Source: Amycolatopsis granulosa | GTDB taxonomy: Bacteria; Actinomycetota; Actinomycetes; Mycobacteriales; Pseudonocardiaceae | Reading direction: 5' to 3' | Length of the DNA: 64,000 nucleotides | NCBI RefSeq assembly: GCF_011758745.1 | Contig: NZ_JAANOV010000001.1 | Location: 1,736,001 to 1,800,000 of the forward strand | Shown here: positions 1 to 64,000 of the stretch, in pieces | Numbering within the stretch: position 1 is the stretch's first letter | Layout: the number at the start of each line of letters is the position of its first letter | Translations under genes and position numbers: made by a program | Notes under the pieces: generated by a model | What the model saw: the letters and a program-made list of their open reading frames with translations, nothing else | Databases searched by the model: none | Told to the model about the DNA's origin: nothing

Positions 1-33
1 GTCCGGTTCAAGGAACCGAACTACCAGGAGTGA
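1..33 (+). CDS. 3' end of an upstream gene (partial)
   Basis: Frame 1 reads ten codons ending in Lys-Glu-Pro-Asn-Tyr-Gln-Glu and a TGA at 31-33, three bases before the next start. The Shine-Dalgarno sequence of the next gene lies inside these codons. The piece is too short to identify; it may simply be an open stretch. Confidence 0.3.
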   Translation, partial: VRFKEPNYQE

Positions 34-36
34 GCC

Positions 37-849
37 ATGGGCACCGCGATCACCGTGATCGTGCTCCTCGTCCTCGTCGTCGGCGGCATCGCCTACTTCG
101 CCAAGGGCCAGGCCAAGACGCGGCAGCGTCAGCTCGACGACGCCAAGGCCGACGCCCGGCGCCTGGTGGAGCGCCTGGGCGGCCAGGTGCTCAACCTCGT
201 GGGGTCGAACGAGCCGGCGAAGCAGGCGCTGGCGGACGCGTCCGAGCGGTACAACGCGGCGGGCTCACAGCTGGAGCAGGCGCGGACGGCCGAGCAGGCC
301 AAACTGGTCAAGGAGACCGCGCTGGAGGGCCTCTACTACGTGCGCGCGGCGCGTGAGGCGATGGGCATGGACCCGGGGCCCAAGCTGCCCGAGGAGGTCG
401 AGCGCGAGCGCGCCGGCAAGGTCACCGAGGAACGCAGCGTCGACGTCGAAGGGCGCCGCCTGCACGCCTCGCCCCAGCCGGGCGACGAGACGCCCTACTA
501 CTACCCGGGCGGACGCGTGGCCGGGCGGCCGGTGCCACAGGGGTGGTACAGCGAGCCGTGGTGGAAGCCGGCGCTGGTCGCGGGCGCCTGGGGGCTGGGC
601 TCGGCGCTGCTGTTCAGCGCGATGTTCAGTGGCATGTCGGGTATCGCGAGCGCCGCGGCCTGGGAGTCCGGTTACGACGCCGGCCAGGAGGACGCGGGCG
701 GCGACTTCGGCGACGGCGGTGACCCGGGTGATCAGGGCTTCGACGGCGGCGGGGACTTCGCCGGGTACGACGGCGGCGGCTTCGACGGAGGCGGGGACTT
801 CGGCGGGTTCGACGGCGGCGGGGATTTCGGCGGCGGCTTCGACATCTGA
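37..849 (+). CDS. Membrane protein with Asp/Gly/Phe-repeat tail
   Basis: A 270-residue protein of unknown function. The ATG is preceded by CAGGAG at good spacing. An N-terminal membrane anchor (about residues 4-22, ITVIVLLVLVVGG) is followed by a charged, Ala/Glu-rich helical segment (about 25-110) that looks like coiled coil, then a Tyr/Pro-rich linker. A second hydrophobic stretch (about 178-200) follows a WWKP motif. The last 60 residues are almost only Gly, Asp and Phe, with the unit FDGGGDFGG repeated. This acidic low-complexity tail is probably disordered. I do not recognise a named family. It is convergent with the DNA glycosylase gene, with a hairpin terminator between them. Confidence 0.75.
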   Translation: MGTAITVIVLLVLVVGGIAYFAKGQAKTRQRQLDDAKADARRLVERLGGQVLNLVGSNEPAKQALADASERYNAAGSQLEQARTAEQAKLVKETALEGLYYVRAAREAMGMDPGPKLPEEVERERAGKVTEERSVDVEGRRLHASPQPGDETPYYYPGGRVAGRPVPQGWYSEPWWKPALVAGAWGLGSALLFSAMFSGMSGIASAAAWESGYDAGQEDAGGDFGDGGDPGDQGFDGGGDFAGYDGGGFDGGGDFGGFDGGGDFGGGFDI

Positions 850-863
850 CGCGTCAGCGAACA

Positions 864-890
864 GCGGGCCGGGCACCCCGCCCGGCCCGC
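864..890. terminator. Hairpin terminator shared by convergent genes
   Basis: GCGGGCCGGGC (864-874) pairs perfectly with GCCCGGCCCGC (880-890) around a 5-base loop. It sits in the 45-bp gap between two convergent stop codons, so it can serve both directions. There is no T-tract, which is common in high-GC actinomycetes. Confidence 0.7.
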
Positions 891-894
891 CGCG

Positions 895-1704
895 TCACGC
901 CGCCTGGCAGACGGGGCACCAGTAGAGGTTCCGCCCGGCCAGCTCGCTGTGGGCGATCGGCGTGCCGCACACCAGGCAGGGCTGTCCGGTGCGCCGGTAG
1001 ACGTAGACCTCGCCGCCGTGCCGGTCCTGCCGCGGCGCACGGCCGGTGACCTCGGGCAGGTGCTCGTCGTCGACGGTGTCGATGCGGCCGATCCGCACGC
1101 CCTTGCGCATCAGGGCGACGAGATCCGCCCACATCGCCTTCCACTGCACGGAGTCCACCGCACGGCCGGGCACCATCGGGTGGATCCGGTGCCGGAACAG
1201 GACTTCCGCGCGGTACACGTTGCCCACCCCCGAGATCACCGACTGGTTCATCAGCAGCGCGGCGATCGAGGTGCGGGACGCGGAGATCCGTTGCCACGCC
1301 TCGTCCGGGCGGGCGTCGCGGCGCAGCGGGTCCGGCCCGAGCCGCGCCGCGATGGCCTCGACCTCGCCCGGGGTCAGCAGCTCGCAGCGGGTGGGGCCGC
1401 GCAGGTCCGTCCAATGTGTCCGGCCGGAGAACCGCAGCCGGACCTGCCCGACCGGCGGCGTTTCCGGCAGCTTCGCCTCGGTGAACGTGCCGTACAGTCC
1501 CAAGTGGACGTGTACGGATCCGATCGCGCCGAAGTCGTGGAACAGGTGCTTGCCGTACGCCTCGGCGCGGAGCATGACCTGACCGTCCAGAAGGGCCGCT
1601 TCGCGTGCGAAGCGGCCCTGCGGACTCGATACGCCGACCGGCGCGCCCGCGTAGCGCCGCTGGTGCAGGCGGGCGAGCCGGTGGAGGGTATGCCCTTCGG
1701 GCAT
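895..1704 (-). CDS. nei2: Fpg/Nei family DNA glycosylase (endonuclease VIII, Nei2 type)
   Basis: A 269-residue base-excision-repair bifunctional glycosylase/AP lyase. The mature N-terminus is Pro-Glu (PEGHT), giving the catalytic N-terminal proline and the glutamate; Lys in AYGKH (about residue 51) fits the family's phosphate/lyase lysine. The helix-two-turn-helix is seen as ISGVGNVYRAEVLF (about 160-173). The C-terminus carries a zinc finger with paired cysteines (CLVC ... CPVC). Its ATG overlaps the rpiB stop by one base (TGATG), so the two are translationally coupled. The rpiB-nei2 pair matches Rv2465c-Rv2464c of M. tuberculosis. Confidence 0.93.
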   Translation of the reverse strand: MPEGHTLHRLARLHQRRYAGAPVGVSSPQGRFAREAALLDGQVMLRAEAYGKHLFHDFGAIGSVHVHLGLYGTFTEAKLPETPPVGQVRLRFSGRTHWTDLRGPTRCELLTPGEVEAIAARLGPDPLRRDARPDEAWQRISASRTSIAALLMNQSVISGVGNVYRAEVLFRHRIHPMVPGRAVDSVQWKAMWADLVALMRKGVRIGRIDTVDDEHLPEVTGRAPRQDRHGGEVYVYRRTGQPCLVCGTPIAHSELAGRNLYWCPVCQAA

Positions 1705-2174
1705 CAGCGGGGCAGCGGCGGCGGGGTGCCGGTGCGCTCGTAGTCGAGCATCTGCTGGATCCGGCGGACGTGCCGCTCGTCCTCGGACGGCGGGGTCGAC
1801 AGGAACGCGTCGACGATCGCGGTGGCCTCGTCGACGGTGTGCATGCGGGCGCCGATGCCGATCAGCTGCGCGTGGTTGTGCTGGCGGGCCAGCTCGGCGA
1901 TCTCCGGCTTCCAGGCCAGCGCGGCCCGGGCGCCCGCCACCTTGTTCGCGGCGATCTGTTCACCGTTGCCCGAACCGCCGATGACGATGCCCAGGCTGCC
2001 CTCGTCGGCCACCACGCGGCGGGCGGTCTCGATGCAGAAGGCCGGGTAGTCGTCGGCGGCGTCGTAGACGGCCGGGCCGATGTCGGTGACCTCGTGGCCC
2101 TGGCCCTTCAAGTACTCGACCAGGTGGTTCTTCAGCTCGAAACCGGCGTGGTCTGATCCCAAGTAGACGCGCAC
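1704..2174 (-). CDS. rpiB: Ribose-5-phosphate isomerase B
   Basis: A 156-residue protein interconverting ribulose-5-phosphate and ribose-5-phosphate in the pentose phosphate pathway. The start is taken as GTG at 2174 because the family begins MRVYLGSDHAGF; an open frame continues upstream without homology. SDHAGFELK supplies the substrate-binding Asp-His. GGSGNGEQIAANK is the active-site loop in which a Glu replaces the E. coli-type cysteine, as in the mycobacterial enzyme. The length is typical. It is first in an operon with nei2 and divergent from the metallo-hydrolase gene. Confidence 0.95.
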   Translation of the reverse strand: MRVYLGSDHAGFELKNHLVEYLKGQGHEVTDIGPAVYDAADDYPAFCIETARRVVADEGSLGIVIGGSGNGEQIAANKVAGARAALAWKPEIAELARQHNHAQLIGIGARMHTVDEATAIVDAFLSTPPSEDERHVRRIQQMLDYERTGTPPPLPR

Positions 2175-2368
2175 GGGTTGGAGTCTCGCATCCGGGCCGG
2201 GCCCCGGCATGCTGGGGGTGGACACACCTTCGCCCACGCCGGTGTCGCCATCACTGACGCCGGCGCGGACATGCGGGCGGCACTGCGAGAATGTCCGTCG
2301 GTCGCGCACTGACCGCCAACGGCCACGAGCGCGACGTGGAACTGGTCGGCGACCTGCTGGAGGGCGGC

Positions 2369-3055
2369 ATGACCTGGCTCGAACTCGCCGACGGGGTGCA
2401 CGCCCGCCGCTACGAGCACCTCGACCAGACGCTCGGCCTGGTCGTCGGCGCGCAGCGGTGCCTGGTGATCGACACCGGGGGCGACGAGGTGCAGGGCGCG
2501 GAATTCGCGGCGGAGGTCCGGGAGATCACCCCGCTGCCGTGGACCGTCGTGATCACCCACGCCCACTTCGACCACTACTTCGGCAACGCGGCCTTCCTGC
2601 CCTGCCCGATCTGGGCGCACGAGCGTTGCCGGGACGCGCTGGTGCGCGAGGGTGCGGCCGACCGGGAGGCGTGGAAGCGCCGCTTCCACGACGAAGGTCA
2701 ACCGGAACTCGCCCGACGGCTGGCCGCCGCGCGCCTGGTCCTGCCGGACCACCTGCTCACCGATCGTGCCGAACTCGACCTCGGTGGCCGGACGGTCGAG
2801 CTGATCCACCCCGGTCCCGCGCACACCGACCACGACGTGGCCGTGCACGTACCGGATGCCGGGGTGCTCTTCGCCGGTGACCTCGTCGAGCAGGGCGCGC
2901 CGCCGTCGATCGGGCCCGACGCCCATCCGCGGGGCTGGCCCGCCGCGCTGGACCGCCTGCTCGCCCTGGGCCCCGGCACGGTCGTGCCGGGGCACGGGGA
3001 CCCGGTCGGACGCGAGTTCGTCGCGGCCCAGCGGGACGAGCTCAGTCGAAGTTGA
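2369..3055 (+). CDS. MBL-fold metallo-hydrolase
   Basis: A 228-residue zinc hydrolase of the metallo-beta-lactamase superfamily, substrate unknown. The metal motif THAHFDH lies at residues 62-68; further ligands are suggested by [16 protein letters not shown] and the final PGHGDP. The start is chosen at 2369 because GGAGGGC precedes the ATG at ideal spacing and the protein begins [15 protein letters not shown]; an in-frame ATG at 2291 would add 26 unconvincing residues. The stop overlaps the convergent DsbA-fold gene by 14 bp. Confidence 0.85.
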
Positions 3056-3650
3056 GCTCGCCGCTGCGGGTGCGCTTGAGCTCGTAGAAGTCGGAATAGC
3101 CGGCGAGCAGGCGGGCGCCGTCGAACACCTTGACGGCGTCCTCGCCACGCGGGATCGAGCTCAGCACCGGGCCGAAGAACGCCACACCGTCGATGTGGAT
3201 GGTCGGGGTGCCGACGTCCATGCCGACCGGGTCCATGCCCTCGTGGTGGCTCTTCTTCAGGGCCTCGTCGTACTCGGTCGAACCGGCCGCCGCGGCCAGG
3301 TCGGCGGACGCGCCGACGGCCTCCAGCGCCTGCTTGGTGACCGACGGGATGTCCTTGTCGCCCTGCTTGTGATAGCGGGTGCCGAACTCGGTGTAGAAGT
3401 CCCGCAGGATCGCCTCGCCCTTCTCCTGCGCGAGCGCGGTCGCCACGCGCACCGGGCCCCAAGCCTTCTCCAGCAGCTCCCGGTAGTCCGCCGGCAGGTC
3501 GCGGCCCTCGTTGAGGACGGCGAGGCTCATGACGCGGAAGTTGAGGTCGAGGTCGCGCTGCTTCTCGACCTCGAGGATCCAGCGCGAGCTGATCCAGGCG
3601 AACGGGCAGACCGGGTCGAAGTAGAAGTCCACGCGCGTGCGCTCTGTCAT
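3042..3650 (-). CDS. DsbA-fold mycothiol-dependent oxidoreductase (Rv2466c-like), CPFA active site
   Basis: A 202-residue thioredoxin/DsbA-fold protein close to Rv2466c of M. tuberculosis, a mycothiol-dependent nitroreductase/mycoredoxin-like enzyme. The start at 3650 is set by GGGAGAA and the sequence [17 protein letters not shown]. The Rv2466c motif is CPWC as I recall it; here the same place reads CPFA (about residues 16-19), so the resolving cysteine is absent and the enzyme would be monothiol. The [18 protein letters not shown] segment has the cis-Pro loop. It is divergent from pepN, as in mycobacteria. Confidence 0.88.
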
Positions 3651-3757
3651 CGATGTTCTCCCTGTGGGAAGTGGGGCGGGCTCTCCATCGGCGCAACACC
3701 GCGCGCACGGCGCTTGTTCCCCTGCCCGGGCATGATTGGATAGCGGGATCACCGAGA

Positions 3758-6352
3758 ATGACAACCGCGAGCGTTTCCGAGGTGCCTGTGCCCGCCCCTA
3801 ATCTGACCCGTGACCAAGCCAAAGAGCGTGCCGAACTGCTCGAGGTCGAGTCCTACGACATCGCCCTCGATCTCACGGACGGTAACGGCGGCCCGGGCGA
3901 GAGAAGCTTCGAGTCGAAGACCACGATCCGGTTCGCCGCCACGAGACCGGGCGCGAGCACGTTCGTCGACATCGTGGCCGGTTCCGTCCGCTCGGCCACG
4001 CTGAACGGCCAGGCGCTCGACGTCTCCGGCTACGTCGAGGACGACGGGATCACACTGCCCGGCCTCGCCGAAACCAACGAGCTGGTCGTCGAGGCGGACT
4101 GCCGCTACATGAACACCGGCGAGGGCCTGCACCGGTTCGTCGACCCGGTCGACGACGCGGTCTACCTGTACACGCAGTTCGAAACGGCCGACGCCAAGCG
4201 CATGTTCGCCTGCTTCGACCAGCCCGACCTCAAGGCCACCTACCGGCTGACGGTCACCGCGCCGAGCGACTGGAAGGTGGTGTCCAACGCGCCGGTGGAA
4301 AGCACCGAGAAGACCGCCGAGGGCGCCACGCGGACGGTGTTCGCGGTGTCCGAGCGCATCTCCACCTACCTGGTCGCGCTGATCGCCGGACCGTACGCGG
4401 AATGGCACGACCAGTACACCGACGAGCACGGCACCATCCCGCTGGGCATCTACTGCCGCGCCTCGCTCGCCGAGCACATGGACGCCGAGCGGCTGTTCAC
4501 CGAGACCAAGCAGGGTTTCGGTTTCTACCACGAGGCGTTCGCCACGCCCTACCCGTTCCGCAAGTACGACCAGTTGTTCGTGCCGGAGTTCAACGCCGGC
4601 GCGATGGAGAACGCGGGCGCGGTGACGTTCCTGGAGGACTACGTCTTCCGCAGCCGCGTCACCCGCTACGCCTACGAGCGGCGCGCCGAGACGCTGCTGC
4701 ACGAGATGGCGCACATGTGGTTCGGGGACCTGGTCACCATGCGCTGGTGGGACGACCTGTGGCTGAACGAGTCGTTCGCGACGTTCGCGAGCGTGCTGGC
4801 GCAGGCCGAGGCCACCGAGTACGAGCACGCCTGGACCAGCTTCGCCAACATCGAGAAGTCCTGGGCCTACCGGCAGGACCAGCTGCCCTCGACGCACCCG
4901 ATCGCGGCCGACATCGTGGACCTGCAGGCGGTCGAGGTGAACTTCGACGGCATCACCTACGCCAAGGGCGCCAGCGTGCTCAAGCAGCTGGTCGCCTACG
5001 TCGGGCTGGAGCACTTCCTGGCCGGGCTGCGGGTGTACTTCGGCAAGCACGCGTGGGGCAACGCGACACTGGCCGACCTGCTCAGCGCGCTGGAGGAGGC
5101 CTCCGGCCGCGACCTGTCCGGCTGGAGCGCGCAGTGGCTGGAGACCACCGGCCTGAACTCGCTGCGACCGGTGTTCGAGACCGATGACGAGGGCCGGTTC
5201 ACCTCCTTCGCCGTGCTGCAGACCGGGGCCAAACCGGGTGCCGGTGAGCTGCGCACACACCGCATCGCGGTCGGCGTGTACGACGACGAGGGCGGCAAGC
5301 TGGTCCGCAAGCAGCGGGTGGAGCTGGACGTCGAGGGCGAGCGCACCGAGGTGCCGGAGCTAACCGGGCAGCCGGCAGGCACACTGGTGCTGGTCAACGA
5401 CGACGACCTGACCTACTGCACGATGCGCCTGGACACCGGTTCGCTCACCACGCTGGTCGACCGGATCGCCGACATCACCGAGCCGCTGCCGCGCACCCTG
5501 TGCTGGTCGGCGGCGTGGGAGATGACCCGCGAGGCCGAACTGAAGGCGCGGGACTTCCTGCAGATCGTGCTGCACGGCATCCACGCGGAGACCGAGGTCG
5601 GTGTCGTGCAGCGGCTGCTGCTGCAGGCGCAGACCGCCTTGAACTCCTACGCGCAGCCGTCGTGGGCGGCGGCGCAGGGCTGGCCGCGGTACACCAGCAC
5701 GCTGCTGGAGCTGGCCCGGGGCGCCGAGCCGGGCTCGGACCACCAGCTGGCGTTCGTCAACTCGCTCACCGGTTCGGTCCTCGACGAGGCGACGCTCGAC
5801 GTGCTGGCCGGCTGGCTCGACGGGTCGAACCCGCTGGAGGGCCTGGTCGTGGACGCGGACCTGCGGTGGCGGTTGCTGAACGCGCTGGTGGCGCACGGCC
5901 GGGCAGCCGACGCGGAGATCGACGCGGAGCTGGCGCGTGACGACACGGCGACGGGCCGTCGCCACGCCGAGCACGCCCGCGCCCTGCGGCCCACCGCCGA
6001 GGCGAAGGCGGAAGCCTGGCAGCGCGCGGTCTACGACGACGACCTGCCGAACGCGATGAGCAACGCCATCATCGGCGGCTTCTCCCACCCGGGGCAGAAG
6101 GACCTGCTCACCGACTACGTGAGCACCTACTTCGCGGCGATCGACGAGGTCTGGTCCCGCCGGTCGAGCGAGCGGGCGCAGCCCACGGTGGTCGGCTTGT
6201 TCCCGGCCTGGGCGGTCGAGCACGCGACCGTCGAGGCCGCCGACGAGTGGCTGGCCGGCGAGCATCCCGCAGCCCTCCGGCGGCTCGTGTCCGAGGGCCG
6301 GGCCGGCATCGTGCGCGCCCTGGCCGCCCGGGAGTTCGACGAGGCCCAGTAG
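3758..6352 (+). CDS. pepN: Aminopeptidase N (M1 metallopeptidase)
   Basis: An 864-residue cytosolic zinc aminopeptidase of the M1 family, homologous to Rv2467. The exopeptidase motif GAMEN is near residue 282 and the zinc site HEMAH near 314, followed by the third ligand Glu in LNESFATF. The C-terminal third is the helical ERAP1-like domain. The start at ATG 3758 (MTTASVSEV) is the first plausible one after the divergent DsbA-fold gene; a GTG at 3783 is an alternative because related proteins often begin just before APNLTRDQA. Short tandem repeats run through the stop codon. Confidence 0.93.
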
Positions 6353-6388
6353 GAAAAGGGCCAGTAGGAAAAGGCCGGTAGGACAGAG
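6346..6388 (+). repeat. Short tandem repeat across the pepN stop codon
   Basis: The unit CCAGTAGGAAAAGG occurs at 6346 and 6361 with a decayed third copy at 6375 (CCGGTAGGACAGAG), period about 15 bp. Each intact copy contains an in-frame-looking TAG. The first TAG is the pepN stop. Confidence 0.6.
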
Positions 6389-6402
6389 CCCAGCGGGAAG
6401 AC

Positions 6403-6430
6403 GGGGCGCCGGCAACCCGGCCGGCGCCCC
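6403..6430. terminator. First hairpin after pepN
   Basis: GGGGCGCCGG (6403-6412) pairs with CCGGCGCCCC (6421-6430) around an 8-base loop. It is followed by A-rich rather than T-rich sequence, so it may act with the next hairpin or only protect the mRNA end. Confidence 0.5.
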
Positions 6431-6449
6431 GGCGCAGAAAAAGGCGCAG

Positions 6450-6487
6450 AAAAGAGGGGCGGCCGCTCACGCGACCGCCCCTCTTTT
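6450..6487. terminator. Bidirectional intrinsic terminator
   Basis: AAAAGAGGGGCGG (6450-6462) pairs with CCGCCCCTCTTTT (6475-6487). The A-tract and T-tract flank the stem, so it works for pepN on the plus strand and for the DUF5130 operon on the minus strand. Confidence 0.9.
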
Positions 6488-6494
6488 CGTGCTT

Positions 6495-6974
6495 CTAGCG
6501 CCGGGAACCAGCCTGGTCGGCCAGCATGCGCAGGCCGGAGACCAGTCCGCCGATGAGGTCGCCCTCCTTGAAGGAGGCGACCATGCTCATCACGGCCAGC
6601 TTCGCGCCGCGGTCCGGGAGGCGCCGCACCGCCTCCGAACCGGTCACGATCTCCACGACCCGCTCGCCCGGCGACACCGCGATCAGCACCGCGTCCGCGG
6701 AGCTGGGCTTGATCGTCGAGTGCAGCTCCTCGGCGCGGGCGCGGCTCTCGGAGCCGAGTTCGCCGAGGTAGACGCTGAAGTCGATGCCCGTCTCGCGGCT
6801 CGCGAGCGTCAGGGCCTCGTCGAGACGGGCCAGCTGGATGGTGGTGAATGGGCTGGATGGAGCAGCGGGCTCGTACATCCGCGCCACGGAGCGGCGGCCG
6901 GTCGCGGTAATGGCGACCCCGACCTCCTGCTCCTCGTCCGAACCTCGCTGTCGGGTCAGCTCACCAGCTGCCAC
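6495..6974 (-). CDS. DUF5130-family protein (Rv2468c-like)
   Basis: A 159-residue conserved protein of unknown biochemical role, in the position of Rv2468c next to pepN. The start is GTG at 6974 preceded by AGGAGGAG. The central part (about 55-125, DFSVYLGELG ... ADAVLIAVSPGERVVEIVTG) resembles the TPM/repair-of-membrane type alpha/beta fold, which is an inference from pattern only. There are no membrane segments. It overlaps the upstream ctaJ gene by 14 bp, implying one transcript and coupled translation. Confidence 0.8.
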   Translation of the reverse strand: MAAGELTRQRGSDEEQEVGVAITATGRRSVARMYEPAAPSSPFTTIQLARLDEALTLASRETGIDFSVYLGELGSESRARAEELHSTIKPSSADAVLIAVSPGERVVEIVTGSEAVRRLPDRGAKLAVMSMVASFKEGDLIGGLVSGLRMLADQAGSRR

Positions 6975-7230
6975 GGGCTCCTCCTGCCGCCGTCACGCTC
7001 GCGTTCCCGCTCGCGTCCCTGTCCTCCACCGGTTCGCCGGAGTGCGTGTCGTGCACCGTCCCGATACCGTCCGGGTTGCCGCTCCACCACATCGGCGGGT
7101 ACTCCCAGGCCTGCCCGGGCCGGTAGCGCGGCGTGCCGGTCAGCTTCGACCGCAGGGTGAGCAGGGCGATCACCCCGTAGATCGCGGCCGGGATCAGCGC
7201 GAAGATCAGGATCGTCTCTCCGATGTTCAC
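6961..7230 (-). CDS. ctaJ: aa3-type cytochrome oxidase subunit CtaJ
   Basis: An 89-residue protein with one N-terminal membrane helix (about residues 6-26, ILIFALIPAAIYGVIALLT) followed by a hydrophilic tail containing the conserved YRPGQAWEYPPMWWSGNPDG segment. CtaJ is a small accessory subunit seen in the mycobacterial CIII2CIV2 respiratory supercomplex; its gene lies near pepN in M. smegmatis. The assignment rests on the motif and the neighbourhood. It is first in an operon with the DUF5130 gene. Confidence 0.82.
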   Translation of the reverse strand: MNIGETILIFALIPAAIYGVIALLTLRSKLTGTPRYRPGQAWEYPPMWWSGNPDGIGTVHDTHSGEPVEDRDASGNASVTAAGGARGSW

Positions 7231-7402
7231 GTCAGCAGGGTAGCCCGGCCGGCCCGGACGCGCCGCAGCCGGTCACGACCGCTCCTCGCCGCCGGGCGGC
7301 CGTCCGCCGAGCGTCGTGCCGGCGTTGGCGCGATGGGCTGAACAGCGGTCCAACGAAAGGTTGCAACTCAACGTACAGCCGGCCGTACCCGGCGCTGTCG
7401 CC

Positions 7403-7431
7403 TTGTTCACCACGGCAGTTCCTCGTAGCTT
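7403..7431 (+). promoter_or_regulatory. Putative promoter of the GTRVT-repeat gene
   Basis: TTGTTC (7403-7408) and TAGCTT (7426-7431) are separated by exactly 17 bp. This predicts an mRNA start near 7438 and a leader of about 65 bases. Confidence 0.45.
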
Positions 7432-7504
7432 TTTCACCTGTACGGGCCTTGCGCCCCGCTCCCCTTCCCCATGAGTAATCGCACAGGTCCCGGGAGGACT
7501 CATC

Positions 7505-7810
7505 ATGAATCTGCTTCGTACCCTCGCTCAGACCAACGACGGGCACGCTCAGTCACTGATCGACACGTCCAGCGCCTGCACCACCCGGGGCACGCGTGTG
7601 ACCCGCGGCACTCGCGTCACCGCCGGTACGCGCGTCACCCGGGGGACGAGGGTCACGCGCGGCACCCGGGTGACCGCCGGCACCCGCGTCACGCGAGGGA
7701 CCAGAGTCACCCGTGGCACCCGGGTCACCGCGGGTACCCGGGTGACCCGCGGCACCCGCGTTACCCGGGGTACGCGGGTCACCAGCGGTACTCGCGTCAC
7801 CGCCGCCTGA
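7505..7810 (+). CDS. Small cationic protein of 12 GTRVT hexapeptide repeats
   Basis: A 101-residue protein with no family I recognise. ATG at 7505 is preceded by CGGGAGGACTCATC, a strong ribosome-binding site. Residues 1-28 form a unique head containing the only cysteine (C25). Residues 29-100 are twelve uninterrupted copies of GTRVT plus a sixth residue following the order R-A-R repeatedly (R,A,R,R,A,R,R,A,R,R,S,A), an 18-residue super-period. Codons differ between copies, yet the protein does not: Arg is CGT, CGC, CGG, AGG or AGA, and Gly, Thr and Val also vary. That argues for selection on this frame. The 18-residue period equals one coil of a left-handed beta-helix (three hexapeptides), so a small beta-solenoid is possible (inference). 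No signal peptide is seen. It is flanked by its own promoter and terminator. Confidence 0.75.
   Translation: MNLLRTLAQTNDGHAQSLIDTSSACTTRGTRVTRGTRVTAGTRVTRGTRVTRGTRVTAGTRVTRGTRVTRGTRVTAGTRVTRGTRVTRGTRVTSGTRVTAA
7589..7804 (+). repeat. 12 x 18-bp coding repeat (GTRVTx)
   Basis: Twelve in-frame 18-bp units with a 54-bp super-period. Units share the encoded peptide but differ at many third positions and at Arg first positions (CGN versus AGR in units 4 and 7), so this is an old, selected array rather than a fresh expansion. Confidence 0.9.
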
Positions 7811-7847
7811 CGGCCCGGACCACCACCGAGACCCACCAGGTCGGAAA

Positions 7848-7874
7848 GCCCCGGCTCACCAGGACAGCCGGGGC
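7848..7874. terminator. Hairpin between convergent genes
   Basis: GCCCCGGCT (7848-7856) pairs perfectly with AGCCGGGGC (7866-7874) around 9 bases, between the repeat gene and the HNH gene, both of which end here. Confidence 0.6.
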
Positions 7875-7888
7875 ACCGGGGTCCCGGC

Positions 7889-8401
7889 TCAGGCCGCCAC
7901 ACCCAGGTAGGGCTGCCACAACGGATCCGCGTCGCCCGAGTGCACCAGCAGCCGCCAGTGCGGGCCGCGCGGCGCGGTCGGCACGACCCGGAGCCGCCAG
8001 CCCAGCTCCTCGAGGAGCCGGTCGGCCTTGCGGTGATTGCACTTCGCGCAGCACGCGACGCAGTTCTGCCAGCTGTGCGGGCCGCCCCGGCTTCGGGGCA
8101 GCACGTGGTCGATCGTCTCGGCCCGGCCGCCGCAGTAGGCGCACCGGTAGCGGTCCCGGTGCATGAGCCCCGCCCGCGTCAGCGGCACCTGCGCCCGGTA
8201 GGGCACCCGCACGAAGGTGGACAACCGGATCACCGACGGCACGGGCAGCGACAACGTCGCCGCGTGCAGCGTCAGCCCGGCCGGATCGCCGTGCACGACC
8301 TCCGCCTTCCCGCACATGACCAGCACCACGGCCCGCCGCAGCGGAAGCGCGGTCAGCGGTTCGAACGTGGCGTTGAGCAGCAGCACACGCCGCCTGCCCA
8401 T
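7889..8401 (-). CDS. HNH endonuclease family protein (Rv2469c-like)
   Basis: A 170-residue protein with an HNH nuclease domain: CAYCGG, then TIDHVLPRSRGGPHSWQNCVACCAKCN with paired cysteines that would bind a structural zinc and the His-Asn-His core. The N-terminal half (RRVLLLNATFEPLTALPLRRAVVLV) is typical of the conserved actinobacterial group represented by Rv2469c. Substrate is unknown. The start at 8401 is set by that conserved N-terminus; the frame stays open upstream and the Rv2469c protein is longer, so an earlier start is possible. Confidence 0.82.
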   Translation of the reverse strand: MGRRRVLLLNATFEPLTALPLRRAVVLVMCGKAEVVHGDPAGLTLHAATLSLPVPSVIRLSTFVRVPYRAQVPLTRAGLMHRDRYRCAYCGGRAETIDHVLPRSRGGPHSWQNCVACCAKCNHRKADRLLEELGWRLRVVPTAPRGPHWRLLVHSGDADPLWQPYLGVAA

Positions 8402-8759
8402 GGCGAACGCCCCGGGGGTGCCGGAACCAGCCGGATCCCGCCCTCTACGCTGACCCGAGGGTCGGCTCACGCGGCCACCTCGGGGGGGTGGCCCACTGGG
8501 CTGCGGACCGCCGCCGGGCGGCCCCTGACCCTGGTGAGCGCACAGGGCTACCTCCGGCGCCTGCCCGCCCACCGTCTGGTCGGGGGCGCCGAGGGGGATC
8601 GGTTGTCGGTCTGGCACTCGACCACCTCCACCGGTGCAGCCATAGTCGACCACAGATCACACCCGATGCGCACCTGTGTTAGAAGACGTGTCCTGTGAAA
8701 TTCGTTCGACGTCCGCGTGACGACGGGCGAAAACGGCCAGAAAGGGATCCCCGAACCCC
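8402..8759. other. Divergent intergenic region, 358 bp
   Basis: It separates the HNH gene (minus) from the MscS gene (plus). No convincing gene is present; short open frames here lack ribosome-binding sites and family motifs. It presumably holds both promoters, but I cannot pick clear hexamers. Confidence 0.5.
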
Positions 8760-9719
8760 GTGACGCCGCTGCTCGACCAAGCACCCGAGTGCATCAACCA
8801 GACCGGTACCTGGTGCTATCAAGTGTTCCAGATCACCCACAACGAGTGGCTGGCGGCCTCCGCCAACTGGCTGATCGCCAAGCCACTGACGATCATCCTG
8901 ATTCTCCTGGTCGCCCTCCTCATCCGGTTCGCGCTGCACAAGCTGATCGACCGGATCACCACGATGCCGCGGAGCAACGGCGGCAAGCTGCCCACGATCC
9001 TGCGCCCCCTGCGCGAACGCGCCCCCGACATCCTCGGCCCGGTCGTGGCCGAACGGCGCCGCCAGCGCGCCAAGACGATCGGGTCGGTGCTGAAATCGCT
9101 GACCTCGTTCGTCGTGCTCGGTCTCGCGGCCATCTACATCCTCGGCGAGCTGGGCATCAACCTCGGCCCGCTGCTCGCCTCGGCCGGTGTGGTCGGAATC
9201 GCACTGGCCTTCGGCGCGCAGAACCTGGTCAAGGACTTCCTCTCCGGCATGTTCATGATGCTGGAGGACCAGTACGGCGTCGGCGACGTCGTGGACATCG
9301 GGCCGGCCACCGGCACGGTGGAGTCCGTGGGCCTGCGCATCACCACGATCCGGGACGTCAAGGGCACCGTGTGGTACGTCCGCAACGGCGAGGTCACCCG
9401 GGTCGGCAACTCCAGCCAGGGCTACGCGATCGCCCTGGTCGACGTGCCGCTGAGCTACAGCGCCGATGTGGAACGCGCCACAGCCGTGCTGACCGAGGCC
9501 GCGCACGCGGCCGCCGCCACCGAGTCCCTGGCGGTCGACCTGCTCGAGGAGCCGGAGGTGCTCGGCGTGGAAAAGGTCACGCCGGAGACCATCGAGCTGC
9601 GGCTGACGGTCAAGGTGCGGCCGGGCCGCCAGTGGGCCGTGCAGCGCCAGTTGCGCGCGGCATGCCTCACGGCGCTGGAGGAATCCGGCGTCCTGTCCGC
9701 CACGGCCACGGCACAATGA
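8760..9719 (+). CDS. Small-conductance mechanosensitive channel (MscS family)
   Basis: A 319-residue membrane channel that would release solutes during hypo-osmotic stress. About three membrane helices are visible: 43-60, 110-130, and the pore-lining TM3 around 140-170 ([28 protein letters not shown]), which has the Ala/Gly packing typical of MscS. The beta domain follows ([42 protein letters not shown]). The start is GTG at 8760, with AAAGGG rather far upstream, so a slightly different start is possible. glbO follows after 13 bp, suggesting co-transcription. Confidence 0.9.
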
Positions 9720-9732
9720 GGGGGTGACCGGT

Positions 9733-10116
9733 ATGAGTGAGCCCCAGTCCTTCTACGACGCCGTCGGTGGCGAACCGACGTTCCGCAAGATCGTCGCCCG
9801 GTTCTACGCCGAGGTGGCGCAGGACGAGGTGCTCCGGCCGCTGTACCCGGAGGAGGACCTCGGGCCGGCCGAGGACCGGTTGCGGCTGTTCCTGATGCAG
9901 TACTGGGGCGGCCCGCACACCTACTCCGACCAGCGCGGACACCCGCGCCTGCGGATGCGGCACGCGCCGTTCAAGATCGGGCCGATCGAGCGGGACGCGT
10001 GGCTGCGCGCGATGCGCGTCGCCGTCGACGAGGCCGGGCTGCCGGAGCCGCTGGAGACCCAGCTGTGGAACTACCTCGAGATGGCCGCGCACAGCATGAT
10101 GAACTCCTGGGTCTGA
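9733..10116 (+). CDS. glbO: Truncated haemoglobin GlbO (group II)
   Basis: A 127-residue 2-on-2 haemoglobin homologous to Rv2470, implicated in oxygen handling and redox protection near the respiratory membrane. Visible key residues are Tyr in RFYAEV (B10), the Tyr of RPLYPEEDL region (CD1), proximal His in RMRHAPF, and Trp in RDAWLRAM (G8). The start is ATG 9733 because GAGGGG lies 9 bases upstream; GTG at 9724 would overlap that site. Nearly every position of [24 protein letters not shown] is conserved with the mycobacterial protein. Confidence 0.95.
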
Positions 10117-10123
10117 CCGGGTT

Positions 10124-10150
10124 CCCGTGCCCGTCCGGGACGGGCACGGG
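10124..10150. terminator. Palindromic terminator between convergent genes
   Basis: The 27-bp stretch CCCGTGCCCGTCC/GGGACGGGCACGGG is a near-perfect palindrome giving an 11-bp GC-rich stem between the glbO and LLM stop codons. There is no T-tract. Confidence 0.65.
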
Positions 10151-10158
10151 CTCCGGCG

Positions 10159-10998
10159 TCAGCCCAGCTTCGCCAGCTCGTTCGCCAGCGGCTCCAGCAC
10201 CTCGGGGGTGTGCGGCGGCGGCAGGTAGACGATCGCCAGGTCCAGGCCCTGCTCGCCGAGCGCGGCGGCCTCGTCCGCGACCTTGGCGTAGTCGCGGTCG
10301 GCGCCCAGCCGCACGTGGCTGGACAGCGTGATCTCCTTCGGGTCACGGCCGATGTCCGCGCAGTGGGCGTGCAGCACGTCGCGCTTGCGGGCGAACTCCG
10401 CCGCGGTACCGCCGACGAAGTTCCAGTGCTGCGCGAACCGGGCGGCGGTGCGCAGGGTCCGCTTCTCGCCACTGCCGCCGATGCAGATCGGCGGGTGCGG
10501 GCGCTGGATGCCCTTCGGCTCGTTGCGCGCCTCGGTGAGCTGGTAGTACTCGCCCTGGAAGGTGGTCGTCTCCTGCGTCAGCAGGCCGACGAGCACCTCG
10601 CACGCCTCCTCGAACCGGTCGCTGCGCTGCTTGACGGTGCCCAGCTCCATGCCGTAGGCGCCGGACTCCTCCTCGTTCCAGCCCGCGCCGATGCCGATCT
10701 CCAGCCGCCCGCCGGAGACGATGTCGAGCGTGGCGGCCATGTTGGCCAGCAGCGCCGGGTGCCGGTAGTGAATACCGCTCACCAGGGTGCCGAGCCGCAG
10801 CCGCCGCGTGGCCTGCGCGAGCGCGGTCAGCGTCACCCACCCCTCCAGGCACGGCCCGGTCGGATCGGAGAAGATCGGGTAGAAGTGGTCGAAGGTCCAG
10901 CCGGACTCGAAGGTCTCGATGTCGTCGGCCGCCCGCCACACGGCGAGCATGTCCGGCCACTCGGTGTTCTGCGGTGAGGTCTTGAACGCGAAGCGCAT
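10159..10998 (-). CDS. LLM-class (probably F420-dependent) oxidoreductase
   Basis: A 279-residue TIM-barrel flavin/F420 oxidoreductase of the luciferase-like superfamily. Typical segments are FESGWTFDHFYPIFSDPTGPCLEGW near the N-terminus, RLRLGTLVSGIHYRHPALLANMAATLDIVSGGRLEIGIGAGW (about 67-108) and PPICIGGSGEKRTLRTAARFAQHWN. Members with this pattern in mycothiol-producing actinomycetes usually use F420, which is a family inference; substrate is unknown. The ATG is preceded by TAGGGT at 6 bases, so the mRNA is probably leaderless, and a perfect palindrome overlaps the promoter. Confidence 0.85.
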   Translation of the reverse strand: MRFAFKTSPQNTEWPDMLAVWRAADDIETFESGWTFDHFYPIFSDPTGPCLEGWVTLTALAQATRRLRLGTLVSGIHYRHPALLANMAATLDIVSGGRLEIGIGAGWNEEESGAYGMELGTVKQRSDRFEEACEVLVGLLTQETTTFQGEYYQLTEARNEPKGIQRPHPPICIGGSGEKRTLRTAARFAQHWNFVGGTAAEFARKRDVLHAHCADIGRDPKEITLSSHVRLGADRDYAKVADEAAALGEQGLDLAIVYLPPPHTPEVLEPLANELAKLG

Positions 10999-11004
10999 GA
11001 ACCG

Positions 11005-11030
11005 ACCCTAATGACCTGGAGCAGCTCCAG
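11005..11030 (-). promoter_or_regulatory. Leaderless promoter with palindromic operator of the LLM gene
   Basis: On the minus strand TAGGGT (11005-11010) ends 6 bases before the ATG. Just upstream is the perfect palindrome CTGGAGC-A-GCTCCAG (11016-11030), located where a repressor would block the -35/spacer region. Confidence 0.55.
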
Positions 11031-11036
11031 CGCAAG

Positions 11037-11681
11037 TCAGAACAGCAGCGGCAGCAACGCGTGCCGCCGCCGCACCACGGCGCCGTAGCGGGCGTCCAGG
11101 CGCATCCACGAGTTCGTCGCCGTCACGCGGATGACGTCGTCCGGGATGGCCGAGTCGAAGAACCCCATCCCGGACAGCGCGAACAGGCAGCGCATCTGGA
11201 CCTTGACCTCGAGATCACCGGCGCTGACCGTCAGCACGGCCTGATCCATCAGCGACGCCGGCGGCGTGCCGTGCGGACCGGCGTTCTCCCTGGCGAGCGC
11301 CACCCCGCGTTCGGTGAGGTCGCTGATCACCGTCATGGGCAGCTCGTCGACCAGCTGCCACCCGGCACCGGCCGGCAGTTCCCCGTGCCACAACAGGTCC
11401 CGCGGCGGCCCCGGGTCCATCCGCTCGCCGCCGGCGACGGTCAGGGCCGCCAGCAGCTCGTTGCCCGACACCGTTAAATCGCCCGGCTCGACCTCGCCGT
11501 GCACGGCCCGCGTCGCCAGGCAGTCGAACGGAGTGGACACCCAGGCCTCGACGATGCCGACGACACCGGTGCCGCGGTTGCGCAACCGCACCGCGGCCTG
11601 GCCGTCCAGCCGCACCGCCCGGGCCACGAAGGCCCCGAGCGTCTCGCGGTCGCCCCGGTCGGGGATGTGCAGCTCGGTCAC
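11037..11681 (-). CDS. Conserved hypothetical protein (Rv2474c-like)
   Basis: A 214-residue protein of unknown function. Its place directly after the thioesterase and gdh genes matches Rv2474c, which has about the same length. It has no signal peptide, no membrane helix and no catalytic motif I can name. The start ATG overlaps the thioesterase stop by 4 bp (ATGA), so the two are translationally coupled, suggesting a functional link or at least fixed stoichiometry. Confidence 0.75.
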   Translation of the reverse strand: MTELHIPDRGDRETLGAFVARAVRLDGQAAVRLRNRGTGVVGIVEAWVSTPFDCLATRAVHGEVEPGDLTVSGNELLAALTVAGGERMDPGPPRDLLWHGELPAGAGWQLVDELPMTVISDLTERGVALARENAGPHGTPPASLMDQAVLTVSAGDLEVKVQMRCLFALSGMGFFDSAIPDDVIRVTATNSWMRLDARYGAVVRRRHALLPLLF

Positions 11682-12100
11682 GCGCCCGCCTCCGTCAGCC
11701 GGGTCCGCAGGAACGCGCGTTCCTCCGGGGTCAGGCGGCGCGGCCGGCCGGTGGTGACGTCGTAGGGCGCGAGGACGGTCTCGGCGGTGACCGCGACCGG
11801 CGACCCGGCATCCGGACCGTCGTGCACCCGGTAGTCCAGGGTCAGCGACGCGAACTTCAGGTCCTTCAGCGAGATCTCCACCCGGATCTCCTGCCCGCCC
11901 ACCACGATCGGGGCCCGGTAGTGCACGGCCAGCCGGACGACGACCATGCCCTTCGCGAACTCCGCGAGCCCGGCGCGGCCCGCTTCGTCGAACAACAACG
12001 GCACGCGTGCTTCTTCGAGCAACGTCACCATGTTCGCGTGGTTGACGTGCCCGAACACGTCCATGTCCGACCAGCGGGGCCGCACCGTCGCTACGTACAC
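11678..12100 (-). CDS. Acyl-CoA thioesterase, hotdog fold (Rv2475c-like)
   Basis: A 140-residue 4HBT-type thioesterase that would hydrolyse an acyl-CoA of unknown chain. The family signature RWSDMDVFGHVNHANMVTLLEEAR (about 8-31) contains the catalytic Asp and the GHVNH motif. The start is GTG at 12100, 10 bases after the gdh stop; the frame is open far upstream inside gdh but without homology. Its stop overlaps the next gene's start by 4 bp. gdh-thioesterase-Rv2474c-like form one operon, as in M. tuberculosis. Confidence 0.88.
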   Translation of the reverse strand: MYVATVRPRWSDMDVFGHVNHANMVTLLEEARVPLLFDEAGRAGLAEFAKGMVVVRLAVHYRAPIVVGGQEIRVEISLKDLKFASLTLDYRVHDGPDAGSPVAVTAETVLAPYDVTTGRPRRLTPEERAFLRTRLTEAGA

Positions 12101-12110
12101 CCCGTTATTC

Positions 12111-15100
12111 CTACCGCACCGTGCTCCGCAGCTGGCGGGCGGCGACGGACAGCGTCGCGAGGTCGAGACGGCCCGACTGGTTGATCTCGTCGAGCGCGAC
12201 CCGCGCCCGGGCCAGCCGGGACGCGTTCGTCTTCTCCCACTGCGCGATCTTGCTGTCGGTGTCGTCCTCCGGATCGCTGTGCCGCAACGCGTCCAGCGTG
12301 ATCGCCCGCAACGAGGAGTACACGTCGTCCCGCAGCGACAGCCGCGCCAGCGCGTGCCAGCGGTTGCCCCGCTCCAGCGCACTGATCGACGTGAGCAGCC
12401 GGTCGACGTCCAGGTGCGCGGACAGCGCGTAGTACAGCCGCGCCGCGTCCTCGGGGCTGCTCTCCGCGTCCACCCCGGCCTCCCGGACGGCCAGCTCGGC
12501 CACCTCGACGACGTCGAGCAGGCCGTAGGCGTCGAGCAGCACGCCCACCCGCAACGCCAGCTCACGCGGCACCCCGGCCTCGGCGTACCGGTCGGCCTGC
12601 GCGCGGACCGCGTCGGCCTCGCGGCCACGCAGCAGCGTGTCCGCCTTCGGCGCCAGCGCGGCGACGACCGGCCCGAACCGCGAGATCTCCGCGCCCACGG
12701 CCAGCGGTTGCGGGCGGTTGGCGAGGAACCAGCGCGCGGCGCGGTCCAGCAGCCGCCGCGACTCCAGCATCATCTCGTCCTGGACCTCGGTGGGCACCGT
12801 GTTGTCCAGGGCGTGGATGTCGTTCCACAGCTCGTTGAGGTTGAACACGCGCGTGACGATCGTGTACGCGCGCACCGCGTCGGTGGCGGTCGCGTTCATC
12901 TCCTCGGCCAGCCGGTACGCGTAGGACACGCCCGCGCCGTCGACCACCTCGTTGACCAGCAGCGTGGTGATGATCTGGCGGCGCAGCGGGTGCTCGCCGA
13001 TGCGGTCGCCGAACCGTTCCCGCAGCGGCTGCGGGAAGTACTCGGGCAGGCGCCGCGCGAACACCTCGGCGTCCGGCAGGTCGCTGGCCAGCAGCTCGTC
13101 CTTCAGCTCCAGCTTCACATGCGCCAGCAGCGTCGCCAGCTCCGGCGAGGTGAGGCCCTGACCGGCCTTCTCCAGCGCCTGGAACTGCTGCTTGCTGGGC
13201 AGTGCCTCCAGCTTGCGGTCCAGCGCCCCGGCCTTCTCCAGGTTCGCCACCAGCCGGGCGTGCACCGGAAGCATCGGCACCGCGTGCGCCCGGCTGACGC
13301 CGAGCACCGCGTTCTGGTGGTAGTTGTCCGCCAGCACCAGACGGCCGACCTCGTCGGTCATCTCGTGCAACAGGGCGTTGCGCTGCTCGCGGTCCAGCGC
13401 ACCGCTGCTCACCAGGTGGTCGAGCAGGATCTTGATGTTGACCTCGTGGTCGGAGCAGTCCACCCCTGCCGAGTTGTCCAGCGCGTCGGTGTTGATCTTG
13501 CCGCCGGTACGGGCGAACTCGATGCGGCCCCGCTGGGTCAGACCCAGGTTGCCGCCCTCGCCGACCACCTTGACCCGCAGCTCGTTGCCGTTCACGCGCA
13601 CCGCATCGTTGGCCTTGTCGCCGGCGTCGGCGTGGCTTTCCGTTTCGGCCTTGACATAGGTGCCGATGCCGCCGTTCCACAGCAGATCCACCGGCGCGAG
13701 CAGGATCGCGCGGATCAGGTCGGCCGGCGCGAGCTGCGTGACGTCGTCGGCCAGGCCGAGTGCCTGACGCACCTGCGGGGACACCGGGATCGTCTTGGCA
13801 CTGCGGGAGAACACCCCGCCGCCCTCGCTGATGAGGGAACGGTCGTAGTCCTCCCACGACGAGCGCGGCAGCTCGAACAGCCGCTTGCGCTCCCGGAACG
13901 ACGACGCCGCATCCGGGTTCGGGTCGAGGAAGATGTGCAGGTGGTTGAAGGCGGCCACCAGCCGGATGTGCTCGGACAGCAGCATGCCGTTGCCGAACAC
14001 GTCACCCGCCATGTCACCGATGCCGACGACCGTGAAGTCCTGGCTCTGGGTGTCCACACCCAGCTCGCGGAAGTGCCGCTTCACGCTCTCCCACGCACCA
14101 CGCGCGGTGATGCCCATCGCCTTGTGGTCGTAGCCGATCGAACCGCCCGAGGCGAATGCGTCGCCCAGCCAGAAGCCGTAGTTCGCGGACACCTCGTTGG
14201 CGATGTCGGAGAACGTCGCGGTGCCCTTGTCCGCGGCGACCACCAGGTAGTTGTCGTCACCGTCGTACCGGACCACATCCTGCGCCGGCACCGTACGGCC
14301 CTCGACGAGGTTGTCGGTGAGGTCGAGGAGCCCGGAGATGAACATGCGGTAGCAGGCGATGCCCTCGGCCAGGTGCGCGTCCCGGTCCACCCCCGGGTCG
14401 CCGGTGGGCACCGGCGGCCGCTTCACCACGAACCCGCCCTTCGCGCCGACCGGCACGATGACCGCGTTCTTCACCGCCTGCGCCTTGACCAGGCCCAGGA
14501 TCTCGGTGCGGAAGTCCTCCCGGCGGTCCGACCAGCGCAGCCCACCACGGGCGACCGAACCGAAGCGCAGGTGCACGCCCTCCACGCGCGGCGAGTACAC
14601 GAAGATCTCGAACCGCGGCCGCGGCTCGGGCAGGTCCGGCACGCGCTGCGGGTCCAGCTTGAGCGCGAGGTACGGGCGGGGACGACCGTCGGCGTCGGTG
14701 ACCCGGTAGTTGGTGCGCAGCGTCGCGCAGATGACCGACAGCAGGCGCCGCAGGATGCGGTCCTCGTCCAGGCTGGTGACGCCGTCGATCATCGTCGAGA
14801 TCTCGTCGACGAGCGCGTCGGTCTGCGAGTCCGCGGCCGGGTCGGTGGCCAGGTCGAACCGGTGCTCGAACAGCCGCACCAGCTCGGTGGCGATATCGGT
14901 GTGGGCGAGGACGGCGCGCTGGATGTACTCCTGCGAGTACGGCGTGCCGGCCTGGCGCAGGTACCGCGAGTAGGCCCGCAGCACCGCCGCCTGACGCCAG
15001 GTCAGCCCGGCGCGCAGCACGAGCGCGTTGAAGTCGTCGACCTCGCAGTCACCCCGCCAGGCGGCGGCGAACGCGTCCTGGAACCGTTCCCGCAGGTCGT

Positions 15101-17081
15101 GCTCGGCGTCACCGAGGTCGGTCAGGCCGATCCGCAAGCCGAAGTCGTACACCCAGGATCGGGTGCCGTCCCAGCGGCGCAGCTCGTAGGGCCGCTCGTC
15201 GACGACCTCCAGGCCCATCCGCTGCAACACGGGCAGCACGGCCGACAGCGTGACGCCCTCACCGAGCAGGTAGAGCTTGAACCGCCGCTCCCCCGGCTCG
15301 GCGCCCTCCGGTGTGTAGAACGACATCGCCAGGTCGTCCGGGCCGGACAGGCTCTCCAGCTTGCGCAGGTCCGCCAGCGCCTCGACCGCGGTGAAGTCCT
15401 CCTTGTACGCCTCCGGGAAGATGCCGGAGTAGCGCTGGCCCAGCTCGGTGGCCGACTCCTCGCCCAGGGTGGCGGTGGTGCGGCCGGCCTCGCCGGCCCG
15501 CTCACGCCGTTCCGCGAGGATCGCCTCGACCATCAGGTCGTCCCAGTTGCGCACCGCGGCGTTGAGACGCTCCTGGATGCGCAGCACGTCCGGCTCGACG
15601 CGGCTGGACGGGTCGGTGTGCACGATGAAGTGCACCTGCGCGAGCGCCGTCTCGCCGACCCGCGTCCCGTACTCGAGATGGGTGCCCTCGAGCTCGGCGA
15701 GCAGGACCTCCTGCATCGCCAGGCGGGAGCGGGTGGTGTAGCGGTCGCGCGGGAGGAACACCAGGCACGAGTAGAAGCGGCCGAAGGTGTCCCGGCGCAG
15801 GAACAGCCGCAGCCGACGGCGGTCGGACAGCGTGATCGCGCCGACCGCGGTCGAGTAGAGCGAGTCGAGGTCGGCGGAGAACAGGTCCGCACGCGGCCAG
15901 TTCTGCAGAACCTCCAGCATGCGCTGGCCGGAGTAGGACTCCATCGGGAAGCCGGCGCGGTGGATGACCTCACGCACCTTGCGGGCCACCACGGGCACGT
16001 CCAGGACGTCCTCGTGCAGCGCGGAAGTGGTGAACATGCCGAGGAACCGGTGCTCGCCGCTGACGTTGCCGCGGTCGTCGAAGGTCTTCACACCCACGTA
16101 GTACGGGTAGACCGGACGGTTCACCGTGGAGGGCGCGCTGGCCTGGGTGAGGACGAGCAGGTGCGGCGCGAGGGCGGTGGCGGCGCTGTCCGGGCCGGCG
16201 GTCAGGCTGCGCGCGGCGAGGCTGTCCTGCCGGAGGACGCCGAGGCCGGAGGCGAGGACGGCACGCAGGGCGGGCTCGTCGGTGCCCGGGTCGGGGTCCT
16301 CGACCAGTTCGTAGCGGCGGTAGCCGAGGAACATGAAGTGGCCGCGGGCGAGCCACCGCAGCAGGGCGGCACCCTCGCCCACCTCATCGGCGGGCAAGGG
16401 CGGCGGCGTGGCGTCGAGCTCGGCGGCGAGGCCCTCCGCGGCCTGGATCATCTTGTCGGTGTCCTCGACGACCTCGCGGACGTCGCCGAGCACGGACGCG
16501 AGGTGGGTGTCCAGCTCGCGAGCGCGGTTGAGGTCGGTGATCAGGTCGATCTCGACGTACATCCAGGACTCGAGCATCGCCCCGTCCGGCGGGTCCGCCA
16601 CGTCGGCCGCCGGGTGGACCTTGATCAGCTCCCCGGTGATGTCCCGCGTGACGGCGACGATGGGGTGCACGAGACGCTGCACCTGGACGCCGTCGCGGGC
16701 GAGCTTGGCGGTGATCGAGTCGACCAGGTAGGGCATGTCGTCGGTGACGATCTGCACCACGGTGGCGTCGCGGGTCCAGCCGTCCTCGGCGGTCGTGGGG
16801 TTGAGCAGGCGCACCGCGGGCCGTCCCGGCATGCGGTTGCGGGCGAACTCCTGGTGCGAACGCACCGCGCCGACGAGGTCGACCGGGTCGTCGCCCAGGA
16901 TCTCGTCGGCGGGGATGTGGCGGTAGTAGAGGTGGATGAGGTCTGCGATGTCCGGCGCGTGCCGGGCCGCGGCTTCGATCAGCTCGTCCCGGATCTGCTC
17001 CGGGCTGGCGGGTCGCTGGCGGTTGTCGGGGGCTGTTCCGGACGTGGTTCCGGGGCGGACGGACACTCTTGACGAGCTCAT
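12111..17081 (-). CDS. gdh: NAD-specific glutamate dehydrogenase, large (180-kDa) class
   Basis: A 1656-residue enzyme that deaminates glutamate to 2-oxoglutarate with NAD, homologous to Rv2476c, a target of GarA control in mycobacteria. The first 700 residues carry ACT-like regulatory segments (VVQIVTDDMPYLVDSITAKL). The catalytic core spans about 750-1200: KNAVIVPVGAKGGFVVKRPP has the substrate-binding lysine, and TVVGIGDMAGDVFGNGML begins the NAD-binding Rossmann fold. A helical C-terminal domain follows. ATG 17081 is preferred (GGAG 11 bases upstream) over TTG 17090. The opposite strand is also open for 1708 codons, which is a composition artefact. Confidence 0.95.
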   Translation of the reverse strand: MSSSRVSVRPGTTSGTAPDNRQRPASPEQIRDELIEAAARHAPDIADLIHLYYRHIPADEILGDDPVDLVGAVRSHQEFARNRMPGRPAVRLLNPTTAEDGWTRDATVVQIVTDDMPYLVDSITAKLARDGVQVQRLVHPIVAVTRDITGELIKVHPAADVADPPDGAMLESWMYVEIDLITDLNRARELDTHLASVLGDVREVVEDTDKMIQAAEGLAAELDATPPPLPADEVGEGAALLRWLARGHFMFLGYRRYELVEDPDPGTDEPALRAVLASGLGVLRQDSLAARSLTAGPDSAATALAPHLLVLTQASAPSTVNRPVYPYYVGVKTFDDRGNVSGEHRFLGMFTTSALHEDVLDVPVVARKVREVIHRAGFPMESYSGQRMLEVLQNWPRADLFSADLDSLYSTAVGAITLSDRRRLRLFLRRDTFGRFYSCLVFLPRDRYTTRSRLAMQEVLLAELEGTHLEYGTRVGETALAQVHFIVHTDPSSRVEPDVLRIQERLNAAVRNWDDLMVEAILAERRERAGEAGRTTATLGEESATELGQRYSGIFPEAYKEDFTAVEALADLRKLESLSGPDDLAMSFYTPEGAEPGERRFKLYLLGEGVTLSAVLPVLQRMGLEVVDERPYELRRWDGTRSWVYDFGLRIGLTDLGDAEHDLRERFQDAFAAAWRGDCEVDDFNALVLRAGLTWRQAAVLRAYSRYLRQAGTPYSQEYIQRAVLAHTDIATELVRLFEHRFDLATDPAADSQTDALVDEISTMIDGVTSLDEDRILRRLLSVICATLRTNYRVTDADGRPRPYLALKLDPQRVPDLPEPRPRFEIFVYSPRVEGVHLRFGSVARGGLRWSDRREDFRTEILGLVKAQAVKNAVIVPVGAKGGFVVKRPPVPTGDPGVDRDAHLAEGIACYRMFISGLLDLTDNLVEGRTVPAQDVVRYDGDDNYLVVAADKGTATFSDIANEVSANYGFWLGDAFASGGSIGYDHKAMGITARGAWESVKRHFRELGVDTQSQDFTVVGIGDMAGDVFGNGMLLSEHIRLVAAFNHLHIFLDPNPDAASSFRERKRLFELPRSSWEDYDRSLISEGGGVFSRSAKTIPVSPQVRQALGLADDVTQLAPADLIRAILLAPVDLLWNGGIGTYVKAETESHADAGDKANDAVRVNGNELRVKVVGEGGNLGLTQRGRIEFARTGGKINTDALDNSAGVDCSDHEVNIKILLDHLVSSGALDREQRNALLHEMTDEVGRLVLADNYHQNAVLGVSRAHAVPMLPVHARLVANLEKAGALDRKLEALPSKQQFQALEKAGQGLTSPELATLLAHVKLELKDELLASDLPDAEVFARRLPEYFPQPLRERFGDRIGEHPLRRQIITTLLVNEVVDGAGVSYAYRLAEEMNATATDAVRAYTIVTRVFNLNELWNDIHALDNTVPTEVQDEMMLESRRLLDRAARWFLANRPQPLAVGAEISRFGPVVAALAPKADTLLRGREADAVRAQADRYAEAGVPRELALRVGVLLDAYGLLDVVEVAELAVREAGVDAESSPEDAARLYYALSAHLDVDRLLTSISALERGNRWHALARLSLRDDVYSSLRAITLDALRHSDPEDDTDSKIAQWEKTNASRLARARVALDEINQSGRLDLATLSVAARQLRSTVR

Positions 17082-17664
17082 CTCAGGCAACTCTCCACCG
17101 AGTCTGATCGCGCGCGTGACGCTGAACGAACACCACCATAACCAGCTCGTAAATCGTGCTCACGTCGGACCATCGGATCGTTGAATCGATGCACAATCGG
17201 GGCGCGGGTGGCGCGTGCTCGTGCGGTGCCCGTACCGGGTCGGCTGCCGCTCGGCTCCCGCAGCGCGCCGCCGGCTGCTCAGCGCCCAGCGGCTCGCGAC
17301 CGCGCCACCTGTGGCACTTGGCCCCGCACGACCACTCATGGGCATGCCCACCGGGCCGCGCGCGTCCACGGCGCGGCCGAGATGTGGCCAGAGCCACAAC
17401 GGGCCGTCCCGACGGTTTCGCGCTCCAGCAGCGCGGCCGACGCGAACACGTCCGGACCCTCGGCTCCCGCTTGGCAGAGCCCACGGCCACGCCGATTCCG
17501 CGTCGCGCGCAGCCCACCGGTGCGGTGGTACGCCCCGCGGCAACCGGGCAGAACCAAGCGCGGCGTCCACCAGCCCAGGCGCGTGCCCCGGCCCGGGATC
17601 GCGTCGCCGTGCCGGTGTGGCTTCGCGGTCCGCCCGCGGCAGCGCGAGCGGATGGCGGCGTGCG
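17082..17664. other. Intergenic region, 583 bp, upstream of gdh
   Basis: It lies between gdh and the stop of the 929-residue protein gene. All frames are patchily open because of high GC, but none has a good ribosome-binding site or recognisable motif. Apart from the candidate gdh promoter and a short palindrome GCCAC-CT-GTGGC (17304-17315) I see nothing. Confidence 0.5.
17135..17163 (-). promoter_or_regulatory. Candidate gdh promoter
   Basis: On the minus strand GTGAGC (17163-17158) and TATGGT (17140-17135) are 17 bp apart, placing the mRNA start about 45 bases before the gdh start codon. Confidence 0.35.
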
Positions 17665-20454
17665 TCAGCGGTCGCCGCGGTGGCGGCCGTTCCCGGGCTC
17701 CGCTCCGTTCCGCCCGTGCCCGTTGACGGGCCGCGGCTCGGACACCGATTGGTTGCCGAGTCGCTTCACGAGTGCCGCGGCACTGGCCGTGCCGGCCTGG
17801 TGTTCGGCGAGGGCGCGGGCCAGCAGGTCGGCGAGGCCGGCGTCCTCGGGCAGGTCGTCGTCGGGCACCCCGGACAGTTCGCGGCCGAACGGCTCGCCGA
17901 GATCGTCGTCCCGGAGCACGGGTGCGCTCGTGAACGGAGTTCCGGACGTGCCGGTGGTCGTGCCTGTCTCCGAATCCCCGGACTCGTCCCAGGGCGCCAG
18001 CGACGGTGGCAGTCGCAGGCGTGGCAACCAGTTGTCGATGGCGGGCATGCTCGGCGGGGGCTCGGTCGTGCCGCGGGTCTTCCCCTCGGGCTCGTCCTTG
18101 CGCAGCGGAGACACCTCGGCCCGGCTGACCGGCTCGGCGTCCGCGCTCAGCCAGGACTCGACACCCGGGCGGCTGCCCCGCCCGTGCGAGGCACGCGTAC
18201 CACCGGACTCGGCGTCAGCGGAGTCCCGCGCTGTCTGTCCGCGCCCGAGGAAGTCCAGAATGGATTCGACGCGTCCCGCCGGTTCCCGGTTCGCCTCCGC
18301 GGCGGCGAGGTGCCGGCGCGGCTCCGCGCGGTCCTCGGCGGCCGTCGCGGCACGCCCCTCGGAACCCGGATGCGCCTCGGCACCGAGCCGGCTCGACTCG
18401 CCACCGACTGCTTGCCGTGGGGCAGAGACGGAGTCGGCCTCATCGTGCCCGGCAGGCCCGGACGACGCCTCCTCGCGCACCGCGAACGCCGCGCGCGGCC
18501 CGTCCCGCCGGGTGGTCTCGTCGCTCGCCGAGGCGGTCAGACCACGGCCCGGCGCATCGTGGCCAGTGGACCGGCCGCTTTCGGTGGGCGCCACGGTTTC
18601 CTGGCCGTCGTCCTCGGCCCGGCGGCGTCCACCGGATTCCGGCCGCTCCGGATCCCCGGAACCGGCTGCCCGGCGGCGGCCCCCGCCCGCGCCGGCGCCG
18701 GCGCTCACACCGAGCCGATCCAGCACACTCCGCGCCGCGACGGACCCGTGCTCCGCATCGTGCCGGGTCTTCCGGGGCACCCGTGTGTCGGACCCGGGAT
18801 CCGCGTCGGCCGAAGCAGCGGCAACCGATTCCGCGGATCGCTCCCGCTCGTCCGCTCGACGGCGACCGCCCGGCATCGAAGCCACGGCTTCCGCGGCTCG
18901 GCCGGCTGCCTCGCTCGCGTCCTCAGCCCGCGCGGCCGGTATCCCGGGCCGGAGGACCTCGGCGGCGACGTCGGACCGGTGACGCCGCGCCTCGCCCGCG
19001 CGCGGTGCCCCGGGTACGTCCATCCGCCGGGTCTGCTCGAGCACCGCGCTCTCGGCCGGGCGCGCCGGGCGAACGGCCCCCGTCGATGGCTCCGCGCGCT
19101 CGGCAGCGGGTTCGGGTGCGAGGGCCCACCGGGACCGTCCGCCCGTCGCGGCCTCCACCGTCTCCCGTGGCCCGGACGCCGCTGCTTCCTCGGCACCCGG
19201 TTCCCGGCCCGCCACAACCTTCGGCTCGGGCACGGAGAGCGGCGCGACCGAGACCGAAGCCGTCGCACTCGCGGACGCCGAACCCAGCACGTGGTCCAGG
19301 TCGACCTCGGCGTGCCCGCCGCCACCGAACTCGCCCGCCAGCAGCCCCACCGCTTGACGCCGGGCCCGCGCGTGCACGTGCTCGGCGGCCCGTGACAGCT
19401 GGAGGCACTCGATCGCCTCGGCGTAGCGGCCCAGCCGCTCCTCCACGTGCGCCAGCTCCGTCCACAGCCGCGCCGTCAGCGCATACAGCTCGTGCCGCTC
19501 GGTGGCGTGCACGGCGTCGCGCAGCATCCGGGCGGCTGCCTCCACACTCCCCGCGGGCAGCAGCACGCGGGTGGCGACCGCCATCCGCAGCCACCCCGCC
19601 GGAGCGACGGACGCCGCCCGCGCCGGCTCGTCGAGCAACGGCTGCGCGATCTCCAGCGCGTTCGCCCCGTCACCGCGATCCAGCAGCGCGCACACGAGCT
19701 GCAACACCAACCGGATCCGCACCACGCCACCGTCGTGCTGCGCATCCTCGAGCTGATCGAGGAAACCGAGCCCGGTCCGCGCCGCGTCGGCGGCACCGAT
19801 GACGTCCCCGTGCCGACGGCGGTGCGCCGCCACGGCAACCCGCAGCAGCGAGCGCGCCAGCAGGCGGCCGTCGCCGTCCAGGTCTTCGTCGACGCCACAC
19901 AACCGGTCGGCCTCCGCCAGCGTCCGGTCCAGTTCGGGTTTGCGCCCGAACTGCGACAGGCACCCGACCAGCTGGCTCAACGCCGCAGCCTTGCGGACAC
20001 CGCCGAAACCTGGCGCGTCCAGCACCGGTCGCAACGCGGCGAGACCCGTCAACGGCGCGCCGACGCTGCGGGCACAGATCGCGAGATCGGTCCGCAGCTG
20101 CGCGGCCAGGGTGGTCTGCCCCGTCTCCTCCGCGGCACGCAGAGCGGCCACGGCCCGGCCCACCGTCGGCGCCCGGAGACCGAGCCGCACCCGGGCGGAC
20201 ACCGCGAGCCCCTCACCCCGGACCCACAGCTCCTCCGTCCCGGCCGTCTCGGCCAGAGCCGCGGCGCGCTCACCGAGCACGAGCGCCAGTTCGGGCGCAC
20301 GCACCTCGAAGTCGGCGGCCTGGTCGAGCAGGTGCTCGACCGCCGCGATCTCCGTGCTCCGGCCACCGCCCTGGAGGCGCGGCCGGCTGTGGTGGGTGGC
20401 TGCCAAGAGGACTCCGCTTCCGTGTCGGCTCGAGCGTGCTAGCACGGGGCTCAC
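17665..20454 (-). CDS. TPR-like protein with long disordered region, between ettA and gdh
   Basis: A 929-residue protein of unknown function. Residues about 35-385 are all-helical with Ala/Leu-rich repeats (RWAD/LAEADRLCG-type helices; TARLWTELAHVEERLGRYAEAIECLQLSR) that look like tetratricopeptide repeats. Residues about 400-800 are a low-complexity stretch rich in Arg, Ala, Ser, Glu and Gly, surely disordered. A short helical module returns at about 850-905 (DAGLADLLARALAEHQAGTASAAALVKRLG). GTG at 20454 lies 4 bases after the ettA stop; TTG at 20406 has a better ribosome-binding site (CGGAG) and may be the real start. It interrupts the ettA-gdh order known in mycobacteria. Confidence 0.72.
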   Translation of the reverse strand: MSPVLARSSRHGSGVLLAATHHSRPRLQGGGRSTEIAAVEHLLDQAADFEVRAPELALVLGERAAALAETAGTEELWVRGEGLAVSARVRLGLRAPTVGRAVAALRAAEETGQTTLAAQLRTDLAICARSVGAPLTGLAALRPVLDAPGFGGVRKAAALSQLVGCLSQFGRKPELDRTLAEADRLCGVDEDLDGDGRLLARSLLRVAVAAHRRRHGDVIGAADAARTGLGFLDQLEDAQHDGGVVRIRLVLQLVCALLDRGDGANALEIAQPLLDEPARAASVAPAGWLRMAVATRVLLPAGSVEAAARMLRDAVHATERHELYALTARLWTELAHVEERLGRYAEAIECLQLSRAAEHVHARARRQAVGLLAGEFGGGGHAEVDLDHVLGSASASATASVSVAPLSVPEPKVVAGREPGAEEAAASGPRETVEAATGGRSRWALAPEPAAERAEPSTGAVRPARPAESAVLEQTRRMDVPGAPRAGEARRHRSDVAAEVLRPGIPAARAEDASEAAGRAAEAVASMPGGRRRADERERSAESVAAASADADPGSDTRVPRKTRHDAEHGSVAARSVLDRLGVSAGAGAGGGRRRAAGSGDPERPESGGRRRAEDDGQETVAPTESGRSTGHDAPGRGLTASASDETTRRDGPRAAFAVREEASSGPAGHDEADSVSAPRQAVGGESSRLGAEAHPGSEGRAATAAEDRAEPRRHLAAAEANREPAGRVESILDFLGRGQTARDSADAESGGTRASHGRGSRPGVESWLSADAEPVSRAEVSPLRKDEPEGKTRGTTEPPPSMPAIDNWLPRLRLPPSLAPWDESGDSETGTTTGTSGTPFTSAPVLRDDDLGEPFGRELSGVPDDDLPEDAGLADLLARALAEHQAGTASAAALVKRLGNQSVSEPRPVNGHGRNGAEPGNGRHRGDR

Positions 20455-20458
20455 CCGC

Positions 20459-22135
<1,677 letters not shown>

Positions 22136-22232
22136 ACCCACGATCGTAGAGCCGGGTCAGCCGCGGCCGAACGCCGGTCACCGTCCCGCGACGCAGAGTC
22201 AACCCCCCGTCACCGTCAAGCACAGGAGTCGG

Positions 22233-22730
22233 TCACGGACCCTGGCCTCCGCCCGGCGCGGCGAGAGACGGCCGGGGCGCACGTACCGACCCGTTCTGCA
22301 GGGCTTCGACGGTGGCGCCGGAAGGGTCCCACGACGGGATCCCCGACGACACGGCGGGTTCGGGCCGCGGCGGCCGCCGCGGTGAGACATCGCAGTGGGC
22401 GAGATTGGGCCCGATCGCGAAAGCCTCGAGTTCGAGTTGAGCACCAGGCCCGCCGGTCTCCGGATCGCCGCCGTGCAGCCGGCCGTGGACCACCACCGGA
22501 TCGCCGCGGCGCAACGCGCTCGCCACGGAAGACGCCAGGCCCCGCCGGCAGACGACCCGCACCGAGAACCGCCTGCCCGGCACCCATTCCTGTTTGTGCC
22601 GGTCGAACCGGCGCTCGTCGCTGCGCGCCCGGAAGATCGCCAGGTCGTGCCCGTCCTGTCCCACCCGCTTGACCGTGACGTCGCTGGTCATCGTGCCCAC
22701 CAGGGTCACCATCATCTCCCCGATCGCCAT
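22233..22730 (-). CDS. ssb: Single-stranded DNA-binding protein (second SSB)
   Basis: A 165-residue OB-fold SSB homologous to Rv2478c, the second mycobacterial SSB. The OB core spans about residues 5-110 (MMVTLVGTMTSDVTVKRVG ... FSVRVVCRRGLASSVASALRRGDPVVVHGRL). The tail is Pro/Gly-rich and ends GGGQGP: the acidic DDDxPF tip that recruits repair proteins is missing, as in SsbB-type paralogues used in recombination or competence. It precedes ettA on the same strand with a 97-bp gap. Two DnaA-box-like 9-mers lie upstream. Confidence 0.9.
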   Translation of the reverse strand: MAIGEMMVTLVGTMTSDVTVKRVGQDGHDLAIFRARSDERRFDRHKQEWVPGRRFSVRVVCRRGLASSVASALRRGDPVVVHGRLHGGDPETGGPGAQLELEAFAIGPNLAHCDVSPRRPPRPEPAVSSGIPSWDPSGATVEALQNGSVRAPRPSLAAPGGGQGP

Positions 22731-22822
22731 CGCCGTGCTCCCTTCCTCGTCGTTCCCGGCCCGTCACCAGGGTGCCCGGGAAACACGCGATCGGAAGGGG
22801 GTGCGCGAAATCGGCGGAAATC

Positions 22823-22850
22823 TGTGGATGATTTCGAGCGGTGTGGACAA
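22823..22850. promoter_or_regulatory. Pair of DnaA-box-like sites upstream of ssb
   Basis: TGTGGACAA (22842-22850) is the exact reverse complement of TTGTCCACA, the actinobacterial DnaA box. TGTGGATGA (22823-22831) is a mismatched second copy in the same orientation, 10 bp away. Both lie 93-120 bp upstream of the ssb start. Confidence 0.4.
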
Positions 22851-22897
22851 CTCGCCGGGAAAACCGGCGATGTCGGCGAAACTGTCGCAGCGTCGTG

Positions 22898-24907
22898 CTA
22901 GGGGCGCGGCTTGCCCTGGTCCGCCATCTGCTTGAGCATCGCGTTGTAGGCCGCCAGCTCCTGCTCCCCGCTGGCCTCCTCCCGGCGGTCCTTCCGCTTC
23001 GCCTCCCGCGCGTCGGCCCGTGCCCACTGCAGGAGCAGCGCGATCAGCACCAGCAGCGCCGGCACCTCGCCCGACGCCCACGCGATCCCGCCGCCCAGCC
23101 GCTGGTCGGCCAGCAGATCGGACACCCACGGCAGGTGCAGCGCCCGGTAGAAGTTGTCGCCGATGACGGTCTGCTTCGACATCAGGATCACGCCGAAGAA
23201 GGCGTGGAACGGCATGGCTGCGAACATCATGCCGAGCCGTCCGAGGTGCGGCAGCCGCCGCGGCGCCTGGTCCACCCCGATCACCGGCCAGTAGAAGACG
23301 TACCCGGTGAGGAGGAAGTGGGCGTTCATCAACAGGTGCGCCCAGTGGAAATTCAGTGCCGCGCCGAACAGGCCGGAGAAGTACAGAACGTAGAACGAGC
23401 CGACGAACAGGACCAGCGCGACGACCGGATGGGTGAGCACGCGCGAAATCGGCGAATGCACTGCGGCGAGCAGCCATTCGCGCGGACCCGGCGGGGCGTC
23501 CCGGCCGGCCACGGGCAGCGCCCGCAGCGCGAGGGTCACCGGCCCGCCCAGCACGAACAGCACCGGCGCGACCATCGACAGGAGCATGTGACTGCCCATG
23601 TGCACGCTGAACATCGCCGGCGAGTAGCGCCCGATGCCGGACGACGTGGCGATCAGCAACACGAAGCACCCGCCGAGCCACGCCGCCGTCCGGCCCGCGG
23701 GCCATGCGATCCCCTTGCGCCGCAGCCGCCGCACACCTGCCAGGTAGGACACCGCCAGCACGATCGCCGCGGTGCCGAAGACCAGGTCGAACCGCCAGTC
23801 GAACAGCAGCCGCAGCACGGTGGGCGGGCCGGGCAGGTTGTAGCCGATGAGCAGTTCCGTCGTCGAGGGCTGCACGGCTTCCTGCGGCGGCGGGGTGCGG
23901 CCCAGCGCGGTGGCGATGCCGATGGTGACGAACATGATCAGCACCTCGACCGCGGCCAGGCGCAGCAGCTGCCCGCCGCCCTGGCCCTCGACCACCGCGC
24001 GCACACCGCGGGAACGTTGTTGCTGGCCGAACACCCCGAGCACGAGCAAGGCTACGATCTTGGCCACGACGAGCAGGCCGTACCCGGTGGTGAACAGGTC
24101 GGTCAGCGGCAGCCGGACCAGCGCGTTGATCACGCCGGACACCGCCATCACGATCCAGCACACCAGGGCGAGCCAGGAAAACCGGCGCGCGGCGAGCGCC
24201 AGGTGGTCGCCGCGCCGCCAGCCGAGGGCGAGCAGCGCGACCAGGCCGCCGACCCACAGCGACGCGGCCACCAGGTGGTAGAGCAGGCTGTTCGTGGCGA
24301 GGTCGTGGGAGCCACCGCTCGCGGAGTGCCCGGTCACCGCGACCGGGACGAGCCCGGCGAGGGACACCCCGAAGAGCACCGCGGTCCATCCCCAGGACAG
24401 TGCGAGGCGGCAGCCGAGCACCAGCAGCAGCGCGATGCCCGCGGTCCACAGCCAGGCCTTGGGCTGTTCGATCGCGTCGACGAGGTCGAGCAGGACCTGC
24501 GGCGAGAACAGCTCGGTGACCGGCTTGCCCGCCGCGTCCGCCGCGGTGAACAGGACCGAGGCGAGCGCCGCGAAGAACCACACCCACGCCGCGGTCCCCG
24601 CGGTGCGCAGGGCGGCGTACCCGTCCCGGTCCAGGACTCCGGACTTCTGCGGCGGCACCAGGAACGTCGCCAGCAGCAGCGAACCCACGCACACCACCGA
24701 GGCGGCGTCGGCGAGCACCCGCACCACACCGACGCCGTACTGCGTCACGAGGCCGGGGTCGGGCAGGCCCACGATCTGATAGGTGGCGCCGCCCGACAAC
24801 GCGAGCAACGCGACGGCCACCACCGCCGCCAGCAACCCGCACACCAGCAGCAGCGGGAGAACACTCGCCCGGCGGGGGGTCGCGGGCTCGGAAACTTCGG
24901 AGGGCAC
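22898..24907 (-). CDS. CopD-CtaG fusion membrane protein (copper / cytochrome oxidase assembly)
   Basis: A 669-residue multi-spanning protein. The N-terminal half (about 20-330) has the CopD copper-transport fold with helices containing GGSHDLATNSLLYHLVAASLWVGG. The C-terminal half (about 370-645) is the caa3_CtaG domain, with histidine-rich motifs in SVHMGSHMLLSMVAPVL, FHWAHLLMNAHFLLTGYVFYW and MPFHAFFGV that could handle copper. Such fusions (Rv0102-like) are thought to deliver copper to cytochrome oxidase. The GTG start is preceded by TACCCT at 6 bases and has no Shine-Dalgarno sequence, so it is probably leaderless. Confidence 0.9.
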   Translation of the reverse strand: MPSEVSEPATPRRASVLPLLLVCGLLAAVVAVALLALSGGATYQIVGLPDPGLVTQYGVGVVRVLADAASVVCVGSLLLATFLVPPQKSGVLDRDGYAALRTAGTAAWVWFFAALASVLFTAADAAGKPVTELFSPQVLLDLVDAIEQPKAWLWTAGIALLLVLGCRLALSWGWTAVLFGVSLAGLVPVAVTGHSASGGSHDLATNSLLYHLVAASLWVGGLVALLALGWRRGDHLALAARRFSWLALVCWIVMAVSGVINALVRLPLTDLFTTGYGLLVVAKIVALLVLGVFGQQQRSRGVRAVVEGQGGGQLLRLAAVEVLIMFVTIGIATALGRTPPPQEAVQPSTTELLIGYNLPGPPTVLRLLFDWRFDLVFGTAAIVLAVSYLAGVRRLRRKGIAWPAGRTAAWLGGCFVLLIATSSGIGRYSPAMFSVHMGSHMLLSMVAPVLFVLGGPVTLALRALPVAGRDAPPGPREWLLAAVHSPISRVLTHPVVALVLFVGSFYVLYFSGLFGAALNFHWAHLLMNAHFLLTGYVFYWPVIGVDQAPRRLPHLGRLGMMFAAMPFHAFFGVILMSKQTVIGDNFYRALHLPWVSDLLADQRLGGGIAWASGEVPALLVLIALLLQWARADAREAKRKDRREEASGEQELAAYNAMLKQMADQGKPRP

Positions 24908-24913
24908 GTGTCG

Positions 24914-24919
24914 AGGGTA
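24914..24919 (-). promoter_or_regulatory. -10 box, leaderless CopD-CtaG mRNA
   Basis: TACCCT on the minus strand ends 6 bases before the GTG at 24907. It lies only 8 bp before the stop of the MFS gene, so the promoter is inside that gene's end. Confidence 0.5.
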
Positions 24920-24927
24920 GGCCCGCC

Positions 24928-26124
24928 TCAGACGGGCAGCTCGGCAGCCGCCCGTTCACGGTGACGTGCGCGACTCGCCCCCACCGCGGCCGGGGCGATC
25001 AACGCCGCCAGAACCGCGACCAGCACAAACGAAGCGGACAACGAGGTCACCTGAGCGATTCCGCCGATCAGCGGCGGGCCGGCCACGAAGCCGGTGTAGG
25101 CGACGGTGGTGACGAACGCGATCTCGCGTTCCCCGCCACTGCCGTCGGCCCGCTCACCGGCCGAACCGGCGAGGCTCAGCGCGACCGGGAACGCCGCGGC
25201 GAGTCCCGTGCCGGCCAGGACGAATCCGGCGAAGGCCGGACCCGCGGCCGGCACGACCGCCGAGGTCAGCAACCCCGCTCCGGCCACGACGGCGCCGGCC
25301 ACGAGGGTGCGGGTGGCGCCGAAGCGGCGCTGCATCCAGGCGCTGCCCAGACGGGTCACCGCCATGGCGAGGGAGAACGCGGTGAAGGCCAGCGCGGCCG
25401 CACCCTGCCCCGCGCCGTGCTCGGTCACCAGCAGCAGCGCCGACCAGTCCGAGCTGGCCCCCTCCGCGACGGCGGAACACAGCGGCACCGCGGCCAGCAA
25501 CCACAGCACCGGGCGGCGGGCCGGGGCCCTGCGGGCCCGGCGCACCGGCCGCTCCGCGCGGGGCGCCGATCGCGGCAGACCGCGGTGGACGAGGACCAGC
25601 ACGAGCGCGGCCACGGCCGCGGCCAGGAGGAAGTGCCGGTCGGTTGGCCAGTGGCGGGCCGCGGCGAGCCCCGCGGCGGCCGACGCGACCAGGCCGCCGA
25701 AGCTGAATCCCGCGTGGAACACCGGCATGATCACCGTGCCGCGGCGCCGCTCCACGCTGACCCCGCCGACGTTCATCGCCACGTCCAGCGCGCCGCTCGC
25801 GAAGCCGAGCCCGAACAGGGCGATCGCGAGCGACGCGACCGACCCGACGAGCCCGGTCACCGCCAGCACGGCGCAGCTCAGCAGCGTCGAGACGACCATC
25901 ACGCGGCGTGCCCCGAACCGCTCCGTCCAGCGCCCCGACAACGGAGCCGCCAGCAGCAGCCCGGCGGTGCCGCCCAGCAGCGCCAGCCCCAGCGTGCCGG
26001 GACCGGCCCCGGCCTGGTCCGCGAGCGCGGGCACCCGCGGCGCCCACGATCCGTAGACCGCGCCGTTGAGCGCGAACACCACGAACACCGACGCCCGGTC
26101 ACTGATCCCGATCACCTCTCCCAC
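24928..26124 (-). CDS. MFS transporter, LacI-controlled
   Basis: A 398-residue major facilitator protein with about 12 helices. The N-terminal FALNGAVYGSWAPRVPALADQAG and the RWTERFGARRVM loop resemble the YbjJ/sugar-exporter-like branch; the substrate is unknown. GTG 26124 is the most upstream start; GTG 26115 is an alternative. The start lies only 7 bp from a LacI-type operator, and the gene is divergent from the lacI-family gene, so repression by that regulator is very likely. It may export or import a sugar-like effector. Confidence 0.85.
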   Translation of the reverse strand: MGEVIGISDRASVFVVFALNGAVYGSWAPRVPALADQAGAGPGTLGLALLGGTAGLLLAAPLSGRWTERFGARRVMVVSTLLSCAVLAVTGLVGSVASLAIALFGLGFASGALDVAMNVGGVSVERRRGTVIMPVFHAGFSFGGLVASAAAGLAAARHWPTDRHFLLAAAVAALVLVLVHRGLPRSAPRAERPVRRARRAPARRPVLWLLAAVPLCSAVAEGASSDWSALLLVTEHGAGQGAAALAFTAFSLAMAVTRLGSAWMQRRFGATRTLVAGAVVAGAGLLTSAVVPAAGPAFAGFVLAGTGLAAAFPVALSLAGSAGERADGSGGEREIAFVTTVAYTGFVAGPPLIGGIAQVTSLSASFVLVAVLAALIAPAAVGASRARHRERAAAELPV

Positions 26125-26130
26125 AATGAC

Positions 26131-26142
26131 TTAAGCGCTTCA
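26131..26142. promoter_or_regulatory. LacI-family operator
   Basis: TTAAGCGCTTCA differs from the classic LacI-family palindrome TGAAGCGCTTCA at one base and has the central CG step. It lies between the divergent MFS and lacI-type genes, 7 bp from the MFS start and upstream of the regulator's -10. Confidence 0.75.
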
Positions 26143-26169
26143 GAACGTCAACCGGGTTTCTGGTCCGTC

Positions 26170-26175
26170 TACACT
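26170..26175 (+). promoter_or_regulatory. -10 box, leaderless lacI-family mRNA
   Basis: TACACT ends 7 bases before the ATG at 26183; no Shine-Dalgarno sequence is present. Confidence 0.6.
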
Positions 26176-26182
26176 CCCGCGC

Positions 26183-27256
26183 ATGACCGGTACCCGTCGG
26201 CGGCGCCCGACGCTGGACGACGTCGCCACCGCCGCGGGTGTCTCGCGGGCGACCGTGTCCAACGCGTACAACCGTCCCGACCAACTCTCCGCCGACCTGC
26301 GCAACGAGGTGCTGCGGGTCGCGAAACGGCTCGGCTACGCGGGCCCCGACCCGATCGCGCGGAGCCTGGCGACCCAGCGCACCGGGGCGATCGCGTTCAT
26401 GCTCGACACCGGGTTGTCGGCGGCCTTCTCCGATCCGGCGCTGTCGATCACCCTCGACGCGCTGGCGAGCCGGGTGGACCCGGAAGGGCACGCGCTCCTC
26501 CTCCTGCCCGGCGGGCACGACGGCGGGCCTCGGGCCGACCGGGTGCTCGCGGCCCAGGCGGATCTCGCGGTGGCCTACTCCCTGGCGGACAACGCACCGG
26601 CGCTGCGAGCGGTCAAGCAACGCGGACTGCCGCTGGTGGTGATCGACCAGCCGATCGTGCCCGGCGCGGCGCGGGTGTCGACCGACGATCGCGGCGGCGC
26701 GGCGGTCGCGGCCCGGCACCTGCTGGAACTGGGACACCGGCGGTTCGCGATCCTGTCCGCGCAGTGCCTGTCCGAACCCCGGGGCGGGCCCCTGACGGCC
26801 GCCGAGGCCGCGCGGAGCCGGTTCCGGGACAACCGGGAGCGGCTCGCCGGCTACCTGGAGGCACTGGAGGCGGCCGGCATCGCCCCGGACGCGGTGCCGA
26901 TCTGGGAGGTGTCCGGGGTGTCCCGCGACGCGGCGATGCCCGGCGCGGCCCGTCTGCTCGACGACGAGCCGACCGCGATGCTGTGCATGTCCGACGAACT
27001 GGCGCTCGCCGCGCTCGCCGTCGCGCGGCAACGCGGCCTGCGGGTGCCCCGGGACCTGTCCGTCGTCGGGTTCGACGACACCCCGCCGGCCGCGTGGTCG
27101 GATCCGCCGCTGACGACCGTGCGGCAGGACCTGGTGCGCAAGGGGCAACTGGCCGGGGAGCTGGCCCTGCGCCTGCTCGCCGGTCATCGGCCGCCGGGGG
27201 CGACCACATTGGACGTCGAGCTGGTGGTGCGCGGTTCCACCGGGCCCGCCAAATAG
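26183..27256 (+). CDS. LacI-family transcriptional regulator
   Basis: A 357-residue repressor. The N-terminal helix-turn-helix and hinge are intact: TLDDVATAAGVSRATVSNAYNRPDQLSADLRNEVLRVAKRLGY (about 9-51), followed by the periplasmic-binding-protein-like effector domain (SVVGFDDTPPAAWSDPPLTTVRQDL near the end is the family signature). The effector is unknown but probably a sugar or the substrate of the divergent MFS protein. A matching operator lies between the two genes. The ATG is leaderless. Confidence 0.93.
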   Translation: MTGTRRRRPTLDDVATAAGVSRATVSNAYNRPDQLSADLRNEVLRVAKRLGYAGPDPIARSLATQRTGAIAFMLDTGLSAAFSDPALSITLDALASRVDPEGHALLLLPGGHDGGPRADRVLAAQADLAVAYSLADNAPALRAVKQRGLPLVVIDQPIVPGAARVSTDDRGGAAVAARHLLELGHRRFAILSAQCLSEPRGGPLTAAEAARSRFRDNRERLAGYLEALEAAGIAPDAVPIWEVSGVSRDAAMPGAARLLDDEPTAMLCMSDELALAALAVARQRGLRVPRDLSVVGFDDTPPAAWSDPPLTTVRQDLVRKGQLAGELALRLLAGHRPPGATTLDVELVVRGSTGPAK

Positions 27257-27296
27257 CAGAGAAATCCTCCCTTCGGCAAGAACCGGTTTCCGGACC

Positions 27297-27353
27297 TGTG
27301 GACAAGTGCGTCCCCGGGTCCCCGATCGAGTTAACGGGAACTACTTATCCACA
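27297..27353. promoter_or_regulatory. Two exact DnaA boxes in inverted orientation
   Basis: TGTGGACAA (27297-27305, TTGTCCACA on the minus strand) and TTATCCACA (27345-27353, plus strand, the E. coli consensus) lie 39 bp apart in the gap between the lacI-type gene and the I36-like gene. Confidence 0.45.
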
Positions 27354-27454
27354 GAAGTAGAAATGCCCGCTGACAAGATCGCCGGGACACGCCACTGTGG
27401 AACCCGGAACAGCCAAGTGCGGCCACCACACGCCACTCACAGGGGAGATGACAA

Positions 27455-27835
27455 ATGTTCGGGATAGTTCGCGCGTACCTGCCGAAGGCGCTCGTTCTGG
27501 CCGCGATCGGATTGCTGACCACCGGAGGAATCGCCGAAGCGGAAACTGCTCCGGCCGTTCCCAACGGCTGCGAGCAGGGCGAATTCTGCGCGTGGTCCGG
27601 CGGGCTCTACGGCGGTACGGTGCAGTTCCTCGACCTCCGCACGGCCAATCCCGGCGAGTGCATCCCGCTCGGCGGGGCCACGCGGTCCTTCGTCAACCGG
27701 CTGGACCGCGAAGTGACCGTGTACCAAGGCCAGGACTGCTCCACCGAGGGCGACTTCAGCACGTACCCGGGCCACGGGACGTTCGTTCCGCAGGCGCCGT
27801 TCGTGGTGCGCGCCATCCAGATCTGGGACCACTAG
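27455..27835 (+). CDS. Secreted peptidase-inhibitor-like protein (I36 family)
   Basis: A 126-residue exported protein. ATG 27455 follows AGGGGAGAT. A signal peptide (Arg at 6, hydrophobic core 10-24, cleavage near AEA at 27-29) leads to a mature domain of about 95 residues. The segment NGCEQGEFCAWSGGLYGGTVQFLDL matches the peptidase inhibitor I36 / SMI pattern, a small beta-gamma-crystallin-like fold; four cysteines (CEQGEFC, GECIPL, QDCST) could make two disulphides. Target protease unknown. A secreted trypsin-like protease is encoded 17 kb away, but nothing links them directly. Confidence 0.82.
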   Translation: MFGIVRAYLPKALVLAAIGLLTTGGIAEAETAPAVPNGCEQGEFCAWSGGLYGGTVQFLDLRTANPGECIPLGGATRSFVNRLDREVTVYQGQDCSTEGDFSTYPGHGTFVPQAPFVVRAIQIWDH

Positions 27836-28312
27836 CCCGGATTGCCGCAGACGGGACCAGTTGTCCGCTCGCTCCTGGGGACGTGAGTCCGAGCGGCGAC
27901 CGGTCCGGGATCCGCATCCGCGGTTCCCGTCCGCGGGCGCGGCGCGGGCACACGTCGCGCCCGCGGATCCTCACCCGTGTTGGAGCAGCTCGTTGTCGAT
28001 TCTCGCCGGCTGGTCGGCGGTGGTCGTCCTGACGTCGCTGCCTGCGAAGGTGCAGGCGTGCAGGGCACTTTCGAGGAACTGGCCGCGGAAGCGTGGGTCG
28101 GCACCGACGGGAAAGCGGGTCCCTTCCGGTTGCGAGGGACAGGCGACCACTGCCCCGAAGCCGCAGCACGCAACCTCGGACAACGCCCTCACCGGCGCCT
28201 ACTCCGTGTCGACTGTCGATCTGGCGGCCCGGACACGGCGTGCTGTGAACCGGTGACGGCGGCTGGGAGATGACCGGCCCCGCGTCAACCGCTGACGTGG
28301 TCGCCTCGCTGG
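27836..28312. other. Intergenic region, 477 bp
   Basis: No secure gene. A 73-codon minus-strand frame (27971-28192, GTG start with GGAG about 10 bases upstream, three cysteines near the N-terminus) could be a small protein or a gene remnant, but I recognise no family. Base composition is slightly less GC-rich than the neighbours. Confidence 0.4.
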
Positions 28313-30136
28313 TCAGGTGCGCTCGCGGAAGGGGTTGAGCTCCTCGGGTGGGACGGCCGCCGCGGGGCGGGTGAGGATCGCACGGATACGGGCCGGGTCG
28401 ACCTTCGGCGTTCGGTCCGCGGTGAGCAGGCCGTTGCGTTCCTGCTCGGTGTCGGTCAGCTGGGTGTAGCAGAAGCCGGCGATCGCGGGTGAGGCGAGAA
28501 CGGTGGTGACGAGCTGCTCCAGGCGGGCGACCAGGTCTTCGTCATCCGTCACGGTGGAGTAGCCGAACCACTTCTCATCCTCGGCGGGAACGAAGGACAG
28601 GCCGCCGAACTCGGTCAGCATGACCGGGCGGCCGGGTGCGGCGGCGTCGAGCAGGAGGCGACGACCACCGGGACGTCCGTTGGTCACGGTGTCGTGCACG
28701 GCGTCGGGATCACCGTAGCGAGTGGACAGTGAGGTGCCGGCGGGGGCGTAGTCGTGCACGCCGACGATGTCGGCCTCCGGGGTCTCCCAGCCGTCGTTGC
28801 CGATCACCGGCCGGCTCGGATCGACGCTCTTGGTGAGGTGGTAGAGGGAACGCGCGAAGTGGGCCTGGGCCCGGTCCACGGCGATGTCCGGGACGCCCCA
28901 GCTCTCGTTGACCGGTACCCAGGTGACGATGCAGGGATGGCTGCGGTCCCGGCGCAGGATCTCCAGCCATTCCCGGGTCAGCCGCTCAACGGCTTCCGGA
29001 GCGAACTCGTAGGCGTTCGCGGTCTCACCCCAGACCAGCAAACCGAGGCGGTCGCACCAGTAGAGGAACCGGGGGTCCTCGGCCTTCTGGTGCACCCGGA
29101 CACCGGTGAAGCCGAGCTCCTTGACGAGCTCGACCTCCCGGCGCACCGCGACCGCGTCCGGCGCGGCGAGGTGCGACTGTGGCCAGTAACCCTGTTCCAG
29201 AACCATCCGCGGGAAGTACGGGAGGTGATTGAGGAGGAAACGGCCATCGGCAACACCGACATCACGCAGGCCGAGATAGCTCGACACCGTATCGGTGGGC
29301 GCTTCGGCGCCGTGCAGTTCGACCGCGGCGTCCACCAGCACGGGATTCTCCGGAGACCACAGCAGCCGGTGCCGGTCCTGTCCGTGCCGCAGCGCGGGTA
29401 CGGCGACGTCGAACCGGAACCGCCGCCGGTCGACCCGCACGGACTGTTCGGCCAGGATTTCGTCGCCGAGCCGCAACGCCACGCGGATCGTGACGGCCTC
29501 CGCGGGTGCCACGGAGAGCTCGCCCTCGCAGACGACGGATGCCCGGCTGATGTCCGGCGTCCAGTGCAGATCACGCACATGCAGATCGGGCACGACTTCC
29601 GCCCACACCGGCTGCCAGATTCCGGTGGTGCGGTGGTACCAGATGTCGTGCGGTTCGGGATGCCAGTCCTGCTTGCCCCTGGGCTGAGTGCCTTCGTCCG
29701 GCCGGTCCTCCGCCCGCAGGACGACGACCTGCGGACCGTCCGCCCGCAACGCCTGAGTGATGTCGAAGGAGAACGGTGTTTGCCCACCTTGGTGGCCGCC
29801 GACGGGATTTCCGTTGATCCACACCGATGCCGCGTAGTCGACCGCGGCGAAGTGCAGGATCAGGCGGTGCCCGTGCGGGATCGGCGGGGCATCGAACTCA
29901 CGCCGGTACCAGACGACGGCGTGCGGTTCGGTCACGTGCACGCGGGAGAGCTCCGATTCCGGCGGGTACGGCACGGTGATCGTCCGGTCGAACGGTTCCG
30001 CCTCGGCGAACCACCGGTCGGCGAGGCCGCGGTCGCCGTCGTCGAACGCGAAGCCCCAGGTGCCGTCCAGTTCGAACCACTCGGGCCGGACGAGTTGCGG
30101 TCGCGGGCACAGGCGGTCCGGGTCGGCGACGATCAT
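28313..30136 (-). CDS. Glycoside hydrolase family 2 (beta-galactosidase/glucuronidase-like)
   Basis: A 607-residue retaining glycosidase without a signal peptide, so cytoplasmic. Domains in order: jelly-roll sugar-binding (about 1-170, SRVHVTEPHAVVWYRREFDAP; VDYAASVWINGNPVGGHQGG), immunoglobulin-like (about 175-270) and TIM barrel (about 280-590). The acid/base Glu is in VPVNESWGV (about 411) and the nucleophile Glu in MLTEFGGLSF (about 509). The start at 30136 is the first Met consistent with the family; TAGGGT ends 7 bases upstream, indicating a leaderless mRNA. Exact substrate unknown. Confidence 0.92.
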   Translation of the reverse strand: MIVADPDRLCPRPQLVRPEWFELDGTWGFAFDDGDRGLADRWFAEAEPFDRTITVPYPPESELSRVHVTEPHAVVWYRREFDAPPIPHGHRLILHFAAVDYAASVWINGNPVGGHQGGQTPFSFDITQALRADGPQVVVLRAEDRPDEGTQPRGKQDWHPEPHDIWYHRTTGIWQPVWAEVVPDLHVRDLHWTPDISRASVVCEGELSVAPAEAVTIRVALRLGDEILAEQSVRVDRRRFRFDVAVPALRHGQDRHRLLWSPENPVLVDAAVELHGAEAPTDTVSSYLGLRDVGVADGRFLLNHLPYFPRMVLEQGYWPQSHLAAPDAVAVRREVELVKELGFTGVRVHQKAEDPRFLYWCDRLGLLVWGETANAYEFAPEAVERLTREWLEILRRDRSHPCIVTWVPVNESWGVPDIAVDRAQAHFARSLYHLTKSVDPSRPVIGNDGWETPEADIVGVHDYAPAGTSLSTRYGDPDAVHDTVTNGRPGGRRLLLDAAAPGRPVMLTEFGGLSFVPAEDEKWFGYSTVTDDEDLVARLEQLVTTVLASPAIAGFCYTQLTDTEQERNGLLTADRTPKVDPARIRAILTRPAAAVPPEELNPFRERT

Positions 30137-30461
30137 GGCGAGAACCCTACGACAGGAAGGAGGGTCGAGCATGGCGCCATGAGCTGGTGAACACCGTGCT
30201 CCGGTCGGCGGGCCGCCTGCGAAAGGATTCCGCGATCGAATGACGGGCTTCCTCGCCCAGCACGATGATGTCGGGTCTGTCGCCGGGCGGGGGCCGGTGG
30301 TGCGGTGGTGAGCGGCGTCCGGGGCGAGAGGCGACGTGCGGAGCAGCGGGGTGATGGTGCTGGCCCGGTGCGGCATCGCGGGACGGGCTGGGGCTGGTGA
30401 GGCCGATGGCCGGCAGAGCCACGGGACGTGCGCTGACGGCGTGCCCACCCCGGGTCACGCC
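30137..30461. other. Intergenic region, 325 bp
   Basis: Between the GH2 gene and the stop of the DUF2087 gene, both on the minus strand. Beyond the GH2 -10 box I see no gene, repeat or strong hairpin. Confidence 0.5.
30144..30149 (-). promoter_or_regulatory. -10 box, leaderless GH2 mRNA
   Basis: TAGGGT on the minus strand ends 7 bases before the ATG at 30136. Confidence 0.55.
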
Positions 30462-30968
30462 TCAGGTCCCCCCGGCGAACGACCCGTCGGCTGCTGGGCG
30501 TGCCTCGGCGGGACGTCCGTAGGCGCGGCCGTCGTTGCTGCGCTGGAGCAAACCTTCGTCGACGAGGAAGCGGCGGAGCGCGGCGTGGTCGTCGTGGATG
30601 GGCGCGAGCTTCTCGCGAACCTCGCGCTCGGTGTAGATCCGGCCGGGCTCGAACTTCCCGGCGAGTTCCGTGAGCAGGGCTTGACGCAGCTTGCCCGGCC
30701 GTGGGATCGCCGTGAGCCGTCCGCGGCGGAACAGCGCATCGACCGGATCGGCCGGGCGCCTCGCCAGCGCATCGCGGAAGGCTCCGGGAACGGCCCGGTA
30801 GCGCCCCTCCGCAAGGGTGACCAAGCCGGCTGAGACGAGCCGGTTCGCGAGCTTCGCCGTACGCCGGTCGTCGGCGGGCAGGCCGTCGGGCTCCGTGCAG
30901 ATCCTGGCGAAGAGCATCAGACGTTCGGGGTCCGCCAGCGCGGAAACCAGCGCTTCCGGTGATGCCAT
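30462..30968 (-). CDS. DUF2087 / ArsR-like winged-helix protein
   Basis: A 168-residue protein. Residues about 1-65 (ALVSALADPERLMLFARICTEPDG ... ANRLVSAGLVTLAEGRYRAVPGAF) look like an ArsR-type winged helix with the wing Tyr. The second half (GKLRQALLTELAGKFEPGRIYTEREVREKLAPIHDDHAALRRFLVDEGLLQRS) is the DUF2087 module, often a DNA-binding-like fold in regulators. It is probably a transcription factor; its targets are unknown. ATG 30968 has TACGGT 7 bases upstream, so it is likely leaderless; the frame is open further upstream through a repeat-containing intergenic region. Confidence 0.8.
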   Translation of the reverse strand: MASPEALVSALADPERLMLFARICTEPDGLPADDRRTAKLANRLVSAGLVTLAEGRYRAVPGAFRDALARRPADPVDALFRRGRLTAIPRPGKLRQALLTELAGKFEPGRIYTEREVREKLAPIHDDHAALRRFLVDEGLLQRSNDGRAYGRPAEARPAADGSFAGGT

Positions 30969-30975
30969 GGCCCCG

Positions 30976-30981
30976 ACCGTA
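30976..30981 (-). promoter_or_regulatory. -10 box, leaderless DUF2087 mRNA
   Basis: TACGGT on the minus strand ends 7 bases before the ATG at 30968. Confidence 0.55.
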
Positions 30982-31296
30982 CCGCCGGTCGCGCCGCCGG
31001 TGAACCCGTTTTCCTGATCACTCCCGGGGCACCGGCAGCCCCGCCGAGGAGGCGCACGCGCTGCCCGCCGGGCAGGGCCCGCCCAACGCGGCCGGACAAC
31101 GGGCGCACACCTCGGCCGCCGGCCGACCGGGCGGGGTGCCTGCGTCGACCGCACTCGCTCGCCCGGCGACTCGTCACTCCCGCGCTCAGCTGGACCGGTC
31201 CGCACTACGGTCACCCGCAGATCTCCGGGCCGGCACTCCAGCGGCGGCAGTGTCCGCGCCGAGCGCCGACCGCCAGGCCCACCGGGCCGGTACGCC

Positions 31297-31347
31297 GCCG
31301 GGCAGGGACATCCGCCGGGCAGGGACATCCGCCGGGCAGGGACATCC
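31297..31347. repeat. Three perfect 17-bp tandem repeats
   Basis: The unit GCCGGGCAGGGACATCC occurs three times head to tail without a mismatch. Seventeen is not a multiple of three, which argues against a coding role. Confidence 0.9.
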
Positions 31348-31383
31348 GCCGCCACCCGCGACGCGCCCGCCGGCCGTGTGGTG

Positions 31384-32121
31384 TCAGTCCCGGACGTCGG
31401 CGACGACGCAGCTGATGTTGTCCGGTCCGCCGCCCGCGTTGGCGAGCTCCACCAGCCGCCGCACCGCTTCGTCCGGCTCGGGCACCGTGCCCAGGACCTC
31501 GCTGAGCTGGGCCGGTGACACGACGTCCGACAGGCCGTCCGAACAGATCAGGTACCGGTCGCCGGCCCGGGCATCCAGCACGAACAGATCCGGCTCCGGC
31601 TCCCCGGCGCCCTGCAGGGCCCGCGTCAGCACCGACCGCTGCGGGTGGCTCACCGCCAGTTCCGGGGAGATCCGCCCCTGGTCCACCAGCTCCTGCACCA
31701 CCGTGTGGTCCCGCGTCACCTGCACCAGCTCGCCCTCGCGCAGCCGGTACGCGCGGGAATCGCCCACGTGCGCCACGGCGAACGAATCCCCGTTCCACGC
31801 CAGGACCGTCAGTGTGGTCCCCATGCCCTGCAGCCGGCTGTCCTCCTCGACGAGCGCCCGCAACCGGCGCCCCGCATCGGACACCGCACCCGCCAGCGCC
31901 TCGACATCGACCTTCGCCGACTCGGCCGCCGCGCGCTCGTCCAGGGCGGCGATCGCGGCGACCGCGCCCGAACTGGCGACCTCACCGGCGACGTGGCCGC
32001 CCATCCCGTCGGCGACCGCGAGCAGACGCGGACTGGTGTAGACCGAGTCCTCGTTCGCTTCGCGTCGCTGCCCGACGTCGGAAGCCACGGCGTAGGAAAT
32101 CGTCAGCGGCCCAGGTTCCAT
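31384..32121 (-). CDS. PP2C-family serine/threonine protein phosphatase
   Basis: A 245-residue cytoplasmic PPM phosphatase that would dephosphorylate targets of Ser/Thr kinases. Metal-binding motifs are complete: NEDSVYTSPRLLAVADGMGGHVAGEVAS (about 21-49), HVGDSRAYRL, CSDGLSDV and GGGPDNISCVV. Unlike PstP of the division cluster it has no membrane tail. The start ATG 32121 follows TTTACT by 6 bases, so it is probably leaderless. It is divergent from the SARP-type regulator with a 77-bp gap, so their promoters share space; whether the phosphatase acts on that regulator is unknown. Confidence 0.93.
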   Translation of the reverse strand: MEPGPLTISYAVASDVGQRREANEDSVYTSPRLLAVADGMGGHVAGEVASSGAVAAIAALDERAAAESAKVDVEALAGAVSDAGRRLRALVEEDSRLQGMGTTLTVLAWNGDSFAVAHVGDSRAYRLREGELVQVTRDHTVVQELVDQGRISPELAVSHPQRSVLTRALQGAGEPEPDLFVLDARAGDRYLICSDGLSDVVSPAQLSEVLGTVPEPDEAVRRLVELANAGGGPDNISCVVADVRD

Positions 32122-32127
32122 ACGTGA

Positions 32128-32133
32128 AGTAAA
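32128..32133 (-). promoter_or_regulatory. -10 box, leaderless PP2C mRNA
   Basis: TTTACT on the minus strand ends 6 bases before the ATG at 32121. Confidence 0.45.
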
Positions 32134-32198
32134 GCAGCGGCCCGCGAAGACCGGCACAGCCTCACCCCGTCCGAGGCGCCATGCGCCACAATCGCGGG

Positions 32199-35100
32199 GT
32201 GTGGTTCGCCGTCCTGGGTCCGGTCGAGGTGCGCTCCGCGGCCGGGAACCCGGTGCCCCTCGGCGGGCCACGGCCGCGCTCCCTCCTCGCACTCCTGCTG
32301 CTCGACGCGGGTCGCGTCGTCGGCACCGGCCGGCTCATCGACGGCCTCTACGGCGACGACCCGCCGGGCGACGCGGCCAATGCGCTACAGGCACAGGTGT
32401 CCCGGCTGCGCCGCAAGCTCGGCGACGAAGCACGCATCGAGTCGCACCCGGCGGGCTACCGGCTCGCTGTCGACCCGGACCACGTCGACGTCCACCGCTT
32501 CACCCAGCTCGCCGTGGCGGGCCGGCAAGCCCTCGCCGCCGGCGACCACACCCGTGCCGCGCGGCTCCTGCATGAGGCCCTCGCCCTGTGGCGCGGCCCG
32601 GCGCTGGCCGATGTCCGCGACGCGCCCTTCGCCGGAGCGCAGGCCGTCCGGCTGGACGAGCTGCGCACCGCGGCGATCGAGGACCGTGCGGAAGCCGACC
32701 TGGCCCTCGGCGAGTCCCGGGACGTGGTCGACGAGCTGACCGCGCTGTGCGCCGCCCACCCCCTCCGCGAGCGGCCGCGTGTCCTGCTCATCCGCGCGCT
32801 CGCGGCCGGCGGGCGCCAGGCCGAGGCACTCACCGTCTTCGCGGACGCTCGCCGCGCGCTCGCCGACGAGCTGGGCGCCGACCCGTCGCCGGAACTCGCC
32901 GCCGCCCACCTCGCGGTGCTGCGCGCCGATCCGGCGCCGGAACCACCGAAACTCCCCGCCCAGCTCACCAGCTTCGTCGGCCGGGAACCGGAACTGGCTC
33001 GCATCGCCGCTCTGCTGGCGGACAACCGCCTGGTCACGCTCACCGGTCCCGGTGGCGCGGGCAAGACCCGGCTGGCCGTCGAGGCCGGCAGCCACGCCGA
33101 CGGCGACGTGTGCTTCGTGGACCTGGCGCCCGTCGCGAGCGGCACCGAGGTCGCCCAGGCCGTCCTCACCGCGCTCGGCCTGCGGGAGACCGGGCTGTTC
33201 CCCGCCGCGGCCGCGCCGGATCCGGTCGACCGCGCGGAGGTGGCCCTGACCGACCGCCGCGTACTGCTGATCTTCGACAACTGCGAGCACGTCATCACCG
33301 GCGCCGCCAAGCTCGTCCACCGGCTGCTCGCGGCCAGCCCCGGGCTGCGGGTGCTCGCCACCAGCCGGGAACCGCTGGGCATCACCGGTGAGGCGTTGTG
33401 CCCGGTGCCGCCGCTGGCGTCGCCGCCGCCGGGTACGGCCGCCGACGAGGCTCTCGGCTACGAGTCGGTGCGGCTGTTCGCCGAGCGCGCAGCGGCGGTG
33501 CGGCCCGGGTTCCGGCTCGACGACCGGACCGCACCACAGGTGCTGCGGATCTGCGCGGCGCTCGACGGGTTGCCGCTGGCGATCGAGCTGGCCGCGGCCC
33601 GCCTGCGGACCCTGCCGCTGGACCAGCTCGAGTCCCGGCTCGGCGACCGGTTCCGCCTGCTGTCGAAGGGCAGCCGCACCGCCGCGCCCCGGCACCAGAC
33701 GTTGCGCGCGGTGGTCGGCTGGAGCTGGGACCTCCTCGAACCGGACGAACGGGACCTGGCGCGGCGGTTCGCTGTCTTCGCGGGCGGCGCGACCGCGGAT
33801 GCCGTCGCCGGCGTGTGTGGACTGTCCGAAGCGGACGCCGAGGACCTCCTTGACAGCCTTGTCGACAAGTCTCTCGTGGAGTTCTCCGGGGACCGGTACC
33901 GGATGTTGGAGACGATCCGGGCGTTCAGCGCGGAGCGACTGGACCAATCGGGCGAACGCGAAAGACTCGCCCGCGCGCACGCCGAGCACTTCCTCGCGCT
34001 CGCCCGCACCGCCGACCCCCACCTGCGCCGCAGCGAGCAGATCGAGTGGCTCGCGCGGCTGACCGCGGAGCGGGCGAACCTGAACGCCGCTCTGCGCTGG
34101 GCGGTCGATGCGGACACCGCGCTGGCACTGCGGCTGGTCGGGGCGCTGTCGTCGTACTGGCGGCTGCAGGGTGTGCGGACGGAGATCGCGCCGCTGGCGG
34201 TGCGCCTGCTCGCCAACCTCGGCCCCGAACCGCTCACCGAGGTCGGGGAGCTCATGGAGGAATACACGCTCGCCGTGCTCAACGCGGCACCCGCGGAGCC
34301 GCCCGGGCTGGACGAGCACCTGCGCCGGGTGGAGTCGATCATGAGCTCGCTGCGCTGGCCGGTGCGGCAGCCGTACCTGCTGGTCTACTGGGCGTTGTTC
34401 GCCGGACCACCGGCCCCTGGGCGCCGGCCGACCGAGCTGGAGCTGGCGATGTCGGGCGATGCCGATCCCTGGTTCGGCGCGCTGCGGGACTTCTCCCTCA
34501 GCTACCTCCAGCTGTTCAACGGGGACATCGCGGGCGCCGAGCAGACCTTCCACCGGGCGCTGGAGTCGTTCCGCACCGTTGGCGACCGGTGGGGCGCGGC
34601 GCAAGTGCTCGACGGGCTTGCCGAGCTCGCGGACCTGCGCGGGGACCGGGACCGGGCGCTGGCGCTGGTGGACGAGGCGATCGGCCTGCTCGGCGAACTC
34701 AATGCGACGGAGGAACTGGCCGAGCTGACGCTGCGGCGAGCGGACCGGCTGCTGCGCGACGGCGACCTGAGCGACGCGGAAGCCGGCTACCAGCGCGGCG
34801 CGGACCTGGCGCGGCGGGCCGGCGCCTCGACGCTGCTCGCGCTGGCCGAGCGCGGGTTCGGCGATCTGGCGCGCCGTCGTGGGGACTTCGCGCCTGCGCG
34901 GGCCCGGTACGAACGCGCGCTGCGCGGGCTGGGCGCGGACTGGCAGAGCGGCGCGGCCAGCGCCCAGACGCTGACCGCGCTCGGCCGGCTCGCCGAGGCC
35001 ACGGGCGACCTGGACGAGGCCCGGGCGCGGCACCGGCGGGCGCTCGGGATCACCCTGGCACAGCACTTCCGGTCGAACATCGCCGACGCCCTGGAGGGGC

Positions 35101-35348
35101 TGGCGGGGACCACCTTGCTCGACGGCGATCCGGACACCGCCGCCGAGCAGCTGGGGATGGCGGTCGCGCTGCGTGGCGTGGCCCGGCGGGGCGACCAGGA
35201 CGTGGCAGCGGTCGCGGCGCGGTGCCGGCACCTGCTCGGCGCGGACGCCTACGCCGCCGCCTACGACCGCGGCGCGGCGATGCCGTACGACGAAGTCCTC
35301 GCCCGGCTGGAACCCCTCGCGGATCCACCGAGCCCCGAAGCTCGGTGA
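32199..35348 (+). CDS. SARP/AfsR-type regulator: OmpR-like DBD, BTAD, NB-ARC, TPR
   Basis: A 1049-residue STAND-type transcriptional activator. Order: OmpR-like winged helix (about 1-85, VRSAAGNPVPLGGPRPRSLLALLLLDAG ... VSRLRRKLG), bacterial transcriptional activation domain (about 90-240, AARLLHEALALWRG; ELRTAAIEDRAEADL), NB-ARC ATPase (about 255-560) with Walker A GPGGAGKT near 283 and VLLIFDNCEHV near 356, then TPR-like helices to the end. GTG 32199 gives the family-typical MWFAVLGPVEV and is preferred over ATG 32181; CACAAT 6 bases upstream suggests leaderless expression. It ends 2 bp from the convergent FAD monooxygenase gene. Three 11-bp-phased heptamers upstream of that gene look like a SARP binding site. 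Confidence 0.92.
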   Translation: MWFAVLGPVEVRSAAGNPVPLGGPRPRSLLALLLLDAGRVVGTGRLIDGLYGDDPPGDAANALQAQVSRLRRKLGDEARIESHPAGYRLAVDPDHVDVHRFTQLAVAGRQALAAGDHTRAARLLHEALALWRGPALADVRDAPFAGAQAVRLDELRTAAIEDRAEADLALGESRDVVDELTALCAAHPLRERPRVLLIRALAAGGRQAEALTVFADARRALADELGADPSPELAAAHLAVLRADPAPEPPKLPAQLTSFVGREPELARIAALLADNRLVTLTGPGGAGKTRLAVEAGSHADGDVCFVDLAPVASGTEVAQAVLTALGLRETGLFPAAAAPDPVDRAEVALTDRRVLLIFDNCEHVITGAAKLVHRLLAASPGLRVLATSREPLGITGEALCPVPPLASPPPGTAADEALGYESVRLFAERAAAVRPGFRLDDRTAPQVLRICAALDGLPLAIELAAARLRTLPLDQLESRLGDRFRLLSKGSRTAAPRHQTLRAVVGWSWDLLEPDERDLARRFAVFAGGATADAVAGVCGLSEADAEDLLDSLVDKSLVEFSGDRYRMLETIRAFSAERLDQSGERERLARAHAEHFLALARTADPHLRRSEQIEWLARLTAERANLNAALRWAVDADTALALRLVGALSSYWRLQGVRTEIAPLAVRLLANLGPEPLTEVGELMEEYTLAVLNAAPAEPPGLDEHLRRVESIMSSLRWPVRQPYLLVYWALFAGPPAPGRRPTELELAMSGDADPWFGALRDFSLSYLQLFNGDIAGAEQTFHRALESFRTVGDRWGAAQVLDGLAELADLRGDRDRALALVDEAIGLLGELNATEELAELTLRRADRLLRDGDLSDAEAGYQRGADLARRAGASTLLALAERGFGDLARRRGDFAPARARYERALRGLGADWQSGAASAQTLTALGRLAEATGDLDEARARHRRALGITLAQHFRSNIADALEGLAGTTLLDGDPDTAAEQLGMAVALRGVARRGDQDVAAVAARCRHLLGADAYAAAYDRGAAMPYDEVLARLEPLADPPSPEAR

Positions 35349-35350
35349 GC

Positions 35351-36526
35351 TCAGAGACCGTAGTCCTTCAGCCGGAGGGTGTTGGCCGCCTTCAGGGTGA
35401 GCTTGTCGAAGACCCCGGAGAACAACCGGGTGGTCAGCAGCCGGTGCGACTGGTTCCGCAGCCACAGCCCGCGCGCCGTCCGGGGCGCGAGGAACGGACC
35501 GGTGCCCTTGGCCTGCTTGGCGCCCGCCTCGGCGGCCGGGCGCACCTCCGACTCGTACCGCGGGAACGCGACGGTGTGGTCCCCGCCCGCCGCCGCCAGC
35601 TCCCCGGCGAGCACGTGCGCGGCCATCATCGCCAGGCCGGTCCCGCCGCCGCCCGGTCCGACGCCCCAGCCCGCGTCGCCCACCAGAGCCACCCGGCCGC
35701 TCGTGTAGGCGGGCAGACAGATGTGCGCGAGCTCGTCGAAGTACAGGTCGTCCACGTCGCGGAGGGCGGCCAGCAGCCGCGGCACCTCCCAGCCGACCCC
35801 GGCGTAGACCTCGGTGATGAGCCGCTTCAGCTGGGCCTCGTCCTTGCGGTCGTAGTTCAGCCCGTTCGCGGCGAACACGAAACCGACGCTCGCGGGGCCG
35901 TCCGGGTCCTGCGCCGCGTACGTCACGCCCCGGCCGGGCACGTTGTAGATCAGCCCGGCGTGGTCGAGGAGCAGGTGGTTCGGCACGCTGCACCCGGCGC
36001 AGACGTAACCCATGTCCGTCCGGAACCGCGACTCCGGCCCGAACGTCAGTGCCCGCACCGCCGAATGCAGGCCGTCGGCACCGACGACCAGGTCCACGGT
36101 GCGTGGCGCGCCGTGCGCGAAAGTGACCTCGACCGCGGATCCGGTGTCGGTCAGCGCCGTGATCCAGTCGCCGAAGACGTACTCGGTGTCGGCACGGGTC
36201 GCCTCGTACAGCACGCGGCTCAGGTCGCCGCGCTGGATCTCGACCTCACCGCTGATCATCGATGCCGGCAGGCTCGCGACGCGGTTCCCGGACGCGTCCA
36301 GGATGTGCTGCTCCCCCATCGACGTCCGCCGCGCCCGGACCTCCTCCAGCAACCCCATGCGGCGCAGGACCTCCATCTGCTCACCGCGGAAGTCCACGGC
36401 CTGCCCGCCCTCGCGCAGCGCGGGTGCCCGCTCCACCACCGTCGTCGAGTAGCCCAGGCGGTTCAGCCAGAAGGCCACGGACGGCCCGGCGATGCCGGCA
36501 CCGGAGATCAGCACGGTCTTGCTCAT
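35351..36526 (-). CDS. FAD-dependent monooxygenase (PHBH-like)
   Basis: A 391-residue group A flavin monooxygenase. FAD-binding fingerprints are GAGIAG (about 9-14), the DG motif in LVVGADGLHSAVR (about 150) and the GD motif in GRVALVGDAGWGVGPGGGGTGLAMMAAHVLAGEL (about 275-308). It hydroxylates or epoxidises an aromatic or polyketide-like substrate that cannot be named. ATG 36526 follows GAGGAGAGCG. The neighbouring SARP-type activator and the phased repeats upstream suggest activation by that protein. It differs from antibiotic-inactivating relatives only by detail I cannot judge here. Confidence 0.9.
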   Translation of the reverse strand: MSKTVLISGAGIAGPSVAFWLNRLGYSTTVVERAPALREGGQAVDFRGEQMEVLRRMGLLEEVRARRTSMGEQHILDASGNRVASLPASMISGEVEIQRGDLSRVLYEATRADTEYVFGDWITALTDTGSAVEVTFAHGAPRTVDLVVGADGLHSAVRALTFGPESRFRTDMGYVCAGCSVPNHLLLDHAGLIYNVPGRGVTYAAQDPDGPASVGFVFAANGLNYDRKDEAQLKRLITEVYAGVGWEVPRLLAALRDVDDLYFDELAHICLPAYTSGRVALVGDAGWGVGPGGGGTGLAMMAAHVLAGELAAAGGDHTVAFPRYESEVRPAAEAGAKQAKGTGPFLAPRTARGLWLRNQSHRLLTTRLFSGVFDKLTLKAANTLRLKDYGL

Positions 36527-36572
36527 GGTCGCTCTCCTCGTCGTCTCGGATGAGGTGAGCTTCGCCGGGCGC

Positions 36573-36626
36573 GCTGACCGTCGGCTGACGGTCCGCTGAC
36601 CGGGTGACCCGCCGCGGTCAGCGGAC
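36573..36626. promoter_or_regulatory. Phased direct repeats and inverted repeat (SARP-like operator)
   Basis: GCTGACC (36573), GCTGACG (36584) and GCTGACC (36595) are spaced exactly 11 bp, the arrangement bound by SARP DNA-binding domains. The last copy is also one arm of a perfect 11-bp inverted repeat GTCCGCTGACC (36591-36601) / GGTCAGCGGAC (36616-36626). The sites lie 47-100 bp upstream of the FAD monooxygenase start and just before the yaaA promoter. Confidence 0.55.
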
Positions 36627-36632
36627 GCGCGT

Positions 36633-36638
36633 TACCCT
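36633..36638 (+). promoter_or_regulatory. -10 box, leaderless yaaA mRNA
   Basis: TACCCT ends 6 bases before the GTG at 36645; it is 6 bp from the inverted repeat described upstream. Confidence 0.55.
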
Positions 36639-36644
36639 GCTGCC

Positions 36645-37376
36645 GTGCTGGTGCTGCTGCCTCCTTCGGAGACCAAGGCCGCCGGTGGGGACGGGCCGCC
36701 GCTGGATCTCGGCGCGCTGTCGTTTCCCGACCTGAACCCGCTGCGCCGCAAGCTGGCCGACGCGCTGACGGACCTGGCGGGCAACGTTCCGGAAAGCCGG
36801 AAGGTCCTCGGTTTGTCAGCGAGGCAGGTGGACGAGGTGGCGCGCAACGCCGCGCTGTGGACCGCGCCCACCCTGCCCGCGCTCGAGCGGTACACCGGGG
36901 TGCTCTACGACGCACTCGGGTACGCCTCGCTGCGTTCCGCGGCCCGGGCCAGGGCGGATCGCCGGCTCGCGGTCGCCTCGGCGTTGTTCGGTGTCGCCCG
37001 CGGCACCGACCGCATCCCGGCCTACCGGCTCTCCGGCGGCACCACACTGCCCGCGCTGGGCAGCCTGCGCTCGCTGTGGCGCCCGGTGCTCGAACCCGCA
37101 CTGGCCGAAGTGGACGGTCTGGTCGTGGATCTGCGTTCCGGCGCGTACGCCGCGCTGGCTCGCGTCCCGCACGCGATCACCGTCCGCGTGGTCTCGGCGA
37201 GCGGTCAGACCGTCAGTCACTTCAACAAGGCGTACAAGGGAAAGCTCGCCGCCGCGCTGGCGACCGCCGGGCGCGAACCCTCCACAGTGGAGGGGCTGAT
37301 CGGCACCGCCGAGCGCGCCGGGATCACCCTGGACCGGGTTGGCGAGCAGGAGCTGGAGCTGGTCACCGACCGGTGA
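36645..37376 (+). CDS. yaaA: Peroxide stress protein YaaA (DUF328/UPF0246)
   Basis: A 243-residue member of the YaaA family; in E. coli it limits intracellular iron under hydrogen peroxide, and the fold binds DNA. Family marks are the N-terminal LVLLPPSETK, RYTGVLYDALGY (about 86-97), FGVARGTDRIPAYRLS and the C-terminal VSHFNKAYKGKLAAALA, where the Lys-rich helix-hairpin is conserved. GTG 36645 appears leaderless. The gene ends in a 14-bp overlap with the convergent amino-acid oxidase-like gene. Confidence 0.9.
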   Translation: MLVLLPPSETKAAGGDGPPLDLGALSFPDLNPLRRKLADALTDLAGNVPESRKVLGLSARQVDEVARNAALWTAPTLPALERYTGVLYDALGYASLRSAARARADRRLAVASALFGVARGTDRIPAYRLSGGTTLPALGSLRSLWRPVLEPALAEVDGLVVDLRSGAYAALARVPHAITVRVVSASGQTVSHFNKAYKGKLAAALATAGREPSTVEGLIGTAERAGITLDRVGEQELELVTDR

Positions 37377-38448
37377 ACCGGTCCGGCCGGTAGGGCGCCA
37401 GGTCCACCGGCACCTCCTCGCCGAGCGCGAGGGCGGCGACGAGCCGTCCGGCGAACGGTCCCACGGTGAGCCCGCCGGGACCGAAGCCGGTGGCGAGCAG
37501 CACGTCCGGGCGGTCCTCGAGCGGCCCGAGCAGCGGCAGGCCGTCCGGCGAGGCCGGCCGGAACCCGATCCGCGTTTCCAGCAGGGTCGCCTCCGCCAGC
37601 CCGGGCGCGACGGTCAGCGCGTGGTCGAGCACCTCCCGCTGGCCGCCCGCGGTGATCCGGTGGTCGAAGCCGGAACCGGTCTCGCGGGTGGCGCCCGCCA
37701 CGACCCGCGAACCGGGGAAGGCCAGCAGGTAGTGGCTGGACACCGGCAGCACCACCGGCCAGTGCGCGGTGTCCACCCCGGGCAGCTCGAAGTGGCTGAT
37801 CTGGCCGCGCTGCGGCGCCACCGGCACCGACGGCAGCAGCTCACCGGTCCACGCGCCCGCCGCGACGACGACCCGGTCGGCGCCCAGCTCCTCACCGGCG
37901 ACCCGGACACCGCCGGGCGTCAGCTCCGCCGCTCCCGCGACGATCCGCGCGCCCCGCGTCACCGCCGCGCCGAGCAGCGCCTGCCGGAGGCGTCGTCCGT
38001 CCACCCGGCCGCCGCCGGAGACGTGCACGGCGGCCAGCTCGGGCGCCAGGGCCGGGAACAGCTCGCGGGCCTGCGCGGGATCGAGCCGGGTGACCTCGCC
38101 CGCGGCCGGCTGGCCGGCGGCACGCTCACCGACCCGGCGGTACGCCTCGTCCAGTTCGGCCTCGTCGGCCGAGACCACCATGCCGCCGACGACCTCGAAC
38201 GAGGTGTCCCCCGCACCGTCCTCGGCGAGCTGGGCCAGCAGTTCGGGGTAGTAGGCCGCCGCGGACGCGGCGAACCGGTACTCGTCGTCGCCCCGGCGGC
38301 TGGTCCACGGGCACACGATCCCCGCACCGGCGGACGTCGCCACTCCCTCGCGGGCGGCGTCGACCACGACCACCTCGGCGCCGCGACGAGCGAGCTGGTG
38401 TGCGGTACTCGCCCCGGCAATCCCGGACCCGATCACGATGACGCGCAT
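37363..38448 (-). CDS. FAD-dependent D-amino-acid/glycine oxidase-like protein (DAO family)
   Basis: A 361-residue flavoprotein. The Rossmann fingerprint GSGIAGASTAHQLARRGAEVVVVD is at residues 7-30. The middle (RLDPAQARELFPALAPELAAVHVSGGGRVDGRRLRQALLGAA) and the C-terminal FRPASPDGLPLLGPLEDRPDVLLATGFGPGGLTVGPFAG are typical of DAO/DadA enzymes that oxidise amines or D-amino acids. It has no membrane or export signal. The start at ATG 38448 places the fingerprint correctly. Substrate is unknown; thiazole synthesis (ThiO) is unlikely because no thi genes are near. Confidence 0.87.
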   Translation of the reverse strand: MRVIVIGSGIAGASTAHQLARRGAEVVVVDAAREGVATSAGAGIVCPWTSRRGDDEYRFAASAAAYYPELLAQLAEDGAGDTSFEVVGGMVVSADEAELDEAYRRVGERAAGQPAAGEVTRLDPAQARELFPALAPELAAVHVSGGGRVDGRRLRQALLGAAVTRGARIVAGAAELTPGGVRVAGEELGADRVVVAAGAWTGELLPSVPVAPQRGQISHFELPGVDTAHWPVVLPVSSHYLLAFPGSRVVAGATRETGSGFDHRITAGGQREVLDHALTVAPGLAEATLLETRIGFRPASPDGLPLLGPLEDRPDVLLATGFGPGGLTVGPFAGRLVAALALGEEVPVDLAPYRPDRFTGR

Positions 38449-38555
38449 GCCCGTCAGTCTGCCCGAGAAAACCGGTTGCGGCCGCGGTTGCGCCGCGGGC
38501 AGGATCATGCGCACGCCGGTGCGCTGGGCCCGGTGGTGAGCGAAGGAGGTGTGTC

Positions 38556-38630
38556 GTGTCGGTCGTTGTCCCGGGCTGTGCCGTCACCGTCTTCACCGTC
38601 TTCACCACCCGTCCCGCCCCACCCGCCTGA
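38556..38630 (+). CDS. Possible 24-residue leader peptide upstream of the RIO kinase
   Basis: GTG at 38556 is preceded at 5 bases by AAGGAGGT, an almost full complement of the 16S anti-Shine-Dalgarno, the best ribosome-binding site I noted in the window. The frame encodes 24 residues rich in Val, Thr, Phe and Pro with one Cys (VSVVVPGCAVTVFTVF...) and ends at TGA 38630, 41 bases before the kinase GTG. It may be a regulatory uORF or a small membrane-active peptide. No homologue is known to me. Confidence 0.4.
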   Translation: MSVVVPGCAVTVFTVFTTRPAPPA

Positions 38631-38671
38631 TCCCGGCGCCGGTGGGGCAACCGCATCCAGGAGACCCACCA

Positions 38672-39598
38672 GTGCGCCAGCACGATTTCGAAGACTTCAC
38701 GCCCCGTCGCCGACGTTCGCGGTTCGACGACGAGATCAACCCGGTCCGCCGTGGCCGCCTCACCGAGGGCGAGCGGGAGCGGCTCGCCCGCCTGCGTGAG
38801 GACGCCTACGCCGAGCCCGAGATCCCGGGCGGCGCCGACCGCTACTCCACCTGGGACAGCGCCGAGCACGGACCGCGCCCGCACCCGGTGTGGGTGGTCA
38901 CCGACCTGGCCGCCGTCGACACCGAGCTCGGTGTCCTCAAGACCGGCAAGGAAGCCGACGTGCACCTGCTGCGCCGGGGCCTGCCCGGCGGTGGCCCGGA
39001 ATGCCTGCTCGCCGCGAAGCGTTACCGCTCCAGCGAGCACCGCCAGTTCCACCGCGACTCCGGCTACCTGGAAGGCCGGCGCATGCGGCGGTCGCGGGAG
39101 AACCGGGCCATCGCACAGCGGACGTCGTTCGGCCGCAACCTCATCGCCGAGCAGTGGGCGGCCGCCGAGTTCGCCGCGCTCAGTCGGTTGTGGACCATGG
39201 GCGCGCCGGTGCCGTACCCGGTGCAGCGGGACGGCACGGAACTGCTGCTGGAGTTCGTCGGTGACGCCGACGGCACCGCGGCGCCGCGCCTGGCCCAGCT
39301 GCGGCCCGAGCCGGACGAACTGCGCGACCTGTGGTTCCAGACACTCGGAGCGCTCGACGCCCTGGCGTCGGAAGGGCTCGCGCACGGCGACCTCTCCGCC
39401 TACAACATCCTCGTCCGCGACGGCCGGATCGTGCTGATCGACCTGCCGCAAGTGGTCGATGTGGTGGCGAATCCGGGCGGAGCCGAGTTCCTCACCCGTG
39501 ACGTCCGCAACATCGCCGCGTGGTTCGCGGCACGAGGACTGCAGGTGGAGACCGATGAGACGGCCGCAGACCTGCGGGAGCGGGCGGGGCTGACGTGA
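38672..39598 (+). CDS. RIO1-family atypical serine kinase
   Basis: A 308-residue protein with a RIO-type kinase domain. VLKTGKEADVHLLRR (about 89-103) is the flexible P-loop, CLLAAKRYR carries the ATP-binding Lys, HGDLSAYNILV (about 236-246) is the catalytic loop, and VLIDLPQVVDV replaces the DFG motif as in RIO proteins. In archaea and eukaryotes RIO1 works in small-subunit maturation; the bacterial role is not established. GTG 38672 follows CAGGAG at 8 bases. A DEAD-box RNA helicase follows downstream, which is compatible with a ribosome/RNA role (inference). Confidence 0.88.
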   Translation: MRQHDFEDFTPRRRRSRFDDEINPVRRGRLTEGERERLARLREDAYAEPEIPGGADRYSTWDSAEHGPRPHPVWVVTDLAAVDTELGVLKTGKEADVHLLRRGLPGGGPECLLAAKRYRSSEHRQFHRDSGYLEGRRMRRSRENRAIAQRTSFGRNLIAEQWAAAEFAALSRLWTMGAPVPYPVQRDGTELLLEFVGDADGTAAPRLAQLRPEPDELRDLWFQTLGALDALASEGLAHGDLSAYNILVRDGRIVLIDLPQVVDVVANPGGAEFLTRDVRNIAAWFAARGLQVETDETAADLRERAGLT

Positions 39599-39812
39599 AG
39601 GCCGCTCCGGTCTTCAGGTAGTGTGATCACAGTCCGCAATCGGGCGACGTGAATTCGGGTCGCCCCCTTCCTGGGACGCGGACATACCACCGATGGCGCA
39701 GCCGCGCCGGGTTCGTCCATGTGAAAGCCCGCCGAACTTGTTCTTCCGCCTGCCTGCGCGCAGGCACACCGGGCCTCCCTTGCGACGTACCACCACGTCC
39801 GAGAGGCAGTGC
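39599..39812 (+). promoter_or_regulatory. Long structured 5' leader of the DEAD-box helicase
   Basis: TAGTGT (39619-39624) is a good -10 box, so the leader would be about 180 bases. It contains an inverted repeat GGGCGAC/GTCGCCC (39642-39648/39659-39665) and a perfect 16-bp palindrome TGCCTGCGCGCAGGCA (39751-39766), ending in GAGAGGCAGTGC before GTG 39813. Long folded leaders are typical of cold-inducible helicase mRNAs. Confidence 0.45.
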
Positions 39813-41183
39813 GTGAGCATCACCCTTGAGTCCACTTCCACCGTGCAGTCGTTTGCCGACCTGAACCTGCCCGAGCCACTGCTCGGCGCGTTGCGCAAGG
39901 CCGGCATCGACGCACCCTTCCCGATCCAGTCGGCGACCCTGCCGGACGCGCTCGCCGGGCGCGACGTGCTCGGCCGGGCGCAGACCGGGTCCGGGAAGAC
40001 CCTCGCCTTCGGGCTGGCCCTGCTGGCCCGCCTCGACGGCGGCAAGGCCCGGTCGCGGAAGCCCCGCGGCCTGGTCCTCGTGCCCACCCGCGAGCTGGCC
40101 CTCCAGGTCAGCGACGCGCTCACCCCGCTGGCCCGCGCGCTGGGCCTGTGGTGCCGGACCGCCGTCGGCGGGATGGCCTTCCCCCGGCAGGCCGACGCGC
40201 TGCACCGCGGCGTGGACCTGCTGATCGCCACACCGGGCCGTCTGTCGGACCACGTCCGGCAGGGCACCGCGGACCTCGGCGAGGTCCAGTTCGTCGCCAT
40301 CGACGAGGCCGACCAGATGGCCGACATGGGCTTCCTGCCCCAGGTCCGGGAGATCCTGGACCTGACCCCGGCGGACGGGCAGCGGCTGCTGTTCTCCGCG
40401 ACGCTGGACGGTGACGTCGGGCAGCTGGTCAACCGCTACCTGCACGACCCGGTGGAGCACTCGGTCGCGCCGGCCACGGCCAGCGTCGACACGATGGACC
40501 ACTACGTGTTCCAGGTCTCCCGCCAGGAGAAGCAGTCCGTCATCACCGAGATCGGTGCCCGCGAAGGCCGCACGATCATGTTCGTGCGCACCAAGCACCA
40601 CGTCGACCGGTTGACCGACCGGCTGCGTGAGCGCGGGGTGCGGGCCGGTGCGCTGCACGGCGGCAAGTCGCAGGGCCAGCGCAACCGGGTCCTGCAGGAC
40701 TTCCGCGACGGCCACACCACGGTGCTGGTCGCCACGGACGTCGCCGCTCGCGGCATCCACGTCGACGACGTCAGCCTGGTGCTGCACGTCGACCCGGCGG
40801 CCGACCACAAGGACTACCTGCACCGCGCCGGCCGCACCGCGCGTGCCGGGGCGTCCGGCACGGTCGTCACGCTGATCACCCCGGACCAGCGGCGCACCGT
40901 GCGCCGGATGACCGACCAGGCCGGCGTCCGCGCCGACCAGCTGGTGGTCCGTCCCGGTGACGCGAAGCTGGCCGACATCACCGGCGCCCGCGAGCCGAGC
41001 GGTGTTCCGGTGGTCGAACGTCCGCGTGACACCGCGCCGCGGCGAAGTGGCGCGCGTGGTTTCGGTGGGCCGCAGCGCCCGCGCCGTAGTGGCTATGGCG
41101 ACCGCGACCGTGGGCACAGCGGCGGATACCGGCAGGGGCGTCCGAGCCGCGGCCCGCGCCGCAGCACGCCGTCCGCCGGCTGA
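39813..41183 (+). CDS. DEAD-box ATP-dependent RNA helicase
   Basis: A 456-residue RNA helicase. All motifs are present: Q motif with FPIQSATLPDAL, motif I AQTGSGKT (about 51-58), Ia PTRELALQ, II DEAD, III SAT, then VLVATDVAARGIHVDDV and HRAGRTARAG in the second RecA domain. The tail (about 405-456) is rich in Arg/Gly/Ser (RRSGARGFGGPQRPRRSGYG), an unspecific RNA-binding extension of RhlE/CshA-like helicases. GTG 39813 has GAGAGG upstream; the open frame extends 40 codons further without conservation. A strong terminator follows. Confidence 0.93.
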   Translation: MSITLESTSTVQSFADLNLPEPLLGALRKAGIDAPFPIQSATLPDALAGRDVLGRAQTGSGKTLAFGLALLARLDGGKARSRKPRGLVLVPTRELALQVSDALTPLARALGLWCRTAVGGMAFPRQADALHRGVDLLIATPGRLSDHVRQGTADLGEVQFVAIDEADQMADMGFLPQVREILDLTPADGQRLLFSATLDGDVGQLVNRYLHDPVEHSVAPATASVDTMDHYVFQVSRQEKQSVITEIGAREGRTIMFVRTKHHVDRLTDRLRERGVRAGALHGGKSQGQRNRVLQDFRDGHTTVLVATDVAARGIHVDDVSLVLHVDPAADHKDYLHRAGRTARAGASGTVVTLITPDQRRTVRRMTDQAGVRADQLVVRPGDAKLADITGAREPSGVPVVERPRDTAPRRSGARGFGGPQRPRRSGYGDRDRGHSGGYRQGRPSRGPRRSTPSAG

Positions 41184-41197
41184 CCCGGTGCACTGAG

Positions 41198-41232
41198 AAC
41201 CGCCGCGACCCGATCCGGGCCGCGGCGGTTTT
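41198..41232 (+). terminator. Intrinsic terminator after the helicase
   Basis: AACCGCCGCG (41198-41207) pairs perfectly with CGCGGCGGTT (41221-41230), followed by TTCGTT. It can also serve the convergent hxlR gene. Confidence 0.85.
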
Positions 41233-41269
41233 CGTTGCGGGTTGTGCCGGGCTGGGGTTCGACCCACCC

Positions 41270-41770
41270 TCAGGCGGGCTGTTCGGCGAGTGCGGCGGCG
41301 TAGGCGGCACGCAGCTCGGCGAACACCGACTCGCGGCCCGCCGGGCGCGGGATCCCCAGGTGCTGCTCGCGCAGTTCGTCCATGAACTCGTCCCACAGCG
41401 CCGGGCCGCCGCGCTCCAGCAGCTCGGCCCGGACGGCCAGCTCCCGGGTGACCGGCAGGTGCCGGCGGCCCCACGCGCCGAGGTGGGCCATGATCGGCAC
41501 GAGCTGGATCGCCGGCTCGGTCAGGCTGTAGATCACCTTCTGCTTGTGCGCCGGGTCCGGGGCACGCGTCACCAGGCCCAGCCGCGTGAGCCGCTGCAAC
41601 CGAGACGCGAGGATGTTCGACGCGATCCGCTCCTCCGAGTTGTGCAGCAGCTCGCGGAAGTGGCGCCGGTTACCGAACATCATGTCCCGGATGACCACCA
41701 GGGACCACTTGTCCCCCAGCACCTCGACCGAGAGGTTGATCGGGCAGCCCGACCGGCGTTCGTCCGTCAC
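41270..41770 (-). CDS. HxlR-family transcriptional regulator
   Basis: A 166-residue winged-helix regulator. The conserved N-terminus CPINLSVEVLGDKWSLVVIRDMMFGNRRHFRELLHNSEERIASNILASRLQRLTRLGLV includes the single cysteine (residue 9) used for redox or quinone/aldehyde sensing in YodB/HxlR proteins. The C-terminal 60 residues extend beyond the minimal domain. GTG 41770 is the start. It is divergent from the RibD-like reductase gene, and a large inverted repeat lies between them. Confidence 0.9.
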   Translation of the reverse strand: MTDERRSGCPINLSVEVLGDKWSLVVIRDMMFGNRRHFRELLHNSEERIASNILASRLQRLTRLGLVTRAPDPAHKQKVIYSLTEPAIQLVPIMAHLGAWGRRHLPVTRELAVRAELLERGGPALWDEFMDELREQHLGIPRPAGRESVFAELRAAYAAALAEQPA

Positions 41771-41787
41771 ATCCCACCCCCTTCCGC

Positions 41788-41847
41788 TTGCAGTTTACAA
41801 CCGGTTCTCCGTGCCTTACAGTTCCCAAAACCGGTTGCAACTCGCAA
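41788..41847. promoter_or_regulatory. Large inverted repeat, probable HxlR operator
   Basis: The 19-bp arms 41788-41806 (TTGCAGTTTACAACCGGTT) and 41829-41847 (AACCGGTTGCAACTCGCAA) are inverted copies matching at 15 of 19 positions, each with an AACCGGTT core, centres about 41 bp apart. They fill the gap between hxlR and the reductase start. Confidence 0.65.
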
Positions 41848-41865
41848 TCAGTGCAGGAGGCGATG

Positions 41866-42459
41866 ATGAGCACGGTGTACAGCAATCTGAGCGTGTCGGC
41901 GGACGGGTTCCTGGCGGGGCCGCGGCAGAGCCGGGAGAACCCGCTCGGCGAAGGTGGTCTGGCCCTGCACGAGTGGCACCTGGAGCGGGCGGCGGACAAC
42001 CGGGCCGAGGCCGACACGATCGTGGACGCCGGCGCGTTCGTCATGGGACGCAACATGTTCGGCCCGGTTCGCGGCGAGTGGGACGAGGACTGGCGCGGCT
42101 GGTGGGGCGAGGAGCCGCCGTACCACGGGCCGGTGTTCGTGCTGACCCACTTCCCGCGTGAGCCGGTGGTCATGGCGGGCGGCACGACGTTCCACTTCGT
42201 CACCGACGGCATCGAGTCCGCGCTGACGCAGGCCCGCGCCGCGGCCGGGGACCGGAACGTCTCGATCGCCGGAGGCGCGTCCACCGTGAACCAGTTCCTG
42301 GCCGCGGGGTTGCTCGATGAGCTGCGCCTGCACATCGCCCCGATCGTGCTCGGCGAGGGCGAACGGCTCTTCGCGGGCGTGCGCGGTCTGGACCTGGAGG
42401 CCACCTCGTCACGCACCGGGGCGCGCGCCATCCACGTGACCTACCGCATCCGGCGCTAG
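41866..42459 (+). CDS. Dihydrofolate-reductase-like protein (RibD C-terminal fold)
   Basis: A 197-residue NADPH-dependent reductase-like protein. It begins VYSNLSVSADGFLAGP, contains AFVMGRNMFGP and the substrate/nucleotide segment VSIAGGASTVNQFLAAGLLDELRLHIAPIVLGEGERLF, the hallmark of RibD_C family proteins outside riboflavin synthesis. Its substrate is unknown; HxlR control suggests a role with reactive small molecules (inference). ATG 41866 has AGGAGG at 5 bases. It overlaps the convergent deacetylase gene by 4 bp. Confidence 0.88.
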   Translation: MSTVYSNLSVSADGFLAGPRQSRENPLGEGGLALHEWHLERAADNRAEADTIVDAGAFVMGRNMFGPVRGEWDEDWRGWWGEEPPYHGPVFVLTHFPREPVVMAGGTTFHFVTDGIESALTQARAAAGDRNVSIAGGASTVNQFLAAGLLDELRLHIAPIVLGEGERLFAGVRGLDLEATSSRTGARAIHVTYRIRR

Positions 42460-43175
42460 ACCTCGAACAGTTCGAAGGTGCAGGCGAGCGGCACCCCGAT
42501 CGACTCACCCGCGGCGGCCGCGAACCGCCGCAGGAACGGCTCGGGTTCGGCCATGTCGCCGCCCAGTGCGGCCAGGTACGCCCTGTGCTCGCGCAGCGAA
42601 GCGACGGCCAGGTCGAACGTGCCGGTGATGTCCACGGCGTGCGTCGGTGCGGGCGAACCGCTCACCGCGATCCACCGCACGCCGCCCCACGGGTCGAGCC
42701 CCAGATCGCGGAACAGCCAGCGGTTGGCCGCGTCCCGGACCGCGTCCAGCGTCGCCGCGCCGACGTGGCGGTGGTCGGCCATGTTGAACCCGCCACCGTC
42801 GAACGTGTCGCGGTGGTTGATCGTCACGACCAGCTCCGGACGGTGCCGTCGGATGGCCGCGGCGATGTCGCGCCGCAGCGGGATCCCGTTCTCGATGAGG
42901 CCGTCCGGGTGGTCCAGGAACTCGACCTCCTCGACGCCGACGACCCGGGCCGCGGCCAGTTGCTCGCGCGTGCGCAGCGGCCCGGCCTCCTCGGGCGGCA
43001 TGCTGTCGATCCCGGCCTCGCCGCGCGAGGCGAGCAGGTAGACCACGGACTTCCCCTGACGCGTCCACCGCGCGATCGCCCCGGCGGTGCCGTACTCGAG
43101 ATCGTCGGGATGGGCGACCACCGCGAGTGCCCGGTTCCAGTTCTCGGGCATCGCGGCCGGTCTCGTCTCGGTCAT
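42456..43175 (-). CDS. PIG-L/LmbE family N-acetylglucosaminyl deacetylase-like protein
   Basis: A 239-residue zinc deacetylase of the fold shared with MshB and Mca. Motifs: VVAHPDDLEYGTAGAIARW (about 19-37, zinc ligands His and Asp), LLASRGEAGI, and the third ligand in FNMADHRHVGAATLDAV. The sequence differs from the MshB of mycothiol synthesis, so I do not assign that role; sugar-linked substrates are likely. ATG 43175 follows GGAGGGGCC. It is divergent from the bioF-like gene with a 45-bp gap. Confidence 0.88.
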   Translation of the reverse strand: MTETRPAAMPENWNRALAVVAHPDDLEYGTAGAIARWTRQGKSVVYLLASRGEAGIDSMPPEEAGPLRTREQLAAARVVGVEEVEFLDHPDGLIENGIPLRRDIAAAIRRHRPELVVTINHRDTFDGGGFNMADHRHVGAATLDAVRDAANRWLFRDLGLDPWGGVRWIAVSGSPAPTHAVDITGTFDLAVASLREHRAYLAALGGDMAEPEPFLRRFAAAAGESIGVPLACTFELFEV

Positions 43176-43220
43176 GGCCCCTCCACTGTCCGGCCCGGGT
43201 GCGGTGCGACACTGCGTCAC

Positions 43221-44393
43221 GTGAACGTACCGGCACCCTCCCCAGGGCAGGTTTTCGACTGGCTCGACGTCGCGGCGGAGAAGCGCGCTGCTGCCGGACT
43301 GACCCGCCGGCTGCGGCCGCGCGGAGCCACCTCCAGGGAGCTGGATCTCGCCGGGAACGACTACCTGGGCCTGGCCCGCGACAAGCGGGTGGCCGGTGCG
43401 GCCGCCGCGGCCGCGCTGCGCTGGGGAGCGGGCGCGACGGGTTCCCGGCTGACCACCGGGTCGACGGAGCTGCACACGGAACTCGAGTACGAGCTGGCCC
43501 GGTTCTGCGGCGCGCAGGCCGCGCTGGTGTTCTCCTCCGGGTTCACGGCCAACCTGGGCGCCGTGACCGCGCTGTCCGGCACCGAATCGGCGATCGTCAG
43601 CGACAAGCACGTCCACGCCTCGCTGATCGAGGGCTGCCGGCTGTCCCGCACGGATGTCGCCGCGGTCAACCACGGAGATCCGGCTGCGGTCGAGCACGCC
43701 CTCGCGACGCGCCGCAAGCCTCGCGCGCTGGTGGTGACCGATTCGGTGTTCTCGGTCGACGGCGATCTCGCCCCGCTGCGCGAGCTGTCCCGGGCGTGCC
43801 GCGAGCACGGCGCGGCACTGCTGGTCGACGACGCGCACGGGTTCGGGGTGCTCGGCGACGGCGGCCGGGGCGGGGTGCACGCGGCCGGGCTGGCCGGTGA
43901 GCCGGACGTGGTCACCACGATCAGCTTGTCCCACTCCCTCGGCGCGCAGGGCGGCGCCGTCCTCGGGCCGCGCCGGGTGATCCGCCACCTCGCCGAAACG
44001 GCCCGCAGCTTCGTCTTCGGCACCGGCCTCGCCCCGGCCGGCGCGGCGGCGGCGCTGGCCGCGCTCGGGGTGCTCAAGTCCGAGCCCGGCCTGCCGGAGA
44101 AAGCCCGCACCCACGCGGTGACGCTGGCGAACGGGCTCCGCACGGCCGGGTTGCGGGTGAGCAGCCCGGAGGCCGCGGTCGTGTCGGTGCAGGCGCCCTC
44201 GGCCGAGGCGGCCGCCGAGTGGGCGGGCCACTGCGCCGAGCAGGGCGTGCTGGTCGGCTGCTTCCAGCCGCCGTCGGTCCCCGACGGTGTGTCCCGTCTG
44301 CGCCTGACCGCCAGGGCCGACCTCGCGGAGTCCGATGTGGACACCGCGGTGAAGGTGATCAGCGAGTCGGCACCAGCCGGCGTCGCATCCTGA
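43221..44393 (+). CDS. bioF: BioF-like 8-amino-7-oxononanoate synthase with Lys-to-His at the PLP site
   Basis: A 390-residue alpha-oxoamine synthase homologue. It aligns along its length with BioF: LDLAGNDYLGLARDKRV, GSRLTTGSTELHTELE, HVHASLIEG (the His stacking on PLP), LLVDDAHGFGVLG (the Asp binding the pyridine nitrogen) and TGLAPAG. At the Schiff-base lysine, where relatives read TLSKSLGSQGG, this protein reads SLSHSLGAQGG: codon CAC at 43932-43934, residue 238, equivalent to E. coli Lys236. Without this Lys normal PLP catalysis should fail. Either the gene is inactive for biotin or it does something else. No other bio gene is nearby. GTG 43221 appears leaderless (GACACT 7 bases upstream). 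Confidence 0.85.
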   Translation: MNVPAPSPGQVFDWLDVAAEKRAAAGLTRRLRPRGATSRELDLAGNDYLGLARDKRVAGAAAAAALRWGAGATGSRLTTGSTELHTELEYELARFCGAQAALVFSSGFTANLGAVTALSGTESAIVSDKHVHASLIEGCRLSRTDVAAVNHGDPAAVEHALATRRKPRALVVTDSVFSVDGDLAPLRELSRACREHGAALLVDDAHGFGVLGDGGRGGVHAAGLAGEPDVVTTISLSHSLGAQGGAVLGPRRVIRHLAETARSFVFGTGLAPAGAAAALAALGVLKSEPGLPEKARTHAVTLANGLRTAGLRVSSPEAAVVSVQAPSAEAAAEWAGHCAEQGVLVGCFQPPSVPDGVSRLRLTARADLAESDVDTAVKVISESAPAGVAS

Positions 44394-44805
44394 TGTGCGG
44401 AATGCCGTCCTCGTCGAACTCGTCACCCTCGGCGACGTAGCCGAACTTCTCGTAGAAGCCGCGGGCGTAGGTCTGGGCGTCGAGCACGCTGTCGGCGTCG
44501 CCGACCGAAATCAGCGCCGCTGTCATGAGCCGGGCGGCGAGCCCCCGACCCCGCGCCCGCTGCGCGGTGACGACCCGGCCGATGCGCTGGACCCCGTCGC
44601 CTTCGTCGAGAACGCGGAGGTAGGACTCGACGCCGTCCGGCCCCTCGATCCAGAAGTGCCGGGTCGTCGGGAGCAGATCCCGGCCGTCCAGCTCCGGATA
44701 CGGGCAGTTCTGCTCCACGACGAACACATCCACCCGGAGCCGGAGGATGTCGTACAGCTGCTGCGTGGTGAGGTCCGTTCCGCGGACACCGCTGTCGGGG
44801 TTCAC
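44359..44805 (-). CDS. GNAT acetyltransferase, ElaA family
   Basis: A 148-residue acetyltransferase. The ElaA hallmark is LYDILRLRVDVFVVEQNCPYPELDGRDLLPTTRHFWIE (about 17-54), followed by the acetyl-CoA loop IGRVVTAQRARGRGLAARLM (about 74-93) and YEKFGYVAEGDEFDEDGIPHIRM near the end. Substrate unknown. GTG 44805 has CAGGAG upstream, within 10 bases of the protease stop, so it is co-transcribed with the protease gene. Its 3' end overlaps the convergent bioF-like gene by 35 bp. Confidence 0.9.
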   Translation of the reverse strand: MNPDSGVRGTDLTTQQLYDILRLRVDVFVVEQNCPYPELDGRDLLPTTRHFWIEGPDGVESYLRVLDEGDGVQRIGRVVTAQRARGRGLAARLMTAALISVGDADSVLDAQTYARGFYEKFGYVAEGDEFDEDGIPHIRMRRRLVPTR

Positions 44806-44815
44806 GAACTCCTGA

Positions 44816-45625
44816 CTACCAGAACACGAGCCGCGACGACCCGGCTTCGCTGCGAATCTCGCCGGCGTAGGTCAGCACCCGCGTGTACACGCCCGGCTTG
44901 CCCGGCCGCGCGCAGCCGTCGCCCCACGACACCAGCCCGATCAGCGTGTCGCCGACGACCAGCGGGCCGCCCGAGTCGCCCTGGCACGCGTCCACCTGGC
45001 CCTGCGGGTAACCGGCGCACACCATCGAGCGGGAGTCGTAGTTGGAGTAGCTGGCCGCGCAGCCGGCGTCGCCGATCACCGGCACCTCGGCCTTGCGCAG
45101 GTAGTCCGAACGCGCGCCGCCGTCGGCGGTGCGGCCCCAGCCCAGCACGGTCGCCTGCGTGCCCTCGGCGTAGAGCGAGTCGTCCGCGGGCAGGTTCACG
45201 GGCCGGTAGGGCAGGCTCTGGGCCAGTTTCAGGACCGCGACGTCGTCGCCCTTGCCGGGATCGGAGAAGGAGTCCGGCACCCACACCTCACGCACCGGCA
45301 CGACCTTGCCGTCGTTCGTGCGCTTGTCCTGGCGGCCGGCCACGACCCGCAGGTCCGACCGCTGCACGGCCTTGGCGCAGTGGGCCGCCGTCGCGACCGC
45401 CGTCGAGCTGACGAGGACACCGCCGCAGAACTGGTTGCCGCTCTTGTCGGTCAGGTACACCGCGTACGGGTAACTGCCGATGGACGCCTCGCTGCCACCC
45501 ACGATGTTCGGGCGGGCGCCGCTGCTCGGCATGGCCACCGCGGCCACCGGCAGGAAGGCGGCGGCTGCGATCGCCGCGGTCAGCGCCAGGCGGAACTTGC
45601 GGTCGCGTCGACGGTGCTTCGCCAT
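44816..45625 (-). CDS. Secreted trypsin-like serine protease (S1A)
   Basis: A 269-residue preproprotease. A signal peptide with RRRDRKFR and a hydrophobic core (13-31) is followed by a short propeptide; the mature protein starts IVGG at residue 41. The catalytic triad is visible: His in TAAHC (about 83), Asp in GDDVAVLKL (about 127) and Ser in CQGDSGGPL (about 219). Asp in VDACQGDSGG lies six residues before the Ser, predicting trypsin specificity for Arg/Lys. Paired cysteines as in chymotrypsin are present. ATG 45625 follows GAAGGGAG. It leads an operon with the ElaA-like gene. Confidence 0.93.
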   Translation of the reverse strand: MAKHRRRDRKFRLALTAAIAAAAFLPVAAVAMPSSGARPNIVGGSEASIGSYPYAVYLTDKSGNQFCGGVLVSSTAVATAAHCAKAVQRSDLRVVAGRQDKRTNDGKVVPVREVWVPDSFSDPGKGDDVAVLKLAQSLPYRPVNLPADDSLYAEGTQATVLGWGRTADGGARSDYLRKAEVPVIGDAGCAASYSNYDSRSMVCAGYPQGQVDACQGDSGGPLVVGDTLIGLVSWGDGCARPGKPGVYTRVLTYAGEIRSEAGSSRLVFW

Positions 45626-45778
45626 GCGCGCTCCCTTCGAGAAGGCTGGTGGTCCCCCGGTGGCACATCTCGTCGCCGGCCGACTCCGGACCGTGAGATT
45701 GCCGCACATACAGTAATGGACAAGCGCCCGGACCCGTGTCACCGGATCGGGTGATACTTCGTCTGGGAAGCTGGACGG

Positions 45779-46630
45779 GTGCGTGGAATCGTGGCGCTGC
45801 TGCTGGCGCTCGGGCTCGTGGCGTGCGGCGCCCCGCCCGGGCCGCCGCCCCCGCCCGTGCCCTCGCCCCAGCTCCCGGCGACCACGACCACCACGCCGCC
45901 GCCGGCCCCCGGCACCACCACTTCCACCGCTCCCCCGTCCTGGCAGGTGGGCGCCACGCCGCTGCCCCGGAGGCCGGACGGCTTCGGCGAGATCCGCCCG
46001 ACCCCGGCCGCGCTGCGCGACCGCCGCCTGCCGACCGAGGACTTCCTCCCGCCGCCCGCCGACGGCCGCTACGCCGCCACGATCCGCCCGGTCCCGCCGG
46101 ACGTGCTGGCCCGCAGCACCTGGCAGTCCGCGTGCCCGGTTCCCGCGTCCGGGCTGCGGTACCTGACGATGTCCTTCTGGGGCTTCGACGGCCGGGCGCA
46201 CACCGGTGAGATGCTGGTCAACGCCTCGGTGGCGGAACCCGTGACGCGGGTGTTCGGGCAGCTGTTCCAGGCGCGGTTCGCCATCGAGGAGATGCGGGTC
46301 ACCTCCCCGGCCGAGCTGGACGCGCCCCCGACCGGGGACGGCAACAACACCAGCGCCTTCGTGTGCCGCCCGGTCCGGGGCCAGACGAACTGGTCCGCGC
46401 ACGCCTACGGCCTGGCCATCGACCTGGACCCGTTCTGCAACCCCTACACCAAGGGTGATCTGGTGCTGCCGGAACTGTCCTCGGCCTACCTGGACCGGTC
46501 GTGGGTACGGCCGGGCATGGTCGAAGCGGGCGACGCGACCGTGCGGGCCTTCGCCGCGATCGGGTGGAGCTGGGGCGGGGCCTGGCGGGAGCCGACGGAC
46601 CGGATGCACTTCACGGCCACCGGCGGGTAG
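45779..46630 (+). CDS. M15-family peptidase lipoprotein (VanY/extensin-like)
   Basis: A 283-residue surface lipoprotein. The lipobox LVAC-G places the lipidated Cys at residue 16, followed by about 45 residues of Pro/Thr-rich linker. The domain (about 110-283) has the M15 zinc signature SAHAYGLAIDLDPF (His and Asp) and the C-terminal RMHF supplying the last His. It should cleave peptidoglycan cross-bridge or D,D-peptide bonds in the wall. GTG 45779 is the start. An imperfect palindrome (GTGTCACC ... GGTGATAC, 45736-45756) lies upstream. Confidence 0.87.
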   Translation: MRGIVALLLALGLVACGAPPGPPPPPVPSPQLPATTTTTPPPAPGTTTSTAPPSWQVGATPLPRRPDGFGEIRPTPAALRDRRLPTEDFLPPPADGRYAATIRPVPPDVLARSTWQSACPVPASGLRYLTMSFWGFDGRAHTGEMLVNASVAEPVTRVFGQLFQARFAIEEMRVTSPAELDAPPTGDGNNTSAFVCRPVRGQTNWSAHAYGLAIDLDPFCNPYTKGDLVLPELSSAYLDRSWVRPGMVEAGDATVRAFAAIGWSWGGAWREPTDRMHFTATGG

Positions 46631-46696
46631 CAACGGGAACAGATTCCGGGTCCGAACCGGTTGTACCCGATCGGACCGCTTTGGGAGGTTGGACAC

Positions 46697-48088
46697 GTGC
46701 CGCATTACGACCTGGTGATCATCGGGACCGGCTCGGGGAACTCGATCCTCGATTCCCGGTTCGCCGGCTGGCGGACGGCGATCGTCGAGAAGGGCGTGTT
46801 CGGGGGCACGTGCCTGAACGTCGGGTGCATCCCGACCAAGATGTTCGTGCACACCGCGGACCTGGCCGCGACGCCGGCGGTGTCGAGCCGCTTCGGTGTG
46901 GACGAAACGCTGGACAAGGTGCGCTGGACCGACGTCCGCGACCGGATCTTCGGCCGCATCGACCCGATCGCCGCGGGCGGGCGCGAGTACCGGCGCAACC
47001 ACGAGGACAACGCCAACGTCACCGTGTACGAGGGTCAGGGGCGGTTCACCGGCCGCAAGGAGCTGACCGTGTCGTTCGCGGACGGGCGGCCGGACGAGGT
47101 GGTGACCGCGGACCGGTTCGTGCTCGCCGCGGGCGGGCGGGCGGTGGTGCCGGACCTGCCCGGGCTGGAGGACGTCCGCTACCACACCTCCGACACGGTG
47201 ATGCGGCTCGACACCCTGCCCGCGCGGATGGTCATCCTCGGCAGCGGGTTCGTCGCCGCCGAGTTCGCGCACGTGTTCCGCTCGTTCGGCGTCGAGGTGA
47301 CGGTGATCGCCCGGTCCGGCGCCTTGCTGCGCAGCGAGGACTCCGACATCAGCAAGCGCTTCACCGAGCTGGCCGCGCAGCGGTACGACGTCCGGCTGGA
47401 CCGCAAGACGGTGCGGGTCCGCCCCTCCGGCACCGGGGTGGCGCTGGACCTGGAGGGCCCGGACGGCGCGGAAACCGTGACGGCGGACGAACTGCTGATC
47501 GCGATCGGGCGCCGGCCGAACACCGACCTGCTGGACGTGGCCGCGACCGGGGTCACCACGACCGAGGACGGGCACGTGGTGGTCGACGACCACCAGCAGA
47601 CGGTCGTGGAGGGGATCTACGCGCTCGGTGACATCTCCTCGCCCTACGAGCTCAAGCACGTCGCCAACCACGAGGCGCGGGTGGTGCAGCACAACCTGCT
47701 GCACCCGGACGAGCCGATGACCGCCGACCACCGGTTCGTGCCGCACGCGGTGTTCACCTCGCCGCAGATCGCGTCGGTCGGCCTGACCGAGCAGCAGGCG
47801 CAAGCACGGGGCGTGCGGTACGTGACGTCCACTCAGGACTACGCGGGGATCGCCTACGGGTGGGCGATGGAGGATCTGAGCGGGTTCGCGAAGCTGCTCG
47901 CCGACCCGGACACCGGGCAGCTGATCGGCGCGCACATCATCGGCCCGCAGGCGCCGACGGTGATCCAGCCGCTGATCCAGGCGATGAGCTTCGGCCTCGA
48001 CGCCAGGTCCATGGCACGCGGCCAGTACTGGATCCACCCGGCGATGCCCGAGCTGATCGAGAACGCGCTGCTGAACCTGCCGCTCTAG
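46697..48088 (+). CDS. mtr: Mycothione reductase
   Basis: A 463-residue FAD/NADPH disulphide reductase that regenerates mycothiol from mycothione, the actinobacterial counterpart of glutathione reductase. The redox motif [15 protein letters not shown] (about 37-51) has the catalytic cysteine pair. GTGSGNS at the N-terminus binds [19 protein letters not shown] binds NADPH, and the dimerisation end [17 protein letters not shown] carries the base His-x4-Glu. Identity to the M. tuberculosis enzyme is high throughout. GTG 46697 has GGGAGG at 8 bases. Confidence 0.96.
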
Positions 48089-48112
48089 TCAGGCAGGCGG
48101 GGCCGCCGGTGC

Positions 48113-49327
48113 TCAGACGTAGCGCGGGCGGCCCGCGAAGAAGCCGAACACCATCTGGAGCGCCACGACGGCCAGCAGCATCGCGAACGACACGGTCCAC
48201 CCGTGCGTCACGTCGTGCAGGAGGCCGAACAGGAACGGTCCCACGGCGGCCAGCAGGTAGCCGATCCCCTGCGCCATCGCGGACAGCTTGGCCGTCTCGG
48301 CACCCGTGCGGGCTCGCAGCGCGATCGTGGTCAGCGCCAGCGAGAACACCGCCATGCCGATCCCGAGGAAGATCGACCACACCAGCGGTGCGGCGGCCGG
48401 AGCGATCATCAGGCCGGCCACGCCCACGACGCCGAACACCCCGAGCAGCACGATCCACCCGCTCTGGCTGCCCCGCCTGGCGGCCAGCGGCGGCACGACC
48501 AGGCTGATCGGCAGGCCGAGGAGCGACACCAGGCCCAGCATCAGCCCGGCGTCCCCGCGGCTGACCCCGGCATCCATCAGCACCTGCGGCAGCCAGCCCA
48601 TCACGATGTAGGCCAGGCACGACTGCATGCCGAAGAAGATCGTCACGATCCACGCGAGCGGGCTGCGGAACAGCGAACGGGCGTTCGCGGTGTGCTCGCC
48701 GGACGCCGGTCCGCCCGGGCGGGTGCGCGCGGCCGCCAGCCACAGCACGAGCGCCGCGGCCGCGAGTGCCGCCCAGCTGCCGAGCCCGGGCCGCCAGCCG
48801 CCGAACGCGCTGTCCATCGGCGGGGTCAGCGCCGAGCCGAGTGCCCCGCCGGCCTGCAGCGCACCGGTGTAGAGGCCGGTCATCAGGCCGATCCGGGTGG
48901 CGAAGGACTCCTTCACCACGACCGGGATCAGCACGTTCGCCAGCGCGATCCCGGCGGTGCCGATCAGCGTGCCGCCCAGGACGACCAGCGGCCCGTCGAG
49001 CACCCGCAGCACCAGGCCGCCCGCCAGCAACGTGAGCGCGAGCGCCACTGCCGCCGCGATACCCAGGCGCCGCGCGACCACGGGCGCGGTCAGCCCGGCG
49101 AACGCGAAGCACAGTCCGGGCACCGTCGTCAGCGCACCTGCCCACGTCGAGGAAGCGCCCAGCGTGTCGCGCATCTCGTCGAGCACCGAGCCGACACTGG
49201 TCACCGCGGGGCGCAGGTTCAGCGCCGCCAGCAGGACGGCCACCGCCAGCAGGCCGGTGCCGATGAGCACCCGGTGCGCGGCGACGGGCTTGTGCTCCTG
49301 CACCGAGGCTTCATCGTGGACCGTCAT
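48113..49327 (-). CDS. MFS transporter, CynX/NimT family
   Basis: A 404-residue 12-helix transporter. The segment LLAALNLRPAVTSVGSVLDEMRDTLG near the N-terminus is characteristic of the cyanate-transporter-like CynX/NimT group, whose members export drugs or small anions; substrate unknown. ATG 49327 follows CATACT by 6 bases, suggesting a leaderless mRNA. It is divergent from the GntR/FadR-type gene, and a small palindrome sits right in its promoter, so the regulator very likely controls it. Confidence 0.88.
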   Translation of the reverse strand: MTVHDEASVQEHKPVAAHRVLIGTGLLAVAVLLAALNLRPAVTSVGSVLDEMRDTLGASSTWAGALTTVPGLCFAFAGLTAPVVARRLGIAAAVALALTLLAGGLVLRVLDGPLVVLGGTLIGTAGIALANVLIPVVVKESFATRIGLMTGLYTGALQAGGALGSALTPPMDSAFGGWRPGLGSWAALAAAALVLWLAAARTRPGGPASGEHTANARSLFRSPLAWIVTIFFGMQSCLAYIVMGWLPQVLMDAGVSRGDAGLMLGLVSLLGLPISLVVPPLAARRGSQSGWIVLLGVFGVVGVAGLMIAPAAAPLVWSIFLGIGMAVFSLALTTIALRARTGAETAKLSAMAQGIGYLLAAVGPFLFGLLHDVTHGWTVSFAMLLAVVALQMVFGFFAGRPRYV

Positions 49328-49335
49328 GGCGCTAG

Positions 49336-49348
49336 TATGACAAACATA
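49336..49348. promoter_or_regulatory. GntR-type operator overlapping the MFS promoter
   Basis: TATG-ACAAA-CATA is an inverted repeat located 9 bp from the MFS start and overlapping its -10 region. The minus-strand reading TATGTTTGTCATA resembles FadR-type GntR sites. Confidence 0.5.
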
Positions 49349-49374
49349 GGATGATCGGGTGAAGGGACTACCCA

Positions 49375-50043
49375 GTGCCACTCGCCACTACCCGCCGGAC
49401 CGGCCTGGTAGACCAGGTGATCGGGCAGCTCAGGGATGCCATCGCGCAGGGCGAATGGCCGGTCGGGCAGCGGATCCCCACCGAACCGGCGCTCGCCGAA
49501 AGCCTCGGGGTCGGCCGCAACACGGTGCGCGAAGCCGTCCGCGCGCTCGCGCACAGCGGGCTGCTGGAGGTGCGTCAGGGCGACGGCACCTACGTGCGGG
49601 CGACGAGTGAGGTGTCCGGCGCGATCCGCCGGTTGTGCGGCTCGGAGCTGCGGGAGGTGCTGGGCGTGCGGCGGGCGCTGGAGGTCGAGGCCGCGCGGCT
49701 CGCCGCGACCGTCCGCACCGACGACGAGCTGGCGATCATCGGCGGGCTGCTCGACCAGCGCGACGAGGCCTACCACGCGGAGGACATCGAAACCTACGTG
49801 CGCGCCGACACCGAGTTCCACCTCGCGGTGGTGCGCGCCGGCCACAACCAGCTGCTCACCGAGCTGTACCGCGGAATCCTGGAGGCGGTCACGGCGAGCG
49901 TCGCGGCCACCACCAGGCCACATCTGCCGGAGACCGAGGCGATCGGCCATCGCGGCCTGCTGGCGGCCATCGCGGCCGGCGACGCCGATCGCGCGATGGC
50001 CGAGGCCGCCGGCTTCCTGGACGAGCTGATCAGGGAAGCGTGA
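49375..50043 (+). CDS. GntR/FadR-subfamily (FCD) transcriptional regulator
   Basis: A 222-residue regulator. The winged helix spans about 10-75 ([56 protein letters not shown]). The FCD effector domain follows ([47 protein letters not shown]) with the Asp and His residues that usually hold a metal and a carboxylate ligand. GTG 49375 has GAAGGGA upstream. It is divergent from the CynX-type transporter and overlaps map by 14 bp at the 3' end. Confidence 0.92.
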
Positions 50044-50887
50044 GGATCTCCGCGCCGTCCGCGGTCACCACAAGGGTGTGCTCGAACTGGGCGGTCCAGC
50101 TCTTGTCCTTCGTCGTGACCGTCCAGTCGTCGTCCCAGATGTCGTAGTCGATCGCGCCGAGGGTGATCATCGGCTCGATCGTGAACGTCATGCCCTCCTC
50201 GATGACCGTGCTCACCGACGGGTCCTCGTAGTGCAGCACGGTGGGCGCGGTGTGGAACGCCGGGCCGACGCCGTGGCCGGTGAAGTCGCGCACCACGCCG
50301 TAGCCGAACCGCTTCGCGTAGGACTCGATCACGCGTCCGATCACGTTGAGCTGACGGCCCGGGCGCACGGCCTTGATCGCCCGCATCGTCGCCTCGTGGG
50401 TGCGCTCGACCAGGAGGCGCACCTCCTCGGACACGTCGCCGGCGCAGAACGTCGCGTTCGTGTCGCCGTGCACGCCACCGATGTAGGCGGTGACGTCGAT
50501 GTTGCAGATGTCCCCGTCCTCGATCACGGTCGAGTCCGGGATGCCGTGGCAGATGACCTCGTTCAGCGACGTGCAGCAGGACTTCGGGAAGCCGCGGTAG
50601 CCCAGGGTCGACGGGTAGGCGTGGTGATCGAGCAGGAACTCGTGCACCACCTTGTCGACGTCGTCGGTGGTGTTGCCCGGCTTGACGGCCTTGCCGCCCT
50701 CCTCCAGCGCCTGGGCGGCGATCCTGCTCGCCACGCGCATCGCCTCGATGACCTCGGGCGTGCGCACGCCGTTGCCGGTGTCCCGCTTCGGCGCCGGCTT
50801 GTCCACGTACTCGGGACGCGGAATGCTGGCGGGCACGGGGCGGCGCGGCGTCTGGACGCCGGGGGTCAACGGAGCACGCTGGAACAT
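50030..50887 (-). CDS. map: Methionine aminopeptidase, type I with N-terminal extension (MapB-like)
   Basis: A 285-residue enzyme removing the initiator Met, the same length as Rv2861c (MapB). A 40-residue Pro-rich extension ([23 protein letters not shown]) typical of type Ic enzymes binds the ribosome-side SH3 partner. Metal ligands are in [21 protein letters not shown] (two Asp), the GHGVGPAFH loop, [11 protein letters not shown] and the final [13 protein letters not shown] ends 6 bases before the ATG, so the mRNA is leaderless. Confidence 0.95.
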
Positions 50888-50893
50888 GGCTCC

Positions 50894-50899
50894 ACCCTA
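50894..50899 (-). promoter_or_regulatory. -10 box, leaderless map mRNA
   Basis: TAGGGT on the minus strand ends 6 bases before the ATG at 50887. Confidence 0.6.
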
Positions 50900-50932
50900 C
50901 GACCAACGCGCCGGAGGCAGCCGTGAGCCCGG

Positions 50933-51838
50933 TCAGAACAGGACGGTCGCGTACCGGCCGACCTGGCTGAACCCGATCCGCCGGTACGCGGCCAGCGCGG
51001 GGCTGTTGAAGCTGTTCACGTAGAGGCTCGCGGTGCGGCCGAGGCCGTTCACGAGGCGGCTCACCACGGCCGCCGTGCCCGCGGCGCCGAGTCCGTGGCC
51101 GCGCCGGTCCGGGCGCACCCACACGCCCTGGATCTGGCCGACGCTGCGGGACAACGCGCCGATCTCGGCCTTGAACACCACCTCGCCGTTCTCGAACCGG
51201 GCGAACGCGCGCCCGCTCGCGATCAGCTCGGCGACGCGGGCGCGGTAGCTCACCCCGCCGTCGCCGTCGCGCGGGTCGACGCCGACCTCCTCGATGAACA
51301 TGGCGATCGCCGCCGGCAGGTACCGTTCGAGCTCGTTCGGCCGCACCGGCCGCACCATCGGATCGGGTTCCACCACGGGCTGGGTGTCCATCGCCATCAG
51401 CGGCTGGTCCTCGCGGACCTCACGAGCCGGGCCCCACTCCGCCGCCAGCTCGTCCCACAGCCCGAGCACCTGCTCGGCCGGGCCGACCAGCGACGAACAC
51501 AGGCGCTGCTTGCGCAGCGCGCGGTCGGCGAAGGACCGCAGGGCCGCGGCGTTCCCGCGCAGGGGAATCAGGTTGGGACCGGAGAAGCACAACCCGGGCA
51601 GGCGGCCGCCGCGCGTGCCGCGGTAGTCGGCGGCCCACAGCTCACCGCCGAGCCGCCACGGGTCCAGGCCCGCCACCTCGACGCGGGCGCTGACCATGCA
51701 GCTGGCCACCGGGTCCGCCGCGAGCACAGCGCGCACGACGGCCTGATCCCGTTCACTGAGCAGCCGTGCACCGGCGAGCCGCAACACATCCACCAGATTG
51801 CCAGACGGAGTGGTGGAACGGGAAATCGTGGCGATCAC
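50933..51838 (-). CDS. GNAT-family acetyltransferase (Rv2867c-like)
   Basis: A 301-residue two-part protein. The N-terminal half (DUF4081-like: VLRLAGARLLSERDQAVVRAVLAADPVASCMVSARVE) is followed by the GNAT core (about 165-301) with the acetyl-CoA loop VWVRPDRRGHGLGAAGTAAVV and YVNSFNSPALAAYRRIGFSQVG. Next to ispG/map its position matches Rv2867c. GTG 51838 is used; the GTG of NLVDVL is an alternative. Its start codon overlaps the end of a decayed VOC gene. Confidence 0.85.
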   Translation of the reverse strand: MIATISRSTTPSGNLVDVLRLAGARLLSERDQAVVRAVLAADPVASCMVSARVEVAGLDPWRLGGELWAADYRGTRGGRLPGLCFSGPNLIPLRGNAAALRSFADRALRKQRLCSSLVGPAEQVLGLWDELAAEWGPAREVREDQPLMAMDTQPVVEPDPMVRPVRPNELERYLPAAIAMFIEEVGVDPRDGDGGVSYRARVAELIASGRAFARFENGEVVFKAEIGALSRSVGQIQGVWVRPDRRGHGLGAAGTAAVVSRLVNGLGRTASLYVNSFNSPALAAYRRIGFSQVGRYATVLF

Positions 51839-52032
51839 GGTGCGCAGCGGCAGGTGCCGAAGGTCCACAGCTCGCCCTCCGGGTCCCGGGCGGTGAGCGT
51901 GTGCGAGCCGTAGCCGGTGTCGTGCGGGGGCGCGACGATCTTCGCGCCCGCGCTCCTCGGTGAGGAACGTCAGCGCCACGCGGGTGTCGTCGTACCGGAA
52001 CGCGGGCCGGACGGTGGGTGGTTTTCGGTCAT
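51835..52032 (-). pseudogene. Decayed VOC/glyoxalase-family gene
   Basis: Reading the minus strand, ATG 52032 gives MTENH and then a frameshift. The next frame continues TVRPAFRYDDTRVALTFLTEE, which is the usual N-terminus of this family. It then jumps, in another frame, to AGAKIVAPPHDTGYGSHTLTARDPEGELWTFGT, the usual C-terminus, ending TGA at 51835. The middle (roughly 50-70 residues) is missing. So there are one or two frameshifts and one internal deletion. The ATG overlaps the AraC-type gene's stop by 4 bp, as in intact AraC-VOC operons of related actinomycetes. Confidence 0.8.
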
Positions 52033-52868
52033 GCTCCCGAGTCCGCGTCCACCGTGGCGCCGGCGCCTTGGAGGAACGGGAGCTCCTCGGCGATCCAGGT
52101 GCGGGGCGAGCAGCCGGCGAGAGCGCGCCACTCGTTGGACAGGTGGGCCTGGTCGTAGAACCCGCACTCGGCGGCGAGCGTGGCGAGGTCGGCGGGTCCG
52201 CGCCGGAGTCTCGCCGCGGCGCGGTCGAAGCGGAGCACGCGGGCCGCCTGTTTGGGCGGCAGGCCCAGCTCGCGGCGGAAGCGTTCGGTGAAGTGGCGGC
52301 GGCTCCAGCCGATCTCCGCGGCGAGGTCCTCGACGCGGATCAGGCCGCCGGCCGCGGCCAGGCGGCGCCAGGCCCAGGTGATCCCCGTGGCCGGTCCGGC
52401 CGGTCCGCGGTCCGCCCGGGCCCGGCGGAACACGTCGTCGAGAACCCGGAAGCGGTGCTCCCAGTCCGGTGCCGCCGCGAGTCGTTCGGGCAGGTGTGCC
52501 GGCCCCAGCCCGGCGAGGTCGACGACCTGGTTGCCGAGCTCGGCGGCCGGAACCCCGAACAGGGCGGGCACGGCGAGCGGATCGATCTCGACCTGCACGC
52601 CGGACTGGAACCCCTGCTGCGCGATCAGCGCGGGCGCGGTGTGCAGGCCCCCGAGCGCGGCGCTGACCCGGATGGGCCGCTGCCCGGGCAGGGGCAGTCC
52701 GGTGAAGTGCAACGGCTCGGTGAGGCTGACGACGAGCGTGACGTGCCGCGAGGGCAACCCGCGGTGCGTCGGGAGTGTCCCGCCGGCCTGGGTGTAACCG
52801 ATGTAGCGGGTGATCAGCGGCCGCAACTCGGGATGCGGCCGGCGGACGGCCCACTCCGCGCCGGTCAT
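52029..52868 (-). CDS. AraC-family transcriptional regulator
   Basis: A 279-residue regulator. The C-terminal two helix-turn-helix units are IRVEDLAAEIGWSRRHFTERFRRELGLPPKQAARVLRFDRAAARLRRG and DLATLAAECGFYDQAHLSNEWRALAGCSPRTW (about 180-262). The N-terminal DUF6597-like domain (RPHPELRPLITRYIGYTQAGG) would sense a ligand. ATG 52868 starts 4 bases after the Uma2 stop, so it shares its transcript. Its former partner, the VOC gene, is broken. Confidence 0.9.
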   Translation of the reverse strand: MTGAEWAVRRPHPELRPLITRYIGYTQAGGTLPTHRGLPSRHVTLVVSLTEPLHFTGLPLPGQRPIRVSAALGGLHTAPALIAQQGFQSGVQVEIDPLAVPALFGVPAAELGNQVVDLAGLGPAHLPERLAAAPDWEHRFRVLDDVFRRARADRGPAGPATGITWAWRRLAAAGGLIRVEDLAAEIGWSRRHFTERFRRELGLPPKQAARVLRFDRAAARLRRGPADLATLAAECGFYDQAHLSNEWRALAGCSPRTWIAEELPFLQGAGATVDADSGA

Positions 52869-52872
52869 GGCC

Positions 52873-53442
52873 TCAGAACCCGGCGGTCTCCACGCGGATT
52901 CCGAACGGCTCACCGATCTCGGCGGGCTGCCCGAACGGGACCCGCACGGTGCGGCTGTAGACACCCTGGACCGGCTCGGTGAACAGCGAGACGGCCGGAC
53001 CGTCCTCGTCGAAGGCGTCGATCAACAGGTACTGCGGGATGCCACCGTGGGCGTAGGCCCACTTCTTTTTCTTCCGGTCGTGGTCGCCGTTGCTGGGTGA
53101 GGTGATCTCGACGGCCAGAAGCACGTGCTCGGCCAGGACGGGATCGGAGTCGTCCGGGACGGCATCCCGCGGAACGACGCAGAGGTCCGGCACGTAGATG
53201 CTTCCAGTCGCGTGGATACCGACACCCAGCGTCTGGAAGATCCCACACCCCGCAGGGCGAACCCGGCGTAGTGCATCGTCCACCAGATCCGCGATCAGGT
53301 TGTGCTTTCCCCCAGGTGGCGGCGTCATCTGAATCCCCTCGGCAGTGAGCTCCGGGCGCCAGCCCTCCGGCACCCGGAGTTCCCGCCAGGTGTCCAGCAG
53401 CCGTTCCCAGGCCATCGCCGAACCCGCGAAAGCGGTGCTCAT
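52873..53442 (-). CDS. Uma2-family (DUF820) endonuclease-like protein
   Basis: A 189-residue PD-(D/E)XK-fold protein. Motifs: ELTAEGIQMTPPPGGKHNLIADLVDDAL, YVPDLCVVP (the metal-binding Asp), LLAVEITSPSNGDHDRKKKKWAYAHGGIPQYLLID (Glu-x-Thr in place of ExK, with conserved lysines). Such genes are greatly expanded in actinomycetes and cyanobacteria and often sit near mobile or variable loci; no specific function is known. TATCCT at 53483-53488 (minus) may be the -10 box. It begins the insertion between ispG and the GNAT gene. Confidence 0.87.
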   Translation of the reverse strand: MSTAFAGSAMAWERLLDTWRELRVPEGWRPELTAEGIQMTPPPGGKHNLIADLVDDALRRVRPAGCGIFQTLGVGIHATGSIYVPDLCVVPRDAVPDDSDPVLAEHVLLAVEITSPSNGDHDRKKKKWAYAHGGIPQYLLIDAFDEDGPAVSLFTEPVQGVYSRTVRVPFGQPAEIGEPFGIRVETAGF

Positions 53443-53527
53443 CGACCCACCCCGTTCCTGCCGTCCACGCGCGCGTCCCCCAAGGATAGCGGCCGGAGGG
53501 CCCGGACTGTGCCCTCTGCGACGGAGG

Positions 53528-54679
53528 CTAGCTGACCGTCACGACCGGCTGACCGCTTCCTTCCGCGTCACCCGACTCCTCGGCGATGCGCATCGCCTCT
53601 TCGATCAGCGTCTCGACGATCTGGTGCTCCGGCACGGTCTTGATGACCTGGCCCTTGACGAAGATCTGGCCCTTGCCGTTGCCGCTCGCGACGCCCAGGT
53701 CGGCCTCGCGCGCCTCACCGGGGCCGTTCACCACGCAGCCCATCACCGCGACGCGCAGCGGGACCTCCATGCCCTCCAGGCCCGCGGTCACCTCGTCGGC
53801 CAGCTTGTAGACGTCCACCTGCGCCCGGCCGCACGACGGGCACGACACGATCTCCAGCTTCCGCGGCCGCAGGTTCAGCGACTGCAGGATCTGGATGCCG
53901 ACCTTGACCTCCTCGACCGGCGGCGCGGACAGCGAGACGCGGATCGTGTCGCCGATGCCCTGCCGCAGCAGCGCGCCGAACGCCACCGCCGACTTGATCG
54001 TGCCCTGGAACGCCGGGCCGGCCTCGGTGACACCGAGGTGCAGCGGGTAGTCGCACTGCTCGGCGAGGATCTCGTAGGCCCGGATCATCACCACCGGGTC
54101 GTTGTGCTTGACGGAGATCTTGATGTCGTGGAAGTCGTGCTCGGCGAACAGCGACGCCTCCCACAGCGCCGACTCGGCCAGCGCCTCCGGCGTCGCCTTG
54201 CCGTACTTCTTCATCAGCCGCGGGTCGAGCGATCCGGCGTTGACCCCGATCCGGATCGGCGTGCCGTGGTCCTTCGCCGCCTGGGCGATCTCCTTGACCT
54301 TGTCGTCGAACTTCTTGATGTTGCCCGGGTTGACCCGCACCGCGGCGCAACCGGCCTCGATCGCGGCGAACACGTACTTCGGCTGGAAGTGGATGTCGGC
54401 GATCACCGGGATCTGCGACTTCTTCGCGATCGCCGGCAACGCCTCCGCGTCGTCCGCGGACGGGCAGGCCACCCGCACGATGTCGCATCCGGCGGCGGTG
54501 AGCTGCGCGATCTGCTGCAGCGTCGCGTTCACGTCCGCGGTGAGCGTCGTGGTCATGGACTGGACCGAGATGGGGTGATCACTGCCGACGCCGACGGAGC
54601 CCACCATGAGCTGGCGCGTCTGGCGGCGCTCGGCGAGCACGGGAGGCGGGAGGGCGGGCATACCAAGCTCGACGCTCAT
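53528..54679 (-). CDS. ispG: (E)-4-hydroxy-3-methylbut-2-enyl-diphosphate synthase
   Basis: A 383-residue iron-sulphur enzyme of the MEP isoprenoid pathway (also GcpE), homologous to Rv2868c. It has the TIM barrel ([30 protein letters not shown]) and a C-terminal [4Fe-4S] domain with [15 protein letters not shown] and [20 protein letters not shown], which contain the three cluster cysteines and the catalytic Glu. ATG 54679 has AGAGGA at 5 bases. It lies downstream of rip1 and dxr in the usual actinobacterial order. Confidence 0.96.
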
Positions 54680-54806
54680 CGAATCCTCTGCGGCGGGAGA
54701 CGGGCTGCGGACGATGTCCAGCTTACTCACAGGCCGCCCCCGGCCCGGCGCCGACCGGCTGGGACGGACGGTTGCGCACCGGGGCCTGACCTGGGCAAAC
54801 GGGGCG

Positions 54807-56033
54807 CTACTGCAACCGGATGGGATTGACGATGTCCGCGGTGACGGTGAGCAGGGTTACCGCACCGCCGATCAGCACCAGGACCACGGTGACCGCGGAC
54901 AGCTTCGAGTAGTCGACGGGACCACCGGCGGCCTTGCCGCGCAGCTTGCGGACCCAGTCACGCACGCGTTCGTACCAGACGATCGCGATGTGCCCGCCGT
55001 CCAGCGGCAGCAGCGGCAGCAGGTTGAACACGCCGACGAAGAAGTTCAGGCTCGCCAGCAGCAGCAGGAACAGCGACCACAGCCCGGCCTCGACCGCCTC
55101 GCCACCGATGCGGCTCGCCCCGACCACGCTGACCGGCGTGTTCGGGTCGCGCTCACCGCCGAAGATCGCGGACACCACGGCCGGGATGCGCTGGGGGAAC
55201 TCGATCAGCCGCTGCCAGGTCTGCACGAACATGTCACCGGTGAACGTGGCGGCACCACCGAGGGCAGTGACCGCGTTGTAGTGCAGCGTGCTGGGGAAGG
55301 TGACGCCGATCGAGCCGACGGAGACGACCTTCCCCGGCCCGTTCGGGTTGGCCGCGTCCGGAACCGGGCGGTCGACCCGCACCACGTCGACCGTCAGCGG
55401 CACGATCTGCCCGTCCCGCTCGACCTCGAAGCGGGCCGGGCCGGACAGCTGCTGGATCAGCGCGGTGACCTCGGCGTAGTTCTTGGTGGGCGTGCCGTTG
55501 ACGGACACGATCTCGTCGCCCGGCTGGATACCGCCGGTCTTGGCGGGGGCCGCGTCGCCCGGCCGGCACACCGGGTGGGCGAACTCCTGGTCGGTGGTCG
55601 CGCTGCGCACGCACTCGGAGACCGTGGCGATCTGCGGCTTGCCCACGACGGCGTTGGGCAGGCCCATCGTCGCGGCCATCAGGTACAGCACGACGAAGCC
55701 CAGGATGAAGTGGGTGACCGACCCGGCCGACATCACCACCGTGCGCTTCCACGTCTTGAACCGCCACATCGCGCGCGGCGCCTCGTCGGGCGTCACCTCG
55801 TCCAGGGCGGTCATGCCCGCGATGTCGCAGAACCCGCCGAGCGGGATCCACTTCAGGCCGTACTCCGTCTCGCCCCGCCGGAAGGAGAACACCTTCGGGC
55901 CGAACCCGACGAAGTAGCGGCGGACCTTCATGCCGAACGCCTTGGCGGTCACCATGTGCCCCGCCTCGTGCAGCGCGACGGACAGGCAGATGCCCAGCGC
56001 GAACAGCACGACCCCGAAAATGTAGGCGAGCAC
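54807..56033 (-). CDS. rip1: Site-2 intramembrane zinc protease Rip1 (M50, RseP-like)
   Basis: A 408-residue membrane protease that cleaves anti-sigma factors and other membrane proteins, homologous to Rv2869c. The metal site HEAGH (about 22-26) is in the first helix; a PDZ domain (about 160-240, [30 protein letters not shown]) lies in the lumenal loop; [13 protein letters not shown] near 345 gives the third ligand Asp. GTG 56033 has GGAGGGAAG upstream, inside the end of dxr, so dxr and rip1 are co-translated. Confidence 0.94.
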
Positions 56034-56037
56034 TCCG

Positions 56038-57243
56038 CTACTTCCCTCCGGTCAGGATCTCCGCGGCCCGGGCTCGCGCCCACTCCTCGGCCGCCAGTAC
56101 CTCCGCGACGTCGCTCGGCGCACGACGCCACTCGTCGGCGGCCTCCACCACCTGGGTAACAGTGTCCACAATCGCCGTGAAGCCGGCGTTCTGCGCCAGG
56201 AAGGCGGCCACCACCTGCTCGTTCGCCGCGTTGTACACCGCGGGCAGGCAGCCGCCCACGGTGCCGGCGTGCCGGGCCAGCTCCACCGCCGGGAACGCCT
56301 CGTTGTCCAGCGGTTCGAAGGTCCACTGCGCGGCGTGGTCCCATCGGCAGGCCGGGGCGGCGCCGGGCACCCGGTCCGGCCAGTTCAGCGCCAGCGCGAT
56401 GGGCAGGCGCATGTCCGGTGGACTGGCCTGGGCCAGCGTCGAGCCGTCGGTGAAGGTGATCATCGAGTGCACGACCGACTGCGGGTGCACGACCACGTCG
56501 ATCCGGTCGCACGGCACGCCGAAGAGCAGGCTGGCCTCGATCAGCTCCAGGCCCTTGTTGACCAGCGTGGCCGAGTTGATGGTGACGAGAGGTCCCATCG
56601 ACCAGGTGGGGTGCGCCAGCGCGTCCGCCACCGTGACGTCGATCAGGTCGGCGCGCTTGCGGCCGCGGAAGGGGCCGCCCGAGGCGGTGAGCACGAACCG
56701 GTCGACCTCCTCGGCGCGGCCGCCGCGCAGCGCCTGCGCCATCGCGGAGTGCTCGGAGTCGACCGGGACCAGCTGGCCGGGCTGGGCCTTCTCGAGCACC
56801 AGCGGCCCGCCGGCGATGAGCGACTCCTTGTTCGCCAGGGCCAGGGTCGCACCGGTCTCCAGTGCCTTGAGCGTCGGTTCCAGGCCCTGTGAACCGGGCA
56901 TGCCGTTGAGGACGACGTCGACCCGCACCGCGCCGATCAGCTCTCCGACGGCGTCGCGGCCGGCGAAGATGCGCGGCAGCTTGAACTCGCCCCGCGAGTA
57001 GCCGCGCTTCTGCGCCTCGGCGTACAGCGCGAGCTGCAGGTCCTCGACCACCGTGGGCTTTGTCACTGCCACGGCGTCGACCCGGTGCGCCAGCGCCTGC
57101 GCCGCGAGCAGCGCAGGGTCGGACCCGCCCGCGGCGATACCCGCGATGCGGAAGAGGTGCTGGTTGCGGGCGGCAACGTCCAGAGCCTGGGTGCCGATCG
57201 AGCCGGTCGAGCCGAGCACGAGCACGGTGCGGGGTGCGTTCAT
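56038..57243 (-). CDS. dxr: 1-deoxy-D-xylulose 5-phosphate reductoisomerase
   Basis: A 401-residue NADPH-dependent enzyme catalysing the second step of the MEP pathway, the fosmidomycin target. Fingerprints: [15 protein letters not shown] (about 8-22, NADPH), [10 protein letters not shown] and SEHSAMAQ (catalytic and metal residues), [16 protein letters not shown] and [18 protein letters not shown] 57243 (MNAPRT) is used; GACAAT 7 bases upstream suggests leaderless expression, and ATG 57252 is possible. First gene of dxr-rip1-ispG. Confidence 0.95.
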
Positions 57244-57347
57244 CGGGGCCATTGTCGCGAACGCGTCCGAGCGGGTCATCGGCGCGTGGTGGGTCGGGGT
57301 GTGGAATCATCCAGTTGGACGTTCGTGCAGGGCCTGGAGGAGTGATC

Positions 57348-57617
57348 GTGGCGAGCAAGGCGGTCGAGAAGCGGCAGCAGGCCGCTCCGGCGAAGGTGGA
57401 CCCGCGGGACGAGCCGTCGGCCGAGTGGGGCTGGCACGGCGGGTTCCCGAAGGGCGGACGCATCGCGGGCTGGCTCTCCGTCGTCGTGCTGCTGGCGATG
57501 ATCTACAACAACCACGAGAACAACACCGAGAACGTGTGGCTGGTCGGCATCGCGATCGCCATCGTGATCGGACTGCTGCTGGACCTCCGGAAGAGGCGCA
57601 CGGCCTGGCGCCGCTGA
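57348..57617 (+). CDS. DUF2631 membrane protein
   Basis: An 89-residue protein with the conserved RDEPSAEWGWHGGFPKGGRIAGWLSVVVLLAMI segment (about 20-52) and a second membrane helix (about 63-79), i.e. two helices with a short Asn-rich outer loop (YNNHENNTENVW). Function unknown; the family is confined to actinobacteria and sits near dxr also in mycobacteria. GTG 57348 has GGAGG at 7 bases; GTG 57342 is an alternative. Terminator follows. Confidence 0.85.
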   Translation: MASKAVEKRQQAAPAKVDPRDEPSAEWGWHGGFPKGGRIAGWLSVVVLLAMIYNNHENNTENVWLVGIAIAIVIGLLLDLRKRRTAWRR

Positions 57618-57639
57618 GCCGTCATCGAGATCGCCGAGG

Positions 57640-57668
57640 CGCCCCGGTCCACCCGGGGCGCTTTTTTC
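57640..57668 (+). terminator. Intrinsic terminator after DUF2631 gene
   Basis: GCGCCCCGG (57640-57648) pairs with CCGGGGCGC (57654-57662) around 5 bases, followed by six T. A textbook rho-independent terminator. Confidence 0.95.
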
Positions 57669-57772
57669 GTGCCCGTTGTGGCGAGCTGTCCACTGCGCCC
57701 GGTTGGCCGGTTTATCGCGTCACCCAGATGGGTAGTACCGGACCCACGATGGATCACGCTGGGGAGGTTCGG

Positions 57773-58006
57773 ATGTATCGAGTTCGCCCGTCCAGGCCGA
57801 TGGCGGTGTTCGGCGCGGTCTTCGGGGTCGCGATGATCATTTTCGTCCTGGTGAGGTTCGACCTGAGCGAGCCCTTCACCTGGTTGTGGGGTGCCGGCGC
57901 GCTCGCCATCGTCGTGTTCAACCTGTGGGCCGCCTTCTCCCCCCGGGGCGCCACCTACAAGATCGGCGAGGACCACGACACCCGCGACGAAGCCCGCAGC
58001 CGCTAA
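57773..58006 (+). CDS. Small two-helix membrane protein
   Basis: A 77-residue protein with two hydrophobic segments (about 10-28, MAVFGAVFGVAMIIFVLVRF, and about 37-54, WLWGAGALAIVVFNLWAAF) and a charged tail (EDHDTRDEARSR). ATG 57773 follows GGGGAGGTTCGG, a strong ribosome-binding site; an ATG 8 codons earlier lacks one. No function can be given. Convergent with rlmN. Confidence 0.75.
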   Translation: MYRVRPSRPMAVFGAVFGVAMIIFVLVRFDLSEPFTWLWGAGALAIVVFNLWAAFSPRGATYKIGEDHDTRDEARSR

Positions 58007-58055
58007 CGCCCGGGCCGTGTCCGCCGTGTCTGCGGTGTCTGCGCTGTCTGGCTCG

Positions 58056-59162
58056 TCAGCCTTCGGCGGCGAGCTGGCCGCAGGCGGCGGCGATCTCCTG
58101 CCCGCGCGTGTCCCGCACGGTACAGGCCACGCCGCCCTCGTTGACGCGTCGCACGAACTCGCGTTCCACCGGCTTCGGCGAAGCGTCCCACTCCGAGCCC
58201 GGCGTCGGGTTCAGCGGGATCAGGTTGACGTGCACCAGCCGGCCCAGGTGCCGGCGCAACCGCTTCGCGAGCAGGTCGGCGCGCCACGGCTGGTCGTTGA
58301 CGTCGCGGATGAGCGCGTACTCGATCGACACGCGACGGCCCGTGGTGTCGGCGTAGTACCGTGCCGCCTCCAGGACCTCGTCGACCGGCCAGCGGTTGTT
58401 CACCGGCACCAGGGTGTCGCGCAGCTCGTCGTCCGGGGTGTGCAGCGACACCGCGAGCCGGACCTGCATCTTCTCGTCGGCGAGCCGGCGGATCGCCGGC
58501 GCCAGGCCGACCGTCGACACGGTCACCGAGCGTTGTGAGATGCCCAGGCCGTTCGGGGCCGGATCGGTGATGCGGCGGACCGCCGCGATCACCCGCTTGT
58601 AGTTCGCGAGCGGCTCGCCCATGCCCATGAACACGATGTTCGACAGCCGTCCCGGGCCGCCGGGCATCAGCCCGTCCCGCATGACCGCGGCGGCCGAGCG
58701 GACCTGGTCGACGATCTCGGCCGTGGACAGGTTGCGGGTCAGCCCGGCCTGACCGGTCGCGCAGAACGGGCACGCCATGCCGCAGCCGGCCTGGCTGGAG
58801 ATGCACAGCGTGGCCCGGTCCGGGTAGCGCATCAGGACGCTTTCGAGCAGCGTGCCGTCGTGCGCGCGCCACAGCATCTTGCGGGTGGCGCCGTCGTCGC
58901 AGGCCACTGCGCGCACCTCGGTGAGCAGCGGTGGCATCAGCTCGGACACCAGCCGCTCGCGCGCGGCGGCGGGAATGTCGGTCATCGCGGCCGGGTCGGC
59001 GGTCAGCCGGGCGAAGTAGTGGTTCGACAGCTGCTTGGCGCGGAAGGGCTTCTCACCGAGGTCGCTGACGGCCGCCGCGCGTTCGGCGGCGGTCAGGTCG
59101 GCGAGGTGGCGAGGCGGCATCCCACGCCGGGGAGCCTCGAAGAGCAGCGGCAATGTCGACAC
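58056..59162 (-). CDS. rlmN: 23S rRNA (adenine2503-C2)-methyltransferase RlmN
   Basis: A 368-residue radical SAM methyltransferase of A2503 in 23S rRNA (and A37 of some tRNAs), homologous to Rv2880c. The cluster motif is CGMACPFC (about 123-130). [14 protein letters not shown] binds SAM. The two catalytic cysteines are expected in this protein near GGVACTVRD at the C-terminus and in the PFCATGQ region. GTG 59162 is chosen because GGGAGAA lies 9 bases upstream; GTGs at 59168 and 59180 are alternatives. Confidence 0.95.
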
Positions 59163-59222
59163 AACCACACATTCTCCCACGCCGACCCACGGCCCGGCCC
59201 CGCGCCCCGGCCGGGCACCGCC

Positions 59223-60029
59223 CTACCGCGGCCGGGCGGCCCGCAACGAGTACAGCAGCGGAACCCGGGGGCGCCCGGCCGGGAGCCGGTAGGCGACACC
59301 GTGCCGTTCCAGGACGGCGAACCGCTGCCAGAGCGTGAAGTCGTGCTCGTGCAGGAAGTCCAGGCGCAGGCCGGCGTCGAGCAGCGCCGTGACCACCTCG
59401 CCCAGCCCGTGGGCGAACTCCACCGACCGGGCGTGCTGGACACGCGCCTCGCGGTCGGCGTAGGTGCTGTCGTTGTCGTCCCAGACCTGTGGCCCCTCGG
59501 CGAAGTAGTCGTAGGTGACCGTGCGGCCTTCGTCCTCGTCGAGGACGTCGGCGAAGGGGTGGAACTCCGCCAGGTAGAGGAACCCGCCCGGGCGCAGCAG
59601 TTCGGCGACCGTGCGGGCCCAGCGGCCCACATCGGGCAGCCAGCACAGCGAACCCAGTCCCGTGTAGACGATGTCGTAGGTCTCACCCAGCACGGACACC
59701 GCGTCGTACACGTCGGCCGTGACGAACCGGGCCGGCAGTCCGGCCTCCTCGGCGACCGCTTGGGCGGCGTCGATCGCCTTGCCGGAGAAGTCCAGACCGG
59801 TCACGCGGGCGCCGCGACGAGCCCAGGACAGGGTGTCCAGCCCGAAGTGGCACTGGAGGTGCACGAGGCTGCGGCCGTCGACCTCGCCGACCTCGGCCGT
59901 CTCGAACTCCCGCAGCGTCTGGCCGCCGGCCCGGAAGCCCGCCAGATCGTAGAAGTCGCTGTCCAGGTGGACCGGGACCCGATCGTCCCAGAGCGCCCGG
60001 TTGGTCATGAGGTAGTCCGCGTCCGTCAC
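59223..60029 (-). CDS. Class I SAM-dependent methyltransferase
   Basis: A 268-residue methyltransferase. It starts TDADYLMTNRALWDDRVPVHLDSDFYDL and has the SAM motif LVHLQCHFGLDTLSWARRGARVTGLDFSGKAI (about 55-86; here HLQCHFG replaces the usual DxGxG), as in a group of uncharacterised actinobacterial small-molecule methyltransferases. GTG 60029 is preceded at 7 bases by TACCGT, so it is leaderless. Part of the rlmN-cdsA insertion and divergent from padR. Confidence 0.88.
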   Translation of the reverse strand: MTDADYLMTNRALWDDRVPVHLDSDFYDLAGFRAGGQTLREFETAEVGEVDGRSLVHLQCHFGLDTLSWARRGARVTGLDFSGKAIDAAQAVAEEAGLPARFVTADVYDAVSVLGETYDIVYTGLGSLCWLPDVGRWARTVAELLRPGGFLYLAEFHPFADVLDEDEGRTVTYDYFAEGPQVWDDNDSTYADREARVQHARSVEFAHGLGEVVTALLDAGLRLDFLHEHDFTLWQRFAVLERHGVAYRLPAGRPRVPLLYSLRAARPR

Positions 60030-60036
60030 GCCACCC

Positions 60037-60042
60037 ACGGTA
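60037..60042 (-). promoter_or_regulatory. -10 box, leaderless methyltransferase mRNA
   Basis: TACCGT on the minus strand ends 7 bases before the GTG at 60029. Confidence 0.55.
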
Positions 60043-60080
60043 ACGATCAAGGTGGGAGGTGGCGAACCGGTTTCGTACGC

Positions 60081-60123
60081 TTGCAGTCCGACAGGTTCCG
60101 ATATATCGTGAACATGTCGGAAC
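60081..60123 (+). promoter_or_regulatory. padR promoter with overlapping operator
   Basis: TTGCAG (60081-60086) and TATCGT (60104-60109) are 17 bp apart. Over the -10 lies the palindrome CGATATATCG (60099-60108), nested in the inverted repeat GTTCCGA (60095-60101) / TCGGAAC (60117-60123). AT-rich ATAT palindromes are typical PadR sites, so autorepression is likely. Confidence 0.7.
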
Positions 60124-60143
60124 AGTACGGAAGGAGAACCGAC

Positions 60144-60791
60144 ATGAGACACCAACCATTCCCCCCGCACCGTGAGCGCCCGGCCTTCGGCCCCTTCGCC
60201 CGCGGCGGTTTCGGAGATTTCCCCCCGGGCTGGGGCCCGGGCGGACCGCGCGGCGAGTTCCGGGGACGCGGCGGCCCACATGGCCCGCATCGCGGGCGGC
60301 GAGGACGCCGGGGCGACGTGCGCACCGCGATCCTCGCCCTGCTCGCCGAGCAGCCCCGGCACGGCTACGAGATCATCAGTGAGATCGCCGAACGCAGCGG
60401 TGGCTTCTGGCGGCCGAGCCCGGGCTCGGTCTACCCGACGCTCCAGCTGCTGGCCGACGAAGGTCTGGTCGTGGCTCGCGAAGAGGGCGGCAAGCGCCTG
60501 TTCGAGCTGACCGACGCGGGCCGCACGGCCGCCGAAGGCCAGGACGGGAAGCCGCCGTGGGAACAGATCGCCCACGACGTCGACCCCACCGAGGTCGATC
60601 TGCGCAAGGCCGGCGGGATGCTGGCCGCCGCGGCGGTCCAGGTCTCCCAGGCCGGGACCTCCGGTCAGAAGCGGCGTGCGGCGGAGATCCTCAACGAGGC
60701 CCGCCGCTCGATCTACGCCGTGCTCGGCGAGATCGACACCGACGACTCGGATGACACCGACGACACCGACGACTCGGACGTCACCGAGTGA
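60144..60791 (+). CDS. PadR-family regulator with disordered ends
   Basis: A 215-residue regulator. Residues 1-55 are Pro/Gly/Arg-rich and disordered. The PadR winged helix (about 58-125) reads RRGDVRTAILALLAEQPRHGYEIISEIAERSGGFWRPSPGSVYPTLQLLADEGLVVAREEGGKRLFELTDAGR. After a helical dimer segment (QVSQAGTSGQKRRAAEILNEARRSIYAVLGE) the protein ends in an acidic run of Asp/Thr/Ser. ATG 60144 has AAGGAGAA at 5 bases; ATG 60114 is weaker. The last 79 bp overlap the convergent methyltransferase gene. Confidence 0.92.
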   Translation: MRHQPFPPHRERPAFGPFARGGFGDFPPGWGPGGPRGEFRGRGGPHGPHRGRRGRRGDVRTAILALLAEQPRHGYEIISEIAERSGGFWRPSPGSVYPTLQLLADEGLVVAREEGGKRLFELTDAGRTAAEGQDGKPPWEQIAHDVDPTEVDLRKAGGMLAAAAVQVSQAGTSGQKRRAAEILNEARRSIYAVLGEIDTDDSDDTDDTDDSDVTE

Positions 60792-61576
60792 CCGGGCAGC
60801 ACGAGGCCGGTGGGCTTGATGCGGACGAGCACGCGATAGCCCACCGGCACCGTGAAACCGGCCGCCGGGGAGTGCCGGCCGCGCGATCCGTTGTCCCGTA
60901 GGACTTCCTCGATGGCGCGGTCGGCCACCCCGGGGCTGAACTCGATGCGCAACACCGCCGACAGGCTCTCCGCGTCGGGGAACCACCACCGGGCCGTCAC
61001 CCGCCGGCACCGGAAACCCTGGGCCGCGAAGAAGTCGTCCACCGCGGCCGGGTCGTAGTCGGGCAGGTCGGCCCGCATCCACCTCCCGTACGGCTCGCTG
61101 GAGCCGTCCAGATCCACGATCGCGAGCGCTCCCCCGGGCCGCAGCACGCGGTCCGCCTCCCGCAGACCCGGTTCGCAGCCGGGCCCGAAGAAGTACGCGG
61201 TGCGGGCGTGGAGCACGTCGGCACTGGCGTCCGGCACCGGGAGCAGCTGCGCGGAACCCCGCAGCACCCGCACCCCGGACAGCTCCGCGACACGGCGTTC
61301 GGCCCGGCGTACCAACGGTTCGTGTGGTTCGACGCCGGTCACCGACCGTGCCGTCGCGGCGAAGTGCGGCAGGTGGAACCCGTCCCCGCAGCCGACGTCG
61401 AGCACGTCCTTGCCGGCCCAGTCGCATTCCGCGGCCAGCACCCGCCAGATGTCGCCGCCCACGTCCTGGGCGCGGTTCTCCAGCTCGTAGGTGTCCGGGT
61501 AGTACCAGATGTTGGGGCTGGGCAGGACGTCCGCCCGGGACGTGGTCCGCTGCCCACGCCGGGCGATCTTCCACAC
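60713..61576 (-). CDS. Class I SAM-dependent methyltransferase
   Basis: A 287-residue methyltransferase. DVLDVGCGDGFHLPHFAATARSVTGVEPHE (about 57-86) is a full SAM motif I, and RVLRPGGALAIVDLDGS is motif IV/post. Residues about 265-287 (SVTSESSVSSVSSESSVSIS) are low-complexity and encoded antisense to the acidic tail of PadR, probably a recent extension past an older stop. GTG 61576 is leaderless with TATCCT 6 bases upstream. Substrate unknown. Confidence 0.88.
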   Translation of the reverse strand: MWKIARRGQRTTSRADVLPSPNIWYYPDTYELENRAQDVGGDIWRVLAAECDWAGKDVLDVGCGDGFHLPHFAATARSVTGVEPHEPLVRRAERRVAELSGVRVLRGSAQLLPVPDASADVLHARTAYFFGPGCEPGLREADRVLRPGGALAIVDLDGSSEPYGRWMRADLPDYDPAAVDDFFAAQGFRCRRVTARWWFPDAESLSAVLRIEFSPGVADRAIEEVLRDNGSRGRHSPAAGFTVPVGYRVLVRIKPTGLVLPGHSVTSESSVSSVSSESSVSISPSTA

Positions 61577-61582
61577 ACCGCA

Positions 61583-61588
61583 AGGATA
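61583..61588 (-). promoter_or_regulatory. -10 box, leaderless methyltransferase mRNA
   Basis: TATCCT on the minus strand ends 6 bases before the GTG at 61576. Confidence 0.6.
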
Positions 61589-61659
61589 ATCGAGCGGTTT
61601 CCCGGGACGCGGTGCGTCTTCCGCTTAGACTGCTGCCTTCCCCACCGATCGGAGGCGGT

Positions 61660-62502
61660 ATGTCCGTCGGATCCTCGGCCCCGTCGCCACTCCCGTCCGG
61701 TGTGCCCTGCTGGGTCGAACTCGCCAGCGTGGACGAGGCGGCGTCGCACCGGTTCTACGAAGGGCTGTTCGGCTGGACGTTCCTGCTGAGCCGCGATCCC
61801 GCGACGCGTACCGGCCGCTACCTGATCGGCACGCTCGGCGGCGTGCCCGTCGGCGGCCTGTACCAGGCCGCGCCGGGCCAGGCGAGCGCGTGGATGGTCA
61901 ACATCTCGGTGCACAACGCGCACACGGCGGCGAACTGGGTGCGGCGCCTCGGCGGGACCGTCACGCTGGAACCGACGGTGCTGCCGCAGCGCGGCTGCAT
62001 CGTGCACGGGATCGAACCCTCCGGGGCACCGTTCGTGCTGTGGCAGCCACCGCCGGACTGGGTGTTCGCGACCGGCTATCCGAACACCTTCGACGGCGCC
62101 GACCTCAACACCCGCGACGGCGCCGCCGCGGACCACTTCTTCTGCCGGCTGTTCCAGTACACGAGCCTGCAGGTGGGCGACAGCCGCGGCATCGACTACG
62201 CGGAATGGCGGCTGGAACAGGAACCGGTGCTCTACCGGTACGTGATGGGCCCGGAGTACCCGCCGCAGACGCCACCGCACTGGATGGTGTACTTCGCGGT
62301 CGATCCGGCGCGCGGCGCGGACGCCACCGCCGGGCACGCACTGATGCTCGGCGGCACCGTGCTGGTCGAGCCCTACGACACGCCGTGGGGCCGCATGGCG
62401 ATCCTGGCCGACCCGGCCGGCGCGGTGTTCTCGATCATCGATCACACGCAGGTCGGTGAGGGCTGGGGCCGTGCCGAGGTGGACGACCCGTACGACGACT
62501 AG
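61660..62502 (+). CDS. Two-domain VOC/glyoxalase-like protein
   Basis: A 280-residue protein with two vicinal-oxygen-chelate modules. Module one (about 10-130) begins PCWVELASVDEAASHRFYEGLFGWTF and ends APFVLWQP; module two (about 140-265) begins NTRDGAAADHFFCRLFQYT and ends MAILADPAGAVFSIID. Such proteins include dioxygenases, lyases and resistance or hydroxylase-like proteins of antibiotic clusters; no specific activity can be given. ATG 61660 has GGAGG at 4 bases; TAGACT (61626-61631) is a plausible -10. Confidence 0.9.
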   Translation: MSVGSSAPSPLPSGVPCWVELASVDEAASHRFYEGLFGWTFLLSRDPATRTGRYLIGTLGGVPVGGLYQAAPGQASAWMVNISVHNAHTAANWVRRLGGTVTLEPTVLPQRGCIVHGIEPSGAPFVLWQPPPDWVFATGYPNTFDGADLNTRDGAAADHFFCRLFQYTSLQVGDSRGIDYAEWRLEQEPVLYRYVMGPEYPPQTPPHWMVYFAVDPARGADATAGHALMLGGTVLVEPYDTPWGRMAILADPAGAVFSIIDHTQVGEGWGRAEVDDPYDD

Positions 62503-62505
62503 CGC

Positions 62506-62527
62506 TGTACCTACCAGTAGGTACAAT
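62506..62527 (+). promoter_or_regulatory. Perfect TetR-like operator over a leaderless promoter
   Basis: TGTACCTAC-CA-GTAGGTACA (62506-62525) is a perfect 9-bp inverted repeat. It overlaps the -10 box TACAAT (62522-62527), which ends 6 bases before the cupin ATG. The TACCTAC/GTAGGTA core is like known TetR-family operators of actinomycetes. Confidence 0.75.
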
Positions 62528-62533
62528 CGGGAG

Positions 62534-62893
62534 ATGTGGAACTCCGGGTCCTCCCCGCTGCACCGGGTGGTGGTGCTGGACCAGCTGCTGCCGGAATCGT
62601 TGCCGGTGCGTCGGGTGGAGATCCGGCGGATCACCATCGCACCCGGCTACGCGGCGGGGCTGCACATCCACAACGGCCCGGTGTTCGGCAGCATCGAGAC
62701 GGGCTCGGCGATCTACCAGATCGAGGGCGGACCGGAGACCATTCTCCGGCCGGGCGACGTGTTCTACGAGCCGGAAGGCGTACGGATCGCCCGGTTCGAC
62801 GCGCAGGAGGACGGCGTCACGTTCCTCGGGTACTTCCTGCTGCCCGAGGGCGCCGACGCCGAACTCGTCTTCCCCGACCCCCAACCGGGCTAG
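62534..62893 (+). CDS. Cupin-domain protein
   Basis: A 119-residue single cupin barrel. Motif 1 is APGYAAGLHIHNGPVFGSIETGSAIYQIEG (His-x-His metal ligands at about 48-50) and motif 2 is GDVFYEPEGVRIARFDA, where a Glu replaces part of the usual ligand set. It may bind a small molecule or metal, or act as an isomerase/oxygenase. The ATG is leaderless and under a perfect palindromic operator. It overlaps the convergent cdsA gene by 4 bp. Confidence 0.88.
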   Translation: MWNSGSSPLHRVVVLDQLLPESLPVRRVEIRRITIAPGYAAGLHIHNGPVFGSIETGSAIYQIEGGPETILRPGDVFYEPEGVRIARFDAQEDGVTFLGYFLLPEGADAELVFPDPQPG

Positions 62894-63771
62894 GGCAGGA
62901 ACGCCGACAACAGCAGGAACGACACCACCGCGGACGGCAGCAGCGAGTCCAGCCGGTCCATCAGGCCACCGTGCCCGGGCAGCAGCGTGCCCATGTCCTT
63001 GATCCCCAGGTCCCGCTTCATCAGCGACTCCACCAGGTCGCCCAGGGTGGCGGTGAGCACGATCGCGACGCCGAACACCACGCCCTGCCACACGTGCCCG
63101 TCGAGCAGCAGCGTCAGGGTCAGCGAACCGGCGACGACACCGGCGACCAGCGAACCGGTGAACCCCTCCCACGTCTTCTTCGGGCTGATCGACGGGGCCA
63201 TCGGGTGCTTGCCCTTGAGCACACCGGCGACGTACCCGCCGGTGTCCGACGCGACGACCCCGATCAGGAACGCCAGCACCCGGCCCACCCCGTCGGCGGG
63301 CGGGATGAGCATCGCCGCGAACGCGCCGAACAAGGGCAGGTACGCGGCGGTGAACACGGACGCGCAGATGTCCCGCAGGTAGCCGTCGGCACCGCCGGGC
63401 AGCCGCCACAGCAGGCACGCCAGGACGGTGACCGCGAACGCGATCAGCGCCCCCCGGTAGCCGAACGGCCAGGCGAGCCAGATCATCGCCTGGCCACCCA
63501 CCAGCAGCGGGACCAGCGCGAGGCGGATCTTCGCGGCCCGGCCGAGCGCCTGCGCGAACTCGTACGTGCCGACGGCGATCGCCGCCGCGATGATTCCGAT
63601 GAACAGGTACCGCACGGTGAGCAGCGACACGAGGATCGCCGCGCCCAGCAGCAGCCCGACGCCGATCGCCGCGGGCAGGTTCCGGCCGGCCCGGGACGTT
63701 TTCTTGGCCGGTTCAGCCGGCTCCGGAGAAGCCACGGGGGCCTTCTCGCGTTCTTCGCTCACCTGGGGCAT
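62890..63771 (-). CDS. cdsA: Phosphatidate cytidylyltransferase
   Basis: A 293-residue integral membrane enzyme forming CDP-diacylglycerol for phospholipid synthesis, homologous to Rv2881c. About seven helices follow a Glu/Pro/Lys-rich cytosolic tail (1-30). The signature SLMKRDLGIKDMGTLLPGHGGLMDRLDSLLPSA lies near residues 245-277, with the Asp residues that bind two metals. Its ATG overlaps the frr stop by one base (TGATG), so frr-cdsA are coupled. Confidence 0.95.
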   Translation of the reverse strand: MPQVSEEREKAPVASPEPAEPAKKTSRAGRNLPAAIGVGLLLGAAILVSLLTVRYLFIGIIAAAIAVGTYEFAQALGRAAKIRLALVPLLVGGQAMIWLAWPFGYRGALIAFAVTVLACLLWRLPGGADGYLRDICASVFTAAYLPLFGAFAAMLIPPADGVGRVLAFLIGVVASDTGGYVAGVLKGKHPMAPSISPKKTWEGFTGSLVAGVVAGSLTLTLLLDGHVWQGVVFGVAIVLTATLGDLVESLMKRDLGIKDMGTLLPGHGGLMDRLDSLLPSAVVSFLLLSAFLP

Positions 63772-64000
63772 CAGACCTCGAGCAGCTCGGCTTCCTTGTG
63801 TTTGACGAGCTCCTCGACCTTCGCCACGTAGTTGTCGGTGAGGTGCTGCAGTTCCTTCTCCGCGCGCGCGACCTCGTCCTCACCCGCCTCGCCGTCCTTG
63901 GCGATGCGGTCGAGCTCCTCCTTGGACTTGCGGCGCACCCCGCGGATGGTGACCTTCGCGTCCTCACCCTTGGCCTTGACCATCTTCACCATCTCGCGAC
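63771..64000 (-). CDS. frr: Ribosome recycling factor (C-terminal part, cut by window end)
   Basis: The last 76 codons of frr. [31 protein letters not shown] and the final [16 protein letters not shown] match the three-helix-bundle end of RRF, which splits post-termination ribosomes together with EF-G. The start lies beyond 64000, where pyrH is expected next. Confidence 0.95.

Follow-up and report, generated by a model that had tools for sequence, protein, structure and literature searches.

What keeps one pentapeptide identical in every copy along a short bacterial protein, and what might such a protein do? The gene that raises this question lies in the 64,000-nucleotide stretch of Amycolatopsis granulosa DNA analyzed here (the window), which comes from a genome in a single contig of 5.62 Mb, and it is a plus-strand open reading frame at 7505–7810 encoding 101 amino acids. 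An earlier note on the window had described twelve perfect GTRVT copies behind a 28-residue head with one cysteine, and all of these are present as claimed. Its name for them, "GTRVT hexapeptides", holds in part: the GTRVT copies are real, but the unit is a pentapeptide plus one freer residue, and in the window these linker residues read, in order, R A R R A R R A R R S. The features of the locus are as follows.

6961–7230, minus strand: ctaJ, aa3-type cytochrome oxidase subunit, divergent neighbor and site marker (NCBIfam NF050118, 96.8 bits against a cut-off of 43)
7403–7431, plus strand: promoter, TTGTTC (7403–7408), 17-nt spacer and TAGCTT (7426–7431), from family comparison
7432–7453, plus strand: 22-nt element TTTCACCTGTACGGGCCTTGCG at the expected transcript start, from family comparison
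7492–7497, plus strand: ribosome-binding site GGGAGG, from the sequence and from GGAG columns at least 90% conserved in an alignment of 52 sequences
7505–7588, plus strand: head, residues 1–28, one Cys, from the sequence and a comparison of relatives' first 20 residues
7589–7801, plus strand: array of 12 exact GTRVT units with single-residue linkers R, A or S, from the sequence and family-wide counts
7802–7810, plus strand: C-terminal Ala-Ala and stop, a possible di-alanine Clp degron (LAA in many relatives), from sequence, comparison and degron literature
about 7839–7889, no strand assigned: strong hairpin lacking a T-run, between convergent genes (−27.4 kcal/mol)
7889–8653, minus strand: HNH endonuclease gene, start uncertain, convergent neighbor and site marker (Pfam HNH_5, 44.4 bits against a cut-off of 27.5)

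The codons of the array indicate that the peptide, not the DNA, is what is held constant. In the window gene each of the 12 units has a 15-mer of its own, the Arg codons including AGG and AGA, and pS is 0.59 compared to a pN of 0.018, a value that arises solely from indirect paths between CGN and AGR codons because the peptide is identical. We then counted units, defined as at least three of five residues matching GTRVT, in 96 non-redundant genes (including L091, a different kind of protein, and leaving out L094, which has a frame break). GTRVT was exact in 1445 of 1471 units, written in 271 different 15-mers, with 6 to 51 exact copies per gene, and the medians over genes were 0.56 for pS and 0.010 for pN (largest pN, 0.12). 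Distinct spellings summed within genes came to 1242 compared to a mean of 1340 under independent codon draws, indicating that synonymous sites are near saturation and the peptide is frozen; the gene rows are related, so these counts are not independent. Chance is excluded as the source of GTRVT uniformity. The array is also more conserved than the head, whose first 20 residues had a mean pairwise identity of 62% in 19 genes of the genus group. These comparisons argue, as the earlier note had, for a translated plus-strand product with strong protein-level selection on every copy, and hence for a gene that matters. The note had named freely varying repeat peptides and broken frames as evidence to the contrary; the repeat peptides are not free to vary, and 96 of the 97 GTRVT genes that were read have an open frame. 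The remaining gene, L094 (Saccharomonospora sp. CUA-673, 5900–6437), has a break inside the array, split over two frames, that may be natural decay or a sequencing error. Adjacent units were identical 22 times compared to a permutation mean of 38, and 1 of 500 permutations was as low. We rejected active codon scrambling as the cause, because the number of distinct spellings falls below that of independent draws, and block duplication accounts equally well for the scarcity of identical neighbors.

Conserved expression signals precede the gene. A simple consensus scan found no promoter at the window gene, but TTGNNN-17-TANNNT was present in 125 of 132 family upstream regions and an 18-nt spacer in two more (127 of 132 in total), which backs the gene's own −35 and −10 boxes as first proposed; the proposed ribosome-binding site is likewise borne out by the conserved GGAG columns. 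The 22-nt element had no mismatches in 65 of 133 scored upstream regions and at most five in 126 of 133, a set in which 38 genes had been selected for at most five mismatches, and its start lay 70–75 nt from the ATG in 127 of 132 cases and 53 nt in the other five. All 25 loci fetched by protein query (L171–L195) had both an array and the element with four or fewer mismatches. In its own genome the element occurs once, allowing up to one mismatch, and thus offers no regulon clue. A terminator of the gene's own had also been claimed; the scan found none downstream, and the hairpin in the intergenic space has no T-run.

The seven neighbors of the window gene (3653–10998) are pepN, DUF5130, ctaJ, HNH, MscS, globin and an F420-type oxidoreductase gene. 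An HNH gene was convergent downstream, within 1.5 kb, in 131 of 134 arrays, 17 of the 134 having been fetched via the HNH gene itself; the three exceptions were L091, the other kind of protein, L108, where the contig ends, and L073, where no such gene was found. Upstream, ctaJ or DUF5130 was divergent in 120 of 134 arrays, and the remaining 14 loci span less than 2 kb on that side. Gene order therefore indicates that the array gene sits at one fixed chromosomal place in Amycolatopsis and its relatives, and we read it as mostly vertically inherited.

Matches to the window protein were found in each of the 19 genus-group genomes searched (its own counted), in 59 of 150 family genomes (18 of 46 genera), in 39 of 348 genomes of the order, 38 of them in the family, and in 7 of 394 of the class, three of them in the family. 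Outside the family, the one match from the order (L196) is a collagen-like repeat, and the four from the class, two repeat frames described below aside, contain no array of the GTRVT kind; nor do the matches L127, L128, L132, L167 and L168, or L169, a second place in one family genome. Among GTDB contigs, 111 stretches encode a relative, and the best named matches are Amycolatopsis records; by title, the best 80 of the 111, which we kept, are mostly Amycolatopsis, with Prauserella, Saccharomonospora, Actinophytocola, Kibdelosporangium, Haloechinothrix, Actinokineospora and a few others. No match was found in phages or plasmids, which is weak evidence as the low-complexity filter was on. Long open frames in other actinomycetes include a run of RGTRLT (L125) and runs of STRLP/RTRLA (L129), which we provisionally took to be unrelated repeat-coding DNA. 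A contig labelled Rhodococcus rhodnii NRRL B-16535 (L092) has an array and HNH protein that group with Kibdelosporangium, and its label may be wrong.

What occupies the site in genomes lacking a GTRVT match? We fetched the HNH site in 27 genomes: 22 from the family without a match, one with a weak match and four outside the family, the last with no array at the HNH locus. Among the 23 family genomes, picked for an absent or near-absent GTRVT match, 17 had the element together with an array built on a different pentapeptide, and five had no array within the locus (L144, L145, L148, L154 and L158; the HNH protein of L158 is just 55% identical, so its site may differ), which suggests, for this selected set, that the gene is dispensable in some genomes. 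The last, L153, has a GIRVT array (complement, from about 889) beside the HNH gene and no 22-nt element, possibly because it arose separately or because its upstream region was rearranged.

In these other genera the same site, promoter and 22-nt element accompany arrays of SVRIT, GVRIS, GTRIT, GVRIH, GVRIE or GVRVT, near-uniform within each gene. An SVRIT query matched 37 of 130 family genomes (16 of 46 genera), and 25 of the resulting loci were read. Combining the HNH-site loci, L111, L113 and the SVRIT-query loci, with at most five mismatches in the element and L153 left out, gave 38 distinct genes: 14 SVRIT, 15 GVRIS, three GTRIT, two GVRIH and one each of GVRIE, GVRVT, GVRVN and GTRVT. The motif was exact in 245 of 249 units for SVRIT (14 genes), 308 of 315 for GVRIS (15 genes), 65 of 66 for GTRIT (three genes), 22 of 23 for GVRIH (two genes), 19 of 19 for GVRIE and 12 of 12 for GVRVT (one gene each); these units are matches to a loose pattern requiring Arg, which overlooks copies that are more decayed and makes the Arg common to all classes partly a matter of construction. 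Decayed copies do exist, such as GVHIH and GVRSH (L137), GLRLS (L147) and GVPVT. On a tree of the HNH proteins (124 rows) in which 65 of 121 inner branches are weak, the array rows show nine motif changes among eight motif labels, or 12 changes if absence is counted as a state. The sequences show genes each locked to one motif, with whole arrays switching between genera, and a consensus of [GS][TVI]R[VI]x in 3 to 51 near-identical copies on a variable backbone.

The backbone varies in both spacing and charge. Linkers in GTRVT genes range from 0 to 16 residues, 1272 of 1375 being one residue; in SVRIT and GVRIS genes most linkers are 3–4 residues long, giving periods of 8–9, and SVRIT linkers span 1–27 residues in four genes. 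The 18-residue super-period noted earlier is true of the window and merely a preference in the pooled set, where linker i equals linker i+3 in 473 of 1087 comparisons, with 328 of 1279 at lag 1, 224 of 1183 at lag 2, 340 of 991 at lag 4 and 333 of 895 at lag 5. In ten proteins for which it was computed, net charge varied between +65 and −10. Across these sequences, spacing and net charge are free.

Uniform copies combined with free spacing, free charge and array-wide switches suggest that the motif is recognized in trans or by its own kind, and the variable spacing favors a short linear motif over a fixed solenoid. We tentatively prefer, at a confidence that falls somewhat short of probable, a reading in which the protein is a multivalent ligand with a short life ended by Clp. 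A single partner protein, encoded elsewhere, would read the motif and co-evolve with it; the array would serve as a multivalent ligand, hub or sponge holding many partner molecules at once; and Clp proteolysis would keep the array protein short-lived, so that, we propose, its amount would follow the conserved promoter.

The case for Clp comes from the C terminus. LAA ended 48 of 115 array proteins and AA 69 of 115, compared to 0 and 7, respectively, of 310 coding-like ORFs from the same loci; 46 of 115 end otherwise than AA, and the tail is thus not universal. One locus, L112, had been dropped from this set as a copy of L134. Among the 38 other-motif genes (19 of which are also among the 115), 26 end in AA and 21 in LA[AG]. 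The genome's own tmRNA tag is AKTNSQRDFALAA, ending in SQRDFALAA, and relatives' ends such as QSDYALAA, QSDFSLAA, RSEYALAA and RGDFALAA resemble it. In Streptomyces, ClgR, Lon and sigma-AntA are targeted to Clp by a pair of alanines at the C terminus, and LAA is also described there as a Clp signal (PMC9775585); the SsrA tag is described as a working Clp signal in mycobacteria (PMC5352834). Degron-like ends point to a short life, and we infer that the arrays may be degraded by Clp through this candidate degron. Several observations stand against the multivalent-ligand reading: some copies are decayed, the L094 frame is broken, five of the 23 selected family genomes have no array, and the tail is missing from the 46 proteins noted above. 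In addition, the predicted beta fold and Pfam scores of one SVRIT relative (L141) and the Hexapep score of a GVRIH relative favor a structural role.

That structural alternative, which we regard as doubtful and yet the best of the rivals, is a self-assembling beta structure (a beta-solenoid, amyloid-like stack or fiber) in which V/I and R stack on like residues. Like-on-like stacking would also favor identical copies and whole-array switches, and the alternating x-[VTI]-R-[VI]-x pattern suits it. Two relatives score above the cut-offs of beta-rich Pfam families: L141 exceeds three (DUF2345, 61.2 against 30.7 bits; DUF3540, 29.5 against 27.9; ChapFlgA, 27.0 against 23.8), and the GVRIH relative exceeds that of Hexapep (31 against 27). 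For DUF2345 the GVRIS, GVRIE and GVRIH proteins reached 28.1, 28.7 and 17.5 bits, respectively, the first two falling narrowly short of the cut-off, and the window protein had no match. Hexapep did not match the window protein up to E 1, and the best NCBIfam model gave it 27.4 bits against a cut-off of 207. AlphaFold2 predicted regular strands for L141 (mean pLDDT 73.3, pTM 0.74, three of five models above 71). For the window protein, structure prediction as suggested in the earlier note was of low confidence (five models with mean pLDDT 43.5–64.9; best pTM 0.50, repeats at about 70–75). The models of both proteins had no structural match in the PDB at E ≤ 0.001. A separate search of solved structures gave one match, at E 0.07. 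AlphaFold2 is described as over-predicting beta-solenoids for perfect repeats (PMC11795689). The linkers of 0–16 residues in GTRVT genes also weigh against a regular stack. A constant rung length holds in the window protein and fails across the family, in GTRVT genes and in the four SVRIT genes with linkers of 1–27. The left-handed beta-helix with Arg ladders for binding nucleic acid, wall polymer or ice that had been proposed for the window protein is therefore not supported: spacing varies, other classes have periods of 8–9, charge swings from +65 to −10, and predicted confidence does not exceed a pLDDT of 64.9. Beta structure may be present; a left-handed helix of constant rung is at odds with the variable linkers.

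Could the array instead be a multi-copy peptide precursor, its tail feeding the chain to ClpP to be cut into peptides of one sequence that serve as a signal particular to the lineage, either internal or exported? We consider this unlikely. Such a precursor would be expected to look much like these genes: numerous short copies, nearly identical within one gene and distinct from genus to genus, set apart by spacers of variable length, with an ssrA-like end in many of the proteins. The repeat of 6–9 residues is also near the size of ClpP products. There is, however, no evident cleavage signal between copies, most GTRVT-gene linkers being a single residue, and the seven neighbors at the site include no receptor, exporter or modifying enzyme, RiPP modifying enzymes included. 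Neuropeptide and yeast mating-factor precursors are likewise built of one short peptide repeated many times, the same throughout a gene and varying from lineage to lineage; the arrays at this site differ from them in having, by eye, no signal peptide or cleavage site. A signal of the neuropeptide-precursor type, with a pentapeptide particular to each genus in up to 51 copies, Clp release through the tmRNA-like tag and a co-evolving receptor, seems more doubtful still; if a peptide signal were at work, the motif would switch as a whole array and serve as a lineage password.

An Arg-rich protein that binds nucleic acid or some other polyanion is improbable. The window protein has a pI of 12.0 and a charge of +18.6, eight of the ten proteins are basic and Arg occurs in every motif variant, but two SVRIT relatives with the same type of motif have pI values of 4.6 and 6.0 and a negative charge; we set this reading low because charge is not conserved. 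A function residing in the DNA or RNA, with an incidental peptide, is very improbable, since the near-invariant 22-nt element where transcription is expected to start is outweighed by 271 spellings of one peptide at near-saturated synonymous sites, by the lack of any conserved RNA fold in the 5' region (two pairs, no covariation) and by the absence of Rfam matches below E 0.23 over 6900–8900, where the best hit, a microRNA model matching the repeat, was taken as chance.

The preferred reading of a Clp-degraded multivalent ligand has a partial precedent in CsoS2 of alpha-carboxysomes, described as a repeat scaffold whose (V/I)(T/S)G motifs work multivalently (PMC11365436). Both are multivalent chains with a short repeated motif of similar look (here R-[VI]-[TS]), which in CsoS2 is described as read by a conserved partner (PMC11365436). 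The arrays here differ in being far more uniform, in their degron-like end and in having no microcompartment genes among the seven neighbors. The CsoS2 model matched none of the proteins searched, and a GTRIT relative reached 40.5 bits for CcmN against a cut-off of 100; the analogy suggests a likeness of working rather than membership. ClgR, Lon and sigma-AntA share the C-terminal AA or LAA, but they are regulators or enzymes, whereas the body of the array proteins is the repeat array. Transferase hexapeptide repeats (PF00132, a left-handed beta-helix) share the six-residue period of the GTRVT group, and the GVRIH relative lies just above their cut-off; the window protein does not match, spacing is free and copies are uniform, and the Leu/Ile/Val-Gly pair of those repeats is missing in these arrays. 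DUF2345 (PF10106), which we take to be linked to VgrG, resembles the arrays in the 61-bit score of the SVRIT relative and differs in not matching the window protein, in the varied spacing and in the lack of secretion genes among the seven neighbors.

No curated family in Pfam, NCBIfam, PHROGs or PADLOC fits the whole group. For three proteins, the best PHROGs match had an E of 0.0042 (0.0088 for the window protein) and PADLOC gave no match up to E 0.1. Among the papers listed by literature searches on the motifs, on repeat proteins of the family and on ClpP peptide precursors, judged by titles, there was no description of it, in agreement with the earlier note, which knew of no such family. 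Given this and the combination of features, the array family appears to be new, repeat scaffolds and Clp degrons as such being already known. It is kept in all 19 genus-group genomes searched and in many genera of the family, yet is in none of the four family libraries searched. Array-wide motif switching, frozen copies and free synonymous sites form an unusual signature of strict recognition, and this gives a handle on the putative partner: a GTRVT reader should differ predictably in SVRIT and GVRIS genera. The array proteins may, in addition, bring to light a tmRNA-type degron in native use.

Two of the GTRVT proteins deserve separate mention. On a contig labelled Aeromicrobium (a MAG), L091 (1971–2756) has a signal-peptide-like start by eye and 12 GTRVT copies; its C-terminal part has no Pfam match above cut-off, and neither the 22-nt element nor an HNH neighbor was found, which suggests a secreted use or a mimic of the motif. 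The single protein encoded at L105 (G094) has 51 copies of GTRVT, between which spacers such as ALEN and ALEC recur.
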